43,733 nucleotides of DNA from assembly GCA_003556605.1 (NCBI GenBank), contig PWQX01000234.1, positions 1 to 43,733 on the forward strand, read 5' to 3'. Below are positions 1-43,733 of this stretch, in pieces. The DNA is from Spirochaetaceae bacterium (GTDB lineage Bacteria; Spirochaetota; Spirochaetia; DSM-27196; SLAA01). The notes below the pieces were generated by a model, which ran no database searches, was not told the DNA's origin, and saw nothing but the letters and a program-made list of their open reading frames with translations. Each line of letters begins with the position of its first letter. The first letter of the stretch is position 1. Position numbers and translations under genes: made by a program.

Positions 1-234
1 GAGCGACTCTGTGCCGGTCTCGAGCGTCTGCTCGAACGCCATCCCGAGGCAGGCGGCGTCTTCGCCGTTCGAGACCCCGACCTGCGCACCTACTTCTTGA
101 AGATCACGGTACTCGGCATCTTGTTCAAGGTTGCGCTTGCGGCACCCGAGGAGCTCGACCACGAGATCAGCGAGATGAAGGCCGCAGTGAAGCAGGGGTT
201 TCTGCATCCCCCGTCGCCGGAGGAACCCGTATGA
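1..234 (+). CDS. C-terminal end of a truncated gene, possibly a TetR-type regulator
   Basis: The frame is open from the first base of the window and ends at a TGA that overlaps the ATG of the next gene (ATGA), leaving 77 codons. The visible peptide is helical, with a hydrophobic stretch around KITVLGILFKVALAAPEEL, and has no motif I can assign with certainty. Position and translational coupling to an RND efflux operon, plus the all-helical character, would suit the ligand-binding C-terminus of a TetR/AcrR regulator, but the DNA-binding N-terminus lies outside the window. The family is therefore inferred from context only. Confidence 0.45.
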   Translation, partial: ERLCAGLERLLERHPEAGGVFAVRDPDLRTYFLKITVLGILFKVALAAPEELDHEISEMKAAVKQGFLHPPSPEEPV

Positions 235-1547
235 CAAGCGCGCAGCGGCGTTTACTGTTGATAGCGGCCGCGGCCGCGGTGGTGTTCTTGGGCGTGCCGG
301 CGGCGCAGGTTCTGATGCGGGTGCTCGCGCCGGAGGAAGAGCCGCCGGCCGCCGCGGTCGGCACGGCCGCGGCCGAGCACCGCACGATGCGCGAGCGCCT
401 GCGCTACCCCGGAACACTCCAGGCTGAGCTGCACACCGCGGTAGTTCCCAAGCTCGCGGGAACGGTGCAGGCGGTACACGTTCGCGAAAACCAGAGCGTG
501 GAGCGCGACGAGCAGCTGTTGTCGATCGACGACCGCATCGTTCGCCTTGAGATGCGTCAAGCCGAGGCGGCCATGAACGCGGCCGCGGCCGAGTTAAGGC
601 GCGCGCGGCGCGGTGCGCGCGACGAGGAGCTTGATTCGGCGCGCGCTACGGTCTCGCAAGCCGAGCAGGATTTCACGGTAGCCGAGAACGCGTTTCGTCG
701 CGCCGAGCGGCTATACGAGCAAGGCGCGCTTTCGCGCAGCGACTTCGAGCAGGCTGAAAACCGGTTGGCACGTGCGCGCACCGCGCTTGAGAACGCACGC
801 CGCGAGCTCAAGATACTCGAGGACGGTCCAACGGCAGAGGAGATTGACGCGTTAGAGGCCAACCTCGAAGCAGCGCGGCGGCACTATGAGCTCGCGGCTT
901 TGCGCTACGACGACGCGCGCGTTCTCGCCCCGGTGTCCGGCACCGTCTCTGAGCTGCTCGTCGAGCACGGCGACACCGTGGGTACCGAAGATCCCGTCGC
1001 GCTCATCGTGAGCGACGAGCTCATCAAGCTGAAGCTTCCGATCCCTGAGCGGCATTACGGACGCTTTATTGAGCTCGACCGCACCGAAACGCATATTCCG
1101 GTGACGGTGCGGCCCACCGCGCTCGACGGCAACCCCCAGTTCGAGGGCGAACTCACGCGCGTGGGCCGCACCGTCGCGCCTGACAGCCGCACCTTCACGG
1201 TGGAGGCCGCGATCGCCAACCCGGAAGGCGAGCTGCGCGGCGGGATGTACGTCAACGCGTATATCACCGTGCAGGAGGTGACCGACGCGATCGCGGTGCC
1301 GCGGGGCGCGGTGCTGCGCCGCGCGCACCGGCGGGTGGTGTTTGTATTCGAACCGGAGAACCGCAACGGAGAGGGCGCCGCCCGGCACGGAACGGCGCGC
1401 GTTAAGGAAGTTGAGACCGGAATAGAGGCAGATGGTATGGTGGAGGTTCGTGCCGGACTCGAGCCCGGCGCGACGGTTATCGTTCGCGGTAACGCATTTT
1501 TGGAGGACGGCCAGGCGGTCCGGCGCGCGGCCGAAGAAGCACAATGA
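231..1547 (+). CDS. RND efflux periplasmic adaptor (membrane fusion protein, HlyD/AcrA type)
   Basis: This 438-residue protein should bridge the inner-membrane RND pump and the outer-membrane channel encoded next to it. It has an N-terminal hydrophobic anchor or signal (about residues 8-28), then the first half of a lipoyl/barrel-sandwich domain (VVPKLAGTVQAVHVREN, about 73-95). A long Ala/Glu/Arg-rich coiled-coil hairpin follows (about 105-225), then the second lipoyl half (VLAPVSGTVSELLVEHGDTV). The beta-barrel and membrane-proximal domains end with the family signature around LRGGMYVNAYI and VPRGAVLRR. Length is normal for the family. The ATG overlaps the upstream stop, and its own stop overlaps the permease start (ATGA), so the three pump genes are translationally coupled. 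Substrate cannot be read from the sequence. Confidence 0.93.
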   Translation: MTSAQRRLLLIAAAAAVVFLGVPAAQVLMRVLAPEEEPPAAAVGTAAAEHRTMRERLRYPGTLQAELHTAVVPKLAGTVQAVHVRENQSVERDEQLLSIDDRIVRLEMRQAEAAMNAAAAELRRARRGARDEELDSARATVSQAEQDFTVAENAFRRAERLYEQGALSRSDFEQAENRLARARTALENARRELKILEDGPTAEEIDALEANLEAARRHYELAALRYDDARVLAPVSGTVSELLVEHGDTVGTEDPVALIVSDELIKLKLPIPERHYGRFIELDRTETHIPVTVRPTALDGNPQFEGELTRVGRTVAPDSRTFTVEAAIANPEGELRGGMYVNAYITVQEVTDAIAVPRGAVLRRAHRRVVFVFEPENRNGEGAARHGTARVKEVETGIEADGMVEVRAGLEPGATVIVRGNAFLEDGQAVRRAAEEAQ

Positions 1548-4500
1548 GTATCCCGCGCTTTGCGGTACGTCACCCGGTAACCGTTACAATGGTTTTCGCC
1601 GGGCTTTTCACAATCGGGCTGATATCACTCAGCCGCATCGGACAGGAGCTGTTTCCCGAGGCGACCCTGCCCGCGATCGTGGCGTTCACCCCCTACCCCG
1701 GGGTTGGGCCGTATGAGATAGAATCGGACGTCACGGTAGAGATCGAGGACGCGGTTTCCGGTATCAACGGGCTTGAGCACATCAACTCCACCTCGCGCGA
1801 GGGGCTTTCCACAGTGCGCATGAGCTTCTCGGCCGACACCGATATCGACGCCGCACTGATAGATGTGCGCGAGGCGTTGACCGGTATTGAGGACGACCTG
1901 CCCGAGCGCGCCGAGCGCTCGCAGCTGTTCAAGTTCGAGGGCGGGCTGTATCCGAGCCTCGAGCTGAACGTGTTTTCTACTACCGAGGGAATAGACCTCC
2001 GCAGGCTGGTGGAGCAGCAGATTGAACCGCAGATCGAGCGGGTGCCCGGCGTCGCGCGTGTTGACCTGTACGGCGGGCGCGAGGCGGCGGCAATGGTGCG
2101 GTTGAGCCTCGACAATCTCCGCCGCCACGATATCGCGATCAGCGAGGTGATGCGGGCCTTTGAAGGTGAGAACGTCACGCTCCCCGGCGGATTGATGGAC
2201 CTCGGCGATTACGAGCTGTCGCTGCGTACCATCGGCGAGTTCTCCGAGATCGAAGACATCGGCGAAGTCTTGGTCGCCTCGCGCGGCGGGGTGCCGATCT
2301 TTCTCCGGGATCTCGCCGAGATCGAGCTGGATTTCAAGCCTCAGGACGAGTACGTCCGGGCGGCTGAGGCCGAGGGGCTGCGTCTTGAGGTCCACAAGCA
2401 GCCCGGTTACAACACGGTCGATGTCAACGACGAGGTGCTGCGGCGCCTCAGTCTGCTCGAGCCGCGCTTGCCGGCATCGCTGCGCATCGAGAGTCAAGTC
2501 AATCAGGCCGACCAGGTGCGCGACTCAATTGGGGGTGTTGTCGACGCGGCCTGGCAGGGCGGCATCCTCGCGGTGCTGATACTGTTGATCTTCCTGCGAA
2601 ACCTGCGCTCCACCGTGATCATTACCTTAGTGATCCCGGTCGCGGTGATCTCAACCTTTACCCTGATCGATTTCGGGGGTATGACGCTGAATATCACCTC
2701 ACTGATGGGAATCACACTCGCGATCGGGATGTTTGTCGACAACTCCATCGTGGTGCTCGAGTCGATCTACCGCAAGCAGCTTAACGGCTACGATCCGGTT
2801 GAGGCCGCGGTCCTCGGCGCCGAGGAGGTCTCAACCGCAATCAGCGCCTCAACGCTTACTTCAATGGCCGTGTTCCTGCCGATGCTGTACGTGGAAGGCA
2901 TAGCCGGGATTCTGTTCGAAGACCTCTCGCTCACGATAGCCTTCTCGCTGTTCATCTCGCTCGCCGCGGCGGTGAGCCTCATGCCGGTGCTCTGCTCCCG
3001 CTTCCTGCGCGTGGAAGCCGCAGCGGTGCGCCCCGCTAGCGACCGCGCCGGCGGTGCGGCCGGTACCGGACGGACGGATACGGGCGGGGCCGGCGGCGGC
3101 GGCGGCGAGAGCTACAGCGAGCTCTCGCTCGCCGATATCGAAATCCAGAGCCGCTACCCCTGGGTCAACCGCGCCGCCGCACGCGTACAAGGCATACTGC
3201 AGACCCTGGATTCGGTATACGAGCGGCTGCTGCGCTGGGCCCTCGCGAACATCGCAACAGTGATTGTCTCGGCTGTCCTCTTGTTGGGTCTTTCGTTCGC
3301 CGCGATCCTTCTGCTGGGGATGGAGTTTCTGCCGGAGGCCGACGAAGGCGCCTTCGTGGTGAGCTTCCGCACTCGGCTCGATTCGAGCGCGGCCGAAACC
3401 GGGCGCCGCGTCGCCGAGGTGGAGGAAATCATCCGGGAGGAAGCCGGAGAACACATCACCGCGCTGTCGTCGATGATCGGGGGCGGCGGCATGCCGGCCG
3501 GCGCGCGAACCGGCCGAGGGAACAACGCCGCCTCGGTACACGTCAGCCTCACCGGCGTAGACAAGCGCGATATCGACATCTGGAGCATCACCAACGCGAT
3601 CGACCGCCGCATCGCGCGCGAGCTCATGGATCTAGACTACAATGTAGAGCTGCAAGGCATGGCGGCGATCGCGCAGTCGGCGAGCGGGATAACAAGCCCG
3701 CTGGTCATTGAGCTCACCGGCGATGATTTCGACGAGCTGCGCGCGTATGCCGAACGCATCCGTGAGCGCGCATCGCGGGTGGAGGGCGCGCGTAACGTGC
3801 GCACCGACACGCACGACGGTGCGTTAGAGTTGCAGGCTCGCCTGCGGCGCAGCGAAGCGGTGAGCCTGGGGCTACGCCCGCTCGAGGTGGCGCAAACGCT
3901 GCGCACCGCGTATCACGGAACCGAGGTTTCACGGTTCACCAGCGGCAACCATCGCTACGACGTGTGGCTGATGCTGCGGGACGAGGACCGCAACGATCGT
4001 GAAGCGTTACGCTCGCTGTTCTTCAAGACGCCGCACGGGGTCAGCGTGCCGATTGAGAGCGTGGTTGATCTGGAGGAGGCGATCGCGCCCGACGCGATCC
4101 GCAGGCTGGACCGGGTGCGCAACGTCAACGTCCTCGCCAATCTCACCGGCGAGCGCGCGCTTAATCGCGTGATGCGCGACATGCAGCAGGAAGTTGCCGC
4201 GATGGGTGACCCTCCCACCGGGATTGAGATACACTACACCGGCGCGGCGGAGGAGATGGCTGAGAGCTTCGAAAGCCTGTTCTACGCCCTGCTGTTGGCA
4301 ACCTTGCTGGTTTACATGGTGATGGCAAGCCAGTTCGAGTCGTTCGTTGACCCGTTCATCGTGATGTTCTCGGTACCGTTCGCAATTATCGGCCTCGTCG
4401 GGGCGCTGATCATCACCAACGCAACCTTCAACATTCTGTCGTTCGTGGGAGCGATACTCTTGGTAGGGCTGGTTGTAAACAACGCCATCGTGCTGATCGA

Positions 4501-4846
4501 CTACATGAACACCCTCAGACGCCGGGGGCTCGCGCTCAAGACTGCGGTGATCCGCGGCGGGCGCACCCGTCTGAAACCGGTGCTGATGACCTCAGCTACC
4601 ACGCTCTTGGCGCTGCTCCCGATGGCGCTGGGAATCGGCCCCGGCGCCGAGCTGCGCTACCCCATCGGGCGCGCCGTGGTCGGCGGGCTCACCACCTCCA
4701 CACTCATTACGCTGGTGCTCATACCCACGCTGTACTATCTCATCGAACGCCGCCTCGAGCACCGGCGCGCAACGGCCGACTCAGGGGCGCAAGCCCATAA
4801 CCGCCCCGAGCACCCCCACCAGGAGAGCGTCGATGCCGGCTCGTGA
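1544..4846 (+). CDS. RND-family efflux permease (HAE1-like)
   Basis: This is a 1100-residue inner-membrane proton-driven exporter subunit of the AcrB/HAE1 type. The start (MSIPRFAVRHPVTVTMVFAG) is the usual cytoplasmic end and TM1. TM4 carries IGMFVDNSIVVLESI with the conserved Asp at about residue 399; the second Asp of the AcrB pair is Asn here, as in many HAE1 members. TM10 (VGLVVNNAIVLIDYMN) lacks the acidic residue, also usual. The TM6-TM7 cytoplasmic loop (about 495-530) holds an unusual Gly/Ala/Arg/Thr-rich low-complexity insert. The C-terminus RYPIGRAVVGGLTTSTL is typical. It overlaps the adaptor by 4 bp and the tolC-like gene by 14 bp. Confidence 0.95.
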   Translation: MSIPRFAVRHPVTVTMVFAGLFTIGLISLSRIGQELFPEATLPAIVAFTPYPGVGPYEIESDVTVEIEDAVSGINGLEHINSTSREGLSTVRMSFSADTDIDAALIDVREALTGIEDDLPERAERSQLFKFEGGLYPSLELNVFSTTEGIDLRRLVEQQIEPQIERVPGVARVDLYGGREAAAMVRLSLDNLRRHDIAISEVMRAFEGENVTLPGGLMDLGDYELSLRTIGEFSEIEDIGEVLVASRGGVPIFLRDLAEIELDFKPQDEYVRAAEAEGLRLEVHKQPGYNTVDVNDEVLRRLSLLEPRLPASLRIESQVNQADQVRDSIGGVVDAAWQGGILAVLILLIFLRNLRSTVIITLVIPVAVISTFTLIDFGGMTLNITSLMGITLAIGMFVDNSIVVLESIYRKQLNGYDPVEAAVLGAEEVSTAISASTLTSMAVFLPMLYVEGIAGILFEDLSLTIAFSLFISLAAAVSLMPVLCSRFLRVEAAAVRPASDRAGGAAGTGRTDTGGAGGGGGESYSELSLADIEIQSRYPWVNRAAARVQGILQTLDSVYERLLRWALANIATVIVSAVLLLGLSFAAILLLGMEFLPEADEGAFVVSFRTRLDSSAAETGRRVAEVEEIIREEAGEHITALSSMIGGGGMPAGARTGRGNNAASVHVSLTGVDKRDIDIWSITNAIDRRIARELMDLDYNVELQGMAAIAQSASGITSPLVIELTGDDFDELRAYAERIRERASRVEGARNVRTDTHDGALELQARLRRSEAVSLGLRPLEVAQTLRTAYHGTEVSRFTSGNHRYDVWLMLRDEDRNDREALRSLFFKTPHGVSVPIESVVDLEEAIAPDAIRRLDRVRNVNVLANLTGERALNRVMRDMQQEVAAMGDPPTGIEIHYTGAAEEMAESFESLFYALLLATLLVYMVMASQFESFVDPFIVMFSVPFAIIGLVGALIITNATFNILSFVGAILLVGLVVNNAIVLIDYMNTLRRRGLALKTAVIRGGRTRLKPVLMTSATTLLALLPMALGIGPGAELRYPIGRAVVGGLTTSTLITLVLIPTLYYLIERRLEHRRATADSGAQAHNRPEHPHQESVDAGS

Positions 4847-6395
4847 CGCCGCACCGCGCCCGCCCGGCGGGCCGCTCATCGCGGCGCTTTGCGGCGCCGC
4901 TCTGCTCATCGGCACAGCCCTGCCCGCCGGGACGGCGGCCGCCGGCGCACCCGAACCGCAGTCCGCTGCTCCGCCGGCCGCTGCTCCGCCGGCCGGAGGC
5001 GCCGGGCACCTGAATCCGCACGCGGGCGAGCTCAGCGTGGATGAGGCCGTTGAGCAGGCGCTGCGCAACGCCGGCGCCGCCCGCCGCGGCCGCCTCGAGG
5101 TCAGCCGCAGCGACGCCGCCTACCGCTCAGCACGCGCCGAACGCTTCCCGAGCCTCTCGCTTTCCCTCTCCGGCAGCTACCTCACCCACCCGGACGAAAC
5201 CCTCGAGCTCGGCGCGGGGTCGATCACCACCATCGAACAGGGCCGGTTAGTTGACGAAGATGCGGGACTCCAGGGTCCGAATAACGGTGAGCCCATCGAA
5301 ATACCCAGCGAACCTATTCCAATCCCGCCGGATGACCTCACCATAGACCTGGACTTGCCGCATACGGTGTATCGCGCAACTGCGACGCTTGCGCAGCCGC
5401 TTTTTACCTGGGGGCAGATATCGCGGAGCATCGACGCCGCGCGCTTAGAGCGCGAGGTGCGGCGTGCCCAGCTGCGCGAGATCAAGGTGGAGCTGCGGCG
5501 CGAGGTGCGAGAGGTGTACTTTGGAGCGGTGTTCGGCCGCGAGGCCGAGGCGCTTCTGGTGGAGATGGAGCGGGCTCTCGCCCAGATCGTCAGCGACCGG
5601 CGCACGAGCTACGAGCAGGGCACGGTGACACGCGAGGCGGTGCTCGAGGCCGAGGCGCAGCAGGCCGAGCTGCGCGCGGGACTCGCCGAGACGCGCGAAG
5701 CGGTGGAGGATGCGCGCGAAGCGCTCGCGTTTTACACCCGCGGCGGCCGCCCGGACCCCGAGTGGCTGAGCTCGGCGTTTCGCACGAAAGTACCGAGCTT
5801 CAGCGAGCCGGAGCTCGTGGAGCAAGCCCGCGCAGCCTCACCGCGCCGCGATGCGTTGTCGTTGCGCCGCCGGCAGGCTGAAGCCGCGGCCGCCGCCGAA
5901 CGCGGCGACCGTCCGCTGTTTCCGCAGCTCGGCCTTGAAGTCAGCCTAGAGGCAGACACCGACAAGTTCCCGCTGCTGGAGGACCAGTGGCGCGATCGCT
6001 CGGATTACAACGTCATCATCAGTATCGGCAGCGACGTAACGCTGTTCGACGCCGGGCGACGACGCTGGAGTATCGCCGAAGCCGAGGAGCGCGCCGAGAT
6101 CGCACGCACCGGGCTGGAAGAGCTTGAACACTCCTTGTCGCTGGAGGTTCGCCGTGCCGTCGGTTCACTGCGCCGCGCCGAGGCCGCCGTCGCCCGGCGC
6201 AAGACTGAGCACGCCTACGCCGCCGAGCGCTACCGCAACGCGCGCATCGCCTACGAGAGCGAAGCTATCACCCGCGAACAGGAACGCCTGGCCCGACTGA
6301 GCGAGCTCGAAGCTGAGGCGGCGCTGCTGGAAGCCCGCTACGAGCTCGAACGCGCGCTGACGAGCCTGGAGTACACCATTGCCGGCGCGCTCTAA
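4833..6395 (+). CDS. TolC-family outer-membrane efflux channel
   Basis: This 520-residue protein is the outer-membrane exit duct for the adjacent RND pump. A signal peptide (about 1-36, with LIAALCGAALLIGTALPAG) is followed by a Pro/Ala-rich linker. Two TolC/OEP repeats come next: the first starts at LSVDEAVEQALRNA with beta-strand segments around PSLSLSLSGSY and a coiled coil. The second starts around FSEPELVEQARAASPRRDAL with LFPQLGLEVSLEADTD and a C-terminal coiled coil. The ATG lies 14 bp inside the end of the permease gene. An insert rich in Pro, Ile and Asp between the first strands (about 140-175) may be an extracellular or periplasmic loop. Function is clear from fold and operon. Confidence 0.92.
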   Translation: MPARDAAPRPPGGPLIAALCGAALLIGTALPAGTAAAGAPEPQSAAPPAAAPPAGGAGHLNPHAGELSVDEAVEQALRNAGAARRGRLEVSRSDAAYRSARAERFPSLSLSLSGSYLTHPDETLELGAGSITTIEQGRLVDEDAGLQGPNNGEPIEIPSEPIPIPPDDLTIDLDLPHTVYRATATLAQPLFTWGQISRSIDAARLEREVRRAQLREIKVELRREVREVYFGAVFGREAEALLVEMERALAQIVSDRRTSYEQGTVTREAVLEAEAQQAELRAGLAETREAVEDAREALAFYTRGGRPDPEWLSSAFRTKVPSFSEPELVEQARAASPRRDALSLRRRQAEAAAAAERGDRPLFPQLGLEVSLEADTDKFPLLEDQWRDRSDYNVIISIGSDVTLFDAGRRRWSIAEAEERAEIARTGLEELEHSLSLEVRRAVGSLRRAEAAVARRKTEHAYAAERYRNARIAYESEAITREQERLARLSELEAEAALLEARYELERALTSLEYTIAGAL

Positions 6396-7659
6396 ACCCC
6401 CGGGCGGCACCGCCTCGCAATCACCCAGCAGGGTGGTCCTGCTCGGCGGAGGCCACACGCACGTCATGGTGCTCGCTGCAGCGCGGCGTCTGCATGCCGC
6501 CGGAGCTGAGGTCACCGTCGTAAGCCCGAGCGTGTTTCAGTACTACTCGGGGATGGGACCCGGGCTTCTCGGCGGGATGTACACGCGCGAGCACTCGCGT
6601 TTCAACCTGCCACGTCTTACCGCGCCGGCCGGCGTGCGCTTCATTCGCGCCGAGGCAACCTGCATAGACCCGGTTCGACGGATTGTGCACCTCGGCGCCG
6701 GGGCCGGAAGCGAGTGCTTCGGGTCCGGCCCGCTGCACTACGACTTGCTGTCCTGCAACACCGGAAGCAGCGTGAAGGACGAGCTGCTGACCCCCGCCGC
6801 CCGCGCTGAGCTCGGCCGCAGCGTGTTCACCGCCAAACCAATCCGCTCGCTGCTGTCGGCGCGCATCGCGCTGCTGCGTGGACTCCGGCGCGCCCGGCAC
6901 TCGGGCGAACCGCTGCGCGTAGCGGTAATCGGCGGGGGCGCCGGCGGCGTGGAGCTCGCCGGTAACATCCTGCGCCTTGCCGCAGCGGCCGGCGCCGGCG
7001 GCGTCCGCGCCGAAGCCGCCCACCGGGGTACCAACGCGCGTGACTCTGCGCTCGAGCTCACGCTGTTCCACCGCGGACGCCTGCTGCCCGCGCTCCCGCC
7101 GGCCGCCCGCGCCGCCGCCCTGCGCTCGCTGACCGCGCGCGGTGCGGCGGTTCGCGAGCACGTTGAGGTAGCCGCAATCGCTCCGGGCCGCATCGGCTTC
7201 AGCAACGGGTCACAGCACCCGGTACATCTGGTGGTGCTGGCAACCGGCACACGGCCGAGTGAGCTCCTCGCGCGCTCAGACCTCGCCCACGACGGCCGCG
7301 GCGCGATGCGGGTCAACCGCTATCTCCAGTCGGTCACGGCGCCCGAGATCTTCGGCTCCGGCGACTGCATCAGCTTCGACCCTGCGCCGCTCGACGCGGT
7401 CGGCGTCTACGCCGTGCGCCAGAGCGCCACCGTCACGCACAATCTGCTCGCCATGCTCACCAACACCCGCATGCACCGATTCCGCCGGGCGGGCGCCTAC
7501 CTCGCCGGGATCAACCTAGGCGACGATACCGCTATCCTCTCCAAGTGGGGCATAGCGATGCACAACCGCACCGCGCTGCGCATCAAGGAGCACTACGACA
7601 TCGGCTTTGTCACGCGATTCGCCGGGGGAGGAACCCCGAGCGCCGCAGAGCAGCCCTGA
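6379..7659 (+). CDS. NAD(P)/FAD-dependent oxidoreductase, NDH-2/SQR-like (the type also found fused to SelD)
   Basis: This 426-residue flavoprotein has an N-terminal FAD-binding motif of the variant GGGHTHVMVL, a second dinucleotide fold (VAVIGGGAGGVELAGNI, about 179-195), and a C-terminal FAD site EIFGSGDCIS. GGGH-T-HV is typical of the pyridine nucleotide-disulfide oxidoreductases related to type II NADH dehydrogenase, sulfide:quinone reductase and the domain fused to selenophosphate synthetase in some organisms; no SelD is nearby. The chosen start is a TTG inside the end of the tolC-like gene with GGAG 7 bases upstream; the first FAD strand begins 18 codons later, so a later start (GTG near 6433) is possible. 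Electron acceptor and substrate are unknown. Confidence 0.8.
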   Translation: MPARSKPPGGTASQSPSRVVLLGGGHTHVMVLAAARRLHAAGAEVTVVSPSVFQYYSGMGPGLLGGMYTREHSRFNLPRLTAPAGVRFIRAEATCIDPVRRIVHLGAGAGSECFGSGPLHYDLLSCNTGSSVKDELLTPAARAELGRSVFTAKPIRSLLSARIALLRGLRRARHSGEPLRVAVIGGGAGGVELAGNILRLAAAAGAGGVRAEAAHRGTNARDSALELTLFHRGRLLPALPPAARAAALRSLTARGAAVREHVEVAAIAPGRIGFSNGSQHPVHLVVLATGTRPSELLARSDLAHDGRGAMRVNRYLQSVTAPEIFGSGDCISFDPAPLDAVGVYAVRQSATVTHNLLAMLTNTRMHRFRRAGAYLAGINLGDDTAILSKWGIAMHNRTALRIKEHYDIGFVTRFAGGGTPSAAEQP

Positions 7660-7672
7660 GCGTTTACCCGGC

Positions 7673-8572
7673 TTAGGCCCAGACGAGACGGCCGGTGCAG
7701 ATGGGGCGGAGATCCGAACAGCGGCGAACCAAGTGCAGGCGGATGCCGCTCGGCTCCAGCGGGCCCGCCGGCTGCGGCGCTCCGCAGGCTTGCGGGGAAC
7801 CGGTTTCGGAGGCCGCCGTATCCCAGCGGGCGTCTTGATCGGCGGACGCTTCGGGCGCACTAAACAGCTCCACGTCTTCGCCGCCGACGGTTTCGGCGAG
7901 GTAATTCAACTCGAAGTACTCCAGCTGCGCGCCTCCGAGCGAGCCCCACGGGTAGGAATCGATGATCCACTGGATGTAGGTGACGCTGTTCACGTGGTCG
8001 TGCCGGTCCAGATCGCTGTAGACCACCTGCTTGCGGTAATCGGGCTGTGGGCTGCGTGAGGCCGTGTCTGCGGCGGCGGCCGGGACGGGGGCGGCGACGG
8101 CACTCTCGGGGAGGGTGAGCGCGGGAAGCTTTTCGAGACTCCGGTTGAGCGCGCGGCGGCCGGTCTCAAGGGCGTCACGATCAAATAGCGACTCAACCCG
8201 CACCGGGCGGCGCTTGTCCGCGTCGAGAACAATCCAGGCGCTGGTACCGGCGGCTACAGGGCGCCCGTCGGTTGTGTGCACCGCGTACTCGCGCAGAGCG
8301 AACATCCGCTGCGTCCCGCCCGGCCAGGTCTCAACTTCTACTTCTTCTTCCCAATACGGCAGGTCGCTGATCTCCACGGCTATGCGAGACAGCACCCAGA
8401 ACAACCGGCGTTCGCCGAGCGCGGAGTACCCGTATCCCAGGAGCGCGGCGTGGCGCCAGGCGCTCTCCAGCAGAAACCGGGTGAGCGCAGTTGCGGTGAG
8501 TTGGTTATTGGTGTCCACATCGAACGAGCTCACCCGGAATCGCGCCACGTACGGTTGAATGGTCTTACGCAT
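7673..8572 (-). CDS. acyl-ACP thioesterase (FatA/FatB-type double hot-dog)
   Basis: This 299-residue protein should hydrolyse acyl-ACP to free fatty acid. The first hot-dog domain begins with RFRVSSFDVDTNNQLTATAL and contains YWEEEVEVETWPGG. The second domain contains VVYSDLDRHDHVNSVTYIQW, which matches the catalytic N-x-H-V-N-x-x-x-Y-x-x-W block of plant and bacterial acyl-ACP thioesterases, although the first Asn is an Arg here (DRHDHVN). The ATG is preceded closely by GGGGAG. It lies 24 bp after the GH13 gene on the same strand, so it is probably the last gene of a malQ operon, an unusual partnering of starch and fatty-acid enzymes. A Pro/Ala-rich segment (about residues 165-180) separates the two domains. 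Confidence 0.85.
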   Translation of the reverse strand: MRKTIQPYVARFRVSSFDVDTNNQLTATALTRFLLESAWRHAALLGYGYSALGERRLFWVLSRIAVEISDLPYWEEEVEVETWPGGTQRMFALREYAVHTTDGRPVAAGTSAWIVLDADKRRPVRVESLFDRDALETGRRALNRSLEKLPALTLPESAVAAPVPAAAADTASRSPQPDYRKQVVYSDLDRHDHVNSVTYIQWIIDSYPWGSLGGAQLEYFELNYLAETVGGEDVELFSAPEASADQDARWDTAASETGSPQACGAPQPAGPLEPSGIRLHLVRRCSDLRPICTGRLVWA

Positions 8573-8596
8573 ATCTCCCCAGTTGTCTCACCGTAT

Positions 8597-11500
8597 TCAT
8601 CCGGACCTACTGCTATCGCCGGGGCGCGTGGCCGGGGTGTTGGAAATCAAGCGCTCCACCTGATACTCGGACGCTTCCTCGGCGGCCCACCACGATTGCA
8701 CGCAGGTGTACAGTGAGCTGATGCCGCGGGTCACTGTAGAGCGCACGGAAGCCGGATGTGCCGCGCTTTCAGCCTCGGAGCGCAGAGCTGCGGCCTTGAG
8801 CTCGAGCACGCCGATCGCGAACAGCATCCACACAAGCGTATGGAACTTCTCGCGGTTGAACCACACCACTCCTTCGTAGGTATTGAAGCCGAGATACTGG
8901 GTTATTTCGTGATACGAAAACAGATCCTCCAAAACGTCGCGCGGCGTCATCCCGTCCAGGCAGTATTCGCGGATGCGCCCGCCGTGTGAGATCAGCAGCG
9001 TCATCAGCCGATGCCAGTCGCTCATATGGGCCTGCGCCTGATCGTACAGCTCGCCCGGCAGGATCTTCTCAAGCTGGTTGACGAGCCTGAGGTCTTGGCC
9101 GACGCAGGCGCCGGCGAGATCCGAGACTTCGGCATCCGGCACCTGCCGCGCTGGGCTCGCGCCGGCTGCAGGCTCGCCGGCGGAGGCTTCGCTCTTGGAG
9201 GCGGGCGTATCGTCGCCGGTGCCGGTTGCCCCCGCGGCGGCGGCCGGCGGGCGCATTAGGTCCTCGAAGGGCGCGAGGAAGATGTAGCCGGTGAGGGAGT
9301 GCAGGTACGCGGGAGTGCCGATCACGGTGGTGTTGAACATCTTGACGGCCGTACGGTAGGCGTCGCGGTCCAAGCGCGGTTTCTCGAGCCCCAGATACCG
9401 AAGCGAGAGCAGCGCCTTGAGGCGTAGGCGGAAGCTCTCGGCCGCACGCCCGACGTCGCCAAGCCCGTGGCAGTACTCGCGCGCGGCGCGCAGAAAATGC
9501 TCGTAGCGGGCGACCAGTCGTTGCTGATCCACGTCGCCGGGCGAGACCTCACCGCGCAGCTCGGCTTCGAGCTCGCGCATGGTGCCGGAGTTCACTGCAC
9601 GGAAGAACACATCGTACAATGGCTGAAGAAAGACCTCCTTGAGCGCTTCGTCGATGTTCTCGACACCGGCGCCGCCGAGCTTGTCGGAAAGCTGCGCGTA
9701 ATGCGAGTACTCGTTGTCGTAGACCTCGAAGACGTCGGTGTAGACTTGGCTCGCGTAGCCGCGCAAGCGCACGAGAAGGCCCTGGTCGTAGAGGTCTTTG
9801 CTGTTGCGGATGTACCACAGCCCGCTGCGCTGCTCGCGCATGATGCAGTACGCGCGATGGTTGTTTGAAAGCCCTAAGACATCCGCAAGGCGCCCGCGGC
9901 GATGGTGCTTACCTCCGTCGGGGGTCTTTTCAACGTACGCGGCCGACTCGCTGATCCAGCCGGACGCTTCTTCGAAACAGTTGTTGTAGCATACAATCGC
10001 ACGTTGCTCGCCGCACTGGTTGGAGTAGGCAAACACGTTCTCGTTTACGTGACCGTGATGGTCGTACAGATCGTAGAGAAAGAAGCTCTCGACATCGGCA
10101 AAAAGGTAGCGACGCTTCATCAGCGGAAAGATCTCGCGCTCGTGGCGTGCGATGAGCTGCTGATCAGGGTTCTCGTCCCAGTAAGCGCGCCGATACTCCA
10201 TGCCGTATTTCTCGCCGAAGCCCTCGATCTGGCCGTGGCCGAACATCGGTAATCCCGGCAGTGTAACCATAAGCGTCGACACACCGAAGTATTTGTCGCC
10301 GCTACCGAACTGCACTACAGCGGTTTCTTCGTCGGGATTATTCATGAAGTTCACGAAACGCTTGAGGATGTCCTTGTCGAACTCGATAGTGTTCTTCATG
10401 GTCCGGCGATACTTATCGTTCTCCTCCTCCTTGAGCATGTTCATGAACGCGCTGTTGTAGACGCGGTGCATACCGAGAGTACGAACAAAGTAGCCCTCCA
10501 TCATCCAGAACGCTTCGGCGAGGAGCAAAGTGTCGGGGGCCTCTCCGGCAGCACGGTCGACGACATCACGCCAGAACTCGTTCGGCATGGCGCGGTTGAA
10601 CTCTTCGCGGGTGAGGCCGTGCTCGGCGCGCGTGGCGATGTCACCACCGGAGCCCGGCTCGGGGAACCACAGGCGCTGATAGTGCTTCTTGGAAAGCGTC
10701 ATCGCCGCGTCGAAGCGGACAATCGGGAACTCGCGTGCAACACCCAGGATAGTCTGAAGAACCGCTTCACGCGTTTCGGGGTTGAGGAAGTTCAGCTGCG
10801 CGGTGTCGTTCCACGGCATGCTCGTACCGTCGTTGCCGTGATAGATGTAGCGCTCGCGCCCGCTGTTGAAATCTACGTGCTTGAACACGACCGCCGCGTC
10901 GCTGCGATCGTAGTAGTGATCTTCGAGGAAGATACCGACGCCCGGCCTACTCGAGAGGTTCTCGCCGTTAAAGCTGTAACTGGGAAACGGCGGGTGGTCC
11001 AGCTGTACGAACCAGTCGGGATGGTCGTAGACCCAGTGGCTATCGATACCGGTGTGGTTCGGGACCATGTCGCTGCCGAGCCGCATGCCGCGGATCCAGC
11101 AGCGGTGCTTAAGATCACGCAGCGCGTCCCAGCCGCCGAGCTCGCCGGCGATTTCGTAGCTCTCAAGCGAGTACGCCGACGCTTCGGCCTCCGGGTTGCC
11201 GCACATGCGCTTGATGCGTTTGCTCGCTTTGCTGCGCTCCCACAGTCCGATGAGCCAAATCGCGGTAAACCCCTGCGCCGCGATGCGGTCAAGCTCCTGA
11301 TCGGGAATCTGGTCAAGGCGACCGATCTCGCGGCTGCAGCTGCGGGACAGTTGGTCGAGCCAGACGAACGTGCTTTTCGCCAGGAGGACCACATTCGGCA
11401 TCCAGTCCTTATCGGGGCTGAAGCGTTCGCTCTCCTCGTCGACCCCGCTGAAGTCGTACACGTACTGCGGGCCGGGACCCAACCCGGCGGCGGCGTGCTC

Positions 11501-12289
11501 CTCCTTGATGAGATCGAGGCTGCGCAGCAACCTGAACAAGAAGCGTCCCAGCAGCCGGCTCCACCGCGAGCGCACGTAGCTCAGCTGGGCCTCCAAAGAC
11601 TCGGGGTGACGCCGCGCAGGTTCCAGCAGCAGATCCAGCAAGCTGCTGTTGTCGGGACCGAACCCGGGCTGCGTGTCGAAAAACTCTCGCACGGCCTCGA
11701 TAACGTCGCGGTAGGAGCTGCCGGTCTCGAGCTCCCGGTCGTCGAACAACTCGAGGAAGCGGGTGAGTCCCGGGTTGTCGTTGGAAACCCACAGCATAAT
11801 GAGCTCTTCCAGCGCGAGCTCGCGTCCTGAAACGCCGTCGTGCTCGCTGTGAAGGTACTCGGTCACAGTGCTTTCGCCGCGGTACACCGCTCGCGGCGGA
11901 AAAGCGGTACAGAACGCCTCCAGTGTGTGGTTGAGCTGCTGCTCACCGATGCGCCTGCCGATGCTCTCCAGCGCGTGCGAGAAGATCTCGGAGCCGTACT
12001 GTTCGCGGTAGAGCTGGATGAGGTAGTGGAGAATTTCATCGAGAAGCCCCATTGCGTTGACATCGCTGGTGCGCACTGCCGCCTCAGGGTGGCGCGCCAG
12101 GTCCTTTTTCTGGTTCATCTTGTGCGCGAAAAGCCGCGCGGCGCGGAAATCGGCGAAGATGACGTTGCCGCTTAAGGTGAACAGGGTCTGCTCAAACTCA
12201 TAGTGCTCGCGCGCACGCCGCGATACGTGAAACTCGCGCGCGCCTTGCGGCGCGTCGCAACAAAACAGAAGCAACGGCTTCAGACTCAT
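8597..12289 (-). CDS. large GH13 alpha-amylase-family protein with extra N- and C-terminal domains
   Basis: This 1230-residue protein has a central GH13 barrel (about 310-760). Visible barrel motifs are GFTAIWLIGLWERS (beta 2), DMVPNHTGID (region I), PIVRFDAAM with the nucleophile Asp at about 527, LLLAEAFW with the acid/base Glu at about 592, and NNPDEETA with an Asp at about 653 at the transition-state-stabiliser position. That last motif is normally N-H-D, so Pro replaces the conserved His. About 300 N-terminal residues, starting LKPLLLFCCDAPQG, are unrecognised and mostly helical; a long C-terminal region (about 770-1230) includes a Gly/Ala/Ser linker near 1015-1055. It overlaps malQ by 4 bp (ATGA). 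An alpha-glucan-acting role with MalQ is inferred; exact specificity is not readable. Confidence 0.85.
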   Translation of the reverse strand: MSLKPLLLFCCDAPQGAREFHVSRRAREHYEFEQTLFTLSGNVIFADFRAARLFAHKMNQKKDLARHPEAAVRTSDVNAMGLLDEILHYLIQLYREQYGSEIFSHALESIGRRIGEQQLNHTLEAFCTAFPPRAVYRGESTVTEYLHSEHDGVSGRELALEELIMLWVSNDNPGLTRFLELFDDRELETGSSYRDVIEAVREFFDTQPGFGPDNSSLLDLLLEPARRHPESLEAQLSYVRSRWSRLLGRFLFRLLRSLDLIKEEHAAAGLGPGPQYVYDFSGVDEESERFSPDKDWMPNVVLLAKSTFVWLDQLSRSCSREIGRLDQIPDQELDRIAAQGFTAIWLIGLWERSKASKRIKRMCGNPEAEASAYSLESYEIAGELGGWDALRDLKHRCWIRGMRLGSDMVPNHTGIDSHWVYDHPDWFVQLDHPPFPSYSFNGENLSSRPGVGIFLEDHYYDRSDAAVVFKHVDFNSGRERYIYHGNDGTSMPWNDTAQLNFLNPETREAVLQTILGVAREFPIVRFDAAMTLSKKHYQRLWFPEPGSGGDIATRAEHGLTREEFNRAMPNEFWRDVVDRAAGEAPDTLLLAEAFWMMEGYFVRTLGMHRVYNSAFMNMLKEEENDKYRRTMKNTIEFDKDILKRFVNFMNNPDEETAVVQFGSGDKYFGVSTLMVTLPGLPMFGHGQIEGFGEKYGMEYRRAYWDENPDQQLIARHEREIFPLMKRRYLFADVESFFLYDLYDHHGHVNENVFAYSNQCGEQRAIVCYNNCFEEASGWISESAAYVEKTPDGGKHHRRGRLADVLGLSNNHRAYCIMREQRSGLWYIRNSKDLYDQGLLVRLRGYASQVYTDVFEVYDNEYSHYAQLSDKLGGAGVENIDEALKEVFLQPLYDVFFRAVNSGTMRELEAELRGEVSPGDVDQQRLVARYEHFLRAAREYCHGLGDVGRAAESFRLRLKALLSLRYLGLEKPRLDRDAYRTAVKMFNTTVIGTPAYLHSLTGYIFLAPFEDLMRPPAAAAGATGTGDDTPASKSEASAGEPAAGASPARQVPDAEVSDLAGACVGQDLRLVNQLEKILPGELYDQAQAHMSDWHRLMTLLISHGGRIREYCLDGMTPRDVLEDLFSYHEITQYLGFNTYEGVVWFNREKFHTLVWMLFAIGVLELKAAALRSEAESAAHPASVRSTVTRGISSLYTCVQSWWAAEEASEYQVERLISNTPATRPGDSSRSG

Positions 12290-14271
12290 TCCTCGATACT
12301 CCTCTTAGCGCGAGCGGAAACCAGCCGTGCGAGCACATCGTTCAACTCCGAGCGCCCGCCGAGGTCGTCAACCGCAATCGGCATGCGGTAGGTCCAGTTG
12401 AACTCGTTATACGTGCTCGGGATATTCACACGCTCGGCGCTTGGATCTTCAGGCTGCAGGCCCCCATCCAGCGCAAACAGATCCTGCAGTTGCAGCACGC
12501 AAATCGCCGAGTTGGTGCCGAGCATCGCCTCGGTGACCTTGCGCGCGGTAGCGGGGTCGTATTGCCTGGGACGCGGGCCTTGAAAGCCGAGCACCCGCCA
12601 AAACGCATCTACCACAGGGGGGTCTTCCTCGCGTTCCCACCATTCACGCATCGTGGTGGTGTCGTGCACCGACAACGCACAGACTGAGAGCAGCGGGTAC
12701 TCTTCCGGCGGTACGAACGGCTCGCCCTCGATATCCCATTGGCGGGTCCAGCGCGGAATTTTCAGGCTGAGCATACCGAGGTCGGCGAGCGTTTTGGGCA
12801 CGCTGCGCGGGACGACGCCGAGGTCCTCGGCGCATGCGAGCATATCTACGCTGTCGCTCATGAACCCCAGAAGCCGGCGCCCCTGCTCGGCCCATAACTC
12901 CTCGTTCTCCTCGGCCGCCTGCTCCACGAGGTACTCAAAACGCTCGCGCTCCTGATCCGAGAGCTCGTTGAACCGGCTGCAGTCGCGGTAGGTCCAGACC
13001 GGGGCCCAGCGGCCTTCCTCAACGCGCACCAGTGCGCGATCGCGGTAGTACGCCAACAGCCGCTCGCGAACCTCCGCGGGTAAATCCAGCCCCGCAATCA
13101 GCTTCTCACCGTTGATCTCACGGCGGAAGATGTAAAGCTCTTCGTTGTCGAGCTTGTGCAAACAGGCATCGATCGCCGCCTCGGCGTCTCCGTTGAGTTC
13201 GGCGCGCAGTTGCTCACCCGGAATATGCGGCTCTGCGAGCCACGTGACGCGCTCGCTGCCGAAGCCGAGCTCGTGCAGCGCCGAGGAGGAGATCAGACTC
13301 GAGGGGTAGAAGTGGCCGAGGATACCGGTGAAGTGCGTTTCCGGCACCGCCCAGATCCGGAAGAAGCCGAGGACGTGATCGATGCGGTAGGCGTGATAGA
13401 ACTTTGCCGCCTGGCGCAGCCGATCACGCCACCAATCGTAGTCGCGGCTTTCGAGCGCGCTCCAGTTGTAGACCGGGAAGCCCCAGTTCTGCCCCGTTTC
13501 GCTGAAGTAATCGGGCGGGGCGCCGGCGCGCAGCTCGGGGATGAAGATCTCGCGGTCGGCCCAGATATCAACGCTGTCCTCGTTCATCAGGATCGGCAGG
13601 TCTCCCTTGAGAAACACCCCTTGCTCGTTCAGCGTCTCAGCCGCGGCACGCAACTGCTGCTCCAGCCGCCACTGCAGAAACACGTAAAACAGCAGCGCGT
13701 CGTGCAACTGCGGGGCGTTCCACAGCTCCTCGATCCGTTGCGGACTGGGGTCGCGCTCCGCATCCCAGTCTTTCCACGAGCGCTGCTGTTCGCGGTCCTT
13801 CAACACGCGAAACACGGCGTAGGGCTTAACCCAGGGATTGCTCTGCACGTAATTTCGAACCGCCGGATCTTGGGCGAGACCGGCACGCTCGCGCTCGTAG
13901 GCGGCCTGCAGTATATCCAGCTTGAACTGCAGGACCTCTCCGTACGGAAAACGCCTTTCACCTTCGAAGCGCACACGCAGCTCAGCGCTGCGGTCCAGCA
14001 GGTCCTGGTGACGAGCGACCTCCGGCACGCCGGATAGCCGCAGATAGATGGGATTCAGCGCGAAGGCGCTGAGCGCGCTGTAGGGCGAGCTTTGGCCCCC
14101 GGTATCGTTCACCGGCAGGATCTGAATGACCTCAATCCCCACCTTCCGGCACCAGGCGCCGAGCGCGGGCAGATCGGCGAACTCACCGACACCGCAACTC
14201 GCGCTGCTGCGCAGCGCCGCCACCGGCACCAGCACACCGGTGAGATAGTGGGAGAAACCGGGAAACTTCAT
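12286..14271 (-). CDS. malQ: 4-alpha-glucanotransferase (GH77, amylomaltase)
   Basis: This 661-residue cytosolic enzyme transfers alpha-1,4-glucan segments between maltodextrins. The N-terminus has the family block SASCGVGEFADLPALGAW followed by QILPVNDTGGQSSPYSALSA. Catalytic residues are visible: nucleophile Asp in YRIDHVLGFFRIW (about 298), acid/base Glu in CAEDLGVVP (about 482) and the third Asp in SVHDTTTMREWW (about 537). The start has a TAGGAG ribosome site about 7 bases upstream and a credible promoter. It leads a three-gene unit with the GH13 protein (4-bp overlap) and the thioesterase, consistent with glycogen or maltodextrin turnover. Confidence 0.94.
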   Translation of the reverse strand: MKFPGFSHYLTGVLVPVAALRSSASCGVGEFADLPALGAWCRKVGIEVIQILPVNDTGGQSSPYSALSAFALNPIYLRLSGVPEVARHQDLLDRSAELRVRFEGERRFPYGEVLQFKLDILQAAYERERAGLAQDPAVRNYVQSNPWVKPYAVFRVLKDREQQRSWKDWDAERDPSPQRIEELWNAPQLHDALLFYVFLQWRLEQQLRAAAETLNEQGVFLKGDLPILMNEDSVDIWADREIFIPELRAGAPPDYFSETGQNWGFPVYNWSALESRDYDWWRDRLRQAAKFYHAYRIDHVLGFFRIWAVPETHFTGILGHFYPSSLISSSALHELGFGSERVTWLAEPHIPGEQLRAELNGDAEAAIDACLHKLDNEELYIFRREINGEKLIAGLDLPAEVRERLLAYYRDRALVRVEEGRWAPVWTYRDCSRFNELSDQERERFEYLVEQAAEENEELWAEQGRRLLGFMSDSVDMLACAEDLGVVPRSVPKTLADLGMLSLKIPRWTRQWDIEGEPFVPPEEYPLLSVCALSVHDTTTMREWWEREEDPPVVDAFWRVLGFQGPRPRQYDPATARKVTEAMLGTNSAICVLQLQDLFALDGGLQPEDPSAERVNIPSTYNEFNWTYRMPIAVDDLGGRSELNDVLARLVSARAKRSIEE

Positions 14272-14309
14272 AACGCGCTCCTAACCCGTACGAGGTGTCT
14301 CACCCCGGT

Positions 14310-14337
14310 AGTATACGGGTCATGCACCAAAAGTTAA
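14310..14337 (-). promoter_or_regulatory. predicted promoter for malQ
   Basis: On the minus strand TTAACT (14337-14332), a 16-base spacer and TATACT (14315-14310) resemble a housekeeping promoter. Expected transcription start is about 32 bases ahead of the malQ ATG, leaving room for the TAGGAG site. Found by eye. Confidence 0.45.
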
Positions 14338-14384
14338 AGGTGAGTTACCCGGCGCCGGCATGAGTGATGTGCGGTACTTTCGGC

Positions 14385-14981
14385 TTATGAGAGCTCGTTG
14401 ATACGGTCGCGCAGGCGCGCGGCCTCTTCGTAATTCTCCTGCTCAACCGCTTTTTGCAGCTCCTCGAGCAGACGGTTCTTTTCCTGTTCACGCGGGCTTT
14501 CAGACTCAACAGTCTCTGCGGTTTCGGCGGCTGCAAGCTCTTCGTCGCTATGCTCGGCGTCGTCAGGATCTTCGGTTTGAATCATGTTCACCGATATGCC
14601 GGCCTCGTCTACCACCGCCTCAGCGATAAACACAGGGCAGTGCAGGCGCGCTGCAAGCCCCAGAGCGTCTGAGGGACGCGAGTCAACAGTGAGTTTTTTC
14701 ATGCCGTGCTTGATTTGCAATTGCGCATAAAACGTGCCGTCCTTGAGCTCAGTGATCTCCACCCGCTCCACGTTCACGGTAAGCTTCTCCAGCAACGCAA
14801 TCATCAGATCATGTGTGAGCGGCCGGGGCATTGGAACATTTCCCAAGCCGATCAAGATCGACTGGGCCTCCAACTGCCCGATGAAAATCGGGACCGCACG
14901 CTCCGAGCCCAGCGGTTTCACCAGCACCGCATTGCCCTTGTCGGTACGCGCAACCGTCCAGATTTCGGCTTCCACAAGCAT
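14385..14981 (-). CDS. bifunctional nuclease family protein (DUF151) with C-terminal UVR motif
   Basis: This 198-residue protein has the DUF151 fold: MLVEAEIWTVARTDKGNAVL, then LIGLGNVPMPRPLTHDLM and the signature DSRPSDALGLAARLHCPVFI. An acidic linker (about 145-165) leads to a C-terminal UvrB/UvrC-type motif, LLEELQKAVEQENYEEAARL. This architecture is common in Spirochaetota, Thermotogota and Bacteroidota; the family is annotated as bifunctional DNase/RNase from plant work, but its bacterial role is not settled. I chose ATG 14981 over ATG 14993 because family members start MLVE, GGAG lies 6 bases upstream, and the predicted transcription start falls at about 14993. Confidence 0.87.
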   Translation of the reverse strand: MLVEAEIWTVARTDKGNAVLVKPLGSERAVPIFIGQLEAQSILIGLGNVPMPRPLTHDLMIALLEKLTVNVERVEITELKDGTFYAQLQIKHGMKKLTVDSRPSDALGLAARLHCPVFIAEAVVDEAGISVNMIQTEDPDDAEHSDEELAAAETAETVESESPREQEKNRLLEELQKAVEQENYEEAARLRDRINELS

Positions 14982-14999
14982 GCTATTCTCCATGCCGTT

Positions 15000-15028
15000 A
15001 ATATACTACACCGACCGGCGTTCGTCAC
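15000..15028 (-). promoter_or_regulatory. predicted promoter for the DUF151 gene, inside the 3' end of purQ
   Basis: On the minus strand GTGACG (15028-15023), a 17-base spacer and TATATT (15005-15000) fit a housekeeping promoter. It would start transcription at about 14993, separating the nuclease gene from the pur operon or adding to read-through. Found by eye. Confidence 0.4.
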
Positions 15029-15779
15029 GAAGGTGCGCGACCGCATTCTCGAATAGCCACAGCCCGGAGGCCGGAACCGGCGGCTCAAAGGTCCAGCGCG
15101 GGTGGTTGTAGCGATCCAGGAATGCTTCAGGATGCGGCATCAGCCCCAGCACGCGGCCGGAGGGGTCGGTGATGCCGGCGATCGCGTCGGCCGAGCCGTT
15201 AGGGTTACGGCCCTGGTAGCGGAAAGCTACCTGATTGCCGAGGTTGAGCTTGGTGAGCACCGCCGGCTCGGCCGGGAGGAAACGGCCCTCGCCGTGGCGG
15301 ATGGGAAACTCAACGACACCGGGAGCGCCCCGCAGCCACGGCGACGGGTTGCGAAGGTTGACCACCAAGCGTACCCAGCGGTCCTGGAAACGGCCGTCGG
15401 CATTGTGAACCAGAGTGACCTCCGGTGTGTAGTCGCCGGCGGTGTTCGGCAATATGCCCGCTTTTGCCAGCACCGGAAACCCGTTACAGATTCCGATCGT
15501 GAGATTCCCGGCGGCGGTAAACTCCGCAATCGCCGCCATGAGCCGTTTGCGCACCAGATTTGCAAGAACCTTTCCCGAGCCCAGGTGATCACCGTACGAG
15601 AACCCCCCCGGCAGCGCCAGAAGCCGGAAGGAGCCGAGCTGACCGGGGTCGGCGACGAGGTCGTTGAGATGCATCGCCTGCGGCCGGGCGCCGGCGCTCC
15701 ACAGCGCCTGCAGCAGCTCGCGCTCGGCATTGATACCGTGGCCGGTGAGTACCAGCGCACGCGGACGTTGGTCAGACAC
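15006..15779 (-). CDS. purQ: phosphoribosylformylglycinamidine synthase, glutaminase subunit
   Basis: This 257-residue class-I glutamine amidotransferase supplies ammonia to PurL in step 4 of de novo purine synthesis. It shows LALPGGFSYGDHLGSGK, the nucleophile elbow IGICNGFPVLAKAGILP with the catalytic Cys, and the His/Glu pair in LMPHPEAFLD. An open frame continues upstream, but the GTG at 15779 is chosen because it overlaps the purSL stop by 8 bp and the protein then starts just before the first beta strand (PRALVLTGHGINAE). Length matches free-standing PurQ. Confidence 0.93.
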   Translation of the reverse strand: MSDQRPRALVLTGHGINAERELLQALWSAGARPQAMHLNDLVADPGQLGSFRLLALPGGFSYGDHLGSGKVLANLVRKRLMAAIAEFTAAGNLTIGICNGFPVLAKAGILPNTAGDYTPEVTLVHNADGRFQDRWVRLVVNLRNPSPWLRGAPGVVEFPIRHGEGRFLPAEPAVLTKLNLGNQVAFRYQGRNPNGSADAIAGITDPSGRVLGLMPHPEAFLDRYNHPRWTFEPPVPASGLWLFENAVAHLRDERRSV

Positions 15780-18700
15780 CGCGGCGCTCCCCTCGGCGAA
15801 GACCGGCGCTTTGCCCCGCCTGAGGCCCGAACGGAGCCTTGTAGGCCTCCTCGATCTCATCGAGCTCAAGCGCCAGCACACGCTTACCGCGGTAGGTGAT
15901 TTCGAGCCGCGGAAGGCTATGCACCGTGCCGATACAGGCCACCGGCAAACCGGCAGTCAGCGACTCGAACTCGGCGGTGTGCTCGAGCGCAACACTCACA
16001 AGGATCCGCGAGGCGGATTCACAGAACAACAGCCGCGCAAGATGATCACGCAAGGGTGAGGCGGCATCTGCGAGCTCAGACGCGGCGCGCTCCTGCCCGG
16101 CCTGTGCGCCGGCAAGCCGGCCGGCGAAACGGTCCCCCAGCGGCACTGCCGCGAGCTCAAGCGTTGCGCCGAGGCGGCCGGCGAGTGCGCTTTCAGCAGC
16201 GGCTACCGCGACCCCGCCGTCGGACAGGTCGTGCATCGAGGCGACCAGCCGCTGCTGCGCCGCGGCGGCGAGCGCACGGTAAACCGGTAGCGCCGTATCG
16301 GGCTCCACCGCCGGCGAAGGCTCGGGCGTCACGCCGTAGCGGCGCGCGTAAACCGATCCCCCAAGCTCCCCTCGGGTTAGACCCGCGAGATACAACAGAT
16401 CGCCGGAAGACTTGAAGTCGCTGCTGACCGCCGCCGCGATATCCGGCACGATACCCATCAGGCTCACCAGCAGCGTCGGTCGCACCGAGACCTTACGCCC
16501 GCCAAGGGTAGCGTCGTTTTTCATCGAGTCCTTACCCGAGATGAGCGGCAGGTTGTAGGCCGTGCAGGTATCATGCAGCCCGCGGCAGGCGCGCACCAGC
16601 TGCGCCAGCTTATACTCGCCGTCGGGCGTGCTCTCGCTCTGCACCGGGTCGGGCCAGCAGAAGTTGTCAAGCGCGTAGGCGCGGTCCGGGTCACCCCCGA
16701 GCGCGATATGCGCGCGGTAGGCTTCATCGACCGCAGCGGCAGCCATGCGCTGTGTGTCGTAATCGCCGTACCACGGGCAGATGCCGTGCGTGACACTCAA
16801 ACCGCGCCGCGCGTTATACTCCACGCGCAAGACCGCGCCGTCGCCCGGACCGTCGGTCTCAACCCCAAGGTAGGGTTTGATCACCGACCCCCCCTGCACT
16901 TCGTGGTCGTACTGCCGTACCAGCGCCTCCTTTGAAGCGACGTTCGGGTCGGCAAGCACCACACACAGGATCTCGCGCAGCTCGTGATCCGCCGCCGGCG
17001 ATGCAGCCGCGCGCGCCGGCTCGGCGTAACCGCGCGCGGCAGGCGACACCCAGCGCGCGCTGAGACGCATGCGGGGAAGCCCTTCGTGCAAAAACGCAAG
17101 GCGCATATACCCCACGCGGACCCCGCCGTACAGCAGCTCCACGAAGCCCGAGTCGGTGAACGTGCCGACCGCGGTTGCCTCAACGCTTCGGCGCCCGGCA
17201 AGATCCAGCAACGCGTCCAGATGCTCGGGCGCCACCGCAAGACTCATACGTTCCTGCGACTCCGAGACCCAGATTTCCCAGGGCTCCAGGCCGGGGTATT
17301 TCAGCGGGCAGTGGTCCAGCTCAACGTGCACCCCGCCCGAATCACGCGCCATCTCGCCGAGCGACGAGGACAGGCCGCCGGCGCCGTTGTCGGTAATGCT
17401 GCGGTACAGCCCGCGGTCGCGCGCCTCCAGCAAAAAATCGAGCATGCGCTTCTGCGTGATCGGGTCGCCGATCTGCACCGCTGAAGTCGGCGAGGTTTCA
17501 TCGAGCGCTAAGGAGGAGAAGGTCGCGCCATGGATGCCATCCTTGCCGATGCGCCCGCCTACCATCACCGCGCGGTCTCCGGGCTTTATCGCCTTCTCGT
17601 GCGAAGGCCTGCCGTCAACCTCACGCGGCATGACGCCGCCGGTGCCGCAGAACACCAGCGGTTTCCCGGTGAAGCTCTCGTCGAATACAAAGGCACCGGC
17701 CACGGTAGGGATGCCGGACTGATTGCCCCCGTCGACGATGCCGGCGTGCACTCCGGCCAAGATGCGGCGCGGGTGCATCAGGCCCGCAGGGATACGCCCG
17801 GCAGGCGTATCGGGCTCACCAAAGCACAGGACATTGGTGTTGAAGATCGGGCGTGCGCCGCGGCCGGTGCCGATGATGTCACGGTTCACCCCCACGATCC
17901 CGGTGATCGCGCCACCATACGGGTCGAGCGCTGAAGGCGAATTGTGCGTCTCGGCCTTGAAGCACAGCACGTGCCGGTCGTCGAACGCCACAACCCCGGA
18001 GTTATCGTGAAAGACCGAAAGCAGGTCATCGCGGCCGGCGCCAAGCAGCTCGGTAGTTGCCTTGATGTAGGTGTCAAACAGCCCGTCGATACGCTGCGGA
18101 CGGTTCTCGCTCACGCCGCCGCCGGCCGCCTCATCGTCGTGATAATCGATCTCGGCGGCAAAGATCTTGTGCTTGCAGTGCTCGCTCCACGTCTGCGCCA
18201 CCATCTCGAGCTCGCAGTCGGTGGCTTCCGCCGGGCAGCCGGCGGCCTCACGCTCGGCGCGCACCTCCGGCCGGCGATAGTACTCGGCACAGGCCTCAAG
18301 CTCGGCGCCGCTCAACGCCAGAAGGCGCCGGCGCGAGAGCTCGGCGAGCGCACCCGGGTTCATCGCCGCAAGATCGTAGCGCTCTACCGACCCGGCGCCG
18401 GCGGTGTGATCGTCGCCGGCGGTAGGGTAACGCGCAGGCGGGCGCGCACCTTCGCCCCAGTCGGAGAGGGTCAGCACGGTAGCCTGCTGCACCAGCGGGT
18501 TGTGCAGCGCCTCGCAGACGGCGGTAAGCTCATGATCCTTTAACAGCCCGCAGGCGATGTAGTAGCGGCGCGCGGTCTGTACCACCGCCCCAGCCGGCAG
18601 AGGTCCGCCGAGCTCAAGCTCCAGCGCTTCGCGCGCGGTGAGCGCCACCGCATCGGTTACCCCCGGCCGATACGCGACCTCAATGAGGTAGCGCCAGCCC

Positions 18701-18945
18701 GGTCGCACGCCGGAGCGAGACGGCTTCACCTCGACGGGTTCGTCGACCTCTATCACCTGGCAAACGGTATCGCAGAAGGCGCGCTCAACAGTTTCAGGCT
18801 CGAGGTTCGCCACACCGTCAACGATGTATACCTCGCCAATCGTGACCGCCTGTACGTTGGCCGGCACCGCCGCGCGCAGGTCCTCTGATACTCGCGCTGC
18901 GCGGCCGTCGGGAAATCCGGGCTTGTAGTAGACGTGGCAATGCAT
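15772..18945 (-). CDS. purL: phosphoribosylformylglycinamidine synthase, PurS-PurL fusion
   Basis: This protein of about 1057 residues catalyses the ATP-dependent conversion of FGAR to FGAM with the PurQ partner. The first ~170 residues contain two PurS-like halves: YYKPGFPDGRAARVSEDLRA with VTIGEVYIVDG, then VAYRPGVTDAVALTAREALE with TARRYYIACG. The synthetase follows, with HCKHKIFAAEIDY, CFKAETHNSPSALDPYGGAI, GGRIGKDGIHGATFSS and LISGKDSMKNDA. No glutaminase domain is fused; purQ follows with an 8-bp overlap. I chose ATG 18945 (start MHCHVYYKPG), where the PurS fold begins, over the longer frame to 18996. A weak TACTAT box lies 14 bases ahead of that ATG. Confidence 0.93.
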   Translation of the reverse strand: MHCHVYYKPGFPDGRAARVSEDLRAAVPANVQAVTIGEVYIVDGVANLEPETVERAFCDTVCQVIEVDEPVEVKPSRSGVRPGWRYLIEVAYRPGVTDAVALTAREALELELGGPLPAGAVVQTARRYYIACGLLKDHELTAVCEALHNPLVQQATVLTLSDWGEGARPPARYPTAGDDHTAGAGSVERYDLAAMNPGALAELSRRRLLALSGAELEACAEYYRRPEVRAEREAAGCPAEATDCELEMVAQTWSEHCKHKIFAAEIDYHDDEAAGGGVSENRPQRIDGLFDTYIKATTELLGAGRDDLLSVFHDNSGVVAFDDRHVLCFKAETHNSPSALDPYGGAITGIVGVNRDIIGTGRGARPIFNTNVLCFGEPDTPAGRIPAGLMHPRRILAGVHAGIVDGGNQSGIPTVAGAFVFDESFTGKPLVFCGTGGVMPREVDGRPSHEKAIKPGDRAVMVGGRIGKDGIHGATFSSLALDETSPTSAVQIGDPITQKRMLDFLLEARDRGLYRSITDNGAGGLSSSLGEMARDSGGVHVELDHCPLKYPGLEPWEIWVSESQERMSLAVAPEHLDALLDLAGRRSVEATAVGTFTDSGFVELLYGGVRVGYMRLAFLHEGLPRMRLSARWVSPAARGYAEPARAAASPAADHELREILCVVLADPNVASKEALVRQYDHEVQGGSVIKPYLGVETDGPGDGAVLRVEYNARRGLSVTHGICPWYGDYDTQRMAAAAVDEAYRAHIALGGDPDRAYALDNFCWPDPVQSESTPDGEYKLAQLVRACRGLHDTCTAYNLPLISGKDSMKNDATLGGRKVSVRPTLLVSLMGIVPDIAAAVSSDFKSSGDLLYLAGLTRGELGGSVYARRYGVTPEPSPAVEPDTALPVYRALAAAAQQRLVASMHDLSDGGVAVAAAESALAGRLGATLELAAVPLGDRFAGRLAGAQAGQERAASELADAASPLRDHLARLLFCESASRILVSVALEHTAEFESLTAGLPVACIGTVHSLPRLEITYRGKRVLALELDEIEEAYKAPFGPQAGQSAGLRRGERRGV

Positions 18946-19011
18946 AATTTCAGCTCGTGATAGTACCACAATCCGGGGCCGGCGACTACGCCGCAAGGAG
19001 GACTTGACCTC

Positions 19012-19545
19012 ATGAATAAAGATTGGTACATGATATTAATTATGAAGCCTCTGTCGCGTCACAGCTTTTTCGAAACCGGAAGTGTTGTATGGGGCGTGCG
19101 CAGCCACAACAAGTTCGAGGCCATACGGGAGGTCATCAATCGGTCGCTGGTATTCCGGCGCATCGAGGGTCTCGATCTCGAGATGTTCGCGGAGAGAGTC
19201 ATAGAGCGCGAACAGCTGCAATCAACCGGATTGGGGCACGGAGTCGCGGTGGCACACGGTCGTGTAACGCAGGTGCTTGAGCCGCAAATCGCGCTCGGCG
19301 TATCCCCGGAGGGTATCGACTTCGATGCCGTCGACGATGAGCCCGTGCAGCTGCTTTTCATCATCGCCAACCACCCGGACAACAAGATGGATTACCTGCA
19401 GATTCTCTCGTGCTTGGTCAGCCTGGTACGCAACGACGTCTTTCGCCATGAGCTGCTGTCCTGCATGAGCACCGCGGAGCTGGAAATCACCATGTGCTCG
19501 GCGTTTCAGAATTTGCTGTGGAAATCTGAGGCCCAACGGGCCTGA
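19012..19545 (+). CDS. PTS IIA-like protein (PtsN/EIIA-Ntr or fructose type)
   Basis: This 177-residue protein has the IIA fructose/nitrogen fold. The active-site block is GLGHGVAVAHGRV, in which His at about residue 82 should be the phospho-acceptor from HPr or NPr; this corresponds to the family pattern G-x-G-x-x-x-x-H-G. It continues with ALGVSPEGIDFDAVDDEPVQLLFIIANHP and a C-terminal helix with LLSCMSTAEL. AAGGAGG ends 10 bases before ATG 19012; ATG 19042 is an alternative start. No other PTS gene is nearby. It is divergent from purSL, so a regulatory role is more likely than sugar transport, by inference. Confidence 0.82.
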   Translation: MNKDWYMILIMKPLSRHSFFETGSVVWGVRSHNKFEAIREVINRSLVFRRIEGLDLEMFAERVIEREQLQSTGLGHGVAVAHGRVTQVLEPQIALGVSPEGIDFDAVDDEPVQLLFIIANHPDNKMDYLQILSCLVSLVRNDVFRHELLSCMSTAELEITMCSAFQNLLWKSEAQRA

Positions 19546-19629
19546 TGCCGGTGTTCAAAACGGGAGGGACGGAGAAATCTGTGGAACTGTCGGCTACGCA
19601 GAATCGCCCGCTGCAACGGCAGGCTGCTG

Positions 19630-20895
19630 CTACACGGTGGCGAAATCAAGCGTAGCGAATAGATCCTCCGGTGTTTCCGCCCTCCGAATCAGCTTTGTCG
19701 ACCCATCCTCTCTGAGCAATAACTCAGCCGATCGAAGTTTACCGTTATAGTTGAACCCCATCGCGTGCCCGTGAGCACCGGTGTCGTGAATCACAACCAG
19801 ATCGCCGATCTCGATCGACGGCAGCTCGCGGTCGATTGCGAACTTGTCGTTGTTCTCGCACAGACTGCCGGTCACGTCGTAGTGATAGCGTTGCGACGTT
19901 CCTTCCTTGCCGGGGATCGTGATGTGATGGTAGGCCCCGTACATCCCTGGACGCATCAGGTTCGCCATAGTAGCATCGAGCCCTACAAAGCGCTTGTAAG
20001 TATCTTTGATGTGGCGCACGCGCGAAACCAGATAGCCGTACGGGCCGGTGATAACACGCCCGTTCTCGGCGACGATGCGGATCGGGTCGAGCCCCGCCGG
20101 AACGATAATCTCCTCGTAGGCACTGCGCACGCCGCGCGAGAACTGCTCGTAGTCTACCGCTTTGTCCTCAGGTCGGTACGGAATGCCGACCCCACCGCCG
20201 AGGTTGATGAACTCGAGGCGGATGCCGAGCTTTCGATACAGCTTCACCGCGAGCTCAAACAACAAGCGCGCCGTTTCCTCGAAATACGCGACCTGCAGCT
20301 CATTCGAGGCGACCATCGCGTGCAGCCCAAAGCGTTTGGCGCCGAGCTCGCGCGCGCGTTTATATCCTGTCAGCAGTTGCGTTTCGGTGAACCCGAACTT
20401 TGCCTCCTGCGGCTTGCCGATGATCACGTTCCCCTCTTTCAGCGCTCCGGGATTGTAGCGCATACAGATCAGCTGCGGCATGCCGAGGTTGTCGGCTATA
20501 TAGGGGATATGACTGATGTCGTCCAGGTTGATGATGGCACCGAGCTCTTTAGCCTTCTTGTAATAGTGCAGCGGCGTGTCGTTGGAGGTAAACATCAGCT
20601 CTTCGCCGGTGACCCCAATGCGCTCGGAGAGCAGCAACTCCGGCAACGAGCTGCAGTCAAAACCCATCCCTTCCGCGTGCACCAGCTTCATGATGTGCGG
20701 ATTAGGCAGCGCCTTTACCGCGAAGTAGTTCTGAAAGCCCCGCCCGTGGGGACCTTTCACCCAGTCGAACGCAGCATTGAGACGCCGCGCGTTCGCACGG
20801 ATCGCCTTTTCGTCGTAAATGTGAAACGGAGTCGCATATTCCTCAGTTAGTTTTTCGAGGAACTCCTTCGAAAACGGTAAACGCTTGTCTGCCAT
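19630..20895 (-). CDS. lysA: diaminopimelate decarboxylase-family PLP enzyme
   Basis: This 421-residue fold-type III PLP enzyme should decarboxylate meso-diaminopimelate to lysine. The N-terminus TPFHIYDEKAIRANARRLNA leads to the PLP lysine in YFAVKALPNP (about residue 61). The barrel motifs GFDCSSLPELLLS and FINLGGGVGIPYRPE, and the C-terminal VTGSLCENNDKFA (Cys of the dimer active site) with HDTGAHGHAMGFNYNGK, are all present. Related decarboxylases for other amino acids share this fold, but CENND-F and D-GAH fit LysA well. ATG 20895 is chosen because a promoter ends 9 bases upstream; the frame stays open to a TTG at 20934 that lies inside the predicted -35 box. No ribosome site precedes the ATG. 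Confidence 0.88.
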   Translation of the reverse strand: MADKRLPFSKEFLEKLTEEYATPFHIYDEKAIRANARRLNAAFDWVKGPHGRGFQNYFAVKALPNPHIMKLVHAEGMGFDCSSLPELLLSERIGVTGEELMFTSNDTPLHYYKKAKELGAIINLDDISHIPYIADNLGMPQLICMRYNPGALKEGNVIIGKPQEAKFGFTETQLLTGYKRARELGAKRFGLHAMVASNELQVAYFEETARLLFELAVKLYRKLGIRLEFINLGGGVGIPYRPEDKAVDYEQFSRGVRSAYEEIIVPAGLDPIRIVAENGRVITGPYGYLVSRVRHIKDTYKRFVGLDATMANLMRPGMYGAYHHITIPGKEGTSQRYHYDVTGSLCENNDKFAIDRELPSIEIGDLVVIHDTGAHGHAMGFNYNGKLRSAELLLREDGSTKLIRRAETPEDLFATLDFATV

Positions 20896-20904
20896 AACGG
20901 CTAT

Positions 20905-20934
20905 ACAGTAGCCATGCCGCCCCCCAAACGTCAA
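20905..20934 (-). promoter_or_regulatory. predicted promoter for lysA (near-leaderless)
   Basis: On the minus strand TTGACG (20934-20929), an 18-base spacer and TACTGT (20910-20905). The expected transcription start is only 2-3 bases ahead of the lysA ATG. The -35 is strong and the -10 weak. Confidence 0.4.
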
Positions 20935-20940
20935 GCTGCA

Positions 20941-20991
20941 CCACCCGGCCCGGCCGCACCACCCGGCCTGGCCGCGCCACCCGGCCTGCTC
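20941..20991. repeat. 18-bp tandem repeat, about 2.8 copies
   Basis: Units begin at 20941, 20959 and 20977 with core CCACCCGGCC followed by a variable GGCCGC. The third unit is partial. The next ~45 bases remain rich in CCGGCC/CCCGGC blocks. The array lies just upstream of the lysA promoter and next to dispersed repeat copy B. Confidence 0.7.
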
Positions 20992-21046
20992 GGCTCAGCG
21001 AACCAGCCGGCCGGCAGGCAACCCGGCCAACCGGCGGCGCGGAAGC

Positions 21047-21124
21047 TCCGGTGATTTCCGCCCGGCTATTCCTCACGATTCTGCACCGAAGTTAACACTC
21101 CCTTGAGCCGCATTGTTAACAGCC
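21047..21124 (+). repeat. dispersed ~80-bp intergenic repeat, copy B
   Basis: Reading + strand, the copy comprises TCCGGTG, a short arm, CCCGGC, then CCTCACGATTCTG, seven bases, GTTAACA, 17 bases and GTTAACAGCC. It aligns nearly base for base with copy A at 28135-28214 and with the inverted copy C at 28577-28651. It sits between lysA (-) and the monooxygenase gene (+), 45 bp upstream of the latter's -35 box. No coding sequence is seen here. Confidence 0.7.
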
Positions 21125-21169
21125 GTGGCGCCGGCCGTAACCACCGGCGCGCTGCGGTTGCGGTTTTGC

Positions 21170-21199
21170 TTGTCACGCGGTAGCGCACCGCGCGATAAT
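21170..21199 (+). promoter_or_regulatory. predicted promoter for the monooxygenase/PKS cluster (near-leaderless)
   Basis: TTGTCA (21170-21175), an 18-base spacer and GATAAT (21194-21199) match 5/6 and 5/6 of the housekeeping consensus. The start codon is at 21208, so the leader should be only about 2 bases. Confidence 0.5.
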
Positions 21200-21207
21200 T
21201 GGTAGCA

Positions 21208-22512
21208 ATGGATGGGTCAATCGTAGTGGTCGGCGCCGGGCCGGTGGGGTTGGCGGTTGCCGGCCTGTTGCAGCGCCGCGGCGTTGCGGTGACGGTGCTG
21301 GAGCGCGAACAACGGCGCACGCGCGCCTCGCAGGCTATCGGCGTCACGCCGCCGTCGCTGGAGATACTCGATGAGATCGGCTGCGCCGAGGAACTGATCG
21401 CGCGCGGGGTGCGCATCGAGAGCGCGGTGGTGCACAATGAACGCCGCCGGCTCGGCGCGCTCGGTTTTGGCGGCCTGGGCGGGCGCTTTCCGTTCATCTT
21501 AGCGGTTCCGCAGCACCACACCGAGGACGTGCTGCGAGCCCGCCTCGGCAACGGTGACGGCCGCTGTGCGCACATGCGCTACGGCGTGGAGGTCGAGGCG
21601 CTTGAAGCGGCGCCGGGAGATCGCACTGCCGCAGCGGGTACGGCTCCGGATCCCGGCGAGCAATCCAGCGAACGCGCGCGGCCGCTAATCGTCCACGCGC
21701 GGGGTCCCGGGGAACCCGTCAGGCTCGGAGCCCGCGCGGTGGTGGTGTGCGCCGGGGCGCGCGACCGCCTGGCACCGGCGCTCGGCATCAAGCGCCGGCG
21801 GCGCGTGTACGGGGTGAGCTTTGCGATGGGCGATTTCCGCGGCGATCCACACGGCTTGGGTCCCGAGGCACACCTGTTTTTCACCGCCGACGGTGCTGTA
21901 GAGTCGTTCCCGTTAGGACCGCAGCTACGCCGCTGGATCGTACAGCTGCCGCCGCACCCGCGGGAACACCCCGGGCGGGCAGACAAGAAGCCCGCCGACG
22001 AAGCGGCTGAGGTGGTCGCGAAGCTGGTTAGACTGCGGACCGGGCTGCCGTTACGCGCCGGGGACTGTACCTGGGACAGCGGCTTCACTCCGGAGCGCAC
22101 CGAGCTCGAGCACTTTGTGCTGCAGCTCGGCGCCAGCCCAGCCGGGCGGGCTTCCGGTTCGGGCGGCGGGCCGGTGGTGTTTGCCGGCGATGCGGCGCAC
22201 ACCATGCCGCCGATCGGCGGCCAGGGTATGAACACCGGGTTCGCCGACGCCGCCCGCGCGGTGGAAATGCTGTGCGGTGAAATCTCGCCGACGGAGTACG
22301 AGCGGCGGCGCAAGCGCGCCTTCCGCGCGGCGGCTCGGCGCGCGCGCACATCTATGGCGGTCGGAACCGTGCGCGGGCGCGTACGCTCAAGTCTGCGGGC
22401 AGTAGCGATCACAGCGGCGCTGCGCAGTCCCGCAGCGGGTCCGCTCGCCCGGACATACGCCATGCGCAGCCTGCCCGATACACGCAGCGGCGCAAGTGAC
22501 GAGGCGGTATAG
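21208..22512 (+). CDS. FAD-dependent monooxygenase (PHBH/UbiH-like aromatic hydroxylase)
   Basis: This 434-residue group A flavin monooxygenase has the N-terminal FAD motif IVVVGAGPVGLAVAGLLQRRG and the second FAD motif VVFAGDAAHTMPPIGGQGMN (about 323-342). The C-terminal continuation NTGFADAARAVEML is typical of hydroxylases acting on phenols and quinone precursors. ATG 21208 is preferred to TTG 21199 because the latter would use the -10 box as coding sequence. The PKS gene begins 141 bp downstream, and the pairing recalls SrsA/SrsC-type alkylresorcinol hydroxylation to a quinone. The C-terminus is basic and Arg/Ala-rich. Substrate assignment is inferred from neighbours. Confidence 0.83.
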   Translation: MDGSIVVVGAGPVGLAVAGLLQRRGVAVTVLEREQRRTRASQAIGVTPPSLEILDEIGCAEELIARGVRIESAVVHNERRRLGALGFGGLGGRFPFILAVPQHHTEDVLRARLGNGDGRCAHMRYGVEVEALEAAPGDRTAAAGTAPDPGEQSSERARPLIVHARGPGEPVRLGARAVVVCAGARDRLAPALGIKRRRRVYGVSFAMGDFRGDPHGLGPEAHLFFTADGAVESFPLGPQLRRWIVQLPPHPREHPGRADKKPADEAAEVVAKLVRLRTGLPLRAGDCTWDSGFTPERTELEHFVLQLGASPAGRASGSGGGPVVFAGDAAHTMPPIGGQGMNTGFADAARAVEMLCGEISPTEYERRRKRAFRAAARRARTSMAVGTVRGRVRSSLRAVAITAALRSPAAGPLARTYAMRSLPDTRSGASDEAV

Positions 22513-22607
22513 CGGGGCAGCACGGGGTCACAGCGGCGAGCGGCCGGCGGCTGCAGGCCCTTTTCGTGCAGGTGGTCAAAACCTTTCCTGAGTCTATCGA
22601 TCAGTAA

Positions 22608-22637
22608 TTGCCTTTCGGTACCGGAGTGCACTACTTT
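22608..22637 (+). promoter_or_regulatory. weak predicted promoter upstream of the type III PKS gene
   Basis: TTGCCT (22608-22613), an 18-base spacer and TACTTT (22632-22637) are modest matches in the 141-bp gap before the PKS gene. A separate promoter here would let the PKS-methyltransferase-flavoprotein trio be expressed apart from the monooxygenase. Confidence 0.25.
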
Positions 22638-22653
22638 TATGGGAGCAAAGCAT

Positions 22654-23769
22654 ATGTCAAGCACTACCGAATCACACCCAGTTTACCTTCAGGCCATTGA
22701 GACCGTTGTCCCGCAGTACTCATACACGCAAGAGTACGTGCTGGATTTCATGCAGCGCCTGCCGGTCTACTCCGGGCGCCAAGGTTTCCTCGCGAAGGTC
22801 TATCGCGGCAGCGCGATTGAGCGGCGCCACAGCGTAATCGGCGACTACCGTCGACCGCCGGCAGAGCGCACGTTCTACCCGCCCACTGAGGACCTTACGC
22901 CCGAACCGGATGTGGTGGCCCGCAACGAGCTGTTCGTCACCGAAAGCAGAAACATCGCGCTCGAAGTTGCACGAAAGCTCTTCGCGGCGATGCCGCAGGT
23001 GCAGCCGAGCGACATCACGCACCTTATTACCGTGAGCTGTACCGGCTTCTCGGCGCCGGGGTTCGATTTTTACCTCGCGCGCGAGCTGCCGCTGCCGGCC
23101 GCGGTCAACCGCCTGCACGTCGGCTTCATGGGCTGCTACGCTGCATTTCCGGCGCTGAAAACCGCACGCGACATCTGCCTCGCGGACCCCCGCGCCCGGG
23201 TGCTGATCGTTGACCTCGAGCTGTGCTCGCTGCACTTTCAGCAGAAGCTCGACCCCGACATCATGGTGGCGAATGCGCTGTTTGCCGACGGGGCTGCGGC
23301 CGCGCTGGTCTCAAGCGAGGCACCGCGTGAGGGCTCCCCGTCGTTCCGCCTCGACGCGTTCCAGTCCTACATCATCTCCGATAGCGACGGCGACATGGCG
23401 TGGACGGTGGGACACACCGCGTTCGACATGCGTCTTTCGGCGTACGTCCCCAAGCTCATACAGCGCGAGATCCGCAGCATAACTGAAACGGTCTTCGCGC
23501 GCGCCGGCGTTTCGCGCGAGGACATTGCGCAGTGGGCGATTCATCCCGGCGGCAGAGCGATCATCGAGAAGGCCGCCGCCGAGCTCGATCTCTCCGAAGA
23601 GGATGTAAGCGCGTCGTACGCGGTGCTGCGCAACTACGGCAACATGAGCTCGGTCACGATTTTCTTTGTGTTGCAGGAGATGCAGCGCCTCGGCCGGCGC
23701 GGCCGGACGTTCGCCGCGGCCTTTGGACCCGGACTGACGGTGGAATCCGCGATTCTGAGGTCAGCATGA
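22654..23769 (+). CDS. type III polyketide synthase (chalcone/stilbene synthase family)
   Basis: This 371-residue homodimeric KASIII-fold enzyme should extend an acyl-CoA starter with malonyl-CoA and cyclise the product to an alkyl-resorcinol, -pyrone or related ring. The full catalytic triad is present and spaced as in plant enzymes: Cys161 in HVGFMGCYAAFPAL, His297 in WAIHPGGRAI and Asn330 in RNYGNMSSVT. FADGAAAALVS and AAFGPGLTVE are also typical. ATG 22654 has GGGAG 8 bases upstream and is preferred to ATG 22639. The stop overlaps the methyltransferase ATG (ATGA). The product cannot be predicted from sequence alone; absence of plant-type Phe gatekeepers was not assessed. Confidence 0.92.
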   Translation: MSSTTESHPVYLQAIETVVPQYSYTQEYVLDFMQRLPVYSGRQGFLAKVYRGSAIERRHSVIGDYRRPPAERTFYPPTEDLTPEPDVVARNELFVTESRNIALEVARKLFAAMPQVQPSDITHLITVSCTGFSAPGFDFYLARELPLPAAVNRLHVGFMGCYAAFPALKTARDICLADPRARVLIVDLELCSLHFQQKLDPDIMVANALFADGAAAALVSSEAPREGSPSFRLDAFQSYIISDSDGDMAWTVGHTAFDMRLSAYVPKLIQREIRSITETVFARAGVSREDIAQWAIHPGGRAIIEKAAAELDLSEEDVSASYAVLRNYGNMSSVTIFFVLQEMQRLGRRGRTFAAAFGPGLTVESAILRSA

Positions 23770-24536
23770 CCGAGACGCCCCAGACCGTGCTCGAGGTGCT
23801 GCGCGGCGACTTCACCCGCCGTTGCACCGCACCCGAGCTCATGGACAACCCCCACAGCGATCAACACCGGTTGGAACGAACCCTCCGGCAGTTCGCGGCC
23901 ATCAACCGGGTTTTCAGTCGCTACCGCACCGTACTGCGTTCCCGATTGCTCGGTGACGCCGCGGCCGCCGGCTTGCGGCGCATCAGCGTGCTTGATGTGG
24001 GAGGGGGCGGCGGCGACATCGCCCGCTGGCTGACCGCCGCGGCAGCACGTGCCGGGGCCGAGGCCGAAGTCACGATACTCGAGTCCGATGCCCGCGTGGC
24101 CGCGTTCGCCCGCCGCGCATGCGCCGCCTACCCGCAGATTACGATCGAGGAAGGCTCTGCCCTCGAGCTCGGGCTCAACAACGCGAGCGCGCGCTATGAC
24201 TACGCGATCTGTAACCACCTTCTGCACCACTTTTCCGACCAGCAACTGCCGGCGCTGCTGCGACGCATGGCCGCGGCGGCTCGCCGGCGCGTGATCGCGA
24301 ACGATTTGCTCCGCCACCGGCCCACTGCCGCCGCGTTCGCTCTCGTCGCTTCCATATTCTATCCGCGCAGTTTCGCTCAGCTCGACGGCACGCTGTCGAT
24401 ACGCAAAGGCTTCCTCCCTGAGGAACTACGCACCGCTCTCCTACGTGCAGAGCTAGCCGACCACGCGGGCGTATACACATTGGCGCCCGGTCGAATCGTT
24501 CTCGAGATAGATACACACTCGGGGAGCCGCGTGTGA
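23766..24536 (+). CDS. class I SAM-dependent methyltransferase
   Basis: This 256-residue protein has a Rossmann SAM fold: VLDVGGGGGDIARWL (motif I, about 78-92), TILESDARVAAFARR (acidic end of beta 2), EEGSALELG (motif III region) and YDYAICNHLLHHFSDQQ (post-motif HHF as in UbiE/phenol methyltransferases). The N-terminus ELMDNPHSDQHRLERTLRQF is typical of methyltransferases next to bacterial type III PKS genes. It overlaps the PKS (ATGA) and the following flavoprotein (GTGA), so the three are co-translated. A role in O- or C-methylating the polyketide ring is inferred. It is not the integral-membrane SrsB-type enzyme. Confidence 0.85.
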   Translation: MTETPQTVLEVLRGDFTRRCTAPELMDNPHSDQHRLERTLRQFAAINRVFSRYRTVLRSRLLGDAAAAGLRRISVLDVGGGGGDIARWLTAAAARAGAEAEVTILESDARVAAFARRACAAYPQITIEEGSALELGLNNASARYDYAICNHLLHHFSDQQLPALLRRMAAAARRRVIANDLLRHRPTAAAFALVASIFYPRSFAQLDGTLSIRKGFLPEELRTALLRAELADHAGVYTLAPGRIVLEIDTHSGSRV

Positions 24537-25717
24537 GAAGCCCAATCGACGTCGTGGTCGCCGGAGGCGGCTTTGCCGGCGTCGCCGCCGCCGCACGCCT
24601 TGCCCGCCGGTCGAAACTCAACGTTACCCTGCTCGACCCCAAGGCGGCCTGCGAAATGCTCCCGCTGCTACCCGACATAGCCGGCCGCCGTCTCACCTCC
24701 GCAGCCGGACAAACCTCACATCGGGCAATCGCCGCGCGCCACGGCTATCGCTATATTCAGCACGCCGCGCTGGAACTGGACCGCGCCGCGCGCCGCCTCA
24801 CTACAACGGAGCACCGTGCACTGCCCTATGACTTCTTGCTGCTTGCACACGGCGGGCACGCGGCGTTCTACGGTAACGAGTCCGCCGAACGCCACGCGAT
24901 ACCGCTCAGAACGCTCGCCGACGCTCTCAGAGTCCGACGGAGCGTCAGCGCTGCGGCGCAGCGCGCTTTCCTCGTCGTCGGCGGCGGCTATACCGGAATA
25001 GAGCTCGCCACCCACGTGCATCGCGCCTGCGCACTCTGCGCCCGCGGCGCGCCCCGCGGCGCCCGCTCACGCGAGGGCACCACGGCACCCGCAACCGCCG
25101 GGTCTCCATCGCCGCGGGTCATCATCGTAGAAGCCGCCGATGAGATCCTCGGCATGCAGGAACCCTGGATGCGCCGCTGGGCGCTCACGCATCTCAAGCA
25201 ACTCGGAATCGAGGTCCGCACCGGCACAACCGTGCAAACCGTTGAGCCGGGCGCCGCCACGCTGTCGGACGGAAGGCGCCTTACCGAGACAACGACCCTG
25301 TGGACGGCCGGCATGCGCGTACACCCGATTCCCGGCAGCCCGGCAGCCAACGGCCGCCTCGCGGTCGACGAACATCTGCAGCTCGGCGACGGGGTGTTTG
25401 TCGCCGGCGACGCGGCAGCGTTCACCCACAAGGGTGCGCTGCTGCCCCCGGCAAGCTATATCGCCGTGCAGCAGGGCCGCCGGGCGGCGCAGAACATTGA
25501 GCGAGCCGCCGCCGGGCGGCCGCTTCTGCCCTACCGCCCATTACTGCACGGGTTCGTCATACCGGTGGCCGGAGGAAGCGGCTGCGGCCGGATACACGGC
25601 CTTCCGCTGACCGGCCGGCCGGCCGCCGCAGTCCATTATTCGGCGGCAGCCGCGCGGGCGCACAGCTTCGCGCAGCGCTGCGCCATCTTGCGCGACCTGG
25701 CGCGCAGCCCGAGCTAG
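24533..25717 (+). CDS. NDH-2-like FAD/NAD(P) oxidoreductase in the PKS operon
   Basis: This 394-residue protein has FAD motif VVVAGGGFAGVAAAARLARR at the N-terminus, a second dinucleotide fold FLVVGGGYTGIELATHVHR (about 145-163) and FAD site GVFVAGDAAAFTHKG. The overall fold fits type II NADH:quinone oxidoreductases and related quinone-reactive flavoproteins. An Ala/Gly/Arg-rich insert follows the second fold (about 165-195). GTG 24533 overlaps the methyltransferase stop by 4 bp. Being the last gene of a PKS-methyltransferase operon suggests it acts on a ring product of the pathway, either as a tailoring dehydrogenase or as the reductase of the finished quinone. No obvious C-terminal membrane helix is visible. 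Confidence 0.8.
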   Translation: MRSPIDVVVAGGGFAGVAAAARLARRSKLNVTLLDPKAACEMLPLLPDIAGRRLTSAAGQTSHRAIAARHGYRYIQHAALELDRAARRLTTTEHRALPYDFLLLAHGGHAAFYGNESAERHAIPLRTLADALRVRRSVSAAAQRAFLVVGGGYTGIELATHVHRACALCARGAPRGARSREGTTAPATAGSPSPRVIIVEAADEILGMQEPWMRRWALTHLKQLGIEVRTGTTVQTVEPGAATLSDGRRLTETTTLWTAGMRVHPIPGSPAANGRLAVDEHLQLGDGVFVAGDAAAFTHKGALLPPASYIAVQQGRRAAQNIERAAAGRPLLPYRPLLHGFVIPVAGGSGCGRIHGLPLTGRPAAAVHYSAAAARAHSFAQRCAILRDLARSPS

Positions 25718-25763
25718 GTTAGCGGTCCCTGAGGTTAGACGCCCCGGAGGTTAGAGGCCCCAG
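25716..25763. repeat. 16-bp tandem repeat, three copies, between convergent genes
   Basis: Units start at 25716, 25732 and 25748; each opens AGGTTAG and ends in a C-rich segment. The array fills the 33-bp gap between the flavoprotein stop and the TPR-like gene stop, and the third unit contributes the TAA stop and last codons of the latter. No clear terminator hairpin was seen. Confidence 0.65.
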
Positions 25764-26689
25764 TCACCGGCAAGCTCGCGGGAGTGCTCGAGGTCGTTGA
25801 GCTGGCGCCGGCTCGGGTTCTCAACCGCTTCGAGCCTCTCGAGCAGACCCTTCAAAACGAGGCGCGCCTCGTCGCGGTCGGAGAGCGGCTTGAGCATAAG
25901 CGAGCCTTCGTACACATAGGAACGTTCAATCGGGGTCTTTGCCTGCGCGTAATCAGCACGCAGGCGCGCGTGCCGGCTTTCGCGGCGGCGCTCGCTCCAG
26001 TTGCGTGACCACAACCGCTCGGCCAGCCCGGTTACGACGCTGTCATATCGGACCTTGATCTCGCGCGCCTCGTAATCCTGCTCGTGCAGGTCGTAGGCGC
26101 GCCGGGCGAGCGACACCGCACGTGCGTCATTACCGAACGACAGCGGGCGGCCCGGCAGCTCGTCGTAGAGCTGCGACAGCAGAAAATGTGCCTCGGTATG
26201 ATCGGGGTCGCGCTCGAGAGCAGCTTCACCGAGATCGCGGACATCACTTGCCATAAACAGTGCTCGAATCACGCCGCGTATCAGCCCCCGCAAACCTTTC
26301 GCCGAACCTTTCCAGAAGTAGGCGCCGGCCAGATCGGGATCAAGCGCAATCGCTTCGGCGGCGTACTCCTCGGCCTTCTTCAGCCGCTCGCGCGCTACTC
26401 GGTCATCGAGTTCATCCGCGTGGTAGTAGAGCTCTACCTCGGCGACAATCGCGCGCGCGCGCCGCTTGACTAGACGTGCCCGCTCGACATCGTTCATACC
26501 TGTTGCCTCGAACGCGCCGCTGTCAAGCTCGTGCTCCAATCGTTCCAGGACCTCCTCGTGGTGGTCCTGAAAGTGTAGACGATCCAACTCACGCAGCAGA
26601 TCTTCAAACTCGGCCGCAAACGCTGCCGGGAGTGCCGCCGCGACGAACAGCACACCCAGTGCTCCAGCTCGCACTTGTCGCATCATCAC
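25751..26689 (-). CDS. periplasmic TPR-like repeat protein of unknown function
   Basis: This 312-residue protein begins with a signal peptide (about 1-26, cleavage probably after AALPAAFA). The rest is helical with TPR-like units: ARERLKKAEEYAAEAIALDP followed by DLAGAYFWKGSAKG, and LGEAALERDPDHTEAHFLLS. The C-terminus is rich in Arg/Glu and resembles a coiled coil. The start could be GTG 26689 (AAGGAG 7 bases upstream) or the ATG at 26686; the gene overlaps the ugd stop, so the two are co-translated. I do not recognise a specific family. Possible roles are scaffolding envelope or glycan-export complexes, but that is only suggested by ugd. Confidence 0.75.
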   Translation of the reverse strand: MMMRQVRAGALGVLFVAAALPAAFAAEFEDLLRELDRLHFQDHHEEVLERLEHELDSGAFEATGMNDVERARLVKRRARAIVAEVELYYHADELDDRVARERLKKAEEYAAEAIALDPDLAGAYFWKGSAKGLRGLIRGVIRALFMASDVRDLGEAALERDPDHTEAHFLLSQLYDELPGRPLSFGNDARAVSLARRAYDLHEQDYEAREIKVRYDSVVTGLAERLWSRNWSERRRESRHARLRADYAQAKTPIERSYVYEGSLMLKPLSDRDEARLVLKGLLERLEAVENPSRRQLNDLEHSRELAGDWGL

Positions 26690-28017
26690 CGTCCAACTCC
26701 TTTGTATGCAAAGCCAAATGAACGCGCTTTTTCCGGTTCGAGTACGTTGCGCGCGTCCATGATGAGGTTCCCGCGCATCTCCGCCTTAGCGCGCTCCAGG
26801 TCCAGGTTACGATACTCATTCCATTCAGTGGCAATCAAAAGGGCATCGGCGCCTTTGAGGGCATCGAACTCGTGTTCAAAGTACCGGATCTCATCGCCGA
26901 ACAGTTTCTTGAAATTATCCAACGCTTCCGGATCGTGCACCTGCACCTCGGCGCCCTCGTCGAGCAAGCGCTGCACAATTGTGATCGCGGGTGACTCGCG
27001 GATGTCGTCGGTTTCCGCCTTGAACGCCAACCCGAGCACCGCCGCCACCTTGCCCTTGAGCGCGCCGGCGCCACCCGCCATCTTGAGCAACCGGTTCACG
27101 ACCAATCCCTTCATGTGTTCGTTGGCCGAAATAACCTCGCGGACGAGACTCATGTCAACACCGTATGAGTCGCCGGTTGAGACCAGCGCGCGCGTGTCCT
27201 TAGGAAAACAACTACCACCGAAGCCGGGACCCGGATGGAGGAACTTCGGGCTGATCCGTCCGTCCATTCCCATGCTGTGCGCTATCACGTGGATATCCGC
27301 ACCGGCCGCCTCGGCGAGCGTCGCCATCTGGTTGATGAAGGTGATCTTCGTCGCAAGGAAGGCGTTGGAAGCGTACTTGATGAGCTCGGCGGTCTCAAGA
27401 CCGCACCACACCATCGGGACGTGGATGAGGTTCAGCGCACGGTAGACATCCTCCATGTACTCCCGCGCCTTCGGCGCCTCGTAGCCGAGAACCAGGCGAT
27501 CCGGGTGAAAGAAATCCTGCACCGCCTTACCTTCGCGCAGAAACTCGGGATTGGAGACGACCGCAAAGGCCGGATCCGGCCCTTCGGCAGATTCGCCGGT
27601 GAGCTCGCTCAAGCGCCCCTTCACCCACCGGTTTGTGCCCACCGGCACGGTGGATTTGCACACCACCACCTTGAAGCCGTTGAGGTTTTTCGCAACCGAG
27701 CCAACCGCCTGCTCCACTTGCGAAAGGTCGGCTTCCCCGTTCTCCGATTGCGGGGTCCCCACCGCCAGAAACACTATCTCGGCGTTCCGGATTGCTCTGT
27801 CAATATCGGCCGTGAACTCGAGACGACCCGATTCCAGATTGCGCCTCAGGTAATCTTCCAGCCCCAACTCGTAAATGGTGGGAATACCCCTGTTCAGCTT
27901 CTCCACGATCTCCGGATTCACATCTACAGCGGTGACGTAGTTGCCGAAGTCCGACAGGCCCACCGACGAAACTAACCCGACGTATCCTGTACCGATGACA
28001 GCAATATTCTTCGCCAT
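26686..28017 (-). CDS. ugd: UDP-glucose 6-dehydrogenase
   Basis: This 443-residue enzyme oxidises UDP-glucose to UDP-glucuronate with two NAD+. The N-terminal Rossmann motif is IAVIGTGYVGLVSSVGLSDF. CKSTVPVGTNRWVKG and VSNPEFLREGKAVQDFFHPD (active-site Glu) follow, then ELIKYASNAFLATKITFINQ, and the catalytic Cys at about 270 in GPGFGGSCFPKDTRAL. The C-terminal NAD/UDP domain has LGLAFKAETDDIRESPA. ATG 28017 is chosen because the Rossmann strand starts three residues later and a promoter ends 9 bases upstream; the longer frame to 28080 has no family resemblance. It probably feeds uronic acid to the polysaccharide island downstream. Confidence 0.95.
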   Translation of the reverse strand: MAKNIAVIGTGYVGLVSSVGLSDFGNYVTAVDVNPEIVEKLNRGIPTIYELGLEDYLRRNLESGRLEFTADIDRAIRNAEIVFLAVGTPQSENGEADLSQVEQAVGSVAKNLNGFKVVVCKSTVPVGTNRWVKGRLSELTGESAEGPDPAFAVVSNPEFLREGKAVQDFFHPDRLVLGYEAPKAREYMEDVYRALNLIHVPMVWCGLETAELIKYASNAFLATKITFINQMATLAEAAGADIHVIAHSMGMDGRISPKFLHPGPGFGGSCFPKDTRALVSTGDSYGVDMSLVREVISANEHMKGLVVNRLLKMAGGAGALKGKVAAVLGLAFKAETDDIRESPAITIVQRLLDEGAEVQVHDPEALDNFKKLFGDEIRYFEHEFDALKGADALLIATEWNEYRNLDLERAKAEMRGNLIMDARNVLEPEKARSFGFAYKGVGR

Positions 28018-28026
28018 AATAGGGGG

Positions 28027-28055
28027 ATAATGCACCAAACCGCCGGACTGCTCAA
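28027..28055 (-). promoter_or_regulatory. predicted promoter for ugd (near-leaderless)
   Basis: On the minus strand TTGAGC (28055-28050), a 17-base spacer and CATTAT (28032-28027), 4/6 matches each. The expected start is about 3 bases ahead of the ugd ATG; there is no Shine-Dalgarno sequence. Confidence 0.45.
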
Positions 28056-28134
28056 CCCGCTTGCCCGGGCCCGCCGGCAACCCCGGCTCGGCTCGCCGCC
28101 TGCCCAGAGTCGCCGCCGCCCCCGGGACTGCAAG

Positions 28135-28214
28135 GCCGGTGGTTTTACGACCGGCGTTCCCTCAGGATTCTGTCGCGTTGTTAACAATGTATACATTCAC
28201 GGTTGTTAACAGCC
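28135..28214 (+). repeat. dispersed ~80-bp intergenic repeat, copy A
   Basis: The copy opens with a perfect 6-bp inverted repeat (GCCGGT, nine bases, ACCGGC), then CCTCAGGATTCTG, seven bases, GTTAACA, 18 bases and GTTAACAGCC. It is nearly identical in layout to copy B (21047-21124). It is 80 bp upstream of the ugd -35 box and points toward the 23-bp tandem array. Confidence 0.7.
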
Positions 28215-28216
28215 AA

Positions 28217-28337
28217 TGCCTACGGCATCGCTGCAAGCCCGCGTGCGGCATCGCTGCAAGCCCACCTACGGCATCGCTGCAAGCTCACCTACGGCATCGC
28301 TGCAAGCTCGCGTGCGGCATCGCTGCAAGCCTGCTGC
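28217..28337. repeat. 23-bp tandem repeat, five copies
   Basis: Copies with invariant core GGCATCGCTGCAAGC start at 28224, 28247, 28270, 28293 and 28316; the variable 8-base remainder alternates between CGCGTGC-like and CACCTAC-like forms. A partial unit (CCTAC) precedes the first. The copies abut without spacers, so this is not CRISPR. The period is not a multiple of three, so the array is unlikely to be a coding repeat. Confidence 0.9.
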
Positions 28338-28576
28338 GGACGCATTTCCCGGCGGGAGCGGGGCGGGCAGTACTGCCGCAGCCGTCACTTACCCACCGGG
28401 CATTCGGCTTATCGCGCACCGGCAGGCATTGCAACTCGCTGGGGGCGGGCTTCGCCGGACATGTGGCTTTCCGCGGCCGGGGAGGTGCGAACCCATTACG
28501 GGCGGTACCTCCCGGGGTGCGGCACCGCGGCGACGGGACACGCCGCGGGAGCGAGGTATGGGAGTTGGCCGAGTTT

Positions 28577-28651
28577 GTGTTAACAATGCGGCACATACGC
28601 ACGCTAACAACGCTGCAAAATGCTGAGGTACAGGGTCGCGAGAAATCCCCC
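28577..28651 (-). repeat. dispersed ~80-bp intergenic repeat, copy C (inverted)
   Basis: Read on the minus strand this gives GGGGGATTTCTCGCGACCC, then CCTCAGCATTTTG, then a TTGTTAGCG block, and TTGTTAACAC. It aligns with copies A and B over its whole length but is more diverged. It faces copy A across about 360 bp that contain the 23-bp array. Confidence 0.6.
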
Positions 28652-28720
28652 AGCATCTCGCGGCATCCCCGAGCATCCCCCAGCATCTCGCAGCATCCCC
28701 CAGCATCTCGCGGCATCCCC
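28651..28720. repeat. 10-bp tandem repeat, seven units
   Basis: Seven consecutive decamers of the form C-A/G-GCAT-C-(TCG or CCC), for example CAGCATCTCG and CGGCATCCCC. They partly alternate to give a 20-bp higher-order period. It lies directly outside repeat copy C and about 250 bp upstream of the AbiEi-like gene. Confidence 0.8.
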
Positions 28721-28967
28721 GGGGTCTTCAGGCGGCTCCGGACGTCTTCACGCAAACGCGCGAATGGCGGCATAGCGCTTCGACCCCCTCGGGGCCCAAG
28801 CGAGCCTGGCGCGCGCATGGCCCCGGCGGGGGCGGACACGAACCCCGCCCCGGTCCAGTCGGGGTGCCGGGAAGCGCCCTGAGACAATGTGTGTGCGGGG
28901 TAGGGAGCGAGGCGCTCAAGCAAAGCGGCGCGACGTGGGAGGCGGTGGTAGGGTTGATGGAGGGTTT

Positions 28968-30194
28968 ATGGATTTCAATGCGTTTCGGGAGGTGGTGCGG
29001 CGGCGGGTCTGCTTCAGCTTCGCCGATGTGCGAGATATGGTCGGCATTAAGCCGGCGAGTCTGAGGGTGCAGCTGTCACGATGGTGCGAGGAGGGTCAGC
29101 TAGCTCGATTGCGCAAGGGCCTGTACGCTTTGGCACCGAAGCATAGGCTGCTGCCGCTGCGGGCGCCGGTCGTTGCAAATCTCTTGGTGCAACCATCGTA
29201 CATCACCGGACTGTGGGCGCTGGAGCATCACGGCCTGATCTCGCCGCACGGCGATGAGGAAGAGGGCCACTGGCGCGGCGAGCCGGCCGGCATATATACG
29301 TGTGCCGGGATCCCACGGACGCGTGACTACGAGAATGAGCTCGGGCGGTTTCGCTACTATAAGCTCAAACCGGAGCTGTTGTTCGGGGCACAGAAGACCC
29401 GGGTAGGACGCGATTGGGTATGGATGGCAACGCCGGAGAAGGCACTGCTGGACTACTTTTTCGTCACGCCGCATGACTGGCGCGTGCGGCGGATTCTGGA
29501 ACGCGGTTTCCAGCGCCTCAATTCGCTGGACCTCGAGATGCTGCGCTTCATGGCCGTGCGGTATCGCTCGCCGCGGCTGGCGGAAATCGTGGGACGCTGG
29601 CGGATGCTTGCGCGGCGCGAGCGGCTGTTTGCTGCGCGCTGGATGACACCGCCGCAGCCGGCGCACAGCGACGGCGGCATCCAAGCGGCTGAAGCGGCCG
29701 CGGGGCGTGACTCAACTCGGGCCGATACGCGCTTTGACGTCGCGCATGTTCTGGGGAAGATGGCGAAGGAGCCGGTGTGGCCGGCTAGTAAGCCGGCGGC
29801 GCCGGCGTTTGCACTGGATCAGCTTTCGAGCGAGGAGTTTTTCATCGGCGGGGAGGCGCAGTTGCTGTTGGGACGGCCGATTGCAAACACCATTGAAGGC
29901 AACTGGGGACGCAAGTCGGCGAAGCGGCATCACTCGTGGCACATGCTGAGTGATGAGCCGTTTGTGAAGGAATACCAGCTGCCGGTTTGGTTTACGCAGC
30001 GCCTCTGGTTTCACCGGCTGCTGAAGTGGGAGGATATGCAGCGCTGCCGGCGGCTGAGACTGCGACCGCGCTGGCACCGGATGAAGGAGTGGTCACGCGA
30101 GACCAAACGCCGGCATCGTGAGGACCCCGAATGGTTTCCCGCGCACGATGACTTCAAGCAGTTCGGCTTGGAATACTTGTTCTTCCCGGACTAG
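28968..30194 (+). CDS. orphan AbiEi-like winged-helix protein with unknown C-terminal domain
   Basis: This 408-residue protein begins with an AbiEi-type winged helix: VCFSFADVRDMVGIKPASLR, then RWCEEGQLARLRKGLYAL (about 30-65). The antitoxin/regulator core follows, with QPSYITGLWALEHHGLI, a variable loop, and TPEKALLDYFFVTP (the conserved late motif, about 165-178). After an Ala/Gly/Asp linker (about 230-260) there is a ~145-residue C-terminal domain rich in Trp, Arg and His (SAKRHHSWHMLSDEPFVKEY, QRLWFHRLLKWEDM) that I do not recognise. No AbiEii nucleotidyltransferase gene is adjacent on either side. ATG 28968 has GGAGGG just upstream and begins at the first helix; the frame is open to 28887 over low-complexity sequence. 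Confidence 0.78.
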   Translation: MDFNAFREVVRRRVCFSFADVRDMVGIKPASLRVQLSRWCEEGQLARLRKGLYALAPKHRLLPLRAPVVANLLVQPSYITGLWALEHHGLISPHGDEEEGHWRGEPAGIYTCAGIPRTRDYENELGRFRYYKLKPELLFGAQKTRVGRDWVWMATPEKALLDYFFVTPHDWRVRRILERGFQRLNSLDLEMLRFMAVRYRSPRLAEIVGRWRMLARRERLFAARWMTPPQPAHSDGGIQAAEAAAGRDSTRADTRFDVAHVLGKMAKEPVWPASKPAAPAFALDQLSSEEFFIGGEAQLLLGRPIANTIEGNWGRKSAKRHHSWHMLSDEPFVKEYQLPVWFTQRLWFHRLLKWEDMQRCRRLRLRPRWHRMKEWSRETKRRHREDPEWFPAHDDFKQFGLEYLFFPD

Positions 30195-30483
30195 CGTGTC
30201 GCGAAAGACCCAGGACCTCGGCGTAAACTCGGCAGGTCTTGTGGTACATCGCGTCGAAGGTAAGCTCACGCTCATAGCGGGAACGACCGGCAGCGCCCAT
30301 GCGGGCACGAAGCTCCGGGTCGCGAAGCGCCTCGGCTACATCACCGCGCTCACCGAGGAACTCAACCTGGTGATCAACACCGAGCTCATCGACGAGGTTG
30401 CGGCAAGCATCGAGCAATGGGCCATCGCCGACGAGCCGCAGCCGACACTCGGGCAAGCAGCAGTGCTCGCGGCAGATGATCAC
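30154..30483 (-). pseudogene. remnant of a GT4 glycosyltransferase with internal deletion
   Basis: The minus-strand frame reads CRLRLVGDGPLLDACRNLVD and DHQVEFLGERGDV, a normal GT4 donor-domain start. It then jumps to AEALRDPELRARMGAAGRSR and ends FDAMYHKTCRVYAEVLGL, the usual GT4 C-terminus. The whole N-terminal half and about 60-70 residues that should hold the EX7E donor site are missing, the deletion joint being near 30330-30342. It lies 34 bp downstream of an intact GT4 gene on the same strand and its tail overlaps the end of the AbiEi-like gene. It is almost certainly non-functional. Confidence 0.75.
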
Positions 30484-30516
30484 CGAGGAGCTAATCGGGC
30501 GCGCCGAATGCGCAAC

Positions 30517-31683
30517 TCAATTGAGCGGGTCATCGGTAGCAGTGCTCCCGGCCGGCGGCAAACCCATCGCGGTTAGATACCGCGCGAGTATCGCCGGGAG
30601 CTGGAACTCGCCGGCGCGCGCTTGCAGCCGGTCGCCGGGGATCGGGCTGTCGAGGCTCCGGCCAAGCGTATCGGCGAGTGCCGCCCCGTCGCCCGGGCGC
30701 ACGAGCGGCCCAAGCCGGCCCCATTCGAGCAGCTCCTTGGCCCCACCGGGGCAGTCGGTGGCTACGACCGGAACGCCGAGCGCCATGGCCTCCAACACGA
30801 CATTGGGGCTTCCCTCGTAAAGCGACGGAAGACAAAACACGTCGGCGCGCGCGATACAGGCATAGGGATTGGCGAGATACCCGGGCATGGAAACGCTCTC
30901 ACCGAGGCCGAGCTCTTCGATGAGGCGCTCGAGGCGCGGGCGCTCGAGGCCTTCCCCGAGGATGACGGCGCGTACGTTCGTCCGCCGAACGCGTAAGCGC
31001 GCGACGGCGCGCAGAAGCGTCGGGAAATCCTTTTGGCTGCTGAGCGATCCGACTGAGATGATGATCTGCGACGGTGAGCGCGGCCGAGAGGCGAGCCACG
31101 GGTGCTCGGGCGTCTCGGCAGCGAGACGCTGCACGCGCTCAACATCGATGGGGTTGCCGATGACCCGTACTTGTTCCGGACGTACGACGCGGCGCGACAC
31201 GAGCCCGGTGCGCGTATCCACACTGTTCACGATCACCGCCCGCGCGCGGGGGTAGGCGCGGCGCATGAGCGCGAGCATAAGGGCGCCGCGCAATCCCGGA
31301 TAGGTTTGCGGAACGACGACGTTGGCTTCCCGCACCACCACGGGCACCTTTACCCCCGCGCGCGCCGCCCGGGCGGCCGCCCGCAGCGCGACGACGTTCA
31401 CGTAGTTGAGCGTAGACAGGAGCACGCTCGGGCGCGCCTGCCCGAGGTACGCGGCGAGCGGCTTCACGGCGCGCCGTGCGCGACCGGCGTGCAGGTTCAC
31501 GACACGGACAGCCTCGGGCACCTGTTCGAGCAGCGGGCCCTGCGCCTGGACGAGAACGAGATCAACCGCAAAACCGGCACCGGCGAGCGCCGCGGCGAGG
31601 GTGAGCATTACGCGCTGTGCGCCCCCGGCGCCGAGATCACGCACGAACAGCGCAACAAGGGTGCCCCTGCCGTACGGCGACAT
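30517..31683 (-). CDS. GT4-family glycosyltransferase
   Basis: This 388-residue GT-B enzyme probably adds a sugar in surface-polysaccharide assembly. The acceptor-side start is LVALFVRDLGAGGAQRVMLT with the GGA-R loop typical of GT4. The donor domain begins IIISVGSLSSQKDFPTLLRA, with VILGEGLERPRLERLIEELG and the EX7E motif in LPSLYEGSPNVVLEAM. ATG 31683 is preferred over the longer frame to 31752 because AGGTAAAG lies just upstream, the GT fold starts at residue 6, and the alternative would overlap the divergent phosphotransferase gene. The sugar specificity cannot be inferred. Confidence 0.9.
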   Translation of the reverse strand: MSPYGRGTLVALFVRDLGAGGAQRVMLTLAAALAGAGFAVDLVLVQAQGPLLEQVPEAVRVVNLHAGRARRAVKPLAAYLGQARPSVLLSTLNYVNVVALRAAARAARAGVKVPVVVREANVVVPQTYPGLRGALMLALMRRAYPRARAVIVNSVDTRTGLVSRRVVRPEQVRVIGNPIDVERVQRLAAETPEHPWLASRPRSPSQIIISVGSLSSQKDFPTLLRAVARLRVRRTNVRAVILGEGLERPRLERLIEELGLGESVSMPGYLANPYACIARADVFCLPSLYEGSPNVVLEAMALGVPVVATDCPGGAKELLEWGRLGPLVRPGDGAALADTLGRSLDSPIPGDRLQARAGEFQLPAILARYLTAMGLPPAGSTATDDPLN

Positions 31684-31684
31684 C

Positions 31685-31713
31685 TTTACCTGCGCTTCGA
31701 ATTGCGGTAATCT
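31685..31713 (+). promoter_or_regulatory. predicted promoter for the sugar-phosphate transferase gene (near-leaderless)
   Basis: TTTACC (31685-31690), a 17-base spacer and TAATCT (31708-31713), 4/6 matches each, occupy the 40-bp divergent gap. The expected transcription start is about 3-4 bases ahead of ATG 31724. Confidence 0.4.
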
Positions 31714-31723
31714 GCGGACTACG

Positions 31724-33085
31724 ATGCGTCGCAACTTCATTAAGCTCATCATCTTCCTGGGCGATTTTGCCTTGCTGTTCGCAGCCCTCGCAGTCTCATT
31801 GCTGTGGCGCGACGGCTTCGACGGCTTTGTTCCCTACTTTCTACAACATATTCCCGCCTTTTCGATAGTATTCCCGTTATGGTGCGTCGTGTTCTACATC
31901 GGTGACCTCTACAACTTCAGCGTACAGCTCAACCACCGCCGCTACTCGTATCTGCTTGCGGTGAGCATCGCTCTGGCGGTCGGGTTCTTTTACGCCTTTC
32001 CGGGGCTGGAGCTGACTCCCAAAACAAATCTGCTGCGCATCGCGGTGGTATTCACGGTGTTGTTCTACGGCTGGCGTACCTTGGTTACCCGAACGCTCGA
32101 CCAGTTGGGCATACACCGGCCGGTACTGCTGGTGGGCTCCGACAAACAGTCACTCGAGATCGCCCGGAAGCTGATTGCCGACGCGCGAATGGGATATCGC
32201 ATCGTGGGAATCGTGGAGGACAACGGCTCGCCGGTTCCCGAGGAGATTCTGAACGCGCATAACACGAAGCTCTTGCGTCAGCCTGACGAGATCAGGGCAC
32301 TCGTTGAGCGCAAGCAGGTGCATACGGTAGTGGTGAGCGACCACAACTTCGTCGCGCTGTACAAGATTCTGTATCAGCTTATTCCGCTGGGGGTGTATTT
32401 CTTCCGGCTCACGACGTTCTGGGAAGACTTCGATCAGTCGATTCCGGTCTTTTCGGCGCATGAGACCTGGTTCCTCGAGAACATCAACCGGCGCCTCAGC
32501 CGCGCTTCGGATGTAGTCAAACGCGGCTTCGACATCGTCGTCACACTATTGCTACTGCCGGCGGCGATTCCTCTTGCGCTGTTCACCGCGCTCGCGGTGC
32601 GGATATCCGGGCGCGGGCCGGTGATATATTCGCAGACTCGACTCGGCAAAAACGAACAGCCGTTTACGATCTACAAGTTCCGATCGATGGTGCCGGACGC
32701 CGAGCTCAACGGTCCGCAGTGGGCGAGCACCGGCGACCCGCGCGTTACCCGCGTGGGTCAGTTCATCCGCAGGAGCCGGCTCGACGAGCTTCCGCAGCTG
32801 TACAACATACTGCGCGGCGAAATGAGCCTCGTCGGTCCGCGACCCGAGCGTCCTGAGTTCGTGCGGGAGCTCACGAAAACCATCCCTCATTACCGCCTGC
32901 GGCACATGGTCAAACCCGGGCTCAGCGGCTGGGCGCAGGTGCAGTATCGCTACGGGTCAAACGAAGAGGACGCCGGAGTGAAACTGATGTACGATCTGTA
33001 CTACGTGAAGAATGCTTCGATCATCCTGGACACCAAGGTTCTGCTCAAAACGGCGGCCATCGTGCTAACGCAAGGCGGCTTGTAG
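31724..33085 (+). CDS. polyprenyl-phosphate glycosyl-1-phosphate transferase initiating exopolysaccharide synthesis
   Basis: This 453-residue WbaP/EpsE-type enzyme should transfer a hexose-1-phosphate from UDP-sugar to undecaprenyl phosphate. Four hydrophobic segments (about 5-120) are followed by a CoA-binding-like domain (RPVLLVGSDKQSLEIARKLI) and a further membrane segment (FDIVVTLLLLPAAIPLALFT). The catalytic tail carries YSQTRLGKNEQPFTIYKFRS, then RRSRLDELPQLYNILRGEMS, then VGPRPERPEF and KPGLSGWAQV. It starts ATG 31724 (MRRNFIKLIIFLGDFAL). This is the committing step for the polymer built by the GT genes around it. Confidence 0.93.
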   Translation: MRRNFIKLIIFLGDFALLFAALAVSLLWRDGFDGFVPYFLQHIPAFSIVFPLWCVVFYIGDLYNFSVQLNHRRYSYLLAVSIALAVGFFYAFPGLELTPKTNLLRIAVVFTVLFYGWRTLVTRTLDQLGIHRPVLLVGSDKQSLEIARKLIADARMGYRIVGIVEDNGSPVPEEILNAHNTKLLRQPDEIRALVERKQVHTVVVSDHNFVALYKILYQLIPLGVYFFRLTTFWEDFDQSIPVFSAHETWFLENINRRLSRASDVVKRGFDIVVTLLLLPAAIPLALFTALAVRISGRGPVIYSQTRLGKNEQPFTIYKFRSMVPDAELNGPQWASTGDPRVTRVGQFIRRSRLDELPQLYNILRGEMSLVGPRPERPEFVRELTKTIPHYRLRHMVKPGLSGWAQVQYRYGSNEEDAGVKLMYDLYYVKNASIILDTKVLLKTAAIVLTQGGL

Positions 33086-33094
33086 CGGGCAAGC

Positions 33095-33124
33095 TCGACG
33101 CGGTCTACCCGCCGGGGATATAAT
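33095..33124 (+). promoter_or_regulatory. predicted promoter for the Wzi-like gene
   Basis: TCGACG (33095-33100), an 18-base spacer and a perfect TATAAT (33119-33124). GGAGG at 33136-33140 then lies 10 bases ahead of ATG 33151, so this gene has a conventional leader. Confidence 0.55.
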
Positions 33125-33150
33125 ACGCGCCACTCGGAGGCTACAGACGG

Positions 33151-35025
33151 ATGAGAACGAACTCAGGACACAATCTGCATACGATCTTTGCTCCTCGTGC
33201 GATCTTCGCTGCATTCGTGGCGCTGACCCTTACGGCGCCCCTTGCGGCAACGCCGCCGGAGGCAAATGAAGACGGCGGGTTCTTCCCGGCGGAGATGCAT
33301 CGCCCGCGCGTCGCCACCGATCTTGATGACGAGATCTACGAGTACCTCCAGATGTGGGAGGACCGCGGCTATCTCAGGCGGCCGCTGCCGTACCTGCGTC
33401 CCTACCCGCTGCAGGTCATCCAGGATGCGCTCGAGGACGTGATCGCACGTGCTCCGCGCCGGCAGGCCGCACGCGCCGAGGAGTTCCTGCGCCACATCGA
33501 CCGCGAGCCTGGCATTCAGCTGCGCGGTGAGCATCTCAGTGAGTTCTCGCCGGGGGGTGAGTATTTCGGTGCGACCGGCGGCGCGGTGCAATCGACAGGC
33601 TATCTGAGGGACAATCTTTCGATGTCCGGTCGCATCGGCATGTACCTGATCGACGAGCCCGAGGTCGCAGACGATGCCTACCCGCGCGCTATGCGCGGCG
33701 ATTACGACTATTTTCGTGACGACAGCCGTATAGGAGCCCTGGGGCGCGAGTACCTGCTGACCCCAAGCGTTCAGGGCGTGGCCGCGTTCGGCAGCGACAG
33801 CGTCTACCTTCAGGCGGGGTTAACGCGCGGCAGCTACGGCCCGTTTTACGATTCAGGTGTCATTCTAACTCCCGGCGCTCCGCACGCGGGACATTACTCG
33901 TTTACCTATCGTTCGAACCGCTTTACCTATCAGCACCTCATGATGTCGCTTACCGCAACAAAGGACGACGGTACCGCGCGCGATCACCGGGCGGACACTC
34001 GCACGGTGAGGCCGAATAAGTTTCTGGTGCTGCACGGGCTCACGTTCCATCTTACCGATTGGTTGGACTTCAGCCTGCACGAAAGCATCACCTATGGCCA
34101 GCGGTTTGATCCGGTGTATCTAGTCCCTACTTCGGTGCTCATATACAATCAGATCTACTACGGCCAACGCGACACCGCATTCATCGGGCTGGGTGCAAAC
34201 GCTCGTTTGCCGTATGACTTCGCCGCTTCGGCCACCCTGTATGTCGGCGATACCAGTTTTAACGATCTGGCGCGCTTTAATTTCGACACGCGCTACAAAG
34301 CCGCAGCTCAGACCGGGGTGCGCTGGACACCGTTCCGGGAAGTGCTTGAACGCGTGAGCGCCGACTACACCTTCGTCCTGCCGTACACCTATACCCATCG
34401 CCGCGAAAGCCCCGGCGACGGCACGCGCTTCCAGTACGATGATCACGACGACGTATGGTTCGAATCGCCTGAGTACAATTATCAGAACTACACGCACCAC
34501 GGGCAGTCGCTCGCGGATATGGACCCCAACTCCGACCGTATTCGACTGCAAGGCAGGCTGCGGCCGAACCGTTTCGTAACGATAAACCTGCACAGCGCAT
34601 TCCTGCGGCACGCCAACGCCACTCCCGGAGACGATGTCTACGACGAGGTGAACCTGGAAAACGTCGGCACCTCTGACGGAAGCGTCTACGATTCCGGGTA
34701 CGTCAGGGGAGGAGAGCATCTGTTCGACAATCTGGAGTTCCTCACCCAGGATACCATCGAGCGGATCATCCAGCTGGGATTCGACACTGAGATCACCTTC
34801 CCCGTCAGCGTGGAGTGGTTCACCGCCACTACCGGCAACCCCGGTGCGCTAACCTTCGATTTCGGCTACACCTTCGAGTACGGTTGGGACCGCCGTCCGC
34901 GCGGTGAAGGTGAGGTGGTGCAGCTCGGCGACCCGCGGGGCGAACGTCTGAACCGCCCTACGCCGGAAGCGGGCAATCACGGGGCCCGGCACTTCGGCAG
35001 AGTCGGATTTTCGCTCGCGTACTGA
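33151..35025 (+). CDS. Wzi-like capsule-assembly outer-membrane barrel
   Basis: This 624-residue protein has a signal peptide (about 1-35, AIFAAFVALTLTAPLAATPP). A helical periplasmic part follows (about 45-110, EIYEYLQMWEDRGYL, PYPLQVIQDALEDVIAR). The remainder is beta-rich with alternating aromatic residues, and it ends in Phe-Ser-Leu-Ala-Tyr (GRVGFSLAY), an outer-membrane barrel C-terminus. Features such as AAFGSDSVYLQAGLTRGSYG and FLVLHGLTFHLTDWLDFSLH fit the Wzi family, which in E. coli binds capsule at the surface. Position right after the initiating transferase supports a role in retaining or exporting the polymer. Confidence 0.8.
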   Translation: MRTNSGHNLHTIFAPRAIFAAFVALTLTAPLAATPPEANEDGGFFPAEMHRPRVATDLDDEIYEYLQMWEDRGYLRRPLPYLRPYPLQVIQDALEDVIARAPRRQAARAEEFLRHIDREPGIQLRGEHLSEFSPGGEYFGATGGAVQSTGYLRDNLSMSGRIGMYLIDEPEVADDAYPRAMRGDYDYFRDDSRIGALGREYLLTPSVQGVAAFGSDSVYLQAGLTRGSYGPFYDSGVILTPGAPHAGHYSFTYRSNRFTYQHLMMSLTATKDDGTARDHRADTRTVRPNKFLVLHGLTFHLTDWLDFSLHESITYGQRFDPVYLVPTSVLIYNQIYYGQRDTAFIGLGANARLPYDFAASATLYVGDTSFNDLARFNFDTRYKAAAQTGVRWTPFREVLERVSADYTFVLPYTYTHRRESPGDGTRFQYDDHDDVWFESPEYNYQNYTHHGQSLADMDPNSDRIRLQGRLRPNRFVTINLHSAFLRHANATPGDDVYDEVNLENVGTSDGSVYDSGYVRGGEHLFDNLEFLTQDTIERIIQLGFDTEITFPVSVEWFTATTGNPGALTFDFGYTFEYGWDRRPRGEGEVVQLGDPRGERLNRPTPEAGNHGARHFGRVGFSLAY

Positions 35026-35027
35026 GC

Positions 35028-35033
35028 TATAAT
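35028..35033 (+). promoter_or_regulatory. isolated perfect -10 box ahead of the 35044 gene
   Basis: TATAAT sits between the Wzi-like stop and ATG 35044, with no convincing -35 at the right spacing. If used, transcription would begin at about 35040, again nearly leaderless. Confidence 0.3.
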
Positions 35034-35043
35034 TAGGGCGCAG

Positions 35044-35727
35044 ATGAAACAAGACGTACGAAGAATAGCGGTGCTGGGCTGTACACTCCTTACCGTCGCG
35101 ACTCTCCTGATCATTCCGGCGGCCGCTGCGGCCAACGGTGCGGAGCGCAATCCGGTACGGAAAGGGCCGGCCTCGGTGGATGCGGTGCTTGCCGATCTGC
35201 ACCCCAACATGCGTACCACTCAGCGGCTGACCACCGAACAGGTCCACGATCTCATGGCCTACGGCGCCGACGGTGGCTACATGATCTTCGAGGTGCTCAA
35301 CGAGATGGTGATGTACCTCAAGAACACCGGAGCGCGGGCGGAGATTAGCGGCACCGATCTGCGGCTTGCGGAATCGACGTTTCGGCTCGGCGATGAGCAG
35401 ATTGACGTACTCCTTCCGGTAGCAAAGATCGAGCGCGTTGAGCTCGGGACGGTTTTCTGGGGCAGTCAGGCGCCGTTTGAAGTATACCTGAGGGAGGAGC
35501 ACACTGATTTCCTCGACGTGGCCTACTTCGACATGGAAACCCATTTCGGCTTCGCGACGGTTGAAGACCACCTGTTTGCCGACGGGTTCGGCGTGCGCGC
35601 CCGGCGGGCTTTCCTGCGCTTTCGCATGAGTCACATGGAGCTGGAGGGTGACCGGCGCGTGCGCGCGCATGTGCACCGCTTTCCGCGCTCACGCGGGATG
35701 CGCTTCGGCGCGATAGAGTGGTTATAG
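35044..35727 (+). CDS. secreted protein of unknown function
   Basis: This 227-residue protein has an N-terminal signal peptide (VLGCTLLTVATLLIIPAAAA, cleavage near residue 30). The mature part is predicted mixed alpha/beta: TTEQVHDLMAYGADGGYMIF, then a beta-rich section from EISGTDLRLAESTFRLGDEQ to RRAFLRFRMSHMELEGD. The C-terminus is basic (RVRAHVHRFPRSRGMRFG). I recognise no domain. It starts 18 bp after the Wzi-like gene and is probably co-transcribed, so an accessory envelope role in polysaccharide handling is plausible but unproven. Confidence 0.7.
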   Translation: MKQDVRRIAVLGCTLLTVATLLIIPAAAAANGAERNPVRKGPASVDAVLADLHPNMRTTQRLTTEQVHDLMAYGADGGYMIFEVLNEMVMYLKNTGARAEISGTDLRLAESTFRLGDEQIDVLLPVAKIERVELGTVFWGSQAPFEVYLREEHTDFLDVAYFDMETHFGFATVEDHLFADGFGVRARRAFLRFRMSHMELEGDRRVRAHVHRFPRSRGMRFGAIEWL

Positions 35728-35750
35728 CCATCCGGCTGTGTGCCGTCGGC

Positions 35751-36854
35751 TCATTTGCTCCGCGCTCGGGCTGAGCTCAGCATGCGTTCCCATAGCGGCA
35801 TTATCGCACTCGGGCTATGGCGCTCGGCGAGCTCGCGTCCCCGCGCTCCGAAGCGCTTGCGCAGGCGAGAGTCCCTGATAAGCTCGGCCAGCGCCTCGGC
35901 AAAGAGGTCGGTACTGTGCGGCGGCACGACAATACCCGATGCGCGGTGCCCGATAATCTCGCGCGGGCCGGCCGGGCAATCGTAGGCGACGCATGGAAGC
36001 CCGCTCTGCATTGCCTCGAGCAGGGTGTTCGGGAAGGCCTTGCGGCGCGCCGGCAGCGCGAAGATCTCGGCGGTCCGGTAGTAGGGCATGGTATCTTCCA
36101 CCACGCCGGTGAGCTCAACCGCGTGCTCTATGCCCAGTTCGGCGGCGAGCGTTCCCAGCGCCGCCTCCTCAGACCCTCCTCCGACGATGCGAACCCCCCA
36201 CTCGGGAAACTCAGCGCGAATGCGCGCAAACGCGCGCAGCAACAGTTCAAACCCGTTGTGCGGCTCGAGGGATCCCACCGCGAGAATCTGCGCCTCCGGC
36301 GACCGCGCGACCGCCGGGCCGGAGGCGGCGCCCGGGATGTTAGCGCGAGTGCTTCCGGCGGGAGCGAAGCTCGGAACGATTTCCAGTTTACGCACGGCGG
36401 GAACCAGACTCCGAAGCTCGGCCGCAGCACGCTCGCACGGCACCACGTTCAACGGCGCGCGCCGCACCGCCCGGCGGTAGGCGCGCAGCCCTCTCCAGCC
36501 GCGCGCTGAGGCGGTTGCAGCCGGTGTGTTGCCGGAGGCGAGCACCGTAGGAAGATGCAGCGCGCGTCCGGCGGCCGCCGCTTCCGCCGCGGCACCGCCG
36601 CCGTCGGCAATTGCAAGCACGGCGTCCACGCCAAGGTCGGACAAGCGTTCGCGCAGCCGGCGGCCGAGACGCCCCCAGCCGGCCAGGCCGAGGTGCAGCA
36701 CCTCGGGATGCAGCTCGAAAAAGGCCGATTCGCGATCCTCCGGCACTATGACCGCGACGTCGCGACCCGCGCGGGCCCAGAAGTTGGCCATCGCGGTAGC
36801 CACACGCGCAGCGCCGCCGCCGGCTAAAGAAGACAGCACGATTGCAGTTCGCAC
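35751..36854 (-). CDS. GT4-like glycosyltransferase with altered donor motif
   Basis: This 367-residue GT-B protein starts TAIVLSSLAGGGAARVATAM, matching the GT4 acceptor loop. The donor domain has ILAVGSLEPHNGFELLLRAF, VRIVGGGSEEAALGTLAAELG and VELTGVVEDTMPYYRTAEIF. In the donor site the first Glu of EX7E is replaced by Lys272 (ARRKAFPNTLLEAM; second Glu is 280). In GT4 enzymes the first Glu contacts the nucleotide sugar, so activity may be changed or lost, although the frame is intact. It is convergent with the secreted-protein gene. GC-rich Ala/Gly-rich codons are abundant around residues 75-120. Confidence 0.85.
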   Translation of the reverse strand: MRTAIVLSSLAGGGAARVATAMANFWARAGRDVAVIVPEDRESAFFELHPEVLHLGLAGWGRLGRRLRERLSDLGVDAVLAIADGGGAAAEAAAAGRALHLPTVLASGNTPAATASARGWRGLRAYRRAVRRAPLNVVPCERAAAELRSLVPAVRKLEIVPSFAPAGSTRANIPGAASGPAVARSPEAQILAVGSLEPHNGFELLLRAFARIRAEFPEWGVRIVGGGSEEAALGTLAAELGIEHAVELTGVVEDTMPYYRTAEIFALPARRKAFPNTLLEAMQSGLPCVAYDCPAGPREIIGHRASGIVVPPHSTDLFAEALAELIRDSRLRKRFGARGRELAERHSPSAIMPLWERMLSSARARSK

Positions 36855-36947
36855 AACGACTGTTGAGCTTAGTGAGGTTACGACCGAGCTTCAAGGGGGG
36901 CGCTGCGCTGTAACAGCCAAGTCGTTCGACGTGGCAGTTCAGGCAGT

Positions 36948-36976
36948 GTGACACATCGGCGGCGGTGGGGTAGACT
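36948..36976 (+). promoter_or_regulatory. predicted promoter for the 36984 glycosyltransferase (leaderless)
   Basis: GTGACA (36948-36953, 5/6), a 17-base spacer and TAGACT (36971-36976, 4/6). The start codon begins 7 bases after the -10 box, so the transcript should start at or within a base or two of the ATG. Confidence 0.45.
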
Positions 36977-36983
36977 GCGGGGT

Positions 36984-38171
36984 ATGCGAGTGCTGCACCT
37001 GATTACCGGACTGCAACGCGGCGGGGCCGAGCACATGCTCTACAAGCTGCTTGAGACCGATGGGTTCCGGGGCGAGACGGCCGCGGTGGTTTCGTTGACC
37101 CCGGGGGGCGTGTTCGCCGAGAAGATTGCCGCGCTCGGCGTGCCGGTTGAGGATCTCGGCATGCGCGCGGGCCCGGCAGCGCTCGCGGGGCTCGGCAGGC
37201 TCAGGAAGGCGATTGCTCGCCACCGGCCCGATGTTGTGCACTGCTGGATGTACCACGCCGGGGTGCTTGCGGCCGTGGCAGCGCGCCTGGGGCGGCTCGA
37301 CCTTCCGCTCATCTGGAATATCCGCCACTCGGTGCAGTCGCTCTCGGACGAGAAACGCACAACGCGGGCGGTCATTCGCCTCGCCGCGCGGCTCTCCCAG
37401 CGCCCGAAACGCATCGTCTACAACTCCTACACCGCCGCCGAAGAGCATCACGCGCTCGGCTACCGCGAGGCGGCCACCGAGGTGATCCCCAACGGCTTTG
37501 ACCTCGAGCGCCTGCGCCCGAACCCCGAGCTTCGCAGCGCCACGCGCCGAGCGCTCGAGATAGCCGATAACCAGATTGCGGTGCTCCACCTCGCGCGCTT
37601 TCACCCCATGAAGGATCACGCCGGCTTTCTCGAGGCGGCCGCGCGCCTCGCCCCCGACCGGCGTTACGTCATTGTGCTTGCCGGCTCCGGCGTCGGCGCC
37701 GAGACGCCGCTGTTCGCTCGCCTGCTCGCCGAGCGCTTCACCGCCGAGACGCGGCCGCGCGTTCTGCTCCTCGGCGAGCGCGACGACGCCGAGGCGCTCC
37801 TCAACGCCGCCGATATCGTCTGCGTCTCCTCGGCCTACGGCGAGGGCTTCTCGAACGTGCTCGGCGAGGCGCTTTCGCTCGGGGTGCCGTGCGTGGCAAC
37901 GAAGGTTGGCGATGCCGAGCGCATCGCCGGCGGGGCCGGACTGGTGGTCCCGCCGCGCTCGCCGGAAGCGCTCGCCGAGGCGCTCAGGGCGCTCGCGGAT
38001 GAGCCCGCCGAACGGCGTGCGGCACGCGGCCGCGCGGCGCGCGAGCGCATGCAGCGCGAGTACTCCATACCGGCCGTCGCCGACCGCTACCGGCGGCTCC
38101 ACGCCGAGGTCGCCGCCGCCTCCGGCGCGGCAGCGGGCGCGGCAGCGCGCGCCGCGCGCCCTACTCGCTGA
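36984..38171 (+). CDS. GT4-family glycosyltransferase
   Basis: This 395-residue GT-B enzyme starts MRVLHLITGLQRGGAEHMLY with the classic GGAE loop. The middle has VHCWMYHAGVLAAVAARLGR and IWNIRHSVQSL, then VIPNGFDLERLRP marking the domain linker. The donor half has LHLARFHPMKDHAGFLEAAA and EX7E in SSAYGEGFSNVLGEALSLGV. ATG 36984 is chosen because it opens the first beta strand and follows a promoter directly; the frame is open to 36948, which is inside the -35 box. The Ala/Arg-rich tail overlaps the convergent epimerase gene by 11 bp. Confidence 0.9.
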   Translation: MRVLHLITGLQRGGAEHMLYKLLETDGFRGETAAVVSLTPGGVFAEKIAALGVPVEDLGMRAGPAALAGLGRLRKAIARHRPDVVHCWMYHAGVLAAVAARLGRLDLPLIWNIRHSVQSLSDEKRTTRAVIRLAARLSQRPKRIVYNSYTAAEEHHALGYREAATEVIPNGFDLERLRPNPELRSATRRALEIADNQIAVLHLARFHPMKDHAGFLEAAARLAPDRRYVIVLAGSGVGAETPLFARLLAERFTAETRPRVLLLGERDDAEALLNAADIVCVSSAYGEGFSNVLGEALSLGVPCVATKVGDAERIAGGAGLVVPPRSPEALAEALRALADEPAERRAARGRAARERMQREYSIPAVADRYRRLHAEVAAASGAAAGAAARAARPTR

Positions 38172-39234
38172 AGAAAAGCGGACCTTCGGCGTCGGCGCCG
38201 CGGCGGCCGAACTCGTAGCGCACGGTGCGCCTGAGCGCCTCGAGCAGCTCCACCGGCGCGGCGAACCCGCTTTCGGCTGCCGCGCTCGCGAACTCGGTAG
38301 TGGCGCAGAACTTCTTCACGCGGATACTGCTCAGCGGCAGGCTGCGCCGCGTGAGCGCCGCAACCGCGTCGGCTGCGTAGCCGAGCGCGAGCCCCAGCGG
38401 ATAGGGCAGTTGCAGGCCCACCCGGGCGGGCCGCCCGAGCTCCGCGCGCACCGCGGCGACCAAGGTGTTCATATCGAGGTCGGGTTTGTCGACGTAGTTG
38501 TAGAGGTGTACCCCCGGGCCGAACCCGAGCGCGTGCTGCAGAAACGCCGCGACGTTCTCCACGTAGGCCATCGATTTACGGTTGCGGCCGGTTCCTACCA
38601 TCACAAAGCGCCCCGAGGCGATTTGATTCAGCAGGTTGTAGACGTTGCCGCGGTTGCGCTCGCCGAACACCACGGTGGGCCGCACGATCACGAGGCTGCG
38701 CCGCGCGCGGTGCTCGGCCTGCCAGGCGCGGTATACTTGCTCGGCGCGCCATTTGGTGCGTCCGTAGTCGTTGAAGTAGGCGATCTCGCCGTGCTCGCCG
38801 GTCCCGGCCGGGGCGAAGCCGTACACCGCGACGGTGCTCGTAAACACCAGCCGCGCGATACCGAGCTCGCGCGCAACGCGGCAGACGCTCCCGGCGCCTT
38901 CAATGTTGACCTCGTCGTAGAGCGAGCGCGGGCGCACGTCGTCGCGGTGCTCGGCCGCGAGGTTCACGATCGCCGGCTCCCCACCTCCCGCAGCCGCATC
39001 CCCCGCCGGGCCGCCCGCCGCGGCGTCCCGCGCGGCCACCGCGCCCTCCCCGCCCCGCGCCTGTGCGAACGCTTCGCGCAGCGCGCTCAGGTCGCGCACG
39101 TCGGCCGGATGCAGGTGCTCCGGGAAGGCGGCGCTCGGCGCCTTATCGATAATGGTAAACGGCGTTCCCGCCTCGTGAAGGCGGCGGCACAGGCGGGTAC
39201 CGATAAACCCCGAGCCGCCGATGACGTAGATCAT
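38161..39234 (-). CDS. NAD-dependent epimerase/dehydratase (extended SDR)
   Basis: This 357-residue nucleotide-sugar-modifying enzyme has IYVIGGSGFIGTRLCRRLHE (NAD motif), VFTSTVAVYGFAP and the catalytic YGRTK (Tyr-x-x-x-Lys, about residue 163), preceded by STVAVYG with the active Ser/Thr. VRPTVVFGERNRGNVYNLL and KSMAYVENVAAFLQHAL are typical of UDP-sugar epimerases or dehydratases. A Gly/Ala-rich insert (about 60-85, ARDAAAGGPAGDAAAGGGEP) is unusual and sits between beta strands. It could supply an unusual sugar donor to the neighbouring GTs. The exact reaction is not readable. Confidence 0.86.
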   Translation of the reverse strand: MIYVIGGSGFIGTRLCRRLHEAGTPFTIIDKAPSAAFPEHLHPADVRDLSALREAFAQARGGEGAVAARDAAAGGPAGDAAAGGGEPAIVNLAAEHRDDVRPRSLYDEVNIEGAGSVCRVARELGIARLVFTSTVAVYGFAPAGTGEHGEIAYFNDYGRTKWRAEQVYRAWQAEHRARRSLVIVRPTVVFGERNRGNVYNLLNQIASGRFVMVGTGRNRKSMAYVENVAAFLQHALGFGPGVHLYNYVDKPDLDMNTLVAAVRAELGRPARVGLQLPYPLGLALGYAADAVAALTRRSLPLSSIRVKKFCATTEFASAAAESGFAAPVELLEALRRTVRYEFGRRGADAEGPLFFSE

Positions 39235-39257
39235 GCGCAGTCCCTCATGCCCCGCCG

Positions 39258-39287
39258 AGTATACCCGGCGCGCGCGTGTTGACTCAA
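39258..39287 (-). promoter_or_regulatory. predicted promoter for the epimerase, overlapping a + strand -35-like box
   Basis: On the minus strand TTGAGT (39287-39282), an 18-base spacer and TATACT (39263-39258). The same locus read on the + strand gives TTGACT (39279-39284), which could serve the divergent GT4 gene, so the two -35 boxes overlap in a near-palindrome TTGACTCAA. Confidence 0.45.
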
Positions 39288-39321
39288 TCGATGCGAATCG
39301 ACTATGCAGAGGAGAACACCG

Positions 39322-40647
39322 ATGGACCCCGAAGCGAACGAGCTAAACCCAAGCCGCAGCCCCAGCCCCGAACCGGGCGCCGAACTCAAAGCGAACCCAG
39401 GCCATGCCCCCAAGGGCAGCCGGAGCTCGGCCGCGGGGCCGCGGGTGGTGGTGAGTGCAAACACCGCCTGGTACGCCTACAGCTTTCAGGGTGCGGTGCT
39501 GCAAATGCTGCTCTCGCAAGGCTATGGGGTAACGGTGGTGGCGCCGGCCGACCCGTTCGCTTCCAAGATCCGCGCGCTCGGCTGCGATTTTGTGCCGCTA
39601 AAGCTCAACAACAAGAGTACCAACCCCGTGACTGAGCTCGCGGCGCTGTGGCGCTTCTACCGCACCTACCGCAGGCTGCAGCCGGACGCGATTCTGCACT
39701 ACACGCCGAAGCCCAACATCTACGGCTCGCTCTGCGCCCGCGCGCTCGGCATCCCGAGCATCAGCAACATCGCCGGGCTCGGCAACGCCTTTGTGCCAAG
39801 CGGGCTCCTCAGCCGCCTCCTCAGCCGCATAGTCAAGCTGCTCTACCGCGCTTCGCAGCGCTCGGCGGCGCGCGTGTTCTTCCAGAACCGCGACGACATG
39901 CAGCTGTTCATTGAGGCGGGCATCTGCCGGCCCGCGCAGGCTGAGCTCCTGCCGGGTTCGGGGATAGACCTCGAGCGCTTCACGCCGCAGGCAAGCGGCG
40001 CCGATTGCCCGGACGCCGACGAGCCCACCCCGGCCGCCGGCGGCGACGGCCGGGTGCGGTTCGTGTTGATCGCGAGGTTGTTGTGGGATAAGGGGGTTGG
40101 GGAGTTTGCCGAGGCGGCGCGCGCGGTGCGCGCACGCTACCGGCAGGCTGAGTTTCAGCTGGTGGGATTTGTGGACGGGAACAACCCGCGCGCGGTGCCT
40201 GAAGAGGCGATCCGCGGGTGGGAGTCGGAGGGCGTGCTTGAGTGGGTGGGCAGGCAGGACGACGTGCGGCCGTTTATCGCCGCGGCCGACTGCGTGGTGT
40301 TGCCGTCGTACTACCGCGAGGGCACCCCGCGCAGCCTGCTGGAAGCCGCAGCGAGCGCGAGGCCGGTGATCGCGGCCGACAGCATCGGCTGCCGCGAACC
40401 GGTGGACCACGGGGTCACCGGGCTGTTGTGCCGCCCGCGCGACGCAGCCGACCTTGCGCGGGCGATGGAAGCGATGATCGCAATCGGCGCCGCCGAACGC
40501 GCCGAGATGGGCCGCGCCGGGCGCGCCAAGATGGAGCGCGAGTACGACGTGCGGATCATCACCGCCGCGTATCGCGCGCTGGTGGCGGAGCTTACCGCTG
40601 GCGCATCGCCTGGCGGCCCTCCGCCCGCGGACGGACCGCCGCGCTAG
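39322..40647 (+). CDS. GT4-family glycosyltransferase
   Basis: This 441-residue GT-B enzyme has an unusual Pro/Ser/Glu-rich N-terminal tail (about 1-38) before the first strand RVVVSANTAWYAYSFQGAVL. ILHYTPKPNIYGSLCARALG and SISNIAGLGNAFV resemble the acetamido-sugar GT4 group. The donor half has FVLIARLLWDKGVGEFAEAA and EX7E in LPSYYREGTPRSLLEAA. ATG 39322 is chosen over ATG 39304 because GAGGAG lies 7 bases upstream of it. The stop overlaps the convergent sulfotransferase stop by 4 bp. Specificity is suggested only by resemblance. Confidence 0.9.
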   Translation: MDPEANELNPSRSPSPEPGAELKANPGHAPKGSRSSAAGPRVVVSANTAWYAYSFQGAVLQMLLSQGYGVTVVAPADPFASKIRALGCDFVPLKLNNKSTNPVTELAALWRFYRTYRRLQPDAILHYTPKPNIYGSLCARALGIPSISNIAGLGNAFVPSGLLSRLLSRIVKLLYRASQRSAARVFFQNRDDMQLFIEAGICRPAQAELLPGSGIDLERFTPQASGADCPDADEPTPAAGGDGRVRFVLIARLLWDKGVGEFAEAARAVRARYRQAEFQLVGFVDGNNPRAVPEEAIRGWESEGVLEWVGRQDDVRPFIAAADCVVLPSYYREGTPRSLLEAAASARPVIAADSIGCREPVDHGVTGLLCRPRDAADLARAMEAMIAIGAAERAEMGRAGRAKMEREYDVRIITAAYRALVAELTAGASPGGPPPADGPPR

Positions 40648-41417
40648 GTGCCGGTGAGCCCGCGCGGGTAACCGAAGGCCTCGAAGTCGCCGCGGTATAG
40701 GGTGTACACGCGCGAGGCGAGCTCCGGGGTGTAGTACTCGCGCAGCTTGGCGGCGGCCTCCTGGCGGTTGGCGGTGCGCTCCTGCAGGCCCTGAAAGCTT
40801 CCGGGGCCGTACACCCGCTCGATCACGGTCTTGAGGCCGTCCTCGAGGGTTTCAATACCGCCGATGAAATGCAGCCGCGCCGGGCGAATCGGGAGCACGC
40901 TGCGCTGCGGTGCCCAGTGCGGGTTCTTGTAGAGCCCGCCCCGTTCCAGATAGGTGATGAAGCGCTCAAACGGAACCGGTTCGCCCGGGCGCATGCCGAG
41001 CGCGCGGCGTACGAAGTCGTAGGTGCCGCCGGTGCGGCCGAGCTTGTCGAGATAGGCCGAGAGCAGACGCGAGTAAGGATTTCGCACAAACGTAAACAAG
41101 TAGAACCGCCGCTGCAGATCGTCGAGCCCCGTGGCTTCAGCCTTGAGCAGGTGCGTGAACCGCTTCTTGCTTCGGCGGCCTTTCGGGTCGTCGGCGCTTA
41201 CCCTCATCCCGGGGTCATGATGCGCGAGCGTCTTCACGATCGTGGAGTTGGCGCACTTAGGGATTCGGAAATAGCAGTAGCGGTGCTCGTTAGAGACCGC
41301 CGCGCGCTTGATGATCGAGTTCGCGCGCACGTGCCGGCCGATCTCACGCCCGAGCGGGTGCAGACGAATTCTGAAGTTGCCGAGGCGCTTTTGAATGCGG
41401 GCTGATAACGGCTTCAC
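40644..41417 (-). CDS. carbohydrate sulfotransferase (sulfotransfer_2 type)
   Basis: This 257-residue enzyme should transfer sulfate from PAPS to a glycan. The 5'-phosphosulfate loop is YFRIPKCANSTIVKTLAHHD and the 3'-phosphate site is LFTFVRNPYSRLLSAYLDKL; both match Golgi-type and bacterial carbohydrate sulfotransferases. PHWAPQRSVLP resembles the downstream W-P-Q block of the family. It starts GTG 41417 with GGAGG 10 bases upstream. It has no signal peptide, so it would act in the cytoplasm on lipid-linked or precursor glycan. With the second sulfotransferase at 42383 it implies a sulfated polymer. Confidence 0.88.
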   Translation of the reverse strand: MKPLSARIQKRLGNFRIRLHPLGREIGRHVRANSIIKRAAVSNEHRYCYFRIPKCANSTIVKTLAHHDPGMRVSADDPKGRRSKKRFTHLLKAEATGLDDLQRRFYLFTFVRNPYSRLLSAYLDKLGRTGGTYDFVRRALGMRPGEPVPFERFITYLERGGLYKNPHWAPQRSVLPIRPARLHFIGGIETLEDGLKTVIERVYGPGSFQGLQERTANRQEAAAKLREYYTPELASRVYTLYRGDFEAFGYPRGLTGT

Positions 41418-41441
41418 CTTACTGTTACCTCCGGTTATACT
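41413..41441 (+). promoter_or_regulatory. predicted promoter for the small ORF and GT-A gene
   Basis: TTCACC (41413-41418), a 17-base spacer and TATACT (41436-41441, 5/6). The opposite strand carries TATAAC at 41439-41434, so the two divergent genes appear to share interleaved -10 boxes. Confidence 0.45.
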
Positions 41442-41467
41442 CGCAGGCTAAACTCGCGGACCACACT

Positions 41468-41563
41468 ATGAAAGCAACACCCGGCTTCGTCAAGAATGCT
41501 GTCTCGATGCTAACGGCCCGCGCACCGGCCGCGGAGCCGGCAGATAAGAGAGTACCCCAATGA
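41468..41563 (+). CDS. possible 31-residue leader ORF coupled to the GT-A gene
   Basis: An ATG frame of 31 codons (MKATPGFVKNAVSMLTARAP onward) ends with a TGA that overlaps the GT-A start codon as ATGA. It falls inside the expected transcript from the 41413-41441 promoter. It has no strong ribosome site and no known domain. The exact coupling is suggestive, but a chance open frame in GC-rich DNA is possible. Confidence 0.3.
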   Translation: MKATPGFVKNAVSMLTARAPAAEPADKRVPQ

Positions 41564-42378
41564 GCGGCACCAAAGGCAGCGAGCACGATGTGCTCGTTTG
41601 CCTCTTGAACTACAAGCGTCCCGAGAACCTCCGCCGCGCGATTGCGGCCTGGCGGCAGCAGAGCGTGGCGGTTCGCATCGCGGTCTGGAACAACGGCGAC
41701 CCTGCCGAGCGTTTCGAAGAGGCCGACTACCTCTTCCACAGCCCCGAAAACCTGATCTGCCTGCCGCGCTGGCACGTCGCGGCGCTGCTCGGCCGTGAGT
41801 ACATCGCGGTCATGGACGACGACCTCATTCCGACCGACCCCGAGCTCACAGCCCGCTGCATCGCCGCGAGCCGCGCTTACAACGACGAGCGTATCCTCGG
41901 CCGCAGCGGTATGACGATAGGCGCAGGGCCGCAGTACTATTCGCACGGCAACGCCGACGCCCCGCAAGCCGACCGCGACGTCTTCACCGACGTGGTAAAG
42001 GGGCGCTTCATGTTTATGCACGCTTCGCTGCTGCAGCGGGTGCCGCTGTACAACCGCTACTACGACGGGCGCGGCGACGATATCTGGGTGAGCCTCAAGA
42101 CCTCGCGCTCGCGAGGGCACCACGTGCTTCCGGCGGGAATCAAGAAACGCGTGAAATCCTCAAAAGACGAGCACGGGCTGGTGGGGCAAGGCGGACACTG
42201 GCGCCGGCGCGACAAACTCGTGAGCGACCTGCTGGAACACGGCGAGGTTGCGTGGGTGCAGCCCGACCTGCGTCACCGCGGGTTCGGTCTGCTGTGGCGA
42301 GTGATAAACTGGGCGGTACGGGTGGGATTAATCCGAAGGCGGGGTAAGCATGAACGCCCGCGCGGCTTTCCGCAGTAG
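41560..42378 (+). CDS. GT-A fold glycosyltransferase (GT2/exostosin-like)
   Basis: This 272-residue enzyme starts with EHDVLVCLLNYKRPENLRRA, the GT-A nucleotide-binding strand. It has the metal-binding Asp cluster in YIAVMDDDLIPTDPEL (about residues 84-90). A later GRGDDIWVSLKTSRSRG could hold the catalytic Asp pair. The C-terminal basic segment (IRRRGKHERPRGFPQ) may contact membrane. There is no signal peptide. It probably adds one residue to the polysaccharide repeat unit. The stop lies 4 bp from the convergent sulfotransferase stop. Confidence 0.83.
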   Translation: MSGTKGSEHDVLVCLLNYKRPENLRRAIAAWRQQSVAVRIAVWNNGDPAERFEEADYLFHSPENLICLPRWHVAALLGREYIAVMDDDLIPTDPELTARCIAASRAYNDERILGRSGMTIGAGPQYYSHGNADAPQADRDVFTDVVKGRFMFMHASLLQRVPLYNRYYDGRGDDIWVSLKTSRSRGHHVLPAGIKKRVKSSKDEHGLVGQGGHWRRRDKLVSDLLEHGEVAWVQPDLRHRGFGLLWRVINWAVRVGLIRRRGKHERPRGFPQ

Positions 42379-42382
42379 CGGG

Positions 42383-43213
42383 CTACAACGAGCGGCGGGT
42401 GAGAAAGCGATAGAGCGGAAGGCCGAGCGCGCCGAGAACGCGCACCCGGCGGGGCGCCCTGCTTTGCCAGGCAAAGTCGGGCTTGAGCGCGATGACTTCG
42501 GCACGGCTCATGCGGTTGCCGTTGATCTGAAATCCCGGGTCAAGCGGCTTTTCGGCGACAAGCGCGTCTCGCGCGGCCGAGAAATCAACGCCCAAGCGGG
42601 AGGAGAGCGCATCGAGCACCTCACCCGGACGAGTGACGAACGCTTCGTATGAGACCACGGCGCTTGGCGTGCCGCCGTACAGCACTGCGGTCCCGATATT
42701 GCTCGCGATCCAACCGATGAGCACCTTGAAACCGGTAAACCGGCGCTGGCCGCGGGTCGCCTTTCGGTAAAGGGAGTACAGTACCGCGCGCGGATCGCGG
42801 ACTAAGTGCACAACCAGCACCCGGTGGCCCTCGCCGCGCAGCGCGCGCGGCCGCAATAGCCCCGCTACCGGTGTCTTCGAGCTGTCTACGAGCAGCCCGC
42901 AACCGGCCTCGCGCTCAACCGTGCTGAAAAAAGCATTCCGGACCGACGCATACCCGCGCGGACTCCCCGGCTTACCACCCGGCTTGCCACCCGGCTTATA
43001 AGAAGCCGCCCGGGAAAGCTCATCGGCAAGCTGCGTGCGCAAGGACGCCCAGCGAGGGGCGGCGGCGGGGCGTGAGCGGCTGAGCACGGAAGGGTCACGC
43101 TCGAGCATCGCAACTTCGCCGAGATTAAGCGCCCCGTGCGCGTTCCCGAGCACTATCCCGAGCACGGTGGAGCCGCTGTGCCCGTAGCCGGCGACATACA
43201 CAATTTCGGCCAC
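42383..43213 (-). CDS. sulfotransferase (sulfotransfer_3 type)
   Basis: This 276-residue PAPS-dependent enzyme begins EIVYVAGYGHSGSTVLGIVL, the 5'-phosphosulfate loop, with the first helix following. The 3'-phosphate site is VLVVHLVRDPRAVLYSLYRK (about 131-150). LLVDSSKTPVAGLLRPRAL is also typical of this family. A KPGG tripled repeat (about residues 74-84, KPGGKPGGKPG) is encoded by a 12-bp DNA repeat and is probably a flexible loop. The gene lies just upstream of the truncated GT4 on the same strand (3-bp gap), so the two belong to one operon running toward this gene. Confidence 0.85.
   Translation of the reverse strand: MAEIVYVAGYGHSGSTVLGIVLGNAHGALNLGEVAMLERDPSVLSRSRPAAAPRWASLRTQLADELSRAASYKPGGKPGGKPGSPRGYASVRNAFFSTVEREAGCGLLVDSSKTPVAGLLRPRALRGEGHRVLVVHLVRDPRAVLYSLYRKATRGQRRFTGFKVLIGWIASNIGTAVLYGGTPSAVVSYEAFVTRPGEVLDALSSRLGVDFSAARDALVAEKPLDPGFQINGNRMSRAEVIALKPDFAWQSRAPRRVRVLGALGLPLYRFLTRRSL
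42968..42997. repeat. 12-bp repeat inside the sulfotransferase gene
   Basis: Two full CCACCCGGCTT-A/G units and one variant unit in tandem encode the KPGG repeats. The core CCACCCGGC is the same as that of the 18-bp array at 20941-20991, although this may only reflect composition. Confidence 0.6.
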
Positions 43214-43216
43214 CGC

Positions 43217-43733
43217 TCAGCCAACCCCGGCCTTGCCGCCGGCCGCACCGCGAAGAGAGCCTGCAGCGGCTCCGGGCACCAGCTCTTCAAACGCGTCGGC
43301 CCAGGCCCCGAGCGTGTAGTGGTTCTCAACGCGGCGACGCGCCGCGGCGCCCATCGCGCCGATTCGTTCGGGGTGGTTGCAGAGTGCTTCCAGCCGCAGG
43401 CGCAACCCGTCGAGCTCCTCGGTTGGAAAAATAAGCCCGCTCTCACCGTCGACCAGGCAGCACTTGGACCAAACGGTATCGCTACAGACCACCGGCAGGC
43501 CGTTTGCCATCGCCTCGAGCACCACCATCCCGAACGGCTCGCCGCGCGAGGGGAGCACCAACACGTCGTGCGAAGCGTATACCGCGTTCATCTCTTCATG
43601 CGGGAGCGAATACCTGAGCGTAACGCGGTCACTCAGGCCGTGCGCCGCAGCCGCCTCGCGCACCGCAACCGCACCGCGCGAATTCGGCCCGCCGGAGCCG
43701 ACAAAGCTGATGGTGACCGGGCGAAGTTTGATG
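43217..43733 (-). CDS. GT4-family glycosyltransferase, C-terminal part (cut by window end)
   Basis: The minus-strand frame is open from the window edge and gives about 172 residues of a GT4 donor domain. It contains ISFVGSGGPNSRGAVAVREA, RVTLRYSLPHEEMNAVYASH and the EX7E motif in LPSRGEPFGMVVLEAMANGL, then GLIFPTEELDGLRLRLEAL and a Gly/Ala-rich tail. The start codon lies beyond the window; an internal ATG at 43663 is not the true start because homology continues upstream. It should belong to the same surface-glycan locus. Confidence 0.88.
   Translation of the reverse strand, partial: IKLRPVTISFVGSGGPNSRGAVAVREAAAAHGLSDRVTLRYSLPHEEMNAVYASHDVLVLPSRGEPFGMVVLEAMANGLPVVCSDTVWSKCCLVDGESGLIFPTEELDGLRLRLEALCNHPERIGAMGAAARRRVENHYTLGAWADAFEELVPGAAAGSLRGAAGGKAGVG

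Follow-up and report, generated by a model that had tools for sequence, protein, structure and literature searches.

A spirochaetal type III polyketide synthase gene cluster with a predicted role in alkyl-benzoquinone synthesis and reduction

Introduction

The srs/PkQ operons of Actinobacteria (Mycobacterium, Streptomyces) direct the synthesis of alkyl-benzoquinones that serve as alternate electron carriers (PMC9927152, PMC5916927). Three like gene types occur in hidABC and in planctomycete operons, where the products are hierridins or C-methyl-alkylresorcinols (PMC10896814, PMC8086630). In C. glutamicum, the three planctomycete genes gave C-methylated alkylresorcinols only (PMC10896814). The ring type formed by type III polyketide synthases (PKS) of Azotobacter depends on a single position: Trp281 in ArsB directs the enzyme to resorcinols, Gly284 in ArsC to pyrones (PMC6274091). 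In the parts of the literature that were accessible, type III PKS, UbiE and quinone are named together only in passing.

The locus described here lies in a Spirochaetota genome of 3.88 Mb (99.4% complete, 296 contigs). The window, that is, the whole stretch of DNA analysed, comprises 43,733 nucleotides and corresponds to one contig (C268). The nearest named relatives are MAGs of Spirochaetaceae, Spirochaetales and Spirochaetes, whose isolate names presumably denote salt- and soda-lake sediment samples. Gene content and conservation suggest, with a probability slightly above one half, that the locus represents a spirochaetal form of srs/PkQ that makes a methylated alkyl-benzoquinone, recycled by the operon's own NADH-dependent reductase in a non-respiratory role.

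Results

Organization and conservation of the cluster

A sequence-only reading had described four genes at positions 21208–25717 with ATGA and GTGA overlaps. All four open reading frames were found again, encoding a flavin monooxygenase (FMO), a type III PKS, a methyltransferase (MT) and an NDH-2-like flavoprotein (Table 1), as were both overlaps: the MT start lies inside the PKS stop (ATGA, 23766–23769) and the NDH start inside the MT stop (GTGA, 24533–24536). The PKS is the single type III enzyme found in the genome. The profile and genome-neighbourhood searches that the same reading had advised gave the protein families and revealed conservation of FMO-PKS-MT across the order. The PKS was detected in 28 of the order's 46 genomes, and the gene order FMO, PKS, MT is constant wherever contigs are long enough, with the MT directly 3' of the PKS throughout; thus, the arrangement is not due to chance. 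The TPR gene adjoins the cluster in 18 of the 25 relatives' loci examined. A genome of another family (G027) carries a cluster 77% identical to that of the window, which suggests either transfer of the unit between families or misbinning. The viral contigs searched contained no relatives.

Table 1 Features of the cluster and its surroundings in the window.
Feature	Position	Strand	Profile match or assignment
FMO	21208..22512	+	PF01494 FAD_binding_3, 8.2e-32; FAD-dependent aromatic monooxygenase-type, likely ring hydroxylase
ubiE-like 5'-end scar	22555..22638	-	Alignment with G001, G003 and G027; overlies start region shared with PKS
Type III PKS	22639..23769	+	Chal_sti_synt N 1.5e-23, C 5.6e-25; predicted alkylresorcinol synthase
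Class-I SAM MT, PRK06202-like	23766..24536	+	Methyltransf_25 1e-12
NDH-2-like NAD(P)H:quinone oxidoreductase-type flavoprotein	24533..25717	+	Pyr_redox_2 5.7e-35
TPR protein, probably exported	25751..26689	-	Convergent conserved neighbour; pathway membership uncertain

PKS and FMO residues

The PKS catalytic triad comprises Cys166, His302 and Asn335. These residues and Trp255 are invariant in all 19 members of the order that were aligned, and are present in 65 aligned relatives, incomplete rows aside. The nearest relatives of known structure include the alkylpyrone synthase PKS18; in the printed alignment Trp255 stands opposite its Leu266 and a Trp of Steely1. Trp255 presumably occupies the position of ArsB Trp281, an equivalence drawn through the aligned PKS18 Leu266 and Steely1. 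The locus therefore combines a Cys-His-Asn triad and a Trp at the predicted resorcinol-determining position with an MT and a flavin hydroxylase in one cluster, as expected of an srs/PkQ type.

The nearest curated profiles of the FMO are of the FAD monooxygenase and UbiH types, every one of them below its cut-off, and the PDB matches are polyketide oxygenases and rifampin and phenol monooxygenases. The GD motif is conserved. The Asp of the DG motif is replaced by Ala182 in the window and is also lost in G027. A canonical FMO would depend on O2, yet no terminal oxidase was detected in the genome. If the FMO does use O2, the product could be made only during oxic episodes, in line with an antioxidant role.

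Two methyltransferases and the loss of ubiE from the cluster

The model nearest to the in-window MT is NF004851/PRK06202, with 171 bits, below the cut-off of 243. The label 'UbiE-like' previously given to this protein has to be withdrawn, as no UbiE model is among the matches listed. Although the in-window MT is not UbiE, a UbiE enzyme does appear to belong to the pathway.

At least 20 relatives carry, between FMO and PKS, a gene for a UbiE/MenG-type C-methyltransferase that is oriented divergently from the PKS. This gene is gone from the cluster in the window, where the 126-bp gap holds an in-frame remnant of the ubiE start (RQLLIDRLRKGFDHLHEKG versus RQLVMTEARNIFDNPDRKR; aligned core at about 22570–22615). 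The stretch is the beginning of ubiE in G001, G003 and G027, and its score was reached by 0–2 of 1000 shuffles. An intact ubiE ortholog of the same genome, sharing 72% identity with the copy of another member of the genus, is found among unrelated neighbours on another contig (G000:C292:17738-18469). All four UbiE proteins scored against TIGR01934 (cut-off 158.35) pass, with 178.7 bits for the copy of this genome and 167.6, 161.8 and 160.0 bits for the others; the former passes this subfamily model and none of the equivalog models.

PKS and strong UbiE matches co-occur across the 46 genomes of the order (both in 25, PKS only in 3, UbiE only in 1, neither in 17; 25 of the 29 holding either), with a Fisher p value of 1e-8, such values being optimistic because the genomes share ancestry. 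G009 and G010 hold the PKS without UbiE. In the sole UbiE-only genome (G036) UbiE and FMO lie at a contig edge, so the PKS is probably unassembled there. In a tree, the PKS-linked UbiE proteins do not group with canonical UbiE/MenG: those of four phyla fall on one side (support 82/96) and the small sample of 8 canonical sequences on the other (98/96). This moderate support suggests that the PKS-linked proteins form a sister family of canonical UbiE/MenG.

Quinone and respiratory genes

The search for menaquinone and ubiquinone genes advised by the earlier reading was run with profiles on this single fragmented assembly of 296 contigs. It detected no UbiA/MenA-family protein (14 of 14 controls were detected), no MqnA or MqnD and no MenD above cut-off. 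Elsewhere in the order, matches to MqnA are weak, and those to MenD do not exceed about 78 bits (cut-off 244), except in G010 (167–169 bits). The order's MenD matches were rejected as true MenD, being acetolactate-synthase-like by score, with G010 excepted. Sister species retain a UbiA-IDS pair, and the genome described here has neither UbiA nor an IDS ortholog. The same profile searches found no cytochrome bd (CydA; 0 of 46 genomes in the order), no haem-copper oxidase (COX1; 4 of 46) and no NuoD (4 of 46) in this genome. Because no UbiA, MqnA or MenD exceeds its cut-off, the UbiE of this genome is left without another obvious substrate. It would need one, and the PKS product is the candidate suggested by the position of the gene in relatives.

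The NDH-2-like flavoprotein

The AlphaFold model of the NDH-like protein (21 sequences, pLDDT 86) shows the NDH-2 fold, with two Rossmann domains and C-terminal helices at residues 361–374 and 379–390. NDH-2 structures are the top Foldseek matches (TM 0.84), followed by FSP1 and SQR. Assignment as a sulfide:quinone reductase or an FSP1-like protein was rejected, since both rank below NDH-2 by sequence and by fold. The quinone-site motif AQxxxQ of NDH-2 is absent; residues 308–313 read SYIAVQ, with the second Gln retained, and the protein is therefore named NDH-2-like only. With this change to SYxxxQ and the loss of the DG-motif Asp in the FMO, the activities of both enzymes are putative.

The NDH-like gene occupies its cluster position in the genus of this genome only, where adjacency to the MT is maintained in three species; G001 has a second contig with an identical TPR-NDH-MT arrangement. 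Within the genus, the PKS-operon copy is the only NDH of the 400-aa kind, and UbiA-IDS forms a locus of its own in G001 and G003. Outside the genus, the 400-aa NDH homologs of the order, kept separate here from the large Pyr_redox proteins (about 650–750 aa) of PKS-less relatives, head an operon with a MenA-like UbiA and a polyprenyl synthase (IDS). At least 15 of the order's genomes have NDH-UbiA, mostly with IDS, and NDH is associated with PKS presence (p = 8e-4). The NDH of the genus is strongly divergent from the others and may be, judging from sequence, either their ortholog or a replacement. Its absence from the cluster in other genera indicates that the core pathway can do without it. 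The NDH-2 fold and the homologs beside prenylquinone-type genes speak for the proposal that it reduces the cluster's product with NAD(P)H, the altered quinone motif against it.

Related clusters in other phyla

The PKS belongs to a widespread family. PKS-MT-FMO triads were found in Bacteroidota, Balneolota, Gemmatimonadota and Actinomycetota and on a Deinococcus radiodurans plasmid. The PKS accompanied by UbiE, often with FMO, occurs in Verrucomicrobiota, Myxococcota and Thermodesulfobacteriota, and one verrucomicrobial locus (L158) holds PKS, FMO, UbiE and MT all together. In these phyla, YceI-like, MMPL or MlaE/ABC genes lie near the PKS-UbiE clusters. Polyisoprenoid lipids are the ligands of YceI proteins, which fits a carried or exported lipid or quinone cargo.

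Discussion

From gene content, families, conservation, co-occurrence and the absences in profile searches, we infer the following reactions and physiology. The PKS would extend a fatty-acyl starter with malonyl-CoA and close the ring by aldol condensation to give an alkylresorcinol, whose ring the FMO would hydroxylate. The in-window MT, probably an O-methyltransferase, and the UbiE-type C-methyltransferase would methylate the ring, UbiE being supplied from elsewhere in this genome and from within the cluster in relatives. The product would be oxidised to the quinone, spontaneously or by an enzyme, and the operon's NDH-2-like enzyme would maintain the quinol state with NAD(P)H. Because no terminal oxidase was detected, the lipid is seen as an NADH sink, an external electron mediator or an O2- and radical-scavenging membrane lipid rather than a classical carrier. 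The choice of these functions, with radical trapping of the FSP1 type among them, in place of respiration is the weakest step, and no quinol-oxidising partner was identified. The earlier idea of a self-contained redox carrier or antioxidant lipid accordingly keeps its srs-like quinone chemistry and loses a classical respiratory role, for which the genome lacks complex I and the quinol oxidases searched for. It is doubtful that the polyketide quinone is in addition the only quinone, having replaced prenylquinones in anaerobes without terminal oxidases by means of a recruited UbiE-family enzyme and a dedicated NDH-2-like enzyme; if it is, the locus would represent a complete stand-alone redox-lipid module whose core is common to several phyla.

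The cluster could instead make a hierridin-like phenolic lipid, a hydroxylated and methylated alkylresorcinol acting as membrane component or allelochemical outside any redox cycle, with the NDH a chance neighbour or active elsewhere. This is what hidABC and the planctomycete operons would predict from their three shared gene types (PMC10896814, PMC8086630), and the clusters of other genera do lack the NDH; however, the linkage, in four phyla, of the PKS and a UbiE/MenG-type enzyme, the MT-NDH adjacency in three species and the NDH-2 fold make it rather unlikely. An alkylpyrone synthase with tailoring enzymes, yielding methylated pyrones devoid of redox chemistry, would suit the proximity to PKS18, but is very improbable in view of the linked ring hydroxylase and quinone-type methyltransferase and of the invariant Trp at the cyclisation position, which is Leu in PKS18 and reportedly Gly in ArsC (PMC6274091).

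The NDH-UbiA operons of the order, mostly with IDS, and the association of NDH with the PKS raise another alternative, in which the PKS ring receives an isoprenoid tail from the MenA-like prenyltransferase and the polyprenyl diphosphate synthase. Since clear MenD and MqnA are missing, no ring donor is apparent for the MenA-like enzyme, and a polyketide could fill that place. Yet UbiA-family genes also occur in PKS-less members of the order, the genome described here has neither UbiA nor an IDS ortholog, and MenA-like enzymes could take scavenged DHNA, as proposed for the DmkA of lactobacilli (PMC9888254); such a polyketide-headed prenylquinone is improbable. The methylated alkyl-benzoquinone is thus preferred, and the anticipated ring-hydroxylated, methylated phenolic lipid or quinone gains support by inference from the triad, the Trp and the PKS-tied UbiE/MenG-type enzyme in a genome without detected prenylquinone genes.

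Comparison with known systems

The kind of pathway is already known, as srs/PkQ make alkyl-benzoquinones and the planctomycete and cyanobacterial triads make alkylresorcinols or hierridins (PMC9927152, PMC5916927, PMC10896814). Three features are new: a UbiE sister family that accompanies type III PKS in four phyla, an operon that includes an NDH-2-like gene, and a host in which no prenylquinone genes were detected. To our knowledge, polyketide quinones have been known only as alternates alongside menaquinone, in Actinobacteria. A lineage that seemingly has the polyketide route and lacks prenylquinone genes makes the idea of a sole, non-isoprenoid redox lipid testable, and the PKS-linked UbiE family is a marker for finding such pathways.

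The NDH-UbiA-IDS operon of the spirochaete's relatives, absent from its own genome, resembles the NDH2-DmkA-DmkB core of the flavin-based extracellular electron transfer loci of Listeria and Lactiplantibacillus in combining an NDH-2-type protein, a MenA-like prenyltransferase and a polyprenyl synthase. The triads of Bacteroidota, Balneolota, Gemmatimonadota, Actinomycetota and Deinococcus, for which we know of no characterisation, have homologous PKS, MT and FMO, but in the order PKS-MT-FMO and without linked UbiE or NDH. hidABC and the planctomycete mtr-fdo-PKS operons share the three gene types and have alkylresorcinol-derived, methylated products; they differ in gene order, UbiE and NDH have not been reported for them and their products are not known to be quinones. 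The closest likeness is to srs of Streptomyces griseus and pkqABC of Mycobacterium smegmatis and Streptomyces sp. MNU77, in the gene types (PKS, MT and flavin hydroxylase) and in the predicted alkylresorcinol-to-benzoquinone logic. In contrast to srs/PkQ, the spirochaetal host has no detected menaquinone genes or terminal oxidase, and its pathway has a PRK06202-like class-I MT, an extra UbiE-type C-methyltransferase and, as the sequence-only reading had noted, an NDH-2-like gene within the operon.

Neighbourhood of the PKS cluster

In most relatives within the order, a TPR gene lies convergent with the PKS cluster, with ~38–47% identity outside the genus, and thus its position beside the methyltransferase and NDH-2-like flavoprotein (NDH) genes is conserved. 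The cluster of G027, a genome of another family, is 77% identical to that of the window (locus L035, G027:C421), whereas the clusters of its kin are ~50% identical; the high identity may reflect a misbinned contig or horizontal transfer of the whole unit. Elsewhere in the window, a second Pyr_redox_2 flavoprotein gene overlaps the final gene of an HlyD-AcrB-OEP efflux operon.

Coordinates of the features discussed.
Feature	Location	Strand	Remark
HlyD-AcrB-OEP efflux operon	window 231-6395		
Second Pyr_redox_2 flavoprotein	window 6379-7659	+	directly 3' of efflux operon
TPR protein, probably exported	window 25751-26689	-	convergent with cluster
Tandem repeat, 23-base unit, 5.3 copies	window 28218-28339		apparently intergenic
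Further repeat array, 10/30-base units	window 28645-28720		
MenD-like protein	L185:8272-10092 (genome G010)		169 bits versus cut-off 244

Quinone genes and other phyla

An operon of NDH, UbiA (MenA-like) and polyprenyl synthase genes occurs throughout the order (loci L183, L189, L208-L211 and L213-L223). Clear MenD or MqnA is absent from the spirochaetes carrying it, and scavenged DHNA or a polyketide ring may be its ring donor. G010, the relative encoding the MenD-like protein, has a PKS cluster without UbiE; the surroundings of its MenD-like gene look like a sugar or polysaccharide gene run.

In Myxococcota, Thermodesulfobacteriota and Verrucomicrobiota, YceI-like and MMPL genes adjoin PKS-UbiE (L143, L108, L114 and L158), which suggests product binding and export in these three phyla.
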